Source: a virus
Strand: one strand, 5' to 3'
IMG/VR virus record: IMGVR_UViG_3300003323_000190
Location: 1 to 41,433 of that record
DNA length: 41,433 bases
Part shown: positions 1 through 41,433 of the stretch, piece after piece
How positions within the stretch are numbered: position 1 is the first letter of the stretch
Layout: every line of letters starts with the position of its first letter
Position numbers and translations under genes: made by a program
The notes under the pieces: generated by a model
Seen by the model: the letters and a program-made list of their open reading frames with translations, nothing else
What the model was told of the DNA's origin: nothing
The model's database searches: none

Positions 1-37
1 ATCGCTGATAGAGAAGCTGAAACATGAAGCATCCTTC

Positions 38-757
38 ATGGATAAAGCTGGAAAACAAGCATCCGAACGATTTATTGCCATCATCCGCGAGCATTTTGCC
101 GGGACGGATGTTAACGACACAAATGTCATCGAGATTGCTGCTATTCCGAAAGCGCTTTCGGATAGTGGCCGGGGTGACGGGGGTGAAAATCCCCCGCACA
201 ACGATACATTGATACAGGAAATATCGCAGATTTTGGAGAATGCTGCCTTTGAAGACTGGTATGCAAAACCAAAAGAACTTGCTGAAAGAATAATTGACTT
301 AGTGCGCCAGCGTGAGATTTCGGTGATCTACAATGATGATATTAGACGCATTGTTGATATGGATAAGGCGACCCATCTCGTAGCTGAACAGGCTGAGAAA
401 GATGCTGCACGCGGAATGTTAGGGCCAAACCCCAGCGGTTATAAGATGGCAAAACATGCTGCACGCATGGCCTTTGATAATTATGGCGCACCCAAGCGGG
501 AAAACGTTGGTGTTCCTATACCGACTGAAGCTATGTGCCAGAATGCACGAGGCTTTATACTTGGCCTTGATCTCAATATACGCACATGGGGTGCAATGAA
601 AAAACACCTTACTATGGGCGGCTACCTTTCATGCCCTCGGATAGATACACAGGCAGAGATTAACGCAAAAGGTCACATAACAAAATGGGATGTAGCTGAG
701 TGCATTTATGTACTTATGAACACAACAGTTATAGAAGATGGGGGTAGCGATGCTTAA
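38..757 (+). CDS. Hypothetical phage protein, possibly 5'-partial
   Basis: A protein of at least 239 residues that I do not recognise. The reading frame stays open back to base 2, so the true start may lie before the window; the first ATG in frame is at 38 and has no clear ribosome-binding site. The protein is mixed alpha/charged, with no signal peptide, membrane segment or obvious catalytic motif. It is the first gene of a plus-strand run of small accessory genes, and its stop overlaps the next start (750). If the window ends are joined, no upstream ATG appears in this frame, which would favour the start at 38. Confidence 0.7.
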   Translation: MDKAGKQASERFIAIIREHFAGTDVNDTNVIEIAAIPKALSDSGRGDGGENPPHNDTLIQEISQILENAAFEDWYAKPKELAERIIDLVRQREISVIYNDDIRRIVDMDKATHLVAEQAEKDAARGMLGPNPSGYKMAKHAARMAFDNYGAPKRENVGVPIPTEAMCQNARGFILGLDLNIRTWGAMKKHLTMGGYLSCPRIDTQAEINAKGHITKWDVAECIYVLMNTTVIEDGGSDA

Positions 758-974
758 AAAGCTATGGTGCTTTATTAAGGGGCATAGAGGAGTCCCGGTT
801 AAGCGTTTATCGTTGCAGGCCGCAAAAGTCTTGTGTGAGAGATGTGGCGGTGTGTTCGCCTACAATCACGCAGAAGGCATATTAATACCGTGGACAGAGG
901 AAGTTAAGCGGTTTTATGCGACATGGCCGGAATTATATAGCGCAACAGAATCCAAAGGCGAGAACAGCAAATGA
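750..974 (+). CDS. Small Cys-containing phage protein (GHRG / CxRCG)
   Basis: A 74-residue protein starting MLKKLWCFIKGHRG, with a later CERCGG, so one Cys/His cluster could bind zinc. Small phage proteins with this CxxxGH...CxxCG pattern are common and of unknown function. I chose ATG 750 over ATG 738 because a GGGGG run lies five bases before it. It overlaps the previous gene by 8 bp and the next by 4 bp (ATGA), which indicates translational coupling. Confidence 0.65.
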   Translation: MLKKLWCFIKGHRGVPVKRLSLQAAKVLCERCGGVFAYNHAEGILIPWTEEVKRFYATWPELYSATESKGENSK

Positions 975-1231
975 TAACTCCGAACCACCTAGATGTTTTT
1001 CTGCACTATTACTGCAAGCCCACACAGCATCCACGCTATCACGCGCCGGCAGTGCAGGAAGCTCTCGCATTCTTTGTTAGGAATGAAATGCTAAGTTATG
1101 AGCGCAGGGGAGATGCAGACATAGAATATAGTGCCACAGAGAAGGGCGTATTCTGGCTGGAACACCTGTTAAGCATACCTATGCCAGTGACTTCTTATAA
1201 GATACCCCAAGCAGAGGATCAGAGCAAATGA
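971..1231 (+). CDS. Hypothetical protein, winged-helix-like
   Basis: An 86-residue protein. Its middle (residues about 25-60: alternating helix, then a tyrosine/arginine-rich hairpin and an ATEKG turn) resembles the small winged-helix proteins of phages that end in a 'TEKG..WLE.L' segment. This is a resemblance, not a proven domain. Its start overlaps the preceding stop (ATGA), and its own stop overlaps the next start in the same way. Confidence 0.6.
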   Translation: MITPNHLDVFLHYYCKPTQHPRYHAPAVQEALAFFVRNEMLSYERRGDADIEYSATEKGVFWLEHLLSIPMPVTSYKIPQAEDQSK

Positions 1232-1404
1232 ACATGAAACAATTTACAGTGTTACTCCTTGGGTGCGACTTGCAGGGCGTGATAGGGGGATGGCCCGCTG
1301 TTGTGGGAACCATTATGGGGGCAGTGATCTGCATATCCGCCGACCATTTTTATGAGAGCCGCAAGATGTCTAAATCAAATGTACGGGAGGGCTCCGATGT
1401 TTAA
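1228..1404 (+). CDS. Small single-pass membrane protein (58 aa)
   Basis: A 58-codon reading frame starting with the ATGA overlap at the end of the previous gene. Residues about 16-36 form one hydrophobic stretch (VIGGWPAVVGTIMGAVICIS), followed by a charged tail. The continuous four-base coupling on its 5' side and 8-bp overlap on its 3' side make it a credible gene even though it is short. Function unknown. Confidence 0.5.
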   Translation: MNMKQFTVLLLGCDLQGVIGGWPAVVGTIMGAVICISADHFYESRKMSKSNVREGSDV

Positions 1405-1720
1405 TGGTCGTGCTATGCTGAACGTTCCACCTGTTCCGCCATGCCATGTTTGCGGCGCTGAACCTTTGGCTAACCACAAGAAGGATTGCCAACATCTTGC
1501 AGCTATGCGGGCACAGGCATACCCCATGATCCTTGATGATAATGGTATGCGTTGGGAACACAATCATATGAGTAGGCTTAATAAAGAGATTGCGCGGTTA
1601 CGCACTGCGCTGGAAGCCGTGATAATCGCCGCTAATGGCGCTGGAGATACGCACATTGCTGGCATTGCTCACCGGGCGCTTAATGTAACGAGCATACGGA
1701 TAACAAATGAAAATACTTAA
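1397..1720 (+). CDS. Zinc-finger-like protein with C-terminal coiled coil
   Basis: A 108-residue protein. Near the N-terminus it has CHVCG followed by H, C and H ligands (PPCHVCGAEPLANHKKDCQHL), a likely treble-clef or ribbon zinc site. Residues about 55-85 form an amphipathic helix rich in R, L and E (SRLNKEIARLRTALEAV). The frame stays open upstream to 1352, but a GGGAGGG Shine-Dalgarno run sits just before ATG 1397, so I start there. Its 3' end overlaps the methyltransferase gene by 14 bp. Function unknown. Confidence 0.65.
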   Translation: MFNGRAMLNVPPVPPCHVCGAEPLANHKKDCQHLAAMRAQAYPMILDDNGMRWEHNHMSRLNKEIARLRTALEAVIIAANGAGDTHIAGIAHRALNVTSIRITNENT

Positions 1721-2450
1721 TTTATACGCAGGATTAGGCGGCAATCGTAAGTTCTGGAGTGGCGATGTAACTGCTGTAGAGAATGAACCGAAAATTGCGG
1801 CTGTTTACCAACGCCTTTTTCCTGCAGACAAGGTTATATTGGGGGATGCTCATCAATATTTATTAGAGCATTATCAGGAATTTGACTTCATTTGGTCATC
1901 GCCTCCGTGTCAAACACATAGCAAAATGGCAAAGGCAACACGCCATAAATTGAGGCGCTATCCTGACATGTCTCTTTATCAGGAAATAATATTCCTGAAG
2001 CACTTCTTCAAAGGCAAATGGGTTGTGGAGAATGTTGCGCCTTTTTATGATGTTCTTATTCCTGCAAAACAAATGGGAAGGCACCTATTCTGGTCTAACT
2101 TTGCCCTTCCTGACTGCGAAGAAAAAGCACCGCCCGATTTTGTCAACCTGTGCAATGTGGCTGGCAAAAAGAAGCTCATGGACTGGCTTGGCATTCATTA
2201 TGATGAAAACATCTACTATGGCGGCAACCATTGTCCAGCGCAAATATTAAGGAATTGCGTACATCCGAATGTAGGAAGGGCAATATATCTTGCGGCTAAT
2301 CTGCCAGCGCACGCTTCAGATGCTCCTGATCATCAGAAATGTGTGAGTAAATCTTCGCCAACATTGAGCCATCTGAATGCCCCATTATTGCAGCTACCGT
2401 TAGATGGTCATGCCCCTGTATCAACTTGCGAGTCCCAAACCCATGCCTAG
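1707..2450 (+). CDS. DNA (cytosine-5) methyltransferase, Dcm-like
   Basis: Predicted to methylate cytosine in DNA using S-adenosylmethionine. The sequence shows motif I at the N-terminus (LNLYAGLGGNR, residues 4-14), the catalytic PPC of motif IV (SSPPCQ, Cys68) and motif VI (ENV, 108-110), followed by a GRHLFWSNF segment seen in short phage C5 methylases. At about 200 conserved residues it is a minimal version without a large target-recognition domain. Residues 197-247 are read from the opposite strand of the recombinase gene and look like unselected extension; the ancestral stop probably lay near residue 200. Likely role: protection of phage DNA from host restriction. Confidence 0.85.
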   Translation: MKILNLYAGLGGNRKFWSGDVTAVENEPKIAAVYQRLFPADKVILGDAHQYLLEHYQEFDFIWSSPPCQTHSKMAKATRHKLRRYPDMSLYQEIIFLKHFFKGKWVVENVAPFYDVLIPAKQMGRHLFWSNFALPDCEEKAPPDFVNLCNVAGKKKLMDWLGIHYDENIYYGGNHCPAQILRNCVHPNVGRAIYLAANLPAHASDAPDHQKCVSKSSPTLSHLNAPLLQLPLDGHAPVSTCESQTHA

Positions 2451-3150
2451 AAGCATAAGCAAACATGCGTTTTCCGATCTTCTGCGAAATGCGGTGGAAC
2501 CGGTTACAGACCGCGAACTTAGACCACGGTTTTCCGCGCTTATTGAGAAACAACTTATTTTGTCCCTCAGCGGCGAGAAGCAAACGGGTGATGATGTCCA
2601 GCGTGACGCCCTGCAGGTAGATGATGCGCTTGGAGCGTCTGCCCTTGCTTTCTTCTGCCGGGAACACAATGCGCTCGTTCTCCAGTTCCACATGGCGCGG
2701 CTCTACATGGCGTACTTCCTGCGGGCGGCAGCCGGAATACCAGATGAACAGGAACAGGTCGCGGAAGGGATCGGATTCAGGAAGAAGCGCAAGAATCTGC
2801 TGGAAGTCCTCCGGCTTCATGTATATTTCGCGGCGCTTCGGCGTGGGCTTCTTCAGCTTCTGCACCGGGTTGGTTTCAAGATACCCCAGCTCGATGCCCC
2901 AATTGTAGAGCCGCTGAACGGCAACATAGGCGCTACGCTTGTATGTGTCGCCCCAGCCTTTGCCGCTATCCACCCAATCGACTACATGGAACGGCTTAAG
3001 GCTTGCGGCAGACATATCAGCGATGCCAGGATGCTTGCAGAAGGCTTTGAGATGCCCGGTGTACCATTCAAGGGTGCGGGGGCTGCGATGGCTCTTGCAC
3101 CAAATCAGGTACTTCGAGCAAAGGTTATTAACCGTAATGATGTTTTCCAT
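2296..3150 (-). CDS. Tyrosine recombinase / integrase (first of two)
   Basis: A 284-residue site-specific recombinase. An N-terminal SAM-like core-binding domain (residues 5-95) precedes the catalytic domain. Catalytic residues visible: Arg142 (SGCRPQEV), a Lys near 169, Arg235 in YASRHGFGT (the usual first His of H-x-x-R is Tyr, as in many phage integrases), His258 (GHSD) and Tyr268 (KIYSH). It is alone on the minus strand among plus-strand genes, and its 3' end overlaps the methyltransferase by 155 bp. With a second integrase at 37644-38825 beside the attachment site, this one may act on another site, resolve multimers, or be a remnant of an earlier insertion. Confidence 0.9.
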   Translation of the reverse strand: MENIITVNNLCSKYLIWCKSHRSPRTLEWYTGHLKAFCKHPGIADMSAASLKPFHVVDWVDSGKGWGDTYKRSAYVAVQRLYNWGIELGYLETNPVQKLKKPTPKRREIYMKPEDFQQILALLPESDPFRDLFLFIWYSGCRPQEVRHVEPRHVELENERIVFPAEESKGRRSKRIIYLQGVTLDIITRLLLAAEGQNKLFLNKRGKPWSKFAVCNRFHRISQKIGKRMFAYASRHGFGTRKLIQGHDHLTVAAIMGHSDGSMLAKIYSHISDDQEHLKRALAD

Positions 3151-3193
3151 GATTACGGTGTAGCGAATTACTACAGTTCACGTGTGGGCGAGC

Positions 3194-3221
3194 TTGTCCA
3201 GATCGTTAACTAGACTATACA
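3194..3221 (+). promoter_or_regulatory. Candidate promoter for the 3253-5409 gene run
   Basis: TTGTCC (3194-3199), a 16-bp spacer and TATACA (3216-3221) lie in the short gap between the divergent recombinase and the 62-residue gene at 3253. The match is moderate, so this is a suggestion only. Confidence 0.3.
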
Positions 3222-3252
3222 ACAACTTAACAACTGGACTAAAGGGTGGGTT

Positions 3253-3441
3253 ATGGCATATTTAAACGTTGGAGATATAGTTTCATATACGGGCAACGAT
3301 AAAAGGCTCATGGGTAGAAGGATATATACGGTTAGTCGCATTGATCGCGGTATTGATGGTGCTTATGATTGGGACGATATTTATTTAGAAGGCCGCGAAG
3401 GTAAATTCTGCGAATTCGATTTTAATAAACTACCAGATTAA
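3253..3441 (+). CDS. Hypothetical small protein
   Basis: A 62-residue protein starting MAYLNVGDIVSYTGN, followed by alternating hydrophobic and charged residues. The pattern 'VGDIV.Y.G......G..Y.V..I' suggests a small SH3-like or Tudor-like beta barrel of the kind used by phages as binding modules; this is inference. A GGGTGGGTT sequence precedes the ATG. It is the first gene after the divergent recombinase. Confidence 0.6.
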   Translation: MAYLNVGDIVSYTGNDKRLMGRRIYTVSRIDRGIDGAYDWDDIYLEGREGKFCEFDFNKLPD

Positions 3442-3445
3442 GGAT

Positions 3446-3556
3446 ATGGGCATGAACAATATAGCTGTCGAATACTGGCCTTATGCGCTAGCTTTAGGAT
3501 GCTTCATAGGGGTCCTGATTGTGATAGCCGCAGTGAAATGGCCGTGTAAAAAATAA
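3446..3556 (+). CDS. Tiny single-pass membrane protein (36 aa)
   Basis: A 36-codon frame with one hydrophobic stretch (residues about 11-31) and a positive C-terminus ending in KWPCKK, predicted to lie in the inner membrane with its tail in the cytoplasm. ATG 3452 is an alternative start. It sits tightly between two genes in the same direction. Function unknown. Confidence 0.4.
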   Translation: MGMNNIAVEYWPYALALGCFIGVLIVIAAVKWPCKK

Positions 3557-3580
3557 CGCTACTACATCTACGGAGGATTT

Positions 3581-3847
3581 ATGAATGAAGAAGAAGCAAG
3601 AATACATTTTGAATTGGAAAGCGGGAAGAACCAAAGCGACAGGATGGTCTATGCTGTTTTAGGAGCATTGGCTAAGCACCTTGACAATCATATTATTGTA
3701 GATGGCAATATGTACGACATCAGGGTTTTGGGTGCGCCTACTGAAAGGAATGGGGAGATAAGCCTTATGTTTGACGTCAAGGATCTCCCTGGCTTCGATC
3801 ATATAGAGTTCACAATTAAAAAGACCGGATGGGGTCGAAACGTTTAA
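3581..3847 (+). CDS. Hypothetical protein
   Basis: An 88-residue acidic protein with no motif I recognise. A strong GGAGG lies 6 bp before the ATG, which supports the start. It contains a probable alpha-beta-beta arrangement (helix at 15-37, strands around 40-75). Confidence 0.6.
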   Translation: MNEEEARIHFELESGKNQSDRMVYAVLGALAKHLDNHIIVDGNMYDIRVLGAPTERNGEISLMFDVKDLPGFDHIEFTIKKTGWGRNV

Positions 3848-3869
3848 CGTATTATTTCACGGGTGATTT

Positions 3870-3968
3870 ATGGAATACTGGAAAATATTTTGCGACGGAT
3901 TTAAGCAAGGCATTAGAGATCATGAATACATATGGTCATATGTATTCAAACGGATATTCAGAAGGTGA
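3870..3968 (+). CDS. Tiny hypothetical protein (32 aa)
   Basis: A 32-codon frame (MEYWKIFCDGFKQG...) followed after an overlap by even shorter frames. Small phage proteins with a W..F..GF..G start are common, but there is no clear ribosome-binding site here. The ~250 bp between the neighbouring larger genes holds nothing else I can support. Confidence 0.3.
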   Translation: MEYWKIFCDGFKQGIRDHEYIWSYVFKRIFRR

Positions 3969-4099
3969 GGTAATGCGAAATGAGGCGGGAAGAAAGATTT
4001 GATAAAGGTGAACGTCGAATGATCATGGGAAAGCCCCTGTAAAGCTGGCTTGGCAGCATGGGGAGACAGCGCAACGTAATTATTTCTACAGGAGGGACT

Positions 4100-4438
4100 A
4101 TGGGAGTTGATTTATCGCTAATGCCAGTGGATTACCACAGAGACAGCAATGAATGTACTGCATTTTCTTTGTTAAGACTTGAGCGTAGATCAGAACTATG
4201 GGGTGATATCGAGAAATTGCCAGTCACGTCATTTAAAGCTTTAACCGGACATTGTGGAGGCCGCTTTGAAACCGTCACCACAGATCCATATGGCAGTGAG
4301 CTTACCTATGCCACAGCTTCTGATTTATTGACCTTAGAAAATCATCCGGCTGTTCAAGATAATGAAAAAAATAGGGCAATATGGGCTTATCTCGGCAAAC
4401 TCAGGCCGGATCATAAAATCGCTCTATATTGGTCTTAA
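4100..4438 (+). CDS. Hypothetical phage protein (MGVDLSLMPV family-like)
   Basis: A 112-residue protein starting MGVDLSLMPVDYH. Short phage-encoded proteins starting with 'MGVDL.L.P.' recur in many temperate phages and are of unknown function. The frame extends upstream to 4058, but AGGAGGG immediately before ATG 4100 decides the start. No membrane segment or catalytic motif is seen. Confidence 0.65.
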   Translation: MGVDLSLMPVDYHRDSNECTAFSLLRLERRSELWGDIEKLPVTSFKALTGHCGGRFETVTTDPYGSELTYATASDLLTLENHPAVQDNEKNRAIWAYLGKLRPDHKIALYWS

Positions 4439-4457
4439 CTATAGTAGGGTACGAGTT

Positions 4458-4685
4458 ATGTGCAGTGAAGCTAAAGTGAATGGTAAATCCTGTTCTAATC
4501 AGGCCGAATTTCAAGCGGCGATTGGCGGAGATATTCTTGTGCTAGATTGGAATTATGATGAGCGCGGGCTAGGTGATGACGTATGTCTATGCCCTATCGA
4601 CATTGAAGCGACCGCCTATAAATATGGATTCCATCACGAATATGATGGTGATCATCATGTGTTATCCAGCCGTACAGATCGGTAA
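4458..4685 (+). CDS. Small Cys/Asp-rich hypothetical protein
   Basis: A 75-residue acidic protein with four cysteines (CSE, SCSN, VCLCP) and a His/Asp-rich end (HHEYDGDHH), possibly metal-binding. The frame is open from 4362, but that part overlaps the preceding gene, so the ATG at 4458 is preferred. Function unknown. Confidence 0.5.
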   Translation: MCSEAKVNGKSCSNQAEFQAAIGGDILVLDWNYDERGLGDDVCLCPIDIEATAYKYGFHHEYDGDHHVLSSRTDR

Positions 4686-4688
4686 TTT

Positions 4689-4949
4689 ATGGAATGGCAC
4701 CCTATAGAGACAGCGCCGAAGGATGGAACTTATATTCTTGTGACCGGGGAAAGATATGATGATCTCCACCTGCCTCCAGTTGCTATCACGCGCTGGATAA
4801 AGAAAGAATATGAGGACTGGGAGCAAGTCAACAATAATACCATGAAACGCGTTATCAAGGACGATAGTCATTGGGATTATTGCGGCATCAGTGAAGAATA
4901 TTGGCAGCCACTTCCGGCATTGCCACACCGTACAGGAGATTCAGCATGA
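4689..4949 (+). CDS. DUF551-like small phage protein
   Basis: An 86-residue protein starting MEWHPIETAPKDGT, followed by ILVTG and a C-terminal YWQPLPALP. This 'W.PIETAPKDGT.ILV ... W.PLP..P' layout is typical of a very common family of small phage/prophage proteins annotated as DUF551, whose role is unknown. It starts 3 bp after the preceding stop and overlaps the next start by 4 bp. Confidence 0.8.
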   Translation: MEWHPIETAPKDGTYILVTGERYDDLHLPPVAITRWIKKEYEDWEQVNNNTMKRVIKDDSHWDYCGISEEYWQPLPALPHRTGDSA

Positions 4950-5110
4950 AGGGTTATTTTGTTGGCCTAATAACCGGCGCTCTTCTGGTCCTATCTATAC
5001 AGCAGGCGCAAGCTGGTTTCTTGTCTCATGCTGCGGCCTATGAATATGGCAAGCATGTTGGTAAAGAATCCAGCAACAAGAAAGACTGCGCCTGCCCACC
5101 ACAACAGTAG
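4946..5110 (+). CDS. Small exported protein (54 aa)
   Basis: A 54-residue protein with a clear signal peptide (MKGYFVGLITGALLVLSIQQAQAG, predicted cleavage after AQA) and a short mature part ending in CACPPQQ. AGGAG lies 8 bp before ATG 4946, and the start overlaps the DUF551-like stop (ATGA). It is probably exported to the periplasm. Function unknown. Confidence 0.6.
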   Translation: MKGYFVGLITGALLVLSIQQAQAGFLSHAAAYEYGKHVGKESSNKKDCACPPQQ

Positions 5111-5117
5111 ATAATAT

Positions 5118-5207
5118 ATGGACGGGTATTGGCTTATAGGATTCGGTATTTTATTCACTCTTGGCGGTATTTTTATGATAGCGCTGGGCAAATGGTATCT
5201 TCAATGA
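5118..5207 (+). CDS. Tiny membrane protein (29 aa)
   Basis: A 29-codon frame consisting of one hydrophobic segment (YWLIGFGILFTLGGIFMIAL) between a short polar start and KWYLQ. It is one of several single-pass mini-proteins in this phage. There is little ribosome-binding signal, so confidence is limited. Confidence 0.35.
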   Translation: MDGYWLIGFGILFTLGGIFMIALGKWYLQ

Positions 5208-5223
5208 ATTCAGTGATGAGACT

Positions 5224-5409
5224 ATGCAATCAGAAGTATTTTTCATTAACAATATAGAATGCATAAAAGAAGAATATGAGGCGCACGCAGGAAAAAGTGT
5301 CAAAGAACTATTTCCTAATCTTCAACATGAATACATGCAGAATCTGTTATCCCATGCTGCACCACTCGATGATGATTCTCCATCTCCAGCACCCGCGTCT
5401 CGTGCTTAA
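5224..5409 (+). CDS. Hypothetical protein convergent with lysis cassette
   Basis: A 61-residue acidic protein, last of the left plus-strand gene run. Its final ~30 residues are read across the 3' end of the opposite minus-strand gene (5315-5503) and end in a low-complexity SPSPAPASRA tail, so the ancestral protein may have been shorter. No known motif. The ribosome-binding site is weak. Confidence 0.4.
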   Translation: MQSEVFFINNIECIKEEYEAHAGKSVKELFPNLQHEYMQNLLSHAAPLDDDSPSPAPASRA

Positions 5410-5503
5410 CGGCATATTTGCGCACTTGCTCACACTGCGCCTGCGTGGCAAACTCGTGCATATGGGGTACGCCGCTTATCCAGAGAATCAGGAGCCAGTG
5501 CAT
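5315..5503 (-). CDS. Small protein at end of lysis cassette
   Basis: A 62-residue protein with a short hydrophobic start (MHWLLILWISGVPH) and two cysteines in the pattern 'EFATQAQCEQ...DSACI', which resembles small phage proteins found after spanin genes. Its ATG overlaps the stop of the lipoprotein gene (TGATG), showing coupling. It is the last gene of the late transcript. Function unknown. Confidence 0.5.
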   Translation of the reverse strand: MHWLLILWISGVPHMHEFATQAQCEQVRKYAVKHETRVLEMENHHRVVQHGITDSACIHVED

Positions 5504-5730
5504 CAGCGTATCTTCCAGCCACAGTGTTTCATGCCATACATATCCATAGCCTTAAGCTTATCTGCATTAATGTCATCAAGATGCTCATCCTCAGCCAAGC
5601 GTATAGGGAAGGCATTCTGGCAGAAGGTATCTATGTCCAGCGCGGGGCAACGCTTAATGGGATTGGTGCAGCCAGTCATTACTGCTACCGGGAGCAGCAC
5701 TAAAAGCTTCATTCTGGATGTTGCGGTCAT
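5503..5730 (-). CDS. Outer-membrane lipoprotein, candidate o-spanin (Rz1-like)
   Basis: A 75-residue protein with a lipoprotein signal (SRMKLLVLLPVAVMTGC; lipobox around Cys21) and a short charged mature part with Cys residues. I chose ATG 5730 because GGAG lies ten bases upstream; ATG 5712 is an alternative. The first part is nested out of frame in the 3' end of the preceding membrane-protein gene, as in Rz/Rz1 pairs. By family analogy it would sit in the outer membrane and join the inner-membrane partner to disrupt the envelope at lysis. It lacks the proline-rich body typical of Rz1, so the assignment rests mainly on lipobox and position. Confidence 0.6.
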   Translation of the reverse strand: MTATSRMKLLVLLPVAVMTGCTNPIKRCPALDIDTFCQNAFPIRLAEDEHLDDINADKLKAMDMYGMKHCGWKIR

Positions 5731-5848
5731 CTTTTTTGATCTCCACAAGGCGTTTCTGGTGATAATCCTCTAAGTGCGTCAGTAGCCGATCAGCAAACAG
5801 GCGCTGGAGAATACCGATAAACAGGCTGAATATTATATTCCCGATCAT
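5654..5848 (-). CDS. Inner-membrane protein, candidate i-spanin
   Basis: A 64-residue protein with an N-terminal hydrophobic anchor (IGNIIFSLFIGILQRLFA) followed by a charged helix (HLEDYHQKRLVEIKKDD). This is the layout of an i-spanin, although it is much shorter than lambda Rz. The lipoprotein gene starts inside it in another frame. It follows the 27-residue frame by one base. Confidence comes from topology and context only. Confidence 0.5.
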   Translation of the reverse strand: MIGNIIFSLFIGILQRLFADRLLTHLEDYHQKRLVEIKKDDRNIQNEAFSAAPGSSNDWLHQSH

Positions 5849-5849
5849 A

Positions 5850-5933
5850 TCAATCCGTCTTTAACCCTAGCGCCTTCTTGGTGAAGAACACTACAGCGTT
5901 CCAGCCGATCTGCAGCCACATCTTATAGCCCAT
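5850..5933 (-). CDS. Tiny protein in lysis cassette (27 aa)
   Basis: A 27-codon frame with a strong GGGGGA Shine-Dalgarno sequence a few bases before the ATG and a stop one base before the next start. The middle is hydrophobic (LQIGWNAVVFF) between basic ends. It could be a membrane-associated accessory of lysis, but its function is unknown. Confidence 0.4.
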   Translation of the reverse strand: MGYKMWLQIGWNAVVFFTKKALGLKTD

Positions 5934-5988
5934 AACGTCCCCCAATCAGGCGACACGGCAGCCACTACATGCGACTGCCGAGCCTGTG

Positions 5989-6348
5989 TTACTGTGCGGC
6001 CGGAGCTTCAGGAGCCGGAGCGGCAGCGGCCTGACCAGCAGCCAGCAACTGACTTTGCGCCACATTCAGCACCACCGTTTTAGCGCCCTCTGCAAGCTGG
6101 ATGCCTGCGGCAGTAGCCTGCGCCACGAATTCGGCCTCAATCGTTGCCCACGGTGTGCCAGCAGCCAAAGACAGCAGCACGGTCTTTCCGAGATTAATAG
6201 CAACCTGACCGCCGTTGTTTTCCACGAAGGTTTTAACCGCGTCCCATTCCGCTTCTACGAAAGCTTCTGCTTTCTGTTCGGCAGGTTTCAGGTCTGCCTC
6301 GATCTCAGCAATGAATGCCTTAAATTTCTCGATTACGATGTTGCTCAT
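5989..6348 (-). CDS. Alanine-rich helical protein in lysis cassette
   Basis: A 119-residue, almost wholly helical protein with an acidic N-terminal half (FIAEIEADLKPAEQKAEAFVEAEW), a more hydrophobic middle (NLGKTVLLSLAAGTPW) and an Ala/Pro-rich tail. AAAGGAG before ATG 6348 decides the start. Related phage proteins occur next to endolysin genes and are of unknown function; an accessory role in lysis or the virion is possible. Confidence 0.65.
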   Translation of the reverse strand: MSNIVIEKFKAFIAEIEADLKPAEQKAEAFVEAEWDAVKTFVENNGGQVAINLGKTVLLSLAAGTPWATIEAEFVAQATAAGIQLAEGAKTVVLNVAQSQLLAAGQAAAAPAPEAPAAQ

Positions 6349-6368
6349 AAATAGTCTCCTTTGTTGTG

Positions 6369-6782
6369 TTAAATCTGTTTTGCCCACTTCACCACCAGCA
6401 CAAAGCGCGGCGGCAATATCTCCCTCAGTTTCTCCAGCGTCGCCACACTATGCAGCACAGCCGGATAACCGTTGAGGATGCCTTCCTCACTGCCTACCAG
6501 AATGCAGCCTTCGCTATCCTCCATCGTATTGCCGTTGTGGATTAGGATTGCACTGCGATTCGGCACACCCGTCACTTCCCATGTATCAGGATGCGCTGGA
6601 CTGTTATGTGGCACGCAGTTATAGGTTCCCTCCGGTATGCAGCTATGCCCCGGCTGATTCCCCAGCCACGGCAGTTCCATCGTGTAGCACAGGTGGTTTC
6701 CGCCCTCGTCTGTCAATTCCCCAAACGTTCCGTTACCTGTGCTTGGCTGCCGCGTAATGAAGTAAGGATTTATGACCGACAT
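6369..6782 (-). CDS. DUF5675 protein, candidate endolysin
   Basis: A 137-residue protein matching the DUF5675 layout: TFGEL near residue 20, CYTMELPW (32-39), IPEGTY (49-54) and IHNGNTMEDSEGCILVG (81-97). The His82...Ser90-x-x-Cys93 arrangement is like the active site of YkuD L,D-transpeptidases, so it may act on peptidoglycan crosslinks. It lies between the holin-like gene and the spanin-like genes, where the endolysin is expected, and no other endolysin is seen in the cassette. The enzymatic role is inferred, not demonstrated by the motif alone. Confidence 0.75.
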   Translation of the reverse strand: MSVINPYFITRQPSTGNGTFGELTDEGGNHLCYTMELPWLGNQPGHSCIPEGTYNCVPHNSPAHPDTWEVTGVPNRSAILIHNGNTMEDSEGCILVGSEEGILNGYPAVLHSVATLEKLREILPPRFVLVVKWAKQI

Positions 6783-6815
6783 TGGACTTTTCCTTTCATT
6801 TAGTCCCTGTGTGGA

Positions 6816-7070
6816 CTATGTGTGCTTACTCATCAGCCCCACAACCCACGAAACACCCGCGCTGATAAACGGAACCGCTGCAATCCACGAGGCCGCAACA
6901 GCCCTGATGTTGCTATGCGATGTTTCAAGCTTCGTTATCCGCTCTCCGTGTGTGCTGGCATTTTCTAAGGTCACAGTAGTCTTCGCCATGTGCGCTATAA
7001 CATTCTCCCGGAACTCGCGCCCCTCCTCCATGTAGTTAACCATTTTGGAGAGTATTTCTTCTTGAGTCAT
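6816..7070 (-). CDS. Holin-like membrane protein
   Basis: An 84-residue protein with a helical N-terminal half likely to form a coiled coil (residues 1-55) and one C-terminal hydrophobic segment (AAVPFISAGVSWVVGLM) followed by SKHT. This resembles XhlA-type hemolysin/holin accessory proteins. AAGGAGGAG before ATG 7070 decides the start. It is located just after the tail spike and before the endolysin candidate, which fits a lysis-timing role in the inner membrane. Confidence 0.65.
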   Translation of the reverse strand: MTQEEILSKMVNYMEEGREFRENVIAHMAKTTVTLENASTHGERITKLETSHSNIRAVAASWIAAVPFISAGVSWVVGLMSKHT

Positions 7071-7080
7071 AGGCTCCTCC

Positions 7081-8988
7081 TTACGGTGTCGGGTTCGCAG
7101 AGTTAGAAACAGCCACGCAATGATAGTCGATAATGTCACCGCCTAAGCCGGTTCCCGTTACTGTTAAGGCTGTCGTAGAAACTGAGTAAGCCAGATTTGA
7201 AAGCGCCGTCTGTGCCGTCACAGTACACACGGGCTTGGCTGTGTGCGTATTAGCGAAGGAGATGGTGCAAGTCGTCGCCGTAGCACCTGCCGTAACTTCC
7301 CCGGCAATATCATTGCTACCAGTCAACAGTGAGGGCGATGTACCGCACGCAGAAACTACCGTGGTCGGCCCTTCAACGCCGAGGATACCCTTGGACTTAT
7401 CGCCCCAGATGATATTGCCGATATTGAGGTAATTGCTGGTGGAAGAAGTCGGGGTATCTACGCCGGAGGATGTGCCGATAAGCAGGTTGCTACCGCCTGT
7501 TGTTAGCGTGGTAGAAGCCACTTCATCACCAAGGACAGTATTGCTATTGCCTGTAGTGATTTTGAAACCAGCCTTATAACCGTGCAGATTATTGAAAGAT
7601 GACGTTGTTATGGCAAAACCAGCATCAACACCGGTTAAGTCGTTAAACGTGCCGGTAGTCATGTTTAATCCAGCGAATAGACCAACCATGCTATTATCAT
7701 GTCCGGTCGTCATCTTCTGTCCGGCCTGCGTGCCAACCGCCGTATTATCGGACGCTGTTGTCTGGTTTTGTAACGCATCCGAACCGACAGCGACGTTAAG
7801 ATTGCCCGTTGTATTGGTAGAAAGCGCATTAAAACCAAGGGCTACATTATCATGGCCGGTGGTATTAAGCTGCATCGCCCACTGTCCGAACGCGGAGTTA
7901 TAATATCCTGTCGTATCGGATGCGAGAGTCTGACCACCGAATGCTGCGTTATAGGAACCTGTCGTTATGGCACCGAGTGCCTGATTTCCTAGGCGAGTAT
8001 TCCAGAAGGCATCCGTTGTGAATAACGGAGACTTGGAGTTTGCAAGGGGATCATGCGCAGCGATGAAGTTTTCAACTTGCGTGGCAACAATCTGATAACC
8101 TGCGGCATTCAGATGCAGGTAGTCATAGGCTGTAAACGTAGTACCAGCAGTATAAGTTGCTGCCGTAGTTCCACCATAGCCACGCGTACAAGCCGATACA
8201 ACGCCACTGCTATTGACTGTATCGAGCGTGATATACTCACTGCCGATGAGCATGATGTCGCCATTATGCGGCACGGAGCCCGGAATGGTGACGGTGAAAG
8301 AGCAGGTGGAAACCGTCGTAATAGCTGTAGTAGTGGCAGCCGTATTAAGTACAGAACGCAACGTTACCGGCGTTAAGTCTGCCGCATGGTTGGCCACGTC
8401 TGCCGGATTTCCTGGATTATAAGCCGCAACCAGTATCGAACGAATATCGATATAATTATTAGGATAGGCCGAAAGAATCCCGGCGTTTATGACGGCAAGG
8501 TTATTGTATGCAGAGCTTCCGCTTGGTTCATATTGCGCATTCAATATTGTCATTACGACATAGCGATTTCTACCGGAAGGTAATGCACCAACCATAGAAG
8601 CGATGTTGCCAAGTGTTACATTGGGCGTGGAAAAATCATCATTACGCCCCGACCAGATGCTGGTGAAGTCGTTATAAGTCTGCGGGTTTGCCTGAAACCG
8701 GGAAAGAATCTGCGTACTGTTCTGCGCAGGCCAGCCCCAGTTATAGGTAATACGTCCCGTATCAACCTGTATGTCTCCAGGGTAGTTGTCACCCGCGTAA
8801 TTGCTGCCGTTATAATCCTGCCCACCATAGGTAAGCGAATCACCCCATGCAGAAATAGCCGCGTCATTAGACGGGATATTCGCAAGATTAAAGCGATTGA
8901 TAACACCGCTAAATATCTGCGCATTCGCTGTGTGTGCATACCCAACAATAAGAATTGCGGCAAAAAGCCTTTTAATTGCTGTTATCAT
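7081..8988 (-). CDS. Tail spike with SGNH esterase domain and repeats
   Basis: A 635-residue receptor-interaction protein. Residues 1-24 look like a signal peptide (cleavage near ANAQ). Residues about 40-310 form an SGNH hydrolase: GDS at 49-51 (nucleophile Ser51), GxND at 114-117, DxxH at 289-292; a Cys-containing beta insert (about 205-285) sits before the DxxH block. Residues about 333-525 are roughly nine imperfect ~21-residue repeats of the type 'NTTG..N.A.G..AL', as in trimeric fibres and adhesins. The C-terminal ~95 residues look like a beta domain. Likely role: binding and deacetylating host surface polysaccharide. GAGGATCG before ATG 8988 supports the start, so the signal-like N-terminus is real. 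Confidence 0.8.
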   Translation of the reverse strand: MITAIKRLFAAILIVGYAHTANAQIFSGVINRFNLANIPSNDAAISAWGDSLTYGGQDYNGSNYAGDNYPGDIQVDTGRITYNWGWPAQNSTQILSRFQANPQTYNDFTSIWSGRNDDFSTPNVTLGNIASMVGALPSGRNRYVVMTILNAQYEPSGSSAYNNLAVINAGILSAYPNNYIDIRSILVAAYNPGNPADVANHAADLTPVTLRSVLNTAATTTAITTVSTCSFTVTIPGSVPHNGDIMLIGSEYITLDTVNSSGVVSACTRGYGGTTAATYTAGTTFTAYDYLHLNAAGYQIVATQVENFIAAHDPLANSKSPLFTTDAFWNTRLGNQALGAITTGSYNAAFGGQTLASDTTGYYNSAFGQWAMQLNTTGHDNVALGFNALSTNTTGNLNVAVGSDALQNQTTASDNTAVGTQAGQKMTTGHDNSMVGLFAGLNMTTGTFNDLTGVDAGFAITTSSFNNLHGYKAGFKITTGNSNTVLGDEVASTTLTTGGSNLLIGTSSGVDTPTSSTSNYLNIGNIIWGDKSKGILGVEGPTTVVSACGTSPSLLTGSNDIAGEVTAGATATTCTISFANTHTAKPVCTVTAQTALSNLAYSVSTTALTVTGTGLGGDIIDYHCVAVSNSANPTP

Positions 8989-9304
8989 CGATCCTCACAG
9001 TCAGGTTGGGGTTGGTTGCACCGGTAAGCGTTGCGTAAAGGGTGATGGGCGAATTGGTATTGTTCGCGCACATGACGGACTGAAATATGGAATTTGCTGT
9101 AGCGGTCACGGCCACGCCGGACAGATCGGGCATTGCTATTTTCGTGGTGCCGTTATCCGGGGAAGCATAAAGCGCAAGCGTTCCACCGCCGAAAGTGCCA
9201 TAAACCCAGATGGTGCCCTGCCAGTTCAGAAGATCGCGCTTCTTGTGAATGCTCATGATCTTCGTGGTGGTATTCGTGGTAAAAGTAGTTACTTGGGTTG
9301 CCAT
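8972..9304 (-). CDS. Small virion-type structural protein
   Basis: A 110-residue Thr/Asn-rich beta protein (MATQVTTFTTNTTTKI...) with no enzymatic motif. AGGTAAAG precedes ATG 9304. It overlaps the tail-spike gene by 17 bp and follows the ejection-protein gene by 4 bp, which suggests a fibre-associated or adaptor role in the tail. Not recognised further. Confidence 0.6.
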   Translation of the reverse strand: MATQVTTFTTNTTTKIMSIHKKRDLLNWQGTIWVYGTFGGGTLALYASPDNGTTKIAMPDLSGVAVTATANSIFQSVMCANNTNSPITLYATLTGATNPNLTVRIDDNSN

Positions 9305-9308
9305 ATCT

Positions 9309-11240
9309 TTACCTTTCAATGCCTATTCTGTGGGATTGGTTCTGCTGGGCGAGCGCCGCCAGGAATGCATCGGCCGCCGTATTGGGAATCTGCTTCGCGG
9401 CACTGCCAGCCAACGCAGGAAGTGCGGACTTCGGCTGCATGGGGGTTCTTTGCGCGATAGTGGACAGGACATTGTTTGCGCGGCTCGTCTGGCGCCGTGC
9501 GGCAACCTTACGGGCAATCGATGAAAGACCGTATTCAACAGCACCACTTGCAAACGCCCCTAATGGGCCACCAGCAGCATATCCCGCCGCACCTGCGGCA
9601 ATGGGGGTTAAACGGCTGCCAACTACACGCAGAGCATCAGTAATGATTCCCGTCTTGGCTGCGGTTTGAATGGCTGCCTTTTCGGCAGGCGTAAAGCCAC
9701 GCATACGGGCAGGATTGTTCTGCAGCGTATTAAACCCGCTCTGGATTGCCTTGGCTGGCTGATCCATACCCTGCGCACGGTTAATAATTCGCTCCACATC
9801 ACTCATGCGGCGGGAACGCGCCCAGAGATCACGGGCTTGTGAAAGAGCATCGAAACCAGCTTTGCCGCCCAACACATCTGCTGAGGAAGCATTTGCGATA
9901 TTGTCACGCAGTTTGTCCTGAATATCCTGAATTTTCTTGCCTTCCTTGGAGAGACGGCCATTCTGGTATTCAGAGTCGATAGCGTTTCCCAGCCCTTCAT
10001 CCAGTTCCTGCGCCTCCGCAAGGGATAATGGCTGCCCCTTCAGCTTATTAAACTTATCAATTAGAGTTGCAGTTTTGGAGTCACCAAATACGGTTTTACC
10101 TGCTGCCGTCTGGGGCAGAACACCATTTGCATCGGCAAGGAATTGATCAGTAATCTTAGGGGTTAATACGCCACCATTCTGATCGGCAAGTTTGTAGGCA
10201 GCATTGGCACTTGCTGCGAGATCGGCGGCTGTAGCTGCTGGTTGTTTATTTGTGGAAGCGACAATCTTCTTGATCGCACCCACAACGGGATCATTAATCT
10301 GGCCAGCCTTCTTCAGGCCAAGTGTAGGAGCGGCAAGCTCGAGCAATGATAGGCTATCGGGCGAAATCCCAGTGGCCTTTTCAATCGCAGGATTGACATA
10401 GCGGTTAACAGCCGTCCCTGCTGCATTATAGAGAGGATTTAACCCTCCTATTACAGAGACAGCCTTCCCGGCAGGCGTATTATTGAAATGCTCTAAAAGC
10501 GCACCGCTAAAATCAGATGGGCTAGTATTACCCAGATTGCGCATTGCACCCAGGAAGGAGCCGTCCGAACCAGCAGGAAACAGCTTTTCACTGAGAGCGT
10601 CCGTTTTGGGGGTAGGTAAAGTTGAATGCAGTACGTCGAAGTTTCCTGACAGTAAATCTTTTCCACTTTGTACCGCGTTCTTCGCATTAGCCGCCATTTC
10701 CCCTAAGAATGAGTCCTCTGTGGCAGATTTATCACTTTTCGGAGAAGAAGCACCAAAAATCTCATCAAGAGACGGGCGTTTTGCGCTATCTGGTTGCTCT
10801 GACGCGGATTTATTACCGAATATTTCATCAAGGGAAGGGCGGTTATCGGGCGAAACATCGGACATAATCTGCCCGGAATCGGCATATTTGTTATATGCAT
10901 CAACACCTGTTTGCCCGTTTTCCATTCTAATCATTGCGGGCTGCAATCTAGCAATATGATCCGGTGTTAATACTTCGTCGGGAGCGATACCAGACCATTT
11001 AGAAACATTATTAATATAATTAGCCGTATCGTTCTGACTTGGAGGAGCATATGTATTGATGACATTGGCCAATGTGGGAACATAACCTTCACCATAATTA
11101 GCTTTCATGGCGTTGCTATGGCCGTTAATTTTAGCCAGCAAATCATTGCGCATGGCATCGATTCCAGCCTCTGGCGTGTCATATTGCACAAAGCCAGTAT
11201 CACTTCCAACGGGACGAAGATTTCCGACATTATTTGTCAT
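9309..11240 (-). CDS. Internal virion / DNA-ejection protein with lysozyme-like N-terminus
   Basis: A 643-residue protein. Residues about 1-105 (NNVGNLRPVG...GFVQYDTPEAGIDAM...NTYAPPSQNDTANYI) match the lysozyme-like domain often found in phage virion proteins, which start with a 'NPGNLR' type motif and may cut peptidoglycan during DNA entry. A linker repeats RPSLDEIFG (134-142 and 155-163). A long Ala-rich helical body follows, with a Gly/Ala-rich hydrophobic stretch near the C-terminus (AAGAAGYAAGGPLGAFASG) that could enter membranes. Position among ejection proteins supports this. The start overlaps the preceding gene by 4 bp. Confidence 0.7.
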   Translation of the reverse strand: MTNNVGNLRPVGSDTGFVQYDTPEAGIDAMRNDLLAKINGHSNAMKANYGEGYVPTLANVINTYAPPSQNDTANYINNVSKWSGIAPDEVLTPDHIARLQPAMIRMENGQTGVDAYNKYADSGQIMSDVSPDNRPSLDEIFGNKSASEQPDSAKRPSLDEIFGASSPKSDKSATEDSFLGEMAANAKNAVQSGKDLLSGNFDVLHSTLPTPKTDALSEKLFPAGSDGSFLGAMRNLGNTSPSDFSGALLEHFNNTPAGKAVSVIGGLNPLYNAAGTAVNRYVNPAIEKATGISPDSLSLLELAAPTLGLKKAGQINDPVVGAIKKIVASTNKQPAATAADLAASANAAYKLADQNGGVLTPKITDQFLADANGVLPQTAAGKTVFGDSKTATLIDKFNKLKGQPLSLAEAQELDEGLGNAIDSEYQNGRLSKEGKKIQDIQDKLRDNIANASSADVLGGKAGFDALSQARDLWARSRRMSDVERIINRAQGMDQPAKAIQSGFNTLQNNPARMRGFTPAEKAAIQTAAKTGIITDALRVVGSRLTPIAAGAAGYAAGGPLGAFASGAVEYGLSSIARKVAARRQTSRANNVLSTIAQRTPMQPKSALPALAGSAAKQIPNTAADAFLAALAQQNQSHRIGIER

Positions 11241-12343
11241 TTCTTCCTCCGTTTTGCTAAATAAGACTGAATCTCTGCATCGCTATAGCCAGCAGCTTTA
11301 GCACGTGCCACGGGATCTTGTGCGGCATTATCTGCGGCCATATTGCCCGATACGCTGGTTTCTGCCGGGGGATTGCCTGTCAATTTTGCATAAGCCGCCT
11401 GCGCATGGGGGGACAGAAGCTCAATGCCCTGCTTAGTCGTACCCATACCCTGATTATATTGCTGCCCCAGAGCGTCGAGGCGGGAATTAAGCAGATCAAC
11501 AGCACCCTCTATTATTTTCTTGCTTTGAGCAGGTGTAGAACTGGTATTAATTTGATTTTCCCATGCCTTGACATCAGATTCGGCCATTCCGGTAGAACGG
11601 AATACTTTAGCAAGCTCTTCCGATACCGCATGAGCTTTTGCCGTTACGTCAGTGGTTGCCGCCTGATTGGAAGGGCTGAACTGATTCTCAACAGCATTTG
11701 CTATAGTGTTGACGATAGGATAATTAGTATTTCCCAGCTTATCATAGGCATCCGATAACGAAGCAAGATGCCCCAGCGCCGTGTTCATGGCCGTAATATT
11801 CTGCGCTGATTTGCCAGAAGTGAAATCCTTACGGGTTGCTGCGCGGGCATTGTAATTCACGGCATCGAAAGAGGGATCATACTGGTTAACAAGCTGCAAT
11901 AATGCCTGCCTGTTGGCAGCGCCTCCCATACCCTGCGGAAGCTGCTGCGTGCCTTCAGAAATTCCCTTGACCTGAGATGCAATAGCGGGAGGGAGGGAAT
12001 CCAGCAATGCTTTCCCAGTAAGATTAGAAATATTGCCGCCAGCACCACCTCCTGAAGACGGATGCAACAACATAGCCAGAGGATTCTGCGCCTGTATCTG
12101 CGCTGCTTTCATGGCGTATTCGGGGCTAATATTGGAAAGACCGGAAACAATCTGCATCGGATCATTCACGCCCGCCTGATTCATATCAGCCATTTTTGCA
12201 AGGGCGCTCTGCTGAATCTGGTTTTCCATATTACCAGCGGCAATGTCAGGATGAATCTGGTTACTGACGCGCGTCAGATAGCTGGGCGAGTGATCGCTTC
12301 CAGCCTGATCGTATAATGCGCCTATAAGACTCAGCAATCCCAT
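11237..12343 (-). CDS. Internal virion / DNA-ejection protein
   Basis: A 368-residue protein, mostly helical and Ala/Gln/Asn-rich, with a short hydrophobic N-terminus (MGLLSLIGALYDQAG) and a basic end (SYLAKRRKK). A Gly-rich linker lies near residue 97. Its position next to two similar 'MG.LS.' proteins suggests the set of three ejection proteins typical of P22-like phages (gp7, gp16, gp20), though sequence alone does not assign it to one of them. Confidence 0.6.
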   Translation of the reverse strand: MGLLSLIGALYDQAGSDHSPSYLTRVSNQIHPDIAAGNMENQIQQSALAKMADMNQAGVNDPMQIVSGLSNISPEYAMKAAQIQAQNPLAMLLHPSSGGGAGGNISNLTGKALLDSLPPAIASQVKGISEGTQQLPQGMGGAANRQALLQLVNQYDPSFDAVNYNARAATRKDFTSGKSAQNITAMNTALGHLASLSDAYDKLGNTNYPIVNTIANAVENQFSPSNQAATTDVTAKAHAVSEELAKVFRSTGMAESDVKAWENQINTSSTPAQSKKIIEGAVDLLNSRLDALGQQYNQGMGTTKQGIELLSPHAQAAYAKLTGNPPAETSVSGNMAADNAAQDPVARAKAAGYSDAEIQSYLAKRRKK

Positions 12344-13041
12344 TAGAACATTCCTATTGGTTTGAAGATTCCGTTATTGGACTGGCCGCTGCTGCTGCCC
12401 GTCGATGTCGAGCCGCCATTGGAAGGCAGTATGCCGAGCGCCGCACCGATCTGTTGCAGCCCGGTAATCGGAGCCTGTTTCGTCTGGTCGGCAATGCCAC
12501 GGCTATAAGTTCCAGCGGTGAGAGCGTTTTCTGCATCCTGCTGGCGCCGCGGAATCAGGTTATTAAATACCTGTCCAAGCGCCTGATTATACTGGTTCTG
12601 CAAGAGCGAGCCGATATTGGACTGGCGGGAGTTCTCAATGTCATTTGCTCCAAGTGCCTGACGGTTAGAACCGAACTGTCCCGCCTGGTTCATGTTCTGC
12701 TTCAAAATACTAAAATCGCTGTTGGCCTGGCGGTTAAGCTGGTCGATCACTGAGCTATTAAACGGGTTCATCAACATGGAAACATCGCTTTGCAGGGATG
12801 ATGCCGTGGGAGTGAAGCCGTTTGTCAGTTTATCCAGTGCGCTCTGCTCGCCAGACGTTATAGGCGTGGGCGTGTAAGCGCTCGCTGCATTAGGAATCTG
12901 GCTCTTGACAGCGTTCGCGTAATCCGTATATGCGCTCTGAATCTGTGACGGAAGAAGGCTGAAGCCGGACTGACTTTGCTCATTTTTGCTTTCATCGCTA
13001 CCGCCGAAGAGAGTCTTGGTTATGCCTGATAAAAATCCCAT
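12343..13041 (-). CDS. Internal virion / DNA-ejection protein
   Basis: A 232-residue protein starting MGFLSGITKTLFGGSDE, with a Gln/Asn/Ser-rich helical middle (residues 90-175) and a Gly/Ser-rich tail ending IGMF. Many podoviruses encode short internal proteins with this 'MGF(L)..G....FGGS' start next to the nozzle gene. It overlaps the following gene by one base. Function by context. Confidence 0.6.
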   Translation of the reverse strand: MGFLSGITKTLFGGSDESKNEQSQSGFSLLPSQIQSAYTDYANAVKSQIPNAASAYTPTPITSGEQSALDKLTNGFTPTASSLQSDVSMLMNPFNSSVIDQLNRQANSDFSILKQNMNQAGQFGSNRQALGANDIENSRQSNIGSLLQNQYNQALGQVFNNLIPRRQQDAENALTAGTYSRGIADQTKQAPITGLQQIGAALGILPSNGGSTSTGSSSGQSNNGIFKPIGMF

Positions 13042-13042
13042 A

Positions 13043-13330
13043 TCACCAACTCCCCACTGCTACTCTGCGCCATACGCCGCTGCCTGCGCTTTCCACGAGG
13101 AAATAGGCGTAGGTGTCCGTCACATTGAAATCCCCGATTTTATCCCCCGTAGCTACATCCGCGCTGGAAGACGGCACTTTGCCGACACGGCGGCCTGAGA
13201 TGAACGTGCTGGACAGGTTCTTGATCTGCGTGATGTCATCCTTGCGAATCTTGGCGATCTGGCGCAGGGTTTCCTTGATGTCATCCAACGTATTCGGGGC
13301 GGTATAGGGGTAATCCTTAAAGGAGGTCAT
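13043..13330 (-). CDS. Small structural protein (tail fibre or nozzle associated)
   Basis: A 95-residue protein starting MTSFKDYPYTAPNTLDDIKETLRQIAKI, with a short helix then a beta-rich C-terminal half ending in WRRVAVGSW. A start at 13330 is preferred over 13366 because it gives a four-base ATGA overlap with the upstream gene and a GGAG about ten bases before. Its role in the virion is likely but unknown. Confidence 0.55.
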   Translation of the reverse strand: MTSFKDYPYTAPNTLDDIKETLRQIAKIRKDDITQIKNLSSTFISGRRVGKVPSSSADVATGDKIGDFNVTDTYAYFLVESAGSGVWRRVAVGSW

Positions 13331-15381
13331 GGCGCTGGCGCTCCTTTCTGGGGCTCTTCGTACCATTGCCCCATCAGGAAAGATTGATCCAGTTCGTTGC
13401 CGGACAGCGTATAATCCCAGAAACGGCCATTGACCTGCACTGGCATACGCTCGGTCGTGGATGTGATCGAATAAGTGTTATCGCTCATCGTAACAGCGGA
13501 CTGGGGATAATTGTAGTTGCGGATTTCCAGCGAAACCGTGCCGCTCATATTGGAATCCGGCACGATCTGCGTATTGATCGCCGTGTTCTTGCCGGACGTG
13601 TATTTCTTCGTGCGGGCGTTCCATGCCATCGGCGCACCGTCATCATTATTGCCGATTTCATGCAGGTAGAGCGTGCCGACATTCGCAAGACGCGGATTGG
13701 TCAGACTGATAACCGGGTTTTCCCCTGCCGTGCGGTTCATATCGTCGGGAACCCAGCATTGCAGCTTGCGGCTGAAGCGGGCTATGCGATCACATTCATT
13801 GCTGTTGGCGCTCGGATAATGGAACCAGATTTCGTCCCATTTCTCATTATGCCATGCAAAGCATTTAAACTGCTGCGAGGTATTCAGGTTATCGAAGACA
13901 TAGCGCAGGATAGAGGACTGAGCGCCGAAGTTTGACGGCATGAATTCCACCTTGCCACCACGGTACATGTAGAAATTATTCTGTCCCATCCAGTAAGCGA
14001 TGCCATTGATGGAAACACGGGCAAGTGGCGCGATGATGCCAATGGAGGGGTCGAGCGGCAGGATTTCCCAGATCGCCGGGCTGCCGATATATTTCATGGT
14101 GTAGGTCTGGTAATCCGTGAATATCAGATTATAGCCATCCACTGGGCAATGGGACATAAACCGCCCAGCACCTTCGATTACGTCCTCAAATACCTGGTTA
14201 GTGCTGGAAGCCGTCCACTGCGTGTAGTTGCCCTGATCGGAGGAGAAAATCTTGTTTTCGACGTTATGGCCGAACGTGACAAGGATCGAGTCGGAAACGA
14301 ACGCATAATTAACGTCTGTCGGGGCATTGGTAATCAGAGTGGGGGCAGTTGACGTGTCTCCGTTCCAAGTATAGCAGCCCGATTCATTGCCCGGAGTCAT
14401 AACGATATTGTCACCGAAGCGATCCGCTACCCATATGCGTGGATAGGTGATACCGGAGGAAGACACAAGCGCCGTGCCATACAGGCCGATACCATACAGG
14501 CCAGCGCCATAACCCTGCCCAAGCCCTTCATCGAGGTTCCCTGCTGCAATCTGGGGATAGTAGACGGTTCCAGCGCCGCCTGCCGCCGAGACAGAAGACG
14601 TAGCCGTTCCACCTGTCATGAAGTCGAAGGTGTTGGTTGCCACATTGCGAATGATGAACTCGGCATTGATGGAAGCCGCCAGAATACCGCCCGTATTGCC
14701 TGCACCGGAAATCTTCACGCGGTCGCCATTGGACAGGCCGTGGTTATTCTTTGTAAGGCGGATTAGGCCATCGCTCCTGACCACTGCCGCGCCGCCACCG
14801 CTGCCGCTGGAAGTGGCCGAAGTCGCTACATGCAGTGTGATCGTGTTCGTTCCGACAGCGCGGACAATGTGCTGCACGTTGATATCCAGTGCAGGCACAC
14901 CATTCACCGCAGCCGAACCGGAGAGCGTATAGCTATCACCCGCCTGATAACGCGCTGCGTCCGTATCAGCGACAACAATATCATTGCTGCCATTGACCGT
15001 TGTGATCGGATTGTTTGCCAGTGTGCCATAATGCGTTGCCAGCGAATTAGCGGCTGCAACGGAACTGGTATCTAATGGAGAGATATTTGTAAGCTGCGAA
15101 CCAATAAGCCCATAGAGATCGCTGTTTGTCCCCAGAATCGTATAGACCTTCTGATTGATTGTGGCGGAGAATATCGTGCGTGTGGTGCCGCGTATGGTAT
15201 TGTCATAGGCAAACGTCTGGCGCATCCAGCCCTGAAGCTTGCGCACGCGGCCTGTGGTGGGGTCGAATCGCACGCGGCTTGCCGATGCCCAGCACGGAAT
15301 ATCCGAAGGGGTAGCATCCGTGGAGGGCATGACTCCCGGCACTATGTCGAACGGATTAAACTGTGCTGCCAATGTTGCCAT
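13327..15381 (-). CDS. Large tail protein, nozzle/stabilisation type
   Basis: A 684-residue beta-rich protein. Its N-terminus (FNPFDIVPGV...DATPSDIPCWASASRVRFDPTTGRVRKLQGW) resembles podovirus tail proteins that begin by listing model 'input' residues before a beta-propeller, and the middle repeats blade-like segments (DNIVMTPGNESGCYTW, YNLIFTDYQTYTMKYIG, LARVSINGIAYWMGQNNFYMYRGG). By analogy with T7 gp12 / P22 gp10 it would form the tail tube or nozzle below the adaptor. A short TAGGGAA precedes the ATG. Confidence 0.65.
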   Translation of the reverse strand: MATLAAQFNPFDIVPGVMPSTDATPSDIPCWASASRVRFDPTTGRVRKLQGWMRQTFAYDNTIRGTTRTIFSATINQKVYTILGTNSDLYGLIGSQLTNISPLDTSSVAAANSLATHYGTLANNPITTVNGSNDIVVADTDAARYQAGDSYTLSGSAAVNGVPALDINVQHIVRAVGTNTITLHVATSATSSGSGGGAAVVRSDGLIRLTKNNHGLSNGDRVKISGAGNTGGILAASINAEFIIRNVATNTFDFMTGGTATSSVSAAGGAGTVYYPQIAAGNLDEGLGQGYGAGLYGIGLYGTALVSSSGITYPRIWVADRFGDNIVMTPGNESGCYTWNGDTSTAPTLITNAPTDVNYAFVSDSILVTFGHNVENKIFSSDQGNYTQWTASSTNQVFEDVIEGAGRFMSHCPVDGYNLIFTDYQTYTMKYIGSPAIWEILPLDPSIGIIAPLARVSINGIAYWMGQNNFYMYRGGKVEFMPSNFGAQSSILRYVFDNLNTSQQFKCFAWHNEKWDEIWFHYPSANSNECDRIARFSRKLQCWVPDDMNRTAGENPVISLTNPRLANVGTLYLHEIGNNDDGAPMAWNARTKKYTSGKNTAINTQIVPDSNMSGTVSLEIRNYNYPQSAVTMSDNTYSITSTTERMPVQVNGRFWDYTLSGNELDQSFLMGQWYEEPQKGAPAP

Positions 15382-15382
15382 G

Positions 15383-16228
15383 CTAATTCCCTATAGGAAG
15401 CCAGAAGATGGTAACCGTAGGATTGCCGGTACTCTTAATTACAGACCAGTAATCGCCCTTCCGCACAGGCATAAAAGCGCATTGATCCATGTCGAAAGAG
15501 TTCTGGTTTGTGAAAATGGTTTGCCGTATAGTCGTGGGCGGATTGGATGCATCGGTTTTCAATTGCACACCAATGGATGTCCCGCTCCATGCGGCAGTTA
15601 CCAGCACAAGTCCATCTGTTGCAGCTAAATATGAAGTGCCCGTAGTTTTAGTTGCATCCCATGCGCCAAAACGCGCAGCGGCTTGTACGAATGCATCAGT
15701 AGCAACTTTGGTGGTATTATCTCCGGCCGACTGAGTGGTGGCAGTGGTACCATTGGCCAAAGCCGTACCATTAACCCATCCTGTAGCACTGATAATCTCC
15801 CAAGCTGTTCCATTGCAGGCAAGAAGTACCCATGCATATTGCGTTGAAATTGGATAAGTATTGCTGCCGTCAATCGTCTCTGCACCGTTACCCTGAATCG
15901 TCACGGGGTTGGCGCTGGCATCCGTCTTCTTGACGGCAATCGTCATACCTGAGCATGTCGCAGCAGCGGGCAGGGAAGCGGTGATTGCGCCGCCCGTTGC
16001 ATCGCATAGGAACAGTTTCTTATCGTCTCCCACGGTCGTAGAACCGGAAGTCGGAGCAGTAACGCTGAAGTTTGCCGTCTCGCTCGCCGGAACCCAGTTA
16101 ATAGCCACGGACATAAGGCTATCGATCCCATCAAGGTCATTATTGAGCTGGCCGCCCCATAAGTCCTGATCGGTCGCGCTATTGACGAGCGGTTTCTGAA
16201 GGCCGTAATTAGTGGTTAACGTAGGCAT
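15383..16228 (-). CDS. Tail fibre / appendage protein
   Basis: A 281-residue protein starting MPTLTTNYGLQKPLVNSATDQDLWGGQLNNDLDGIDSLM, a start typical of phage fibre proteins that anchor to the virion. The middle (residues 55-160) is a beta domain with KKTDASANPVTIQGNGAETIDG, common in fibre shafts. The C-terminal part is a compact beta domain. It lies directly upstream of the nozzle-like gene in the late operon. Receptor specificity unknown. Confidence 0.65.
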   Translation of the reverse strand: MPTLTTNYGLQKPLVNSATDQDLWGGQLNNDLDGIDSLMSVAINWVPASETANFSVTAPTSGSTTVGDDKKLFLCDATGGAITASLPAAATCSGMTIAVKKTDASANPVTIQGNGAETIDGSNTYPISTQYAWVLLACNGTAWEIISATGWVNGTALANGTTATTQSAGDNTTKVATDAFVQAAARFGAWDATKTTGTSYLAATDGLVLVTAAWSGTSIGVQLKTDASNPPTTIRQTIFTNQNSFDMDQCAFMPVRKGDYWSVIKSTGNPTVTIFWLPIGN

Positions 16229-16235
16229 TCTCTAC

Positions 16236-16601
16236 CTATGCGCTCTGGTTGATGATGAAATCCACGTTGGTAATGGCATAAAAGATCGCGGGTTTGCGAG
16301 CCGTCACAGAAAGCGCGGCATTTGCGCTGCCGCCGTTAATCGTGCCACCGGAAGGCGGGTAGACGAGCAGGGCGTTCGTAGCAGCGGAGGAATAAATCAC
16401 GCCGGCATAGATGCCATTCGTGCCCTTACCTTTACGCAGCACAACTCCATTCGTGCCGGAAGCACCTGTCACCGTAGTGACGTTTGCGCCAATCAGCGTT
16501 GCATCGGACTGGCCTGATCCGGCAGCCGCTACTGTTCTCTGGCGTGAACCCGTAATGACCGCCAGACGTTCATTCGAGCCGATTGTTTGATCCATACCCA
16601 T
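16236..16601 (-). CDS. Small structural protein
   Basis: A 121-residue beta-rich protein with Gly/Ala/Thr-rich sequence and no enzymatic motif; the segment VTARKPAIFYAITNVDFIINQSA forms the C-terminus. AGGAGACTCAAA before ATG 16601 gives a good start. Between the adaptor and fibre genes, it may be a head-tail or decoration component. Not recognised. Confidence 0.6.
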   Translation of the reverse strand: MGMDQTIGSNERLAVITGSRQRTVAAAGSGQSDATLIGANVTTVTGASGTNGVVLRKGKGTNGIYAGVIYSSAATNALLVYPPSGGTINGGSANAALSVTARKPAIFYAITNVDFIINQSA

Positions 16602-16611
16602 TTTGAGTCTC

Positions 16612-17259
16612 CTAATAGCTGGTTAACATGCTTGTGATGGTTAGCGATCCCGTGGCGTTGTCCTTACGTGTCGTCACCAGGAGATTTTGGTATTCGTCTT
16701 CAGCCCTATCCATGAACGCCTTGTACATATCCATGTCCTGTCGGAAGTCCCTGCTTCCATAGGCCGCAGCCGTGTATTGCAGCAGGATGTTGGCATTATC
16801 GGAGAAATCGTTGGTGTCGCTGTCGTTGACGAAATCGTCATAATCCTTGAGATAGAAGCGGCGCAGCGTGTAATTACGGTCAGGGATCGGATAGACCTGA
16901 TAGTTATCCCCGGCCATCTTTGCATACCACCAAGGCTGACCTATGCCGTTGGACAGATACACGCTGTTGTACTGGCTTTCAGACACCTTCTTGAGCGGGT
17001 AACGGATGCCTGAATATTCAATGACAAACGCATCATCTATCGATGGAACAAGCCAGTTAGCAGGCAGTGGAATGGCCGGGTTGGACTGCGTGAGCGTGGT
17101 CGTGTCCGTCACTTCGTTGAACCAGAAGCGGTCATTTTTCCAATATGACAGCGCCTGATTAATCAACTCCCCCACATCAGATGAAGACACGGCGGTATTG
17201 TTCGGGTCTTGCAACCTTTTCGATACCCACGTCTTCATCTGTGCGAAGGTTGCGCTCAT
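16612..17259 (-). CDS. Head-tail adaptor protein
   Basis: A 215-residue protein with the layout of podovirus adaptors: an N-terminal helical part (FAQMKTWVSKRLQDPNN...ELINQALSYWKNDRFWFNE), a beta hairpin with YQVYPIPDRNYTLRRFYLKDYDD (about 121-143), and a C-terminal helix pair (DMDMYKAFMDRAEDEYQNLLVTTR). Such proteins sit below the portal and connect it to the tail nozzle. The gene order portal-scaffold-capsid-(decoration)-adaptor supports this. Confidence 0.75.
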   Translation of the reverse strand: MSATFAQMKTWVSKRLQDPNNTAVSSSDVGELINQALSYWKNDRFWFNEVTDTTTLTQSNPAIPLPANWLVPSIDDAFVIEYSGIRYPLKKVSESQYNSVYLSNGIGQPWWYAKMAGDNYQVYPIPDRNYTLRRFYLKDYDDFVNDSDTNDFSDNANILLQYTAAAYGSRDFRQDMDMYKAFMDRAEDEYQNLLVTTRKDNATGSLTITSMLTSY

Positions 17260-17741
17260 TATGCTACCAAGGGCGGCTGGTCATAAGCGAAGCCAACATT
17301 GAACGTAATGTTGCCGGTGGTCGTGGTCGGGCCTGCGGTGATGGAAGCCACCACCCAGCCGTTGCCAGTCGTCACATAGTCCTGCCACGTAGTGCCGCCG
17401 ATTGCGATGTAACCACCTGCCTGCGGCGCAGTTGACCCGCTGGCAATCATGGTAAGCGCATCGGTGCCTTCCGTGGTGTTCTGATAGGCCACACCAAGGC
17501 TCATCGTCACGGTCGTCCCGCTATCGAGGTCGGCAACGTTGAAGCTTTTGTCGTTCAGCGCGGCAAAGCTCATGCCCTTTTCAAAGGGAAAAAGGCCGAT
17601 AATGGTCGCCTGTGCCGTGCTGCCCGGAACGGAGACAGCGCCGGAGGTTCGGCGAACTGCCCCGGAACGGTCTGACTTAACCTTCAGGAAGTCCTTGTAG
17701 GTGCCGTCAAAACCAGTAGGTACGATTGTCGGTAATGCCAT
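17259..17741 (-). CDS. Capsid-associated or decoration protein
   Basis: A 160-residue beta-rich protein with many Thr/Gly residues and no cysteine, encoded directly after the major capsid gene and overlapping the adaptor start by one base. In many phages the gene in this place encodes a head decoration or minor capsid protein, but sequence alone does not establish this. Confidence 0.55.
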   Translation of the reverse strand: MALPTIVPTGFDGTYKDFLKVKSDRSGAVRRTSGAVSVPGSTAQATIIGLFPFEKGMSFAALNDKSFNVADLDSGTTVTMSLGVAYQNTTEGTDALTMIASGSTAPQAGGYIAIGGTTWQDYVTTGNGWVVASITAGPTTTTGNITFNVGFAYDQPPLVA

Positions 17742-17752
17742 GTTCGATCTCC

Positions 17753-18877
17753 TTAGCTATGGGCTGCTGCGTAAGTTGCGATCACGAACACGCCGATGTC
17801 GCTGGAGTTCGATGCCACGGTCTTTTTGAGGCCGTAGATCATGCGTCCTTCCAGTCCTTTGAAGTATTCGTAGTCTTTCAACTGTGAGAAATATTTGAGC
17901 GGAACCGACTTATCGGTCGGGCGACCGCCAAACGGGGAGGCGAAGGTCAAGGCATCACGGCCAACCAGCACCGCACGGCGTACCGTGGTGATGACAGCGG
18001 ATGTGGAGCTATTGAGACCGTAAGCCACACGCGGAGCCGAATAGATGTTGACGCGGCCATATTGACCAAGACAGGGCATCGTATCGTAAAGCTCGCCTTC
18101 CAGTTGCTCGAACCTGCCGCCAGTAGCATAAGCCAGCGCCATGTTGAACCACTGGATTTTACCGCTTGTGTCCTGCTTCAGGTCGGTTAACTGTTCCGGC
18201 GATACGAACAGGTCGTAAGTATCATCGACAAGCAGCTTGATCGGCTGGTTGGACAGGTCGATCTGTTCCAGCGCGAAGTCAACGAGGTCGAGCGTCATGG
18301 TGTTGGAGGAGGTCAGGTTTTCGTCAGCCGTTACGCCGCCTGCACGCAGGATGCGGTCGGAAGACGGAGCAACCGGGGTATTGTGACCCCAGACGAACAG
18401 GCGGTTATTGCCGCTCCATGTCGTGCCGTTCAGCGTGAACGAAGTCGGGGCCGCGCCTGCAAGCTGGTAGAACACAGCGGTGTCCAGCAATTCCATATGG
18501 CGCTGCGGGATGACTTTGCGGGTACGTTCCGGGAAATCAACAAGCGTGCGCTGCTGTTCGATAGTATCATCGTTCGGGTTCAGCACGCCGATACGCGTTA
18601 CGTTGATCGCCATCGAGAAGTAGCCCAGATCGAGCGCTTCTTCGTTGCCGTCAAGCGTACCGCCTTCACCAACCGGAATCCCGGTCAGCTTGTTGGTATA
18701 ATCATAGGTGATTTGATCGCCGCGTGCTTTCTGGCCGAGGAATTCCTCTGCATAAAAGACGCTGCCTCTTTTGAAGAAATGGCCGAACGCTACACGCTGG
18801 CCGGGATTGACCCAATCTTCCGTTGCCCACAGCTTGAGTGTAAGAGCATTGGCTGAGGTCATGGTGGTTGAAGCCAT
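17753..18877 (-). CDS. Major capsid protein, N4-gp56 family
   Basis: A 374-residue HK97-fold capsid protein. It shows the family pattern of N4 gp56-like (DUF4043) capsids: an N-terminal 'ALTLKLWATEDW', the GQKARGDQITYDYTNKLTG segment, TRKVIPQRHMELLDTAVFYQLAG, and a C-terminal VGRDALTFASPFGG...KYFSQLKDYEYFKGLEGRMIYGLKK. ATG 18877 is chosen because AAGGATATTGTT precedes it; the frame extends to 18925, but that stretch lies inside the leader. It forms the head shell around the scaffold. Its long upstream leader suggests separate high-level expression. Confidence 0.9.
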   Translation of the reverse strand: MASTTMTSANALTLKLWATEDWVNPGQRVAFGHFFKRGSVFYAEEFLGQKARGDQITYDYTNKLTGIPVGEGGTLDGNEEALDLGYFSMAINVTRIGVLNPNDDTIEQQRTLVDFPERTRKVIPQRHMELLDTAVFYQLAGAAPTSFTLNGTTWSGNNRLFVWGHNTPVAPSSDRILRAGGVTADENLTSSNTMTLDLVDFALEQIDLSNQPIKLLVDDTYDLFVSPEQLTDLKQDTSGKIQWFNMALAYATGGRFEQLEGELYDTMPCLGQYGRVNIYSAPRVAYGLNSSTSAVITTVRRAVLVGRDALTFASPFGGRPTDKSVPLKYFSQLKDYEYFKGLEGRMIYGLKKTVASNSSDIGVFVIATYAAAHS

Positions 18878-19115
18878 AACAATATCCTTGCTGGTTGAAT
18901 GTTTGAAACAAACAACTGCTTGCAAAGGATTTGTAGCCAGGCTCCTGAGACCACTGCCCGTAACGTGGGCGAAGCGTTTTGCAGTAGGCGCTAACGGATG
19001 CGCGACGGCAACTATTAACAGCTAATTGCGGGCACTGCCCTTATGCGGGCGAGACAGACACAATATGTTGTGTCAATAGAATAATAGCACTCGTTGCAAA
19101 TTAATACAAGCGCTA
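18878..19115 (-). promoter_or_regulatory. Capsid gene leader: candidate promoter, palindrome and duplicated hairpin
   Basis: This 238-bp gap between scaffold and capsid genes is much longer than any other in the late operon. On the minus strand, TTGTAT (19109-19104), 17 bp and TATTAT (19086-19081) form a candidate promoter, set within an imperfect 12-bp inverted repeat (19082-19093 / 19107-19118) that overlaps the scaffold stop. A palindrome GACACAA-N4-TTGTGTC follows (19057-19074). Two hairpins with the shared pattern CGCCC-N6/7-GGGCAGTG are at 19033-19051 and 18952-18971, and a TGTTTG-TTT-CAAACA hairpin lies near the ribosome-binding site. This looks like a structured 5' leader of the capsid mRNA; a regulatory role is inference. 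Confidence 0.45.
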
Positions 19116-19982
19116 TTATCCATACATGAGACGCTGCTTCTCCGTTTTGGAGAGTTTCTGCCACTCTGCCACGGAAAGATCGGCAGCCGCCGCTTTCGTT
19201 AGGCTGCCCTCAGAACGTCCGCTCGTGCCGCCCATGTTGCTGCTACGTGCGCGGTTCTGCGCCACCTTCTTCATATCGGGGCGCGGTTCTTCCTTCACTT
19301 CCGGCTTTGGCTCTTCCTGTGCTTTCATTGACTTACCAGTGAAGCCAAGCTCCTTCGCCTCATGGTACAATTCTTCGATGGGGTCAAATCCATCCTTCAT
19401 ATAGTTGGCGGCTTTGATGAGAATCGTCTCTTTCGTCTTCTCGGCCACTTCAAGGGGAGACAGGCGCGGACTCTGAATGCGGATAGATTGCGCTAGTGCC
19501 ATCACATATTCAGCGGACACATTGTCATATTCCGGTGTTTTGGCCTTAAATGCCATCTCCAGACTCTTAAACTCACGCTCAGCCTTGCCCATGCGATGCT
19601 CAAGCTTGATCTGCTGCATTTCCGGGTCTTCTTCATGCACGGATTCAATAGCTTCATCCTGCACAGGCTTTGCACTCACTTCGGCAAGCTTTGCCTCCAG
19701 TTCAGCAGCCTTCTTGCGTGCGGCAGCCTCTGCGCGGCGCAGTTTCTGGAATGCAGCAGAAGTGGGAGTTTCCGGATCTTCCTCCTTTGGGGTCTCTTTC
19801 GGTTCTTCCTTTACAGGCTCGGCAGGCTGCGCCTCTTTCGGCTGCTCTTCTGTGGCTTCCTGCGCTTCTTCAGCTACAGGCTGTTCTTCAACTGCTTCCT
19901 CGGCGCCATTATCCTGCGCTTCAGCCTCGTCCTGCTTGGCGAGTTCTTCCTTGATGTTCTCGATTTCTTCCTTGAGTCCCAT
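19116..19982 (-). CDS. Capsid scaffolding protein
   Basis: A 288-residue highly charged protein: residues 1-75 are Glu/Pro-rich and probably disordered, a coiled coil with KLRRAEAAARKKAAELEAKLAEV lies at 80-105, and the C-terminus is basic. There is no enzymatic motif. Size, charge and its place between portal and capsid genes fit a scaffold that assembles the procapsid and is removed before DNA packaging. It starts 2 bp after the portal gene. Confidence 0.8.
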   Translation of the reverse strand: MGLKEEIENIKEELAKQDEAEAQDNGAEEAVEEQPVAEEAQEATEEQPKEAQPAEPVKEEPKETPKEEDPETPTSAAFQKLRRAEAAARKKAAELEAKLAEVSAKPVQDEAIESVHEEDPEMQQIKLEHRMGKAEREFKSLEMAFKAKTPEYDNVSAEYVMALAQSIRIQSPRLSPLEVAEKTKETILIKAANYMKDGFDPIEELYHEAKELGFTGKSMKAQEEPKPEVKEEPRPDMKKVAQNRARSSNMGGTSGRSEGSLTKAAAADLSVAEWQKLSKTEKQRLMYG

Positions 19983-19984
19983 AA

Positions 19985-22177
19985 CTATACCCTTTCTGTG
20001 GCTTGTGGTTTCGGAGCGTGCAAGGCCATATGCGCCTCAACTCCGGTTCGCTTGGCTTCTTCCAGTGTTTTGATCGTTTCGGCATGTACTTTCGGCAATT
20101 CCGCCTCACTGAGATTGGCATCCTTGAGCGTCTTGGCAGCGGTCGCCAGATTCTTCTGCGTTTCGGACTTGATCTTATCCGCTTCGCCGGACTGGATATA
20201 TTGCTGCAATGCCTGCAACTGTTGCTGCATCATCTGGAACTGCTGCGGATCGATCTGTTGCTGTTGCGGCTGCAATGCTTCCACTAAGCGATTGCGCACA
20301 TCGCCGTCAATGCGCAGGAACTGTAACGACTCAGCCAGAAATACCTTAGCGGTTGCCATATCCTGCCCGGCCATAAGCTGCTGTGCCACATTGCTGAGCA
20401 TACTGGCGGTTTCCTGCTTCTCATCGGTAGATTGCGAGGCTTCCTGTATGGAAACCGTATAGCGCGGCGCCAGCTTGTCCTCCATCAGTTGCAGGAAATC
20501 CGTAGCACCGTCAGGCCCGGTGATCGGAATCCATTCGCCTTGGTTATTCTGCACCCATACAGGGATTAAATCCCCGCACAGTTCTGCATCTTCCTTCTGA
20601 TAAAGCGTAATGGAGTCGAAATAACGCGCCATCTTTGCGATCACCTGACGAATCCGGCGCTTGTACAGGATGCCCGATTGGTCTTCGTTATCCATCTGGC
20701 CAAGGAATGACGGATCAACGCCATTTGCCGAGATATTGGCATCCGCGAGCGTGATAATATTCTCTAACCCAGTCGGCACTGCGCCTTTGGTCTTTTCCTG
20801 TATCTTACCAGCCGCCAATGCGCCGGAAGTCACCTTGATAACCGCGTCCGTCCGCGCCCATTTAGACTCGAAATCAGCAATATCCTCTACTGCATCTTCC
20901 TCGATCATCACGCCGCCCTTGGAGTTAGCGGCAATCGTGAACATCAGCTCGGTGAGCGCCTTGTTGTGGTATTTCTGCGGCTCCATCATGGGGTTGACCA
21001 TGCCCATCCACATCTTGCGGTTTTTGTTCCATGTTCCGGTCTTGAACTTGATGGAGAAACCGCTCTGGCTGATGGAACGGAACCACGTGAACACATGCTC
21101 GCCGGAGATAACAGCGGTATAGAACGCCTTACGCTTGAACGGCACGGGATCAATCAGGTCGCCGAATTCCTTAACCAGCTTGCGCTTCGTGTCTTCGTCG
21201 AACACCAGCACTTGCGCGGAAGGGTCAAACGTGAACGCATCCTCAGTCTTATAATCTCCAATCGGCTTGATATTGGCAGCAATGGCATCCATGCGAAGCT
21301 TCATGAACTGCGCGTCCATCGGGTCATTTGTTTCGTAAAGCGGGTTTTCAGCTTTATAGAACGTCTCGTATTCCATCCACTCATGCTTATAAACACGCAC
21401 CATCTCGGACTCTTTGGAAGTCCATTCAACGGTATTCATGAGCTTGATCTTGTCGTAAATGCCGCCATACGGGTTGAAGATATAACCCGTGTTGCTCGGC
21501 TCCTCGGCAGCCACTTCTTCGAAGTCGCTTTCTTTCGAGTCCTGAAACAGGTTCAGCGCATCGCGCAGTTCGTAATCCTCCCAGTAACCATTCCAGCGCC
21601 TGTCCTCGATGTTCTTGCCCTTGGCAGATGGATCCCAGTAGGTGCAGGACGAATCCAGCTTCTTCTTGATGATCTCACCGTTCGGCATGGTGGTGGAATT
21701 GCCCACGATATACGACAGTTCCGTATCGATAGCGCCATAGCCGCACACCATCATGTCAAGGTCTTGCTCGCTTTCAAGCTGATCGGCGTTCGTGTTCTCG
21801 CGGTGGAAGTCATAGATCGCGTTCATGTTCTTGGAATACAGAGCCTGCCCCATATCTTTCGGCAGGTGCGCGATATACTTCGCCTGCCTCCGGTTCTGCG
21901 CCATGAAGCCTACGACAGAATCCACATTCTGCTGCACCTTATTGAAATTCACGATAGCGCGGCGCTTGCGTCCCCATGTATCTTCAAACTGGATACGGTC
22001 GCTATAGGTCATCTGGTCGGCATTGTAGAACGACCAGCAACTTTCCGTGTTCTCATACTGTTGAGACAGGCCGCGCTTGCTGATCTCGCGCTGTTTTTTA
22101 AACAATCGCGCCACAACCTTGGTATTGAGCGGGCCGGAGATGTTATTGTCGTCCATGTCACTTGCGGTTTTCTTCAT
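19985..22177 (-). CDS. Portal protein, P22 gp1-like
   Basis: A 730-residue protein that would form the dodecameric ring through which DNA enters and leaves the head. The N-terminal part carries family hallmarks (CWSFYNADQM, RRAIVNFNKVQQNVDSVVGFMAQNRRQAKY, EQDLDMMVCGYGAIDTEL), and the C-terminal third has a Gln-rich helical barrel (QQQQIDPQQFQMMQQQLQALQ), as in P22 gp1. Its length is close to the P22 portal. ATG 22177 overlaps the terminase stop (TAATG) and has GGGAGG upstream; the upstream extension to 22192 is not needed. Confidence 0.9.
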   Translation of the reverse strand: MKKTASDMDDNNISGPLNTKVVARLFKKQREISKRGLSQQYENTESCWSFYNADQMTYSDRIQFEDTWGRKRRAIVNFNKVQQNVDSVVGFMAQNRRQAKYIAHLPKDMGQALYSKNMNAIYDFHRENTNADQLESEQDLDMMVCGYGAIDTELSYIVGNSTTMPNGEIIKKKLDSSCTYWDPSAKGKNIEDRRWNGYWEDYELRDALNLFQDSKESDFEEVAAEEPSNTGYIFNPYGGIYDKIKLMNTVEWTSKESEMVRVYKHEWMEYETFYKAENPLYETNDPMDAQFMKLRMDAIAANIKPIGDYKTEDAFTFDPSAQVLVFDEDTKRKLVKEFGDLIDPVPFKRKAFYTAVISGEHVFTWFRSISQSGFSIKFKTGTWNKNRKMWMGMVNPMMEPQKYHNKALTELMFTIAANSKGGVMIEEDAVEDIADFESKWARTDAVIKVTSGALAAGKIQEKTKGAVPTGLENIITLADANISANGVDPSFLGQMDNEDQSGILYKRRIRQVIAKMARYFDSITLYQKEDAELCGDLIPVWVQNNQGEWIPITGPDGATDFLQLMEDKLAPRYTVSIQEASQSTDEKQETASMLSNVAQQLMAGQDMATAKVFLAESLQFLRIDGDVRNRLVEALQPQQQQIDPQQFQMMQQQLQALQQYIQSGEADKIKSETQKNLATAAKTLKDANLSEAELPKVHAETIKTLEEAKRTGVEAHMALHAPKPQATERV

Positions 22178-23733
22178 TACATATCCTCCCAACTATCGGA
22201 TGAACGCTGCGGACGCATGGCCTTCTGCGTCATGGTCTGCTTAAGCTTCGGAAACGTCATGAACAACTCAGGCTCATAGATGCGGGACATGGTATCAAGA
22301 ATGTCATCCCAGCGAGCACGGGGGAAAGCCGCCATTTCGCTCTTCATTTCTGCAATTAAATCGAACTTCCGCCCTTCCTGATCCAAATAGAGTAATGTGG
22401 GAGGGAAGAACCAGCGCCCATGTTGCATATCAGGTATTAAACGCCGAATGCGTTCCTCTTTCATGACTTGACCGCCCAATTCAACCAAAGAGAAATTGTA
22501 GGCATCTGTTCGCTGTTTCTCACGGATATAATGCGTATCTGTCATCATGCCGTATTTTTCATAGCCAACCTTAGGAGGCTTACCACAAAGCGCGTTCCAT
22601 TTTCGATGCAACAAAAACAGCGTATCAATACGCTCCGTTGGGTTGAGGCGATCACGAATGCGGTCAAGGAGATAGTAATTATTATCTGATGCCAAACCAA
22701 TTACATCCATAACCGTCCAGTCAGACAACTTCTTCCGGCGCTTACTAAGCTCTTCCCCGGCAGAAGGATCAACCAATATGGCAACATTCATTTCTCTAGG
22801 CTTAATGCCCCCGGCCTGATACCATTGCAGCCACTCCTCGCGGAATTCTCCGCCTCCAATAGGTACAGGCTCCTGTAGAATCTGACCGACATAATTTGCA
22901 TCACCCATGTCATCGCGCAATGAGTCCAGAATCTCACGAGTAAGGCGCGCAGGAAACAGCAAGTCATTGGCCGGCATCTCCCAATGCTTATCCTGCAATG
23001 TGTAGATAATCGGAAAACCCGTCTTGTTCTCACCGGGAAGTTTCAGATGTAGCCAACGGTCATCAAGCAGATTCCCGGTCGGATCATCCATATGAATGCG
23101 CTGCATAATAAGCAGCCACTTTGCATAGCGCAGATCATTAAAGCGGGTTGGCAACGTAGAGCGTATGGTTGCATTGGTATCTGCACGCACTGTATCTGAA
23201 TAGCCTTCGCGTGGATTGATAGGATCATCAAGTATAACATAATCAGCGCCACGCCCTGTTACTGATAGGATGGCACTGGAGTAATACATGCCGCGTTGCG
23301 TAGTCCAGAAGTTATGTTTCTCGTTCTGGCGTTCGTCTATTACTGTGTTAGGGAATGTCTCACGATACCAATCGCTTTCCATAAGGATTCTAGCCTTTTG
23401 AGCCATTTCCTTCGCAAGATCGAACTTATAGGACGTGCAGATGAACTTCTTGCTGGGATCTTTACCCATTACCCAAGCAGGGAATGCAATTGAAGAAAGG
23501 AATGATTTTAGCGAACGCGGCGGGACATTGATGCATAAGCGCATTTTATTGTTGGGCAGCTTATTTTCAAAAAGAGCTTGGAGATGATCAGCTAAACACT
23601 CAAGATGCCAGTTCCATTCAAACGGCACGCCCGGCTCGACAATGGAGAATGCCTTAGCCGCGAAATAATAAAACCTTTTCCGGCAGGCAGCTTGCAGGGC
23701 TTCATAGTCTGAAATCTTGGATACTGCGCTCAT
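22177..23733 (-). CDS. Terminase large subunit (ATPase and nuclease)
   Basis: A 518-residue DNA-packaging motor. The ATPase domain has a Walker A variant NVPPRSLKS (69-77) and Walker B YVILDDP (165-171). The nuclease domain shows ILVDPSAG (Asp322), Asp338 in LSDWTVMD, and a C-terminal acidic pair in RARWDDILD. The family is the one annotated as phage large terminase with a PPRSxKS Walker A. GGAGG before ATG 23733 decides the start over 23754. It works with the small subunit encoded at 25256 and docks on the portal encoded next. Confidence 0.92.
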   Translation of the reverse strand: MSAVSKISDYEALQAACRKRFYYFAAKAFSIVEPGVPFEWNWHLECLADHLQALFENKLPNNKMRLCINVPPRSLKSFLSSIAFPAWVMGKDPSKKFICTSYKFDLAKEMAQKARILMESDWYRETFPNTVIDERQNEKHNFWTTQRGMYYSSAILSVTGRGADYVILDDPINPREGYSDTVRADTNATIRSTLPTRFNDLRYAKWLLIMQRIHMDDPTGNLLDDRWLHLKLPGENKTGFPIIYTLQDKHWEMPANDLLFPARLTREILDSLRDDMGDANYVGQILQEPVPIGGGEFREEWLQWYQAGGIKPREMNVAILVDPSAGEELSKRRKKLSDWTVMDVIGLASDNNYYLLDRIRDRLNPTERIDTLFLLHRKWNALCGKPPKVGYEKYGMMTDTHYIREKQRTDAYNFSLVELGGQVMKEERIRRLIPDMQHGRWFFPPTLLYLDQEGRKFDLIAEMKSEMAAFPRARWDDILDTMSRIYEPELFMTFPKLKQTMTQKAMRPQRSSDSWEDM

Positions 23734-24098
23734 CGCAATACGGCCTCCGCACATTTTAGGATCGTACGCAGCGGCATACGCAGCGTGCCTTCATCGCTCT
23801 TCTTGCCATGCTTGAAGTACCAGCGCTCATTATCCATGCTCACATGCAGACCGGCAGCGACATAGGGCTGCAACGCCTCCATAGCTTCATCCTTGTCCGC
23901 AATCTTTCCCGGTGCCTGCGCCATCAGTCGGGCATCATAGGGCGAGTTAACCACAGACACAGGCGCGGGCTTATTGACGGCGGATTTCTTCAGGTCAATC
24001 TCCTGAATCAGGTGCGCCTTATCAAGCTGGAACACATCCGCTATGCCCATTGATTGAGCTATGCCGCGCAGTTCTGTGATTGATTTACTTTGGAGCAT
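23730..24098 (-). CDS. Hypothetical protein, paralogue A (SAP-like N-terminus)
   Basis: A 122-residue protein. The N-terminus (ITELRGIAQSMGIADVFQLDKAHLIQEI) looks like a small SAP/Rho-N-type helix-extended-helix module that binds nucleic acid. The C-terminal 45 residues (ERWYFKHGKKSDEGTLRMPLRTILKCAEA) are similar to the end of the protein at 24334-24798, so the two share an ancestor. Located directly before the large terminase; a role in packaging is possible but not shown. Confidence 0.65.
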   Translation of the reverse strand: MLQSKSITELRGIAQSMGIADVFQLDKAHLIQEIDLKKSAVNKPAPVSVVNSPYDARLMAQAPGKIADKDEAMEALQPYVAAGLHVSMDNERWYFKHGKKSDEGTLRMPLRTILKCAEAVLR

Positions 24099-24333
24099 TC
24101 AGTTCATTCCAATGTTTCCACAAAGCGCGAGTAGCTGCTGTGGGTGATATTTTTTCAATCGCAGCGTCAGGATAAAGCAGCCTTCTCTTGGCCAGCAGAA
24201 TGTCAGGATCGGGGAGATAATAACCCGGAATCATCGAGCGTATTACGTCACCAAGAAAGCGCTTGTATTGCAGGGATTCAGGAAAATAATACCAATCCCC
24301 ATCATCATCGTGACATACAAATTCTTTTTCCAT
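24085..24333 (-). CDS. Hypothetical protein
   Basis: An 82-residue acidic, aromatic-rich protein (MEKEFVCHDDDGDWYYFPESL...) with no recognised motif. It sits between the two paralogues, overlapping the next by 14 bp and directly abutting the previous one, so it belongs to the same transcript. Confidence 0.6.
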   Translation of the reverse strand: MEKEFVCHDDDGDWYYFPESLQYKRFLGDVIRSMIPGYYLPDPDILLAKRRLLYPDAAIEKISPTAATRALWKHWNELNAPK

Positions 24334-24798
24334 TTAGCCCGCCAGCACTGTGTTGGTGTAACCGTTCTTGCCACTCACTGGAAGCTGGTCGAAGTGCTGG
24401 TTAAGCCCCATCGGCACCAGACGGCCACGGCTGATTGTATTGGCCTTCATGACGATCACACGCAGCGGAATGTCGAGATTGCCGCATTCTTCCGCGCCTT
24501 TGCAACGGAAATGCCAGGTATTGTCCTGAGTGTTGTAGCTGCTTTCAAACTGCGGCGCACGTTCCTTGATCTTGGCAATCGCTGCTTCCACATCCTCCGG
24601 TGTGTTGTGGTCTACAGGTGCTTGCGGCTTCTGGGCTTCATGCTGCATCTGCGGCTTCGTCTGCGGCGTGACGGAATTCTCAATGATATGCTTGATGATC
24701 GTTTCTTCCTTGGCACGCGGATGAATCTTGATGCCCTGCGTCCCTGCAAGCTTCAGAAGCTGCTCGCGGGTCATTTTATTGAGGTTGCTGTAGTCCAT
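24334..24798 (-). CDS. Hypothetical protein, paralogue B (SAP/Rho-N-like)
   Basis: A 154-residue protein with an N-terminal helix-extended-helix module (MTREQLLKLAGTQGIKIHPRAKEETIIKHII, residues 9-39), a Gln/Pro-rich linker (45-65) and a C-terminal beta domain with NTWHFRCKGAEECGNLDIPLRVIVMKAN. The N- and C-terminal layout repeats that of the protein at 23730-24098. The paired cysteines in the C-terminal part may be metal ligands. Function unknown. Confidence 0.65.
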   Translation of the reverse strand: MDYSNLNKMTREQLLKLAGTQGIKIHPRAKEETIIKHIIENSVTPQTKPQMQHEAQKPQAPVDHNTPEDVEAAIAKIKERAPQFESSYNTQDNTWHFRCKGAEECGNLDIPLRVIVMKANTISRGRLVPMGLNQHFDQLPVSGKNGYTNTVLAG

Positions 24799-25106
24799 TA
24801 TGCAGCCTCCTTCGCGGGTTCCTCGACCTTATCAATCCCCTGAGAGATACGATCTTGCTTGATATGCTCCAGCGTGCCAATCAGCGCATCAATGCTGGCC
24901 TGTCCCGGCTCTGCATTACGCACAAGCTCGAACAGGTATTTTGCGGTGGATTCGAGGTCTTCACGTGCCACGTAGGCGTATAGCAGCAGATCATCTGCGG
25001 CCTTGATAAGCTTGTTGTACGAGCCATCAAGAACCATTGCGCCAGACTTATGTGCTTCAATCGCGCGGTCTACTGCCCAACCGCGGAGTTGCGATTTGTA
25101 ATTCAT
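24798..25106 (-). CDS. Hypothetical helical protein
   Basis: A 102-residue all-helical protein (SYNKLIKAADDLLLYAYVAREDLESTAKYLFELV) with a charged tail ending EEPAKEAA. Its stop overlaps the start of the next gene by one base. No catalytic motif. It lies in the packaging end of the late operon; function unknown. Confidence 0.6.
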   Translation of the reverse strand: MNYKSQLRGWAVDRAIEAHKSGAMVLDGSYNKLIKAADDLLLYAYVAREDLESTAKYLFELVRNAEPGQASIDALIGTLEHIKQDRISQGIDKVEEPAKEAA

Positions 25107-25108
25107 GG

Positions 25109-25252
25109 TTATTTCCCTTTCTTCACCGGTTTAGATTTTCCTGCCTTGGACATAGCGATTGCTACGGCCTGTTTCTGTGGTTTACCAGCAGACATCTCCG
25201 TTTTGATGTTCTTGCTGATGATCTTCTGTCCCGAACCCTTCTTAAGCGGCAT
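25109..25252 (-). CDS. DUF6496-like small basic phage protein
   Basis: A 47-residue very basic protein. Its start [20 protein letters not shown] and continuation [18 protein letters not shown] match a small phage/prophage family annotated as DUF6496, whose members are short, Lys-rich and often encoded near terminase genes. It is 2 bp from the preceding gene and 3 bp from the following one. DNA binding is plausible from charge. Confidence 0.75.
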
Positions 25253-25255
25253 AAA

Positions 25256-25573
25256 TTATCCTTTCTGTTTAACATATTGCGCCAGTATCTCGGCATCTGT
25301 CTTCGTTACGTCCTTAGTCTCGATAGCCCCGCCGTCTCGTCCTGTGTGCTCAGTCCTTCCAAGCTTCGGATGGATGTATTCCGCCAGTTTTGCCACAAGG
25401 TCTAAAGCCTTTGCGGGATCAGTATTTGCGACTGCCTTTAGCCAATTTGTCATCTCAGGGGCTGCGCACTTGAGCAAGTTATTCAATGCCTCCTTAAACT
25501 CGGTAGTCGTCTTACTGATCGTCCCTTTAGGCTTCCCTCTCGGATTGCCGCTTTTTCCTTTTTCAAATTTCAT
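25256..25573 (-). CDS. Terminase small subunit candidate (DUF5681-type)
   Basis: A 105-residue protein starting MKFEKGKSGNPRGKPKGTISKTTTEFKEAL, the DUF5681-type N-terminus. The C-terminal half (KALDLVAKLAEYIHPKLGRTEHTGRDGG) is typical of small subunits or phage proteins encoded just upstream of the large terminase. It would recognise packaging sites on DNA. It is the first gene after the late promoter, with AGGAG before the ATG. Confidence 0.65.
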   Translation of the reverse strand: MKFEKGKSGNPRGKPKGTISKTTTEFKEALNNLLKCAAPEMTNWLKAVANTDPAKALDLVAKLAEYIHPKLGRTEHTGRDGGAIETKDVTKTDAEILAQYVKQKG

Positions 25574-25608
25574 CCTGATAATCTCCTGCTATTTTCAGGA
25601 ATACAATA

Positions 25609-25637
25609 ATTATATCATATTCCAGTGGGTTAGGCAA
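25609..25637 (-). promoter_or_regulatory. Candidate late-operon promoter
   Basis: On the minus strand, TTGCCT (25637-25632), a 17-bp spacer and a perfect TATAAT (25614-25609) face the terminase gene. It lies in a 156-bp gap after the replication genes, the only large gap in this part. A second upstream TTGACA (25648-25643) is too far from the -10 to be its partner, but may be a separate element. Confidence 0.6.
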
Positions 25638-25729
25638 CTTTTTGTCAACACTTGCGCAGTCAGATGTATGAAAGAAGAGGAGTTTGCATCCCTGCGCTGC
25701 CGGGGTTATGACGCCACTCACCGGCTTGG

Positions 25730-25849
25730 CTATTCCTCCCTGTTCCATCCGTGAAAAATCTTATCCAGCACCCACGCTATTAGCCATCCTGCGACATAGA
25801 CCACCACGGCTAGGGCGATAAATATCCATACGTGCGCGGTGGTGTTCAT
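25730..25849 (-). CDS. Small membrane protein (39 aa)
   Basis: A 39-codon frame starting inside the stop of the upstream gene (ATGA). Residues about 7-28 form one hydrophobic segment (VWIFIALAVVVYVAGWLIAWVL), then DKIFHGWNREE. It is the last gene of the replication transcript before the late promoter. Function unknown. Confidence 0.5.
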   Translation of the reverse strand: MNTTAHVWIFIALAVVVYVAGWLIAWVLDKIFHGWNREE

Positions 25850-26535
25850 GCTGCGACTCCCAACGCACCTGCAATGGATTTACCGTAAACTTTGTCCATG
25901 ATCGGATGCTGAGTATCGCGCTTATTGGCTGCCATGGACTTCCAGAGCGCGATCTTTGCAGTGGGGATAGCAACGTCAATGCCGCCATATCCGACAATGC
26001 GTCGGCAATCATCTAAGAAACGCTTACGCCATGCATACAGAGCGTCTTTCTCAAGGTCGTCAGGCTGAATCCTTGCCCAATCAACACTGCGTATGAAACC
26101 ATGCATAGCTTGCGCTTGCGCATAAGCCACTTCCCGAACATATTTTATTAACTCCCAATCCCAACCCTCAGCTTCAGCTTCGCGCATCGTCTGACTAGTT
26201 TTCTGGTAGTTGATGCAATATTCCACCTGATCAGCGATGATTTTTCTGTTTCTTATCTCCCAAGGGAATTCCTGTTTTGTGGCAATAGAACTTGATATGG
26301 GCCTTTCTTCAGCGCACTTCTTGCGGGCCTGCTGGATGTCAGCAATGGAGGGGAAGCGCTGGTATGGGTAATTGTCGCGCAGATACAAAAAAACCAGCTT
26401 CAGTTCCGAATCCACATAGGACTTCAGTGCATCGTGGTAAAATGACTTCTTGACCGCTGGCAAAGTGCCGTAAAGCGCCTCAAGCGGTGTAAGCAGAAAT
26501 TTGTCTGTGAATGCGTTGCGGAGCGTCTGGTTCAT
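25846..26535 (-). CDS. Replication partner protein, lambda-P-like by position
   Basis: A 229-residue protein lacking a P-loop, mostly helical, with a segment FPSIADIQQARKKCAEE that recalls the 'FPSPGQFVAWC' region of lambda P-type helicase loaders. It starts 4 bp inside the end of the initiator gene, exactly as P follows O, and has about the same length as lambda P. Helicase loading is therefore a reasonable inference, not a sequence-proven function. Confidence 0.5.
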   Translation of the reverse strand: MNQTLRNAFTDKFLLTPLEALYGTLPAVKKSFYHDALKSYVDSELKLVFLYLRDNYPYQRFPSIADIQQARKKCAEERPISSSIATKQEFPWEIRNRKIIADQVEYCINYQKTSQTMREAEAEGWDWELIKYVREVAYAQAQAMHGFIRSVDWARIQPDDLEKDALYAWRKRFLDDCRRIVGYGGIDVAIPTAKIALWKSMAANKRDTQHPIMDKVYGKSIAGALGVAA

Positions 26536-27311
26536 GAGTTTAATTCCTTCTGGAATTCGATGGCTTGTTCAAGGGTCATTGCGCTTTCTTCATCCGGTTT
26601 CGGAGGACGTAGCTCAACATCCGGCATGGGCGCATTGCGCTGTTTGATGGATTTCGCAATTTCATCGTTCAACCATGCAAGCGAGTTCATGGCCTTGTCG
26701 GGGTTCTTGCGCTTCCAACGCTCGGCAACAGGCTTCACGTCAAGCTCGAAGTCCGCACCCCAGCCTAGCCAGGCGGTCACAGGAGCCATCAGTAACGGCG
26801 TTGTCGAATTCAGGAAGCTTTCAAGCCACTCAAAAATTTCACGCGCGCTCGCGCTACAAACATCAGAGGTTTTATTATTCCTTTCATTACTCCCTTTATT
26901 TCCTTTTATTATGTTTGTACCCGCTTGCGTACCCGGTAGTGTACCTGACAGTGTACCCGGTAGTGTACCTGACTTTATTAACGCAAGCTGATATTCATCG
27001 TAATTACATATGATTATGACGAGAAACCCCGTACCTGTTTTTCTTGAAATCATCTTTTCCGATTCCAATAAATCCAGAAAACGGCGTACCCGCTCATTAC
27101 CCCATTTCCAGCACTCTTTTAGCTTTCTGTAAGAGGTCGGAACCTCACCCCTCCCGACAGTAATCATCTCGGAATTATAGCGTATCTTATGGGGTTCATA
27201 GCTGGCTTGGCAGAGCAGCCATATCCATGCTTCACGCTCGGTAAAAGGCTCATCCGAGAATACCGGATGGCCAAACACGCGGCGATGAAGCAGGATAAAG
27301 CCACCACTCAT
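26532..27311 (-). CDS. Replication initiator, O-like / winged helix
   Basis: A 259-residue protein. Residues 1-105 form a winged-helix domain of the phage replisome-organiser type (FILLHRRVFGHPVFSDEPFTEREAWIWLLCQA...SYRKLKECWKWGNERVRRFLDLL). A repeated Gly-Thr linker (SGTLPGTLSGTLPGTQAGT, about 113-131) follows, then a helical C-terminal domain (about 150-255) likely to bind the partner protein. The linker DNA is a set of 12-bp iterons, as in lambda O. It would bind the origin and recruit the helicase loader. Confidence 0.75.
   Translation of the reverse strand: MSGGFILLHRRVFGHPVFSDEPFTEREAWIWLLCQASYEPHKIRYNSEMITVGRGEVPTSYRKLKECWKWGNERVRRFLDLLESEKMISRKTGTGFLVIIICNYDEYQLALIKSGTLPGTLSGTLPGTQAGTNIIKGNKGSNERNNKTSDVCSASAREIFEWLESFLNSTTPLLMAPVTAWLGWGADFELDVKPVAERWKRKNPDKAMNSLAWLNDEIAKSIKQRNAPMPDVELRPPKPDEESAMTLEQAIEFQKELNS
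26870..26976. other. Probable replication origin: five 12-bp iterons and AT-rich tract
   Basis: Five tandem 12-bp units beginning GTACC run from 26917 to 26976 without gaps (units start at 26917, 26929, 26941, 26953, 26965). They are followed, downstream in the direction of the gene, by a ~45-bp AT-rich, strand-asymmetric pyrimidine tract. The whole set lies inside the initiator gene, between its DNA-binding and C-terminal parts, the same arrangement as lambda ori inside O. This strongly suggests an initiator-binding origin. Confidence 0.65.
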
Positions 27312-27619
27312 AGAGGAATGACCTCCCTGATTTTCAGGATAGCAGGTTCAATTGACGAGAAATCTTTCAGCAGGATTACTGGAATTCCATATTGAGAATA
27401 TTTTTCCAGTTGCTTTACTGCTCGTGGCCTTTGGGGATTGGGCTTATAATTCTTGGCTTCAATAATGAAGACAATCTCATCGTTATGAACAATAACAGCA
27501 TCGAAACGGCAGTTATCAACCCTATATTCAAGATGGCATTTAATACCCGCATTCATGCATTGCCGATAGAATTCAGCCTGAACATTGGCAGAGCTTATGC
27601 GTCGCGGTGCAAATTTCAC
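27308..27619 (-). CDS. PD-(D/E)XK-type endonuclease-like protein
   Basis: A 103-residue protein with a minimal restriction-fold pattern: Asp40 (CRFDAVIV), then Glu54 and Lys56 (FIIEAKN), and a C-terminal strand-helix. This is the D...ExK core found in small phage nucleases and Holliday-junction enzymes. Start and stop overlap neighbours by 4 bp on each side. A role in processing replication or recombination intermediates is inferred. Confidence 0.65.
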   Translation of the reverse strand: MKFAPRRISSANVQAEFYRQCMNAGIKCHLEYRVDNCRFDAVIVHNDEIVFIIEAKNYKPNPQRPRAVKQLEKYSQYGIPVILLKDFSSIEPAILKIREVIPL

Positions 27620-27822
27620 AAAATATCCCTCTCCAGCACCACGGTTGCCTGCTTGTTATCATAGCCCGTCATCTTGCCGGGTTTGCTGTATTTGACGCGG
27701 ATGATGCAGCCCTGTTTCTCTAGCGCCTTGATTTCTGCCTGCGCATCCTTCCAGCGGTCGCTGTTCGTCATGTAGGTAAGTCCGGTCTTTCCGGCTGCCG
27801 CGAGTGATTGATAGAGAGTCAT
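27616..27822 (-). CDS. Hypothetical small helix-turn-helix-like protein
   Basis: A 68-residue protein whose layout (SLAAAGKTGLTYMTNSDRWKDAQAEIKALEKQGCIIRVKYS) resembles a small winged helix with a basic wing. It overlaps both neighbours by 4 bp, tying it to the two nuclease-like genes. Function unknown. Confidence 0.5.
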   Translation of the reverse strand: MTLYQSLAAAGKTGLTYMTNSDRWKDAQAEIKALEKQGCIIRVKYSKPGKMTGYDNKQATVVLERDIL

Positions 27823-28139
27823 CCGAGTATCTCCCGTTTATGGGCTTCGAGATCATCTGTGCTGTATGCAATGATATACAGGCCGTTATTTGCTTCGCAT
27901 TGCGCTTGGAATGCTCGCTGGTGAGGAGTCTGGTCGTTCTTGCCATACTTACATTCGACCCCTAGGAACCGCCCATTGCCGCCCTTGGTCATGCCAATGA
28001 TGTCCGGTGATCCCTTGAATCCGTATTTGATGTAGCGGCCTTCTTCGGTCTTATACGCCCCACTGTTATTGCGCCAGGCCATGACACCATGCATGATAAG
28101 CCAACGGATACAGGCATTGACCACTTGGTTTTCACTCAT
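27819..28139 (-). CDS. VRR-NUC domain endonuclease
   Basis: A 106-residue protein consisting almost entirely of a VRR-NUC domain: Glu3 at the start, GSPDIIG with Asp46, FLGVECKYG with Glu62 and Lys64, and Gln/His-rich QTPHQRAF (70-77). The family belongs to the PD-(D/E)XK nucleases and includes structure-specific enzymes; phage members are usually in replication operons like this one. It probably cuts branched DNA intermediates. Confidence 0.8.
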   Translation of the reverse strand: MSENQVVNACIRWLIMHGVMAWRNNSGAYKTEEGRYIKYGFKGSPDIIGMTKGGNGRFLGVECKYGKNDQTPHQRAFQAQCEANNGLYIIAYSTDDLEAHKREILG

Positions 28140-28264
28140 AACCGCCTCGCATTATCATTCACATAATCAAACCGCAGGCGCATGATCGCGGCTTCGTCCA
28201 GGCTATTGCGCTGTAGCAGCTCTAGTGTGTAGCTCGTGAAGGATATGGGAAGGATGTTGAGCAT
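28136..28264 (-). CDS. Small hypothetical protein (42 aa)
   Basis: A 42-codon frame linked to its neighbours by a TAATG overlap at its start and an ATGA overlap at its end. It has a hydrophobic N-terminal half and a charged C-terminal half. The unbroken coupling supports expression. Function unknown. Confidence 0.45.
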   Translation of the reverse strand: MLNILPISFTSYTLELLQRNSLDEAAIMRLRFDYVNDNARRL

Positions 28265-28548
28265 TACGCGGGACTCCCAAAATCCATAGCAACCTGTGTG
28301 TACGGCTTTTTCTTGTGCAGCTTGCGGATAGTGCCTACGCGGGATTTTATATAATCAATATGGATCTGCATTTCTCCATAGCCCACGGCCTTGATTTTCT
28401 CTCTATCGGCCTCGCGCACATATGCCAGATAGCCGTGGATTTTTTCATCTGCCAGCGGGGTAGGGCTGATATAATACGTCATGGGCAGCAGATTTAACGA
28501 GCCGACAAGAGGCGTTGTTCTTTGGGCTATCGCCGGAGCGCTTTTCAT
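28264..28548 (-). CDS. Hypothetical protein
   Basis: A 94-residue basic protein with no recognised motif; the segment YISPTPLADEKIHGYLAYVREADREKI may be a strand-helix unit. ATG 28548, preceded by AGAGGAATGGTAAT, is preferred over the open frame back to 28623, which overlaps the upstream gene. It belongs to the replication transcript. Confidence 0.5.
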   Translation of the reverse strand: MKSAPAIAQRTTPLVGSLNLLPMTYYISPTPLADEKIHGYLAYVREADREKIKAVGYGEMQIHIDYIKSRVGTIRKLHKKKPYTQVAMDFGSPA

Positions 28549-28549
28549 A

Positions 28550-28720
28550 TTACCATTCCTCTTCTTTGTCGGTTGACCAGATAGCAAGCAATGCGTCATC
28601 GCCAGCGAAGTGCATCTCCACATCGCCCAGATAAAGTGAATTGCCCGTCATGCCGCTTGTATTGAATGGAATTCCGGCCTTATCGAGCAGGTCAGAAATA
28701 ATTTGCTTGTCGGTTTTCAT
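28550..28720 (-). CDS. Small acidic hypothetical protein
   Basis: A 56-residue acidic protein (MKTDKQIISDLLDKAGI...IWSTDKEEEW). GGAGGAAAACCT before ATG 28720 decides the start. Possible short helix-strand-strand fold. Function unknown. Confidence 0.5.
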   Translation of the reverse strand: MKTDKQIISDLLDKAGIPFNTSGMTGNSLYLGDVEMHFAGDDALLAIWSTDKEEEW

Positions 28721-28917
28721 AGGTTTTCCTCCAAGCGCATATAATTCTGCTGGGGCTTCATTTCTTCTATATCGCGCTCCAGCTTCGCCACGCGCGCGGC
28801 CAGATTCGATATAGTGCCAAATACCCATGCTATATCCTCTGTGTCACAGCGCTTAAGGCGCTCGGCTATTTCTGCATGTTGTGCGTCAAGGACGGCGGAT
28901 GTGCTATGCTGCTGCAT
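28717..28917 (-). CDS. Small coiled-coil protein
   Basis: A 66-residue mostly helical protein with heptad-like hydrophobic spacing (ISNLAARVAKLERDIEEM). It overlaps both neighbours. Function unknown. Confidence 0.5.
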   Translation of the reverse strand: MQQHSTSAVLDAQHAEIAERLKRCDTEDIAWVFGTISNLAARVAKLERDIEEMKPQQNYMRLEENL

Positions 28918-29206
28918 TGGAACCTCCCTTTTTGGGCAAGAACGCCACGCACTTTCCGGTCAATTCCGCATTTACACGCTGCCATACAGAGAAATTATGC
29001 AGATTTTCCTGCTTCCGTATCTTTTCCGCCCATTCAAGGTCTTGCCGTAGGTATTCATCCTTTTCGGCCTCTGTCACATGCGACGCATACTCATCTTCAT
29101 TGCGGATAGCATAAGCGTTTTGTTCGGCCCAGTGCGCCACAGACTCACAAGCAGTCTGGAGCCTATCTCCATCAACAATCTCGCCTGTATGAGTGCGGAA
29201 CTGCAT
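28904..29206 (-). CDS. Hypothetical helical protein
   Basis: A 100-residue protein with a short beta start (MQFRTHTGEIVDGDRLQTACESVAHWAEQNAYAI) and charged helices. GGGAGGTAGCC precedes ATG 29206. No known motif; encoded early after the Cro-like gene. Confidence 0.5.
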   Translation of the reverse strand: MQFRTHTGEIVDGDRLQTACESVAHWAEQNAYAIRNEDEYASHVTEAEKDEYLRQDLEWAEKIRKQENLHNFSVWQRVNAELTGKCVAFLPKKGGSNAAA

Positions 29207-29210
29207 AAGG

Positions 29211-29369
29211 CTACCTCCCGATCGCAATAGCAACACCCGAAGCTACAGCCCCCGCAGCAATCGCTACTGCCGGCACATCGCTGTCATCATCCGCATCTGC
29301 CGGACATATCCACGCAACACACAGCATGAAGCAGAGAATCGGCAGTTTCAGCAGCTTTATCAGTTTCAT
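29211..29369 (-). CDS. Small exported or membrane protein
   Basis: A 52-residue protein with a hydrophobic N-terminal segment and possible signal peptide (KLIKLLKLPILCFMLCVAWICPADA) followed by an acidic turn and a second Ala/Val-rich stretch. GGAGG precedes ATG 29369. It is probably inserted in the inner membrane or exported. Function unknown. Confidence 0.5.
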   Translation of the reverse strand: MKLIKLLKLPILCFMLCVAWICPADADDDSDVPAVAIAAGAVASGVAIAIGR

Positions 29370-29427
29370 GGTCGCCTCCGTGGTTATGTTGCATTTGAGT
29401 AAAATCACCTATATCTGCGAAAATTTT

Positions 29428-29703
29428 TTAGCTTAGCTTGCCGCGCCTCCCGGACTTTCTGGAAGTTTTTGCTTGACGCGCTGCAACATGGGGGGTATGA
29501 GATGCGCCGATTTCTGCCCCGATAACGATCAGGGCTATAGGATCAAGCGCAATACCATCTTCACGCGCTTTCCTGAGAAGCTTGGGCTGATGCCGAGCTG
29601 GAATATGATTCTCCCATTGAGAAACTGCGCCTTGCGAGATGCCGCAAATATCTGCGACAGCTTGCTGGCCTCCAAATATCGATATGATTTCTTTAACACT
29701 CAT
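29428..29703 (-). CDS. Cro-like repressor (YdaS/Cro-type helix-turn-helix)
   Basis: A 91-residue DNA-binding protein. Residues 1-40 form a Cro/YdaS-type helix-turn-helix (EIISIFGGQQAVADICGISQGAVSQWENHIPA), with a basic tail (RQAKTSRKSGRRGK). It is the first gene of the leftward early operon and divergent from the cI-like gene, the position of Cro. Its promoter's -10 element lies only about 9 bp before the start codon, so the mRNA may be nearly leaderless. It probably binds the palindromic operator at 29712-29730. Confidence 0.75.
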   Translation of the reverse strand: MSVKEIISIFGGQQAVADICGISQGAVSQWENHIPARHQPKLLRKAREDGIALDPIALIVIGAEIGASHTPHVAARQAKTSRKSGRRGKLS

Positions 29704-29711
29704 ACCATATA

Positions 29712-29740
29712 TTATTAGATTATCTAATAAAGAAAAGCAA
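29712..29740 (-). promoter_or_regulatory. Leftward early promoter with operator
   Basis: Minus-strand TTGCTT (29740-29735), 17-bp spacer and TAATAA (29717-29712). A perfect 19-bp palindrome, TTATTAGATTATCTAATAA (29712-29730), covers the -10 and most of the spacer. It contains the arms TATTAGA-N3-TCTAATA that recur at 31638-31654 and 31673-31689. Two further half sites (TATTAGA) lie at 29747-29753 and 29771-29777, toward the cI-like gene. The layout is that of a repressor-controlled lambdoid early promoter. Confidence 0.7.
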
Positions 29741-29798
29741 GATGATTATTAGAAAAACGAATTTTACAAATATTAGAAAAGCTTATACACAAGCACCC

Positions 29799-30182
29799 AT
29801 GAGCAATGAACACATCGCAGAAGAAATGAAGCGTCAGGGAAAAACCCAGACGCAAATGGGCGAACTATTAAGCCGTAGTCAGGGGGCTATGAGCAATATG
29901 TTTGCCGATAAAGGCGACCCACGTTACCGGCCATTAAAGATAGAAGAAGTTCCGCTTGTGTCGAGGTGGCTTGGAAAAAGTAACAATTGGGTCTTGTATG
30001 GCAAAGAAGACCCAACATTGGGCGATATAACTGAACGTATGGCAATCTTAGAGCAAACTGTTCTAAAGCAGGGGGCAGATATATCCAGATTGGAAAAGCA
30101 ATTATCAATATTACAGGATGATTTTAAAAAACTTCGCAGAAAGCCCTCAGGAGCAGAAAAGACTTCTATAGAAGATGTCTAG
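29799..30182 (+). CDS. CI-like lysogeny repressor (short form)
   Basis: A 127-residue regulator. Residues 1-45 are a helix-turn-helix domain (MSNEHIAEEMKRQGKTQTQMGELLSRSQGAMSNMF); residues about 80-120 are a coiled coil (ERMAILEQTVLKQGADISRLEKQLSILQ) for oligomerisation. It lacks the peptidase domain that lets many CI proteins self-cleave after DNA damage, so induction must work another way. I start at ATG 29799, because the part from 29742 would place operator half sites inside the gene. A TTTTAC-16-TATACA promoter (29762-29789) could give an almost leaderless mRNA. Confidence 0.65.
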   Translation: MSNEHIAEEMKRQGKTQTQMGELLSRSQGAMSNMFADKGDPRYRPLKIEEVPLVSRWLGKSNNWVLYGKEDPTLGDITERMAILEQTVLKQGADISRLEKQLSILQDDFKKLRRKPSGAEKTSIEDV

Positions 30183-30402
30183 TATGCACTAGAAATTCGC
30201 CTCTTTCTTCTAAAGTCATGGCCGCAAAAACTTCATCATCAAACCCTTTCTCTACAACCTCAGGACAAACTTCTCCTTTTGCCTTGCAGGATGGGCAAGT
30301 AAACTTTGGGCGCTCTCGTTTTTCTTTCTCTTTCTGAAAATCAAATACAAGCGAATTGCTTTCCTGTTGGATGCTGGCGGCCTTTAAAGCTGAATTAGGC
30401 AT
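30166..30402 (-). CDS. Zinc-ribbon hypothetical protein
   Basis: A 78-residue protein with a basic helical N-terminal half and CPSCKAKGEVCP (a probable zinc ribbon) followed by an acidic end. ATG 30402 has GAGGGAAG just before it; a GTG at 30423 is an alternative start. It converges with, and overlaps by 17 bp, the cI-like gene. Function unknown. Confidence 0.5.
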   Translation of the reverse strand: MPNSALKAASIQQESNSLVFDFQKEKEKRERPKFTCPSCKAKGEVCPEVVEKGFDDEVFAAMTLEERGEFLVHTRHLL

Positions 30403-30518
30403 CTTCCCTCGCTTGCGTTTCACTGTGGGAAGATTGAATATGCCTATTCTATTATTAATTTCAAGCGGAATTGTTGTATAATTCTAAATATTTTTTAACG
30501 CCTAAGTTGAGTCGTGTT

Positions 30519-31538
30519 TCAGCGGCGTTTCTGGAAGAAGCGAATTGTTTTTTGTACAAAGTGTTTTATTCCGTGCTTTCGCAGATAACCAGCAAGATAG
30601 ATCGCAGTATGCAGGCACTGTTCTGATAGTAGCGATATACGCTTATTCATCGGCGTTGCCTGCGCTTGCGTGTAAGCAACGAATTCGCGTAGCTGTTGCC
30701 AATATCTATCTTTCACCGCTGCATAGTTATTACGGAACTCTCCAACAGTAAGCTTTGCTCTGGCGATCTCTATCGGATCATTGCCCCATGCAAAACCATC
30801 CATGCCAAGGTCATCAAAGCCGAGTGGGGAGTTCAAAAGTTCATTGGGCAGGAAAACAGTGGGGCATCCGCACAGCGCCGCTTCAATTGCAAGTGCCGTA
30901 TCTTCATAGGTATAAAATAACTCGCATTTACGGAACAGTTCTGCAATCTGTTGTTTCGTCTGCGAGTCCGGTCTGTGGCGTGTAATTTCTGTGCTGCCGT
31001 CCGTAATGGGAAATAGCGGCTTGCCGTGAAAATGGTGATATTTCGCTGCATAGAAACAAGAGCCGGAGCGTGGCGATCCTTCTGGTGGCGGCGTAAATAA
31101 AGCATCATCCGAGACAGGCATAAACAATACCCTATATTCCGGAATACCCATATCCTTTGCTATACGCCGAGAATAGGCATATTTTATTTCTCTTTTCTTA
31201 TGAACATGCTTACCGAAGTAATCTATGTAGTTCATTACATAGCGCACAACATTGGTGGCATTCAGCGGATTCCCGTCTGTATTTTCTTGGCATATGACGA
31301 TTGGTTGCCGCCCTTCTTTTTCCAGCATATCCAGAATTTCGCGCGTCAAAAGCGGTGTATTCATGTCCGGCGCCAGATAATTACTTTCATGTGAAAGCCA
31401 TGAAAGCTGTGGATAGATCGTTATATATGCTTCTTCACCAATTTCATTGAGATCATGACATAGCTTGTGCATGACATGCACGCCCGCTGATTGGGCTGTA
31501 TAATGCGGCGCGACGATTAAATAGGGCTTGCTTGACAT
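30519..31538 (-). CDS. Glycosyltransferase (GT-B-like), likely lysogenic conversion
   Basis: A 339-residue enzyme with a glycosyltransferase layout: N-terminal Rossmann-like part (LIVAPHYTAQSAGVHVMHKLCHDLNEIGEEAYI) and a C-terminal donor-binding part with ELFYTYEDTALAIEAALCGCPTVFLPNE (about 210-235), where the conserved Glu of GT-B enzymes is seen in the 'TALAIEAALCGCP' segment. The C-terminal amphipathic basic helix (KHGIKHFVQKTIRFFQKRR) could bind membrane. It stands alone on the minus strand inside the immunity region, between repressor and early promoter, the usual place for genes expressed by the prophage. It probably modifies the host surface polysaccharide and excludes other phages; the sugar is unknown. 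Confidence 0.75.
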   Translation of the reverse strand: MSSKPYLIVAPHYTAQSAGVHVMHKLCHDLNEIGEEAYITIYPQLSWLSHESNYLAPDMNTPLLTREILDMLEKEGRQPIVICQENTDGNPLNATNVVRYVMNYIDYFGKHVHKKREIKYAYSRRIAKDMGIPEYRVLFMPVSDDALFTPPPEGSPRSGSCFYAAKYHHFHGKPLFPITDGSTEITRHRPDSQTKQQIAELFRKCELFYTYEDTALAIEAALCGCPTVFLPNELLNSPLGFDDLGMDGFAWGNDPIEIARAKLTVGEFRNNYAAVKDRYWQQLREFVAYTQAQATPMNKRISLLSEQCLHTAIYLAGYLRKHGIKHFVQKTIRFFQKRR

Positions 31539-31723
31539 AAATTTCCGGTAGCAAATTTATTATTGCTTATCAATTTTCAGTAAATATTAGCAAGAATAAA
31601 AACCCTAAACCCGGAAATTTCTTTGAGAATATAAAAATATTAGATATTCTAATAAATACTATTGACAATGAATATTAGATATTCTAATAATAATCCATAG
31701 CCCACAAACAACAGGAGGCGCTT
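31539..31723. promoter_or_regulatory. Control region between glycosyltransferase and right operon
   Basis: This 185-bp AT-rich gap serves the leftward glycosyltransferase and the rightward early operon. It holds a 10-bp inverted repeat, AAATTTCCGG at 31539-31548 and CCGGAAATTT at 31611-31620, and, to the right, two operators and the right promoter listed separately. I see no clear leftward promoter. Confidence 0.45.
31638..31690 (+). promoter_or_regulatory. Rightward early promoter with two operators
   Basis: TTGACA (31662-31667), a 17-bp spacer and TAATAA (31685-31690) form an excellent promoter facing the gene at 31724. Two operators with arms TATTAGA-TAT-TCTAATA lie at 31638-31654 and 31673-31689, 35 bp apart; the second covers the -10 and spacer, in the same register as the operator at 29712-29730. 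Repressor binding here would silence the right operon, and cooperative binding of two sites is likely. Confidence 0.75.
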
Positions 31724-32113
31724 ATGGCAAGCTTACAACAACTGATAGATGCACATACTCCGCAGCCGCTGAAAAGCCAGTGGTTTGCACATTACTGCAA
31801 TGTGTACCGCGATCAGGCCGGGGAAACGCATTACAGCACGGAAGAGTTCAGCGTAGAGCAGGATGGCATCTATTCTTTTGATGATGCTCTGCATGATGCT
31901 TTCCTGCGCTGCGTGCTGGCTAAAGAGCCGTGGGAGTATGTCAGCACCATGACGGATAGTGCATCCTGCACTCAGCGTATGGCAAGCCACCTCGGAGCGC
32001 TTAAGAATGCAGCCAGCATCTTGAAGCAGGCTGGCGAGAATCCAGAGCATTACAGCATCCACGATATTGAGCAGGTTGCCCGCGATATTCTTGCTGGTAA
32101 AGGGAGAGCATAA
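31724..32113 (+). CDS. First gene of right operon, hypothetical
   Basis: A 129-residue protein with no recognised motif; Gln/Thr/Ala-rich with an acidic middle (EEFSVEQDGIYSFDDALHDAFL). CAGGAGGCGCTT gives a strong ribosome-binding site. Being the first gene behind the strongest repressor-controlled promoter, it is probably made very early in infection; a role in anti-host or anti-defence activity is possible but not shown. Confidence 0.6.
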   Translation: MASLQQLIDAHTPQPLKSQWFAHYCNVYRDQAGETHYSTEEFSVEQDGIYSFDDALHDAFLRCVLAKEPWEYVSTMTDSASCTQRMASHLGALKNAASILKQAGENPEHYSIHDIEQVARDILAGKGRA

Positions 32114-32114
32114 C

Positions 32115-32483
32115 ATGCAGGTAATCGCAAAGAAGCCCCGCGCCACGCAATACGATGTTCATGTTGGTGCATTGCTGAGAGCGCAGCGCATACAGCTTGG
32201 AATGTCGCAGGAATCGGTTGCTGAAAAGCTGGATGTGACGTTTCAGCAAATCCAGAAATACGAGAAAGGCTTGAACCGCGTATCCGTGGCAACGCTTTCC
32301 AAGTTTGCTGGAATATATGGGGATCATCTCTGGGATATGGTGCGCAGATTGGAAGAAGCGCCCAAGGACACAAAGAATCAGGGGCGTATCCGCGTCATGA
32401 TGAGTTCTTTCTATCAGCTCCCGCTGCGCCAACAGAACAGCGTCATGGAATTGGTGCGTAGCTTGAGCGGGGAGGCGGCATGA
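32115..32483 (+). CDS. XRE-family transcriptional regulator
   Basis: A 122-residue DNA-binding protein with a canonical XRE helix-turn-helix at residues about 12-65 (VGALLRAQRIQLGMSQESVAEKLDVTFQQIQKYEKGLNRVSVATLSKFAGIYG) and a charged C-terminal tail. Proteins of this type (SinR-like HTH with 'TFQQIQKYEKG') are common in proteobacteria and their phages. It is second in the right operon and may turn off early transcription. It starts 1 bp after the preceding stop. Confidence 0.8.
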   Translation: MQVIAKKPRATQYDVHVGALLRAQRIQLGMSQESVAEKLDVTFQQIQKYEKGLNRVSVATLSKFAGIYGDHLWDMVRRLEEAPKDTKNQGRIRVMMSSFYQLPLRQQNSVMELVRSLSGEAA

Positions 32484-32644
32484 TGAAGGTAGAACATTTT
32501 AACGTCGCCATTGCGCGGCAGAACCATGAAGCAGCCACTGTTAAGTGGGCCGACTTTCTGGAGGGCATCAGGAACATGCGGAGCCCCAAGTACAGGATGT
32601 GGGTTAGGAACGATATGCAAGTAGAGGCGGTGGAGGAAATATGA
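32480..32644 (+). CDS. Small hypothetical protein (54 aa)
   Basis: A 54-codon frame starting in the ATGA overlap at the end of the XRE gene and ending in a similar overlap with the next. Basic, helical (NHEAATVKWADFLEGIRNMRSPKYRMWVRNDM). Function unknown; the coupled arrangement supports it being translated. Confidence 0.45.
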   Translation: MMKVEHFNVAIARQNHEAATVKWADFLEGIRNMRSPKYRMWVRNDMQVEAVEEI

Positions 32645-32868
32645 GTGCGGCAACCAAATTATACCTGACCACGTTTGCGTGCAGTGCGCTGCTTACGATC
32701 TTTGCTTGCAGCATCATGAATGCCCACACGGCAGGCATGGCAGAGCAACGCCGGATTGATAAGGCGGTGGCCGCACAGAAAGACGATGCTGAGGCGGACT
32801 ATGTATGGGCATTGGGAACGGCAAACATTCGCCATAGCCAGAGGATCATAGCACAGGAGGGCCGGTAG
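32641..32868 (+). CDS. Small membrane-anchored protein
   Basis: A 75-residue protein with an N-terminal hydrophobic anchor (YLTTFACSALLTIFACSIM, residues 8-26) and a charged helical tail. It probably sits in the inner membrane with its tail in the periplasm or cytoplasm. It is coupled to the preceding gene by a 4-bp overlap. Function unknown. Confidence 0.55.
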   Translation: MSAATKLYLTTFACSALLTIFACSIMNAHTAGMAEQRRIDKAVAAQKDDAEADYVWALGTANIRHSQRIIAQEGR

Positions 32869-32946
32869 ATGCGTAACGTTAACGAATGCCTGATAGATTG
32901 GGATTGCAGCCCGAACGGTCAGGTGCAGATGGTGGAGGAGATATGA
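32869..32946 (+). CDS. Tiny protein (25 aa) before RNA methyltransferase
   Basis: A 25-codon frame starting right after the previous stop, with GGAGGGCC upstream, and ending in an ATGA overlap with the methyltransferase gene. It is short enough to be a leader peptide that couples translation; this is speculation. Confidence 0.35.
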   Translation: MRNVNECLIDWDCSPNGQVQMVEEI

Positions 32947-33404
32947 GGGGTTATTTCGGAATAGGCATCGAGAATTGCAAGACGCCTGCCAACATAGGAA
33001 CGCTCTGGCGTACTGCCCATAACATAGGTGCAGCTTTCATCTTTGTTATCGGGAAGCGCTATAAGCACCAGGCTTCCGATACCACTAAGGCATCTCGGCA
33101 TTTGCCGCTTTACCACTATGAGGACTTTAACGAGTTCTACAAGAACATTCCTCATAACTGCCAGTTGGTAGGCGTTGAATACCCTGATGATAGAGCTGTT
33201 GCCCTGCCTTCGTTTCCGCACCCAGAAAGAGCCGTTTATCTGTTGGGAGCGGAAGATCACGGCCTGAGCAAGATGGCAAAAGATGCTTGTCATAAGATGG
33301 TTTTCATACCCGGTAGCAAGCTCGGAACTAGCCTTAATGTATCGGTGGCGGGAAGCATCATTATGTACGATCGCAATTCACGCCAGAAGGAGAAAGCAGC
33401 ATGA
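32943..33404 (+). CDS. SpoU/TrmH-family RNA 2'-O-methyltransferase
   Basis: A 153-residue enzyme with all three SPOUT motifs: PANIGTLWRTA (15-25, with Asn17 and Arg23), YLLGAEDHGLS (99-109) and FIPGSKLGTSLNVSVAGSI (121-139). These form the knotted AdoMet-binding site of TrmH/TrmL-like enzymes, which methylate ribose hydroxyls in tRNA or rRNA. It has no extra RNA-binding domain. The start at 32943 overlaps the preceding stop. In a phage it may modify host tRNA or shield phage RNA; substrate unknown. Confidence 0.85.
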   Translation: MRGYFGIGIENCKTPANIGTLWRTAHNIGAAFIFVIGKRYKHQASDTTKASRHLPLYHYEDFNEFYKNIPHNCQLVGVEYPDDRAVALPSFPHPERAVYLLGAEDHGLSKMAKDACHKMVFIPGSKLGTSLNVSVAGSIIMYDRNSRQKEKAA

Positions 33405-33505
33405 ACATTCTCGGCATCCATATACCTAAGCTGGTTGTGGTGAGCGTTCTCTCAGCGGCAGTGCTGATCGGCCTGATAACGCTAATCGTGAAGGAGGTAT
33501 TCTAA
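33401..33505 (+). CDS. Tiny membrane protein (34 aa)
   Basis: A 34-codon frame starting in an ATGA overlap with the methyltransferase stop. Residues about 11-30 form one hydrophobic segment (LVVVSVLSAAVLIGLITLIV). Function unknown. Confidence 0.45.
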   Translation: MNILGIHIPKLVVVSVLSAAVLIGLITLIVKEVF

Positions 33506-33506
33506 C

Positions 33507-33647
33507 ATGGAAATGCACGGCAATACCCCGCCAGCGTGGGATGGTGAAATGTGTTGGGGCTGCCTGCTGATGATGCTTGCTGCAATCGTGGCAATCGGCG
33601 GCTCGGCGGAAGTGCTTAGCAGGATTATCTGGGGAGTGTGGATATGA
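33507..33647 (+). CDS. Small membrane protein (46 aa)
   Basis: A 46-codon frame with an N-terminal polar region, then one hydrophobic segment (CWGCLLMMLAAIVAIGG) with two cysteines, and a short amphipathic end. AAGGAGGT lies before the ATG and the end overlaps the recE-like start (ATGA). Function unknown. Confidence 0.45.
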   Translation: MEMHGNTPPAWDGEMCWGCLLMMLAAIVAIGGSAEVLSRIIWGVWI

Positions 33648-34525
33648 ATAACCTAGCAGTAAAAAACGATCTGGACGGTTATATCCTTAAGCACATCAGC
33701 AACGAGGAATACCACGCCAGCACGGCAATATCAAAAAGCGGCCTTGACCTGATCGCTAAATCTCCGGCGCATTACCATGCTGAGAAGATCAATGAAGACC
33801 CGGAATTGAAGCGCGAGCGCACGAAGTCGCTGGACATCGGAACGGCCTTTCACTTGCTGGCGCTGGAGCCGGAAAGCTTTGATGCGAATATCGCGGTGGA
33901 TGCTGACAAGTACCCGACAAAGAAGGAATGCGGGCGCACCATTGAAGAGCAGCGGGCAGAGTTTGCAGCCGCTAATGCTGGCAAGGTCATCATCCGCGAG
34001 AGCGATCTGGATTCCAAACTGCGCAAGATGGCTGATTCTATCCGTAACCATCCGGCAGCGCGTTACCTGTTGCAAGGCAAAGGCATGGTGGAAGCTTCTA
34101 TCTTCTGCAAGGACACGATTCATGGTGTTAATTGCCGTGTGCGCCCGGACTGGCTGCGTGAGGATGGGTTGATTATCGACCTGAAGACGACAAAGGACGC
34201 TTCTGCATCCGGCTTCGATAAGGCGATATGGAACTATCGCTACCACGTACAGGCCGCCTTCTACATGGATATGTACGAGGTGGTGACGGGCAAGCGCTCG
34301 CCAGGGTTTGTGCTTATTCCGGTAGAGAATACCGCTCCATTCCTTGCTGGCGAGCCAGTGTTGATCGAAGAAGGCGATGACTGGCTGAATATCGGGCGGC
34401 GTGCGTATCTGGAGAATATCGAGACGTACGCACGTTGTCTGGAAACTGGAAAATGGCCGGGATATGGCGAGAAAGTAAGAAAGTCTATGCCCATGCCGTG
34501 GATGAATAATTTAACAACAATTTAA
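33644..34525 (+). CDS. RecE-like exonuclease (PD-(D/E)XK, DUF3799-type)
   Basis: A 293-residue exonuclease that would resect DNA 5' ends to expose 3' single strands for annealing. Motifs: GTAFH with His70, Glu150 in GMVEASIF, Asp169 in RVRPDW, Asp179-Leu-Lys181 in LIIDLKTT, and YHVQAAFY (about 197-204). This matches the PDDEXK_1 / exonuclease VIII C-terminal nuclease domain. It works with the RecT-like protein encoded at 35268. ATG 33644 overlaps the upstream stop. Confidence 0.85.
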   Translation: MNNLAVKNDLDGYILKHISNEEYHASTAISKSGLDLIAKSPAHYHAEKINEDPELKRERTKSLDIGTAFHLLALEPESFDANIAVDADKYPTKKECGRTIEEQRAEFAAANAGKVIIRESDLDSKLRKMADSIRNHPAARYLLQGKGMVEASIFCKDTIHGVNCRVRPDWLREDGLIIDLKTTKDASASGFDKAIWNYRYHVQAAFYMDMYEVVTGKRSPGFVLIPVENTAPFLAGEPVLIEEGDDWLNIGRRAYLENIETYARCLETGKWPGYGEKVRKSMPMPWMNNLTTI

Positions 34526-34535
34526 GGAGATTAAA

Positions 34536-34970
34536 ATGACGATCACAAACTATTCAACTGCCGTATTTTTTATTGATGAGCGTGTCCGCGCCATTAAGGC
34601 GATTTATGAGAAAGATACCGAACGCACCCAAGCACCCCGCGAGATATTCAAGACGTTGGATCAAAACCTTAAGAAAGGCGATTACATCATCGTCCCGACT
34701 GATAGCCGCCATAATATGAGCGTTCTGGAGGTGGTTGAGGTCGATGTGCGCCTTGATCTTCTGTCCACCGCCAATGTCAAGTGGGTTATCGGCAAGATCA
34801 ATCTGGATGATTACAAAAAGATCACCGCTTGGGAAGATGGCGCTATAGCAAAAATGCAGAATGCGGAAGCAGCCAAGAAGCGCAAGGAACTTGCCGCTAC
34901 CATGGGAGAATATTTTGAAGGTATTGAGCCTTTGAAATTGGAAGATAACGTGCAACAGAAAGGAGAATAA
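34536..34970 (+). CDS. Hypothetical protein between recE-like and recT-like genes
   Basis: A 144-residue charged protein, with an N-terminal alpha/beta part (YSTAVFFIDERVRAIKAIYEKD) and a DYIIVPTDSRHN strand near residue 50, then a coiled coil in the C-terminal third (NAEAAKKRKELAATMGEYFEG). AAGGAG precedes the ATG. Its place in the recombination operon suggests a helper, but I do not recognise it. A structured non-coding stretch follows directly. Confidence 0.6.
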   Translation: MTITNYSTAVFFIDERVRAIKAIYEKDTERTQAPREIFKTLDQNLKKGDYIIVPTDSRHNMSVLEVVEVDVRLDLLSTANVKWVIGKINLDDYKKITAWEDGAIAKMQNAEAAKKRKELAATMGEYFEGIEPLKLEDNVQQKGE

Positions 34971-34973
34971 CTG

Positions 34974-35123
34974 AAGGCATAGCTGTGACCCTCTGCCTTA
35001 AACCCTAGGGGAGCAGCCGGTTAACTTCGCCTTCGCTCAGTTAACCGTTCTACAAAGAAAAAATCGCGGGTTAGTAGGAGTCTGGAACAAAGGGTATTTA
35101 AATAAGGCGAAGTTCTGGACTCC
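34974..35123 (+). ncRNA. Candidate structured RNA with kissing loop
   Basis: A gap of 176 bp with dense pairing and no convincing reading frame. Three hairpins are visible: AAGGCA / TGCCTT (34974-34979 / 34994-34999); CGGTTAAC / GTTAACCG (35018-35025 / 35040-35047); and a 12-bp stem with two G-U pairs, GGAGTCTGGAAC / GTTCTGGACTCC (35077-35088 / 35112-35123). The loop of the second (TTCGCCTT, 35026-35033) is exactly complementary to the loop of the third (AAGGCGAA, 35104-35111), compatible with both stems. No uridine tract follows, so it is not a terminator. It may be a cis-acting element of the recT side of the operon or an independent RNA. Confidence 0.55.
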
Positions 35124-35146
35124 GAAGACCTGAGGAATATGGAAAT

Positions 35147-35263
35147 ATGGCAACTTGTCCCAAATGCGGAAGAACAAATATTAAAAAGCAAAAACACACA
35201 GGCATGAAGAAATGCAAAAAATGCGGTTTTCTGCCTGATAGCAAACAAGGAAGTAAGGAATAA
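35147..35263 (+). CDS. Small zinc-ribbon protein (38 aa)
   Basis: A 38-residue protein with two knuckles, CPKCG and CKKCG, separated by a basic linker, so it probably binds one zinc ion and nucleic acid. A GAGGAAT sequence precedes the ATG, and it ends 4 bp before recT. It could be a nucleic-acid-binding partner of the recombination proteins. Confidence 0.5.
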   Translation: MATCPKCGRTNIKKQKHTGMKKCKKCGFLPDSKQGSKE

Positions 35264-35267
35264 CAAT

Positions 35268-36173
35268 ATGAACGAATTAACCGTAGCAACCCAATCACAG
35301 CACGTATTTGCCAATGCTCAGTCGTTTGAGACTGCGCAGCGCATTGCCGGGGCTTTATCAAAGGCCAGCCTTGTTCCGAAGGAGTATCAGAACAATCTGC
35401 CGAATTCCCTTATCGCGCTGGAAATCGCGCAGCGTACCGGGGCAAGCCCGTTACTTGTCATGCAGAATTTATACATCGTGCACGGCAAGCCGAGCTGGTC
35501 TAGCCAGTTCATTATCTCGGCTATCAATTCCTGCGGACGCTTCAAGCCACTCCGTTTTGATCTGTCCGGCAAGATGAATGATGATGACCGCACCTGTGTC
35601 GCATGGACAGTCGAACGCGGCGTAGACCTGCCGCCTGACGTTGGCACGCTGGAGCAGGCGAAAGCTCGCAATCTGCCTGTGCTGGAAAGCCCTCCTGTGT
35701 CTATCAAGATTGCCAAGGCCGAGGGCTGGTACAGCAAGAACGGCAGTAAGTGGCAGACCATGCCGGAACTGATGCTGCGCTACCGCGCCGCGACATTCTT
35801 CGGTCGCCTATATGCTCCTGAGATTCTGATGGGTATGCGCACGGAAGACGAATCCCAGGACATGATCGACGTGACCCCGGAAAGCACTATCCTGAACAAC
35901 CTGAATGATGCCATTAAGGCGGAATCGCAGCAGGTGACGGACGTTGCCGAGGCTCCGGCGCAGGAGGAAGCGCAGCAGCAGGCAGAGATGAAGACCGTGG
36001 AACTTACGCTGATCGGCTGGCAGAAAGAGCTTAATAATGCTGCATCGCTGGATGATCTGGCAGAGAAGCACAGGCAGGCAGTCGCACAGTTTGACGGCGA
36101 TTCTATAGCGCAGAATGCTCTGAATTCGTGCAAGACGAAACGTGAGGCAGCCTTGAAGAAAGAAGCGGCATAA
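35268..36173 (+). CDS. recT: RecT-family single-strand annealing protein
   Basis: A 301-residue recombinase that would coat and anneal single-stranded DNA made by the RecE-like exonuclease. Recognised by the RecT pattern: SLIALEIAQRTGASPLLVMQNLYIVHGKPSWSSQFIISAIN (about 46-86), then KIAKAEGWYSKNGSKWQTMPELMLRYRAATFFGRLYAPEILMGM. The C-terminal 80 residues are a Gln/Glu-rich linker and helices (EAPAQEEAQQQAEM), less conserved. Expressed from the right early operon. Confidence 0.88.
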   Translation: MNELTVATQSQHVFANAQSFETAQRIAGALSKASLVPKEYQNNLPNSLIALEIAQRTGASPLLVMQNLYIVHGKPSWSSQFIISAINSCGRFKPLRFDLSGKMNDDDRTCVAWTVERGVDLPPDVGTLEQAKARNLPVLESPPVSIKIAKAEGWYSKNGSKWQTMPELMLRYRAATFFGRLYAPEILMGMRTEDESQDMIDVTPESTILNNLNDAIKAESQQVTDVAEAPAQEEAQQQAEMKTVELTLIGWQKELNNAASLDDLAEKHRQAVAQFDGDSIAQNALNSCKTKREAALKKEAA

Positions 36174-36327
36174 CCCTACCGGGTGTTGAGCGCACGAACG
36201 AGAAACAGGATTAACGATTTATGGTCTTCCCGAATTTTAACCCGGTTAAGCAACAACACCGGGAAGGCCGCCCAAGATTACGTGAGAACGTAAGACGTGC
36301 CTACAATTTTAACAGAGAAGGATTTTT
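36174..36327 (+). ncRNA. Candidate structured RNA segment downstream of recT
   Basis: A 154-bp gap. GGTCTTCCCG (36223-36232) pairs with CGGGAAGGCC (36260-36269) over 10 bp with one G-U, the loop containing TTAACCCGGTTAA, which can pair with itself. GGTGTTG (36182-36188) can alternatively pair with CAACACC (36254-36260), so two folds compete at one base. A perfect TTACGT-GAGA-ACGTAA hairpin with a GNRA-type loop follows (36278-36293). No T tract follows, so these are not terminators. Function unknown. Confidence 0.4.
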
Positions 36328-36699
36328 ATGACTGAAGTTATTTCTAACGAACGCCTTGACGAATTGCTTGCCGCTTCCCCGGCAGAGCGCGTGACCAAAG
36401 AATATATGGAAAGCCGCATCGTATGCACTTCTTTCCATGCAATCGAAAACCAGCATAGCCCGGTTAAAGTCGCTCCCACTGCCACAATCTGCAATATCCT
36501 GTTGGACAATGGCTATTCTGTGCGTGGCGAGTCTGCCTGTGTGAATCCTGAAAACTACAATCAGGAAATCGGCGAGAAGATTGCATACGACAATGCTTTC
36601 CGCCAGTTGTGGCCGCTTTTTGGCTTTCTGCTTGCAGAAAAGAATAAGCTGAAGAACCCGCCGCAGACCATCGTAGTTCCGGGCGAACAGGCAGCATAA
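36328..36699 (+). CDS. Gp49/66-family phage protein
   Basis: A 123-residue protein matching the family named after N4 gp49 / Sf6 gene 66: VTKEYMESRIVCTSFHAIE (22-40), then a TATICNILLDNGYSVRGESACVNPENYNQEIGEKIAYDNAFRQLWPLFGFLLAEK block (51-105). It occurs in many phage early regions; function unknown. AGAGAAGGATTTTT precedes the ATG. Confidence 0.8.
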   Translation: MTEVISNERLDELLAASPAERVTKEYMESRIVCTSFHAIENQHSPVKVAPTATICNILLDNGYSVRGESACVNPENYNQEIGEKIAYDNAFRQLWPLFGFLLAEKNKLKNPPQTIVVPGEQAA

Positions 36700-36733
36700 C
36701 AAACACCGGACTGACTCTTGTGTCGGAATGGTT

Positions 36734-36761
36734 GCCGGGAGGGTGGAAGCGCTCTCCCGGC
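36734..36761 (+). other. Strong hairpin before gene at 36778
   Basis: Perfect 8-bp stem GCCGGGAG / CTCCCGGC (36734-36741 / 36754-36761) with a 12-base loop, ending 16 bp before the start codon at 36778 and its AGAGGGA ribosome-binding site. No T tract, so not a terminator; it may shape translation or mRNA processing between genes. Confidence 0.45.
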
Positions 36762-36777
36762 TCAGAAAGAGGGAAGT

Positions 36778-37212
36778 ATGGAAGTAAAATTTGAAGACTA
36801 TCTCAGCGAAGATGAACGCAAAGAAATCGTAGCTGATGTGTTCAGGAACATGTGCATAAATTCCTTTAAAAAAGATGCAGAGCGCATATTTAGCAATGCG
36901 GCCTATAATGCGGTATTCAATATTGTAAATGATACTTTTGATGGCAAAGCCGCGCAGATGGTAGCAGAACGCACACAGAAAATTATAAGGGAACTATCTC
37001 CTTATACCGTTTTCAAGCGCAAGGACTATTGGGAAAAAGAAGATAGCCACGGATACCAAGTGCTTAATGAGGCAATATCTAACAATAAAGAGCTTCTTAA
37101 CAATAAGATAGCGGAAATTATTGATGAGATTGATAAAGGCGATTTGCGGCAGACGATCATAGAGCAGGCACAAGAAGTAATAAGTGTAAAACTTTTTGGT
37201 AAAGCAGCATGA
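36778..37212 (+). CDS. Hypothetical helical protein
   Basis: A 144-residue charged helical protein (VKFEDYLSEDERKEIVADVFRNMCINSF... and a long C-terminal helix with NNKELLNNKIAEIIDEIDKGDLRQTIIEQAQEVI). No known motif. The frame is open upstream to 36718 but a strong hairpin and ribosome-binding site lie before ATG 36778. Unknown role in the early operon. Confidence 0.6.
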   Translation: MEVKFEDYLSEDERKEIVADVFRNMCINSFKKDAERIFSNAAYNAVFNIVNDTFDGKAAQMVAERTQKIIRELSPYTVFKRKDYWEKEDSHGYQVLNEAISNNKELLNNKIAEIIDEIDKGDLRQTIIEQAQEVISVKLFGKAA

Positions 37213-37394
37213 CACATCCCACGTTATCCCGTGCCCTTGATGAGTTACTGCGCGCGCCGGACATTGGAGCGCTGGGGGCGGCGTTTGGCCACTGGGCGGC
37301 GATATTCGCACAGGCAACGCCGGACGTGTATCAGAAGCTGGTAGCGGCACGGGATGAGCGGGACAGGGAACTTAAGGAAGGAGCGGGGGCGTAA
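37209..37394 (+). CDS. Small Ala/Gly-rich hypothetical protein
   Basis: A 61-residue protein (TLSRALDELLRAPDIGALGAAFGHWAAIFAQATPDVYQ) with helical content and a charged tail. It overlaps the previous gene by 4 bp and the Xis-like gene by one base. Function unknown. Confidence 0.5.
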   Translation: MTHPTLSRALDELLRAPDIGALGAAFGHWAAIFAQATPDVYQKLVAARDERDRELKEGAGA

Positions 37395-37657
37395 TGTTAG
37401 ATTTACCAGTGCCAGAATTATTAAAGCTACCGGTGCTGAAAACGCAGCAGGCGGCAAAGGTGATGAATATGTCACCCGCGCATTTCTGCAATCTGGTGAG
37501 CCGTGGCAACATAGCCATTAAGCCGCTCCCTTACAGCCACCGGATAAAATACTGGTCTACCAGTGACTTGAAGAAAATTATTGACGGTAACAACGCGCCT
37601 TCGGAAATTGAAAGCGAAACCGCTGAACTTCTGAGGGCATTCAATGGGCAGAATTGA
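37394..37657 (+). CDS. xis: Excisionase-like DNA-binding protein
   Basis: An 87-residue protein with a MerR/AlpA-type winged helix (residues about 15-58: KTQQAAKVMNMSPAHFCNLVSRGNIAIKPLPYSHRIKYWSTSDLKKII). Such proteins are typical recombination directionality factors. It is directly upstream of, and overlaps by 14 bp, the integrase gene, next to the attP site, so an excisionase role is well supported by context. Confidence 0.7.
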   Translation: MLDLPVPELLKLPVLKTQQAAKVMNMSPAHFCNLVSRGNIAIKPLPYSHRIKYWSTSDLKKIIDGNNAPSEIESETAELLRAFNGQN

Positions 37658-38825
37658 AGTGCGATACTTTGTAAAAAAGAGCTATTTCAATAAGAAGCTT
37701 GGCAAGGTTGTCACCTATTATTACTGGCAGCCGAAGCGCCAATACTTCATTATGGGAAAGTGGCATAAATGCCCGCTAAAGCCTCAGCAGCTGAATAACG
37801 ACCCGATTAAGGCGCATTCAGAAGCCGAAGGGCTGAATAACCAGCTTGACCTGTGGCGCAGTGGTATAAAGCCGGAAATCGCCCCCAAGGAAGGCTCGTT
37901 TGACTGGCTGCTATGCGAGTACAAGAAAAGTGATTTATATCGCTCGCTGGGGGATAGGACCGCCAAGGAATACGGTTATATCATTGAGGCCATACGTCTG
38001 AAGCTGCGTGTGTTGAAGGTGCAGCATACAAAAGCGACCGCCTGGACACCGCAGATTGCTTACAGGCTATATGAATCCTTCCTTGATACGCCGCGCAAGG
38101 CCCAGCTTGTTGTTGCTATATCCCGCATTGTCTTTAACTATGCTTTGAAGAAGATAGAAGGCATAAAGATTAATCCGTTCGATAAGCTTGGGATAAAGAA
38201 GAATAAGCCCCGGCAGCAGATATGGCTGGACCTTGATGGAGATGACCTATTCGTCCACGTGGACCTGATGAAAAAGACGGCGCTTGAAATGGGACTGCCG
38301 TCTATCGCGCTGGCTATTGATCTGGGGCTATGGACAACGCAGCGCGAAAACGACCTGCTGGCGCTGCCGTGGAATAAGTATGACGGCAAGGTCATTAAGC
38401 TCCGGCAGAAGAAAACAGGCGTTTGGGTGGAAATACCAGTGATGCCCCAGTTAAGGCAAGGTCTGGACCGGGCACACCGCAATAACGCCCTGATGCTGAT
38501 AAGCGAGCGGACTGGGAAGTCATACAGCAAGGACCACTTCGGAGATATATTCCGCGAAGTGCGTATTAAGGCTGGCCTATCCGACAACTTCCAGTTCAGG
38601 GACTTCCGGCGCACGTCTATAGTCCTGATGGCTATGGCCGGATGCACCGTGCCGGAGATCACCGCCATCAGCGGCCATACGAATGCCGAGGTGACGGATA
38701 TTCTGGAAACATATATGCCACGCAATTCACATATGGCACGTAATGCTGTCGATAAGATGCAGAATGTTTACGTAATGCAGTTGGAAAAAGCGCCTGTCGC
38801 CGGACAAAATGGAGTTGGAAAATAA
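37644..38825 (+). CDS. int: Phage integrase (tyrosine recombinase), tRNA-His site
   Basis: A 393-residue integrase with an N-terminal arm-binding domain (residues 1-60, basic and aromatic), a core-binding domain (about 85-180) and a catalytic domain. Catalytic residues: Arg234 (TTQRENDLL), Lys257 region (RQKKTGV), Arg322 in FRDFRRTS, His345 (ISGHTNAEV) and Tyr357 (ETYMPR). The attP core with tRNA-His homology lies 37 bp after its stop. It would integrate the phage into the host tRNA-His gene and, with Xis, excise it. Confidence 0.93.
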   Translation: MGRIEVRYFVKKSYFNKKLGKVVTYYYWQPKRQYFIMGKWHKCPLKPQQLNNDPIKAHSEAEGLNNQLDLWRSGIKPEIAPKEGSFDWLLCEYKKSDLYRSLGDRTAKEYGYIIEAIRLKLRVLKVQHTKATAWTPQIAYRLYESFLDTPRKAQLVVAISRIVFNYALKKIEGIKINPFDKLGIKKNKPRQQIWLDLDGDDLFVHVDLMKKTALEMGLPSIALAIDLGLWTTQRENDLLALPWNKYDGKVIKLRQKKTGVWVEIPVMPQLRQGLDRAHRNNALMLISERTGKSYSKDHFGDIFREVRIKAGLSDNFQFRDFRRTSIVLMAMAGCTVPEITAISGHTNAEVTDILETYMPRNSHMARNAVDKMQNVYVMQLEKAPVAGQNGVGK

Positions 38826-39002
38826 TTATGAAAAATTACGCTGAACACCGCAGAAACCCGAATGGGGCGAATGAGGGGACTCGAACCCCCGACATCCAGA
38901 ATCACAATCTGACGACTGCTTATATTTATCAGCGTCATTTCAGACTTTCACCCTCAAAACAGCAAACGCATTTACAGGCAGTATATGGCAGCAGTTGGAA
39001 AA
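38779..39002. repeat. attP arm-type repeats AGTTGGAAAA (three copies)
   Basis: The 10-bp word AGTTGGAAAA occurs at 38779-38788 and 38813-38822 (both left of the core, the first inside the integrase gene) and at 38993-39002 (right of the core), all in the same direction. Spacing is 34 bp on the left. Integrases bind short direct repeats in attP arms, so these are good candidates for arm-type sites. Confidence 0.55.
38863..38914 (-). other. attP core: 3' half of tRNA-His(GTG) gene
   Basis: Read on the minus strand this gives an anticodon arm with TTGTGAT (anticodon GTG), a variable loop, a T arm GGGGG-TTCGAGT-CCCCT, the 3' acceptor strand CATTCGC, discriminator C and CCA (38865-38863). The D arm and 5' acceptor strand are absent; homology stops around 38914. 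So this is the copied tRNA 3' end that restores the host gene on integration, adjacent to int. The host tRNA has C73. Confidence 0.85.
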
Positions 39003-39077
39003 GTTCCAGCGGGGTTTTGTGCGCATGGTGATTAAGAATCAGTAACAGTTTAACGGTACATTGTAGAAAGGAACAAT

Positions 39078-39695
39078 ATGCCTACAGGATATACAGCGTG
39101 CATTGAGGGTGGGGCGACATTCGAGCAATTCGTATGGCAATGCGCCCGCGGTATGGGTGCGTTAATTATGATGAGGGACGATCCATGGGATAAGCCCGTG
39201 CCGGATTCTTTTGAACCCGCCTCCTATTATAAGGATAGGATCACGGAAGCTGAGAATGAAATCAACTATCTTAATGGGCTTCCTGATGAAGCTATTACAG
39301 AGCGTCAGGTAGCAGATAATGCCCGAATCCGTGAGGATAACAACCGCCGCAGGGTAAAGCATGAAGAAACAAATCTCCGCTACAAGACTATAAAAGAGAA
39401 GGTTCTTGCGTGGAATCCTCCTTCCATCGATCATCAGGGGCTTAAAGATTTCATGCTAGAGCAGATCGCAGTAAGCACGCGCTGGGATAGCCTCTATCAA
39501 GAAAAGGAAAATCCTATTGTCAGCCCTGAAGAATGGCGGAAGACAAAGCTTGCCGAAGCACAAAAGTATCTGGCTAGGGCAAAAGATGATTGGAACAAAG
39601 AACAGGAACGCACCGCAGGCCGGAATTTGTGGATCAAGCAGTTGCGTGATTCCATTCCGCAGCCGGAAGTCTTCAAGAAAATCACGACGATCTAA
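39078..39695 (+). CDS. Hypothetical conserved phage protein (MPTGYTACIE family-like)
   Basis: A 205-residue protein starting MPTGYTACIEGGATFEQFVWQCARGMGALIMMRDDP, an N-terminus that recurs in proteins of many phages. The rest is a long coiled coil (YYKDRITEAENEINYLNGL... and EEWRKTKLAEAQKYLARAKDDWNKEQERT). AGAAAGGAACA precedes the ATG. Function unknown. Confidence 0.7.
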   Translation: MPTGYTACIEGGATFEQFVWQCARGMGALIMMRDDPWDKPVPDSFEPASYYKDRITEAENEINYLNGLPDEAITERQVADNARIREDNNRRRVKHEETNLRYKTIKEKVLAWNPPSIDHQGLKDFMLEQIAVSTRWDSLYQEKENPIVSPEEWRKTKLAEAQKYLARAKDDWNKEQERTAGRNLWIKQLRDSIPQPEVFKKITTI

Positions 39696-39715
39696 CACTA
39701 CAGGAGGGTAACTAG

Positions 39716-39865
39716 ATGAAAAAGATTATTAGAACCATAATTTTGCTTCCGACATATCCACTCATATTCTTGGCGTGGTTGCTCGAAAGAGAAGAATACG
39801 ATGAGCGCAATGTGTGGAGTTGCGGCGGTCGCGCAGCGCTTATGATGGATTGGCGTAATCAGTAG
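39716..39865 (+). CDS. Small membrane protein (49 aa)
   Basis: A 49-codon frame with AGGAGGG before the ATG and one hydrophobic segment (TIILLPTYPLIFLAWLL) followed by an acidic then basic tail. Function unknown. Confidence 0.5.
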   Translation: MKKIIRTIILLPTYPLIFLAWLLEREEYDERNVWSCGGRAALMMDWRNQ

Positions 39866-39882
39866 TAACAGATGAGGCGTGT

Positions 39883-40224
39883 ATGACAAAAGGAAAACTA
39901 AGACCTCCGGGATGGACAGCAAGAGAAGCATTGGCATGTGCTTATTGTTGGGCTGCTTTCGCTTGTCCACAAGATAGGGAAGATACACCCGAAGGGTATT
40001 GGCTATCAATTAGTGAACAGGCCAGGAATTGGTATAGAGATGGGGTAGATAAGCTTTTCCTGTTGTCAGTTATCCAAAGAGAGGCTGTTGCTGTTCCCCC
40101 TGTTCATTCTTTAGGAACGCCAAAGATCAAAGAGCTTGCAACTGCATTAAATATGAAAGCAGAGCACCGCGTTAGAAAAATCCTAACAGCCGTTCTTATG
40201 ACTTTCAAAACAGCAACATTGTAA
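39883..40224 (+). CDS. Hypothetical protein
   Basis: A 113-residue protein with aromatic-rich, charged middle (GYWLSISEQARNWYRDGVDKLFLLSVI) and a basic C-terminus (ALNMKAEHRVRKILTAVLMTFKTATL). Not recognised. The next gene starts right after its stop. Confidence 0.5.
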   Translation: MTKGKLRPPGWTAREALACAYCWAAFACPQDREDTPEGYWLSISEQARNWYRDGVDKLFLLSVIQREAVAVPPVHSLGTPKIKELATALNMKAEHRVRKILTAVLMTFKTATL

Positions 40225-40617
40225 ATGTACGGTCTTATTATGGAAAAAAGAACATTTGAGGCAGGACAAGCAATAGAATTTCCTTATCCGTTTATTCGGG
40301 TAGAGGTCGATCTATTTGACGGTGAAGGAATGTCCAAGCAACCATCATGGCAACCAGGCATCCGCTATGTGCAACATGGATATGATGATGCTTTGGCGGT
40401 GGCTGATGGTATTGGTAAGCAGTGTATAAATATTATCAGCATTCACAAGCCCGGCCAGTATCCAGAGAGAGTGTTCTATACCCGTCGCTGGTATACGCCA
40501 GATGGAAAAATATTCGGAAAACGTCAATTGAGAATAAAGGCAACGCCAGCATTTAGAAGGTTAGTTTCTGGGTATGAATATCCATACGAATTAGCAACTG
40601 AAGAAAGTGATCGGTAA
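40225..40617 (+). CDS. Hypothetical protein
   Basis: A 130-residue beta-rich protein (FPYPFIRVEVDLFDGEGM...QPGIRYVQHGYDDALAVADGIGKQCINIISIHKPG). ATG 40240 (MEKRTF) is an alternative start. No known motif; part of the right plus-strand accessory genes. Confidence 0.5.
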   Translation: MYGLIMEKRTFEAGQAIEFPYPFIRVEVDLFDGEGMSKQPSWQPGIRYVQHGYDDALAVADGIGKQCINIISIHKPGQYPERVFYTRRWYTPDGKIFGKRQLRIKATPAFRRLVSGYEYPYELATEESDR

Positions 40618-40618
40618 C

Positions 40619-40804
40619 ATGTACACGATGAACATAAATGAGCAGGAACTGATAATGCTGCGCGAAGTATGCGACCAGCATGAAGATGTGCTGGATAACT
40701 TTATGAAACCACTCACCCGTGGTCAGCAACACCAGTTACGTGTTCTCAGGGTGTTTATCGGGAAACTCAAAAATTTATCTTCGAGGGATAGCGATAACGT
40801 ATGA
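40619..40804 (+). CDS. Small helical hypothetical protein
   Basis: A 61-residue helical protein (NEQELIMLREVCDQHEDVLDNFMKPLTRGQQHQLRVLRVFIGKL) overlapping the next gene by 4 bp. ATG 40628 is another possible start. Function unknown. Confidence 0.45.
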   Translation: MYTMNINEQELIMLREVCDQHEDVLDNFMKPLTRGQQHQLRVLRVFIGKLKNLSSRDSDNV

Positions 40805-41433
40805 TAGCCGCTCTTTATGTACAAACCAATGGATGCTATTTCGGCCTGCCGGGCGTTGAGCCTTGGGATGTGAAACGGGATGCTCGTAATTATCCTGGGC
40901 CGCACCCTGTGGTAGCTCATCCTCCCTGCCAACGTTGGGGCAAGATGTGGTTCGGCCAGCCACTCGCCATTTCCAAAGGCGCACCCAAGCAAAAGCTAGG
41001 GGATGATGGCGGCTGTTTCGAGTCAGCATTGCAAGCAGTAAGGCGGTGCGGCGGCGTTATTGAACATCCACGGGGCAGCCACGCATGGAAGCACTTTAAC
41101 CTGCCGATCCCAGATGATGCCGGAGGGTGGACCGAGCCAGATGAGCATGGCGGACGGTCCTGCTGTGTGGAGCAGGGAAAATACGGCCATTATGCCCGCA
41201 AACAGACCTGGCTGTATGCCGTGCGGATTGATTTCCCGGAACTGGCTTGGGGACTTACGGAAGCAAAGCTTGATCCAGCAGTTGTGGAACGCATGGGCTT
41301 AAAACGCGCAAAGAGATTGGGCGAGGTCGGGGCGAAGGGCGGCGGCAGGGATAGTACGCCACGCATTGCAACGCCGGTTTCGTTCAGAGATTTGCTTCTG
41401 GCGATGGCCGGGAGCGTTAACCAGTCAAAGGGT
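40801..41433 (+). CDS. Methyltransferase-like phage protein, 3'-partial
   Basis: A reading frame of 211 codons that runs off the window end. It begins MIAALYVQTNGCYFGLPGVEPWDV, has VAHPPCQRWGKMW (about 38-50, the PPC core shared with C5 DNA methylases), GGVIEHPRGSHAWKHF (about 86-101) and a C-terminal RIATPVSFRDLLLAMAG. Members of this phage family lack a clear AdoMet motif, so enzymatic activity is uncertain. If the window is circular, the frame would continue for 8 more codons and stop at 25-27, just before the first gene. Confidence 0.7.
   Translation, partial: MIAALYVQTNGCYFGLPGVEPWDVKRDARNYPGPHPVVAHPPCQRWGKMWFGQPLAISKGAPKQKLGDDGGCFESALQAVRRCGGVIEHPRGSHAWKHFNLPIPDDAGGWTEPDEHGGRSCCVEQGKYGHYARKQTWLYAVRIDFPELAWGLTEAKLDPAVVERMGLKRAKRLGEVGAKGGGRDSTPRIATPVSFRDLLLAMAGSVNQSKG

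Follow-up and report, generated by a model that had tools for sequence, protein, structure and literature searches.

Genomic setting of the RNA segment

The DNA analysed here is an IMG/VR virus record of 41433 bases, referred to in its full length as the window, and contains head, portal, terminase and integrase genes. The segment of interest lies in a rightward operon which comprises, all on the + strand and in this order, the genes for a RecE-like exonuclease (DUF3799, phrog_412; 33638–34525) and the 144-aa protein P0002 (34536–34970), a spacer (34971–35146), a zinc-ribbon ORF of 38 amino acids with a CxxC/CxxC pattern (35147–35263) and the gene for a RecT-like annealing protein (35268–36173). 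The original prediction had placed a recE-like gene directly before the segment and recT directly after it; both are context genes located one gene further away, and the immediate neighbours are the upstream partner P0002 and the zinc ribbon.

Within the spacer, a structured RNA with the conserved helices P1 to P4 extends on the + strand from 34982 to 35132, as judged by a match to the covariance model R2 and by covariation over homologues. P0002 stops at 34970 and P1 starts at 34982, thus the RNA is found directly 3′ of a P0002-family gene, while P4 abuts the ribosome-binding site of the zinc ribbon. No sigma-70 promoter-like site of the RNA's own was detected between 33400 and 36400, and no intrinsic terminator follows the RNA; the absence of a terminator had been predicted, and indeed no + strand terminator-like site was found.

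Fold of the window RNA

P1 (34982–35017) consists of an outer helix (34982–34986/35013–35017), an internal loop formed by UGA and GA, and an inner helix (34989–34992/35008–35011). Its loop harbors two segments that pair with the loop of P4 (35091–35112) in a two-part pseudoknot, namely GCCUU (34995–34999) with AAGGC (35104–35108), denoted PKb, and ACCCU (35002–35006) with AGGGU (35091–35095), denoted PKa. Both parts are in register with the aligned homologues. The P2 hairpin (35018–35047) is built from 9 base pairs followed by a UC/UC internal loop, a GC/GC step and the tetraloop CUUC (35031–35034), and in MFE folds it is succeeded by P3 (35048–35059), a weak 4-bp hairpin UUCU-ACAA-AGAA which is longer in most homologues. 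P4 (35067–35132) comprises a 6-bp outer helix, an AGUA/GAA internal loop (35073–35076/35124–35126) and a 12-bp inner helix (35077–35088/35112–35123). The 3′ part of its loop carries the motif AAGGCGAAG (35104–35112), which contains the PKb partner and is the window form of the conserved motif RGGGCGAAG. All these elements are read from the + strand, and the folding energy by itself is unremarkable (z −1.8).

Three hairpins had been predicted from the window alone, and all three can be located, at 34974–34999, 35018–35047 and 35067–35132. The 12-bp stem ascribed to the last of them, which is P4, is present with 10 Watson-Crick and 2 G-U pairs. The inventory lacked the fourth small hairpin at 35048–35059, and the first hairpin, while it exists, is not the conserved pairing, as the homologues instead pair GCUGU (34982–34986) with GCAGC (35013–35017) and CCCU (34989–34992) with GGGG (35008–35011). 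The apical part of the second hairpin had been taken for a loop; it is mostly paired as GC[CUUC]GC (35029–35036), as it is in L177, L178 and L180.

The AGUA/GAA internal loop of P4 is of the sarcin-ricin (bulged-G) type, and no second hairpin of this kind occurs in the window. The small internal loop at this position differs in other copies (GCAA/GAA in the first copy of Caulobacter phage Kuura, AGAA/UAAG in L120), and the motif was dropped as a hallmark of the family for lack of conservation. An H-type pseudoknot AAGGCA/UGCCUU with P1 was likewise not conserved and was discarded. The segments CCUUAAACCCU (34996–35006) and AGGGUAUUUAAAUAAGG (35092–35108) are complementary over nearly their full length with bulges, and in the window phage the P1-P4 contact may, judged from these letters, be longer than the two segments shared by the family.

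Identification of homologous RNAs

Sequence-only searches for the RNA, i.e. blastn and nhmmer against recT loci, blastn in phages and an exact 28-mer in viral contigs, were empty, and no homologous RNA was recovered with RecT, RecE, the zinc ribbon or the terminase as anchors; the RNA accompanies neither recT nor relatives of the terminase. A 17-mer in L168 and L169 and an nhmmer match in L082 lie inside coding genes and were discarded as chance. A covariance model derived from the window sequence alone yielded one weak full-length match (L120:5481–5633, E 0.097; nhmmer E 32), which gained credibility only through a P0002 homologue whose gene stops a few bases upstream of the RNA. Kuura (L134) is the sole phage with a P0002 match in the searched phage collection and contains an unannotated 470-nt stretch after P0002. 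As P0002 was found at L120 and in Kuura, the viral contigs were therefore searched by a P0002 protein pattern, the degenerate motif V-P-T-x-(T/S)-R-(H/Q)-x-x-(T/S)-V-x-(K/E)-V. This search returned 17 loci, all 17 of which encode a P0002 homologue, and each locus having downstream sequence exhibits a folded spacer of the same architecture there, i.e. the RNA is present.

In total the family comprises 22 copies from 19 records of phages or prophages; each copy follows immediately on the 3′ side of a P0002-family gene and is read in the same direction as that gene. Two tandem copies, divergent from each other, are found in three records (L174, L188 and Kuura), and scans of whole records with model R2 detected the RNA only after P0002, either single or as a tandem pair. 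The RNAs are about 150–230 nt long; P1 has the form GUGACCUGGUGCCCU..CCUCACAGGAGYGGC, P2 ends in GC[AUUC or AUGC]GC, P3 is variable and the P4 loop reads GUGAGG..RGGGCGAA. The RNA was not found in 385 alphaproteobacterial genomes, P0002 was not found in whole-genome samples beyond L120, and plasmids contained no P0002. A pseudoknotted RNA family has thus been retained across diverse phages despite very low sequence identity.

Conservation of the fold and the pseudoknot

Covariation was tested on a sequence-based core alignment of 13 sequences, for which the real P1 and P4 segments were cut by hand around the loops and joined; three sequences with a slight misalignment of the P4 loop (L189, L179 and L176) were retained. 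In this alignment 92.4% of the cells pair, double-sided changes occur in 22 of 29 pairs, and the covariation score of 0.599 compares with 0.228 in shuffles, none of 500 of which reaches it. Sliding the partners as a control lowers pairing to 36–47%. P1 is paired in 98.6% of cells, with double changes in 7/11 pairs, and all 7 counted pairs of the P4 inner helix show double changes. Both parts of the pseudoknot hold when tested separately, PKa with 88.5% of cells paired and double changes in 5/6 pairs, and PKb with 93.1% of cells paired, the score being matched by 0/500 shuffles in either case. Over all 22 copies, standard pairs are found in 148/154 cells of the P1 outer helix and pairing in 180/198 cells of P2, whose tetraloop is AUUC, AUGC, AUGU or AUAU outside the window copy.

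An alignment-free swap test, with loop borders set by hand from the stems, gave a longest match between P1 loop and P4 loop of 6.18 nt within the same copy versus 4.80 nt with the loops of other phages (22 copies; 0/20000 permutations). Furthermore, P1a contains 22 G-U cells versus a single A-C cell, and this excess points to a + strand RNA rather than a DNA palindrome.

Model R2, a covariance model of P1+P2 from which the window, Kuura and L120 were left out, matches the window at 34977–35043 with 39.6 bits and E 9.3e-7 and recovers both Kuura copies (E 1.5e-8 and 9.7e-5), these E-values being rough owing to a short calibration. The most divergent members L120, L170, L177 and L186 are missed and L180 is seen at noise level only, while the control loci contained nothing credible. 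In a search of the window and 14 homologous loci against Rfam 15 (4227 families), nothing reached the gathering threshold except two tRNAs elsewhere. Lax searches of the window and L120 gave weak matches only, and the Rfam models of riboswitches and self-cleaving ribozymes did not match. Titles and abstracts of the open-access literature contain nothing on such an element.

The segment is therefore almost certainly a real structured RNA family, and this family is new in that it is absent from Rfam 15. Comparison of the copies shows the fold, the pseudoknot, the strand and the gene linkage. The original prediction of a structured RNA of no known class, for which covariance and Rfam comparisons had been proposed as checks, is strongly supported by the strong covariation in 22 homologous copies, the compensatory changes in the stems and the missing Rfam family for window and homologues alike.

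The proposed contact between hairpins 2 and 3

The 8-nt complementarity TTCGCCTT/AAGGCGAA on which a kissing contact of hairpins 2 and 3 had been based is real and extends to 11 perfect nucleotides, AACTTCGCCTT (35023–35033) with AAGGCGAAGTT (35104–35114). It is also as rare by chance as had been supposed: an 11-nt perfect inverted match arose in 19/5000 dinucleotide shuffles, and two MFE hairpin loops sharing at least 7 complementary nucleotides were found in 4 of 8424 GC-matched windows. The homologues do not support the contact. In the swap test for P2 and P4 the longest match is 4.09 nt within copies versus 3.95 nt with others (4851/20000 permutations; 9674/20000 when the window is omitted). 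AAGGCGAA is the window version of the P4 motif RGGGCGAA and UUCGCCUUCGC that of the P2 apical motif with GC[CUUC]GC. Where P2 of a homologue contains UUCGC, there is a 5-nt match to GCGAA, but this match does not covary, since P4 retains GCGAA also in copies that have AUGCGC in P2. Moreover, the conserved P1-P4 contact uses the same AAGGC letters of P4 as the kiss. A P2-P4 contact may form in the window phage alone, and a rare loop-loop match in a single sequence can thus mislead on which loops truly pair.

The flanking proteins and the recombination genes

PHROG 13551, to which no function is attached, matches all 19 P0002 members. The AlphaFold prediction of P0002 (pLDDT 89.4) depicts a small beta-barrel with a long helix; an earlier fold from 3 sequences was poor (pLDDT 42) and was not used. 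Foldseek lists PriA chains as best PDB matches with a probability of 0.98 but with E 0.07 and TM 0.32–0.37, as well as two viral matches named primosomal protein, so that the modelled likeness to PriA is a hint only. Distant relatives of P0002 occur in Queuovirinae and other phages, where the RNA is absent as far as examined. Those in L192, L195, L197, L198 and L199 are located in replication modules with primase, ligase or nucleotide genes. Downstream of another distant relative in Brevundimonas phage StAshley (L196), an unannotated strong-folding stretch (2955–3170), not recognised by model R2, is followed by a tRNA-like sequence.

In 16 of the 18 records that could be evaluated, a zinc-ribbon or CxxC-type small ORF begins right after P4, several of these calls, e.g. 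L182 and L187, having been made by eye. The exceptions are L120, in which P0002 is preceded by a zinc-ribbon-like ORF, and Kuura, where none follows the two RNA copies; the link to the zinc ribbon hence looks looser than that to P0002, which is complete. Across 14 loci the Shine-Dalgarno sequence (SD) of the zinc ribbon is unpaired with a probability of 0.10–0.85, i.e. its sequestration is not conserved. Masking of the SD by the leader was accordingly dropped, and no conserved expression platform was seen at these 14 loci, where SD masking was examined.

The recombination genes near the RNA include RecE/RecT in the window and L175, exonuclease VIII in L177 and L186, Erf with an exonuclease in L185, a Bet-like protein with an exonuclease in L180 and a Sak4-like protein in L177. 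The phage recombination genes that adjoin the RNA module are thus unrelated in type (RecE/RecT, Erf, Bet-like and Sak4-like). PHROG 1366 proteins are encoded within a few kb of the RNA in L174 (217–1515), L177 (10369–11562) and L187 (4783–5880), the one in L177 also matching a Sak4-like annealing protein. In L182 a queuine tRNA-ribosyltransferase-like gene (8213–8941) lies about 2 kb downstream of the RNA.

Comparison with known systems

As an RNA family the element is new, whereas precedents exist for its kind, an orphan structured phage RNA with protein partners. Pseudoknotted phage or plasmid RNAs beside a small protein gene, sometimes repeated, are known from type III toxin-antitoxin systems, in which the gene of an endoRNase toxin is preceded by ToxI, an RNA made up of short pseudoknots in tandem. 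The present RNA differs in that most copies, including that of the window, are single and that the neighbours are the zinc ribbon and P0002, a PHROG 13551 protein, instead of a ToxN-like endoRNase preceded by tandem short repeats. The put antiterminator RNAs of lambdoid phages act near the early promoter to make RNA polymerase resistant to terminators, and the mid-operon location of the window RNA argues against such a likeness. On the protein side, the weak Foldseek match relates P0002 to the 3′ DNA-binding region of PriA, but P0002 lacks the helicase part.

The ornate RNAs GOLLD, ROOL and OLE have entries in Rfam, in contrast to the new RNA. They resemble it as orphan structured bacterial or phage RNAs with loop-loop contacts (PMC12286853), and are described as large, whereas the new RNA measures about 150–230 nt and is tied to a protein module. 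Com of phage Mu is a small zinc finger which binds an mRNA hairpin and controls translation (PMC6483171), and by description the two systems share a tiny phage zinc-binding protein with an adjoining structured RNA (PMC6483171). Com, however, acts on the downstream mom via one short hairpin near a translation-inhibition structure, whereas here a pseudoknotted RNA of 150 nt precedes the zinc-ribbon gene itself and, with the SD accessibilities given above, does not consistently close the ribosome-binding site.

Proposed function

An RNA locked between two small proteins beside recombination genes points to an RNA-protein role in phage DNA metabolism or its control. The reading tentatively favored here is that of a protein-bound RNA in the early recombination operon which might tune the output of that operon by autoregulation. 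The RNA would be transcribed within the operon and bound by one of the two small proteins encoded beside it or by both, most likely by the basic zinc ribbon. Its pseudoknot would present a rigid surface to be read by the protein, with the AUNY-type tetraloop of P2 and the GCGAA motif of P4, and binding beside the zinc-ribbon ribosome-binding site or in the 3′ end of P0002 would adjust operon output. This is consistent with the P0002 linkage, the frequent position of the zinc ribbon just 3′ of P4 and the abutment of P4 on the ribosome-binding site, and Com of phage Mu offers a precedent for translational control by a small phage zinc finger. Counting against it are the zinc-ribbon exceptions L120 and Kuura, the divergent tandem copies of L174, L188 and Kuura, which fit a stand-alone RNA equally well, and the SD that is not consistently masked. 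The last point argues against a simple switch that hides the SD, so that control by a bound protein and a ribonucleoprotein acting in trans come out almost equally likely.

Nearly as likely as autoregulation is a stand-alone RNA that joins P0002, the zinc ribbon or both in a ribonucleoprotein acting in trans, possibly in phage recombination or replication or against a host defence. The complete P0002 linkage alongside a zinc ribbon that is not always downstream, the tandem copies and the lack of an SD-sequestering platform agree with it, as do the association with annealing-recombination genes of unrelated types and the weak structural resemblance between P0002 and PriA, a helicase of DNA replication restart. 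However, with neither promoter-like site nor intrinsic terminator of its own such an RNA would need to be processed from the operon mRNA, and a position squeezed between two ORFs is what cis elements typically show. That RNA and both small proteins form a ribonucleoprotein which has a role in annealing recombination of the phage or in recombination-dependent replication and serves unrelated recombinases (RecT, Erf, Bet-like, Sak4-like) is considered unlikely.

A ligand-sensing riboswitch for the zinc-ribbon gene, responding e.g. to a metal or nucleotide, would account for the conserved P1 and P4 loop sequences, the pseudoknot, the tandem copies and the site 5′ of the zinc ribbon, but is improbable given the missing expression platform, the lack of an Rfam riboswitch match and the absence from the 385 alphaproteobacterial genomes, where metabolite riboswitches would be expected. 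Control of recT by a kissing complex of P2 and P4, as proposed in the original prediction, is very improbable despite the rare 8- to 11-nt complementarity in the window: the homologues have not kept the contact, which also competes with the conserved pairing of P1 and P4 for the letters of P4, the gene that follows the RNA is not recT, and other recombinases adjoin the homologues, the constant neighbours being P0002 and the zinc ribbon, so that regulation of recT in particular finds no specific support. A DNA-level element with inverted repeats, such as a replication origin or recombination site, would suit the recombination region but is hardly tenable in view of the G-U excess in P1a, the fixed orientation relative to the genes and the nested long-range pseudoknot.

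An RNA-protein function is directly testable, as the isolated Caulobacter phage Kuura carries two copies of the RNA. In this phage further strong hairpins (3502–3590 and 3985–4220) flank both copies in a region nearly without annotated genes.
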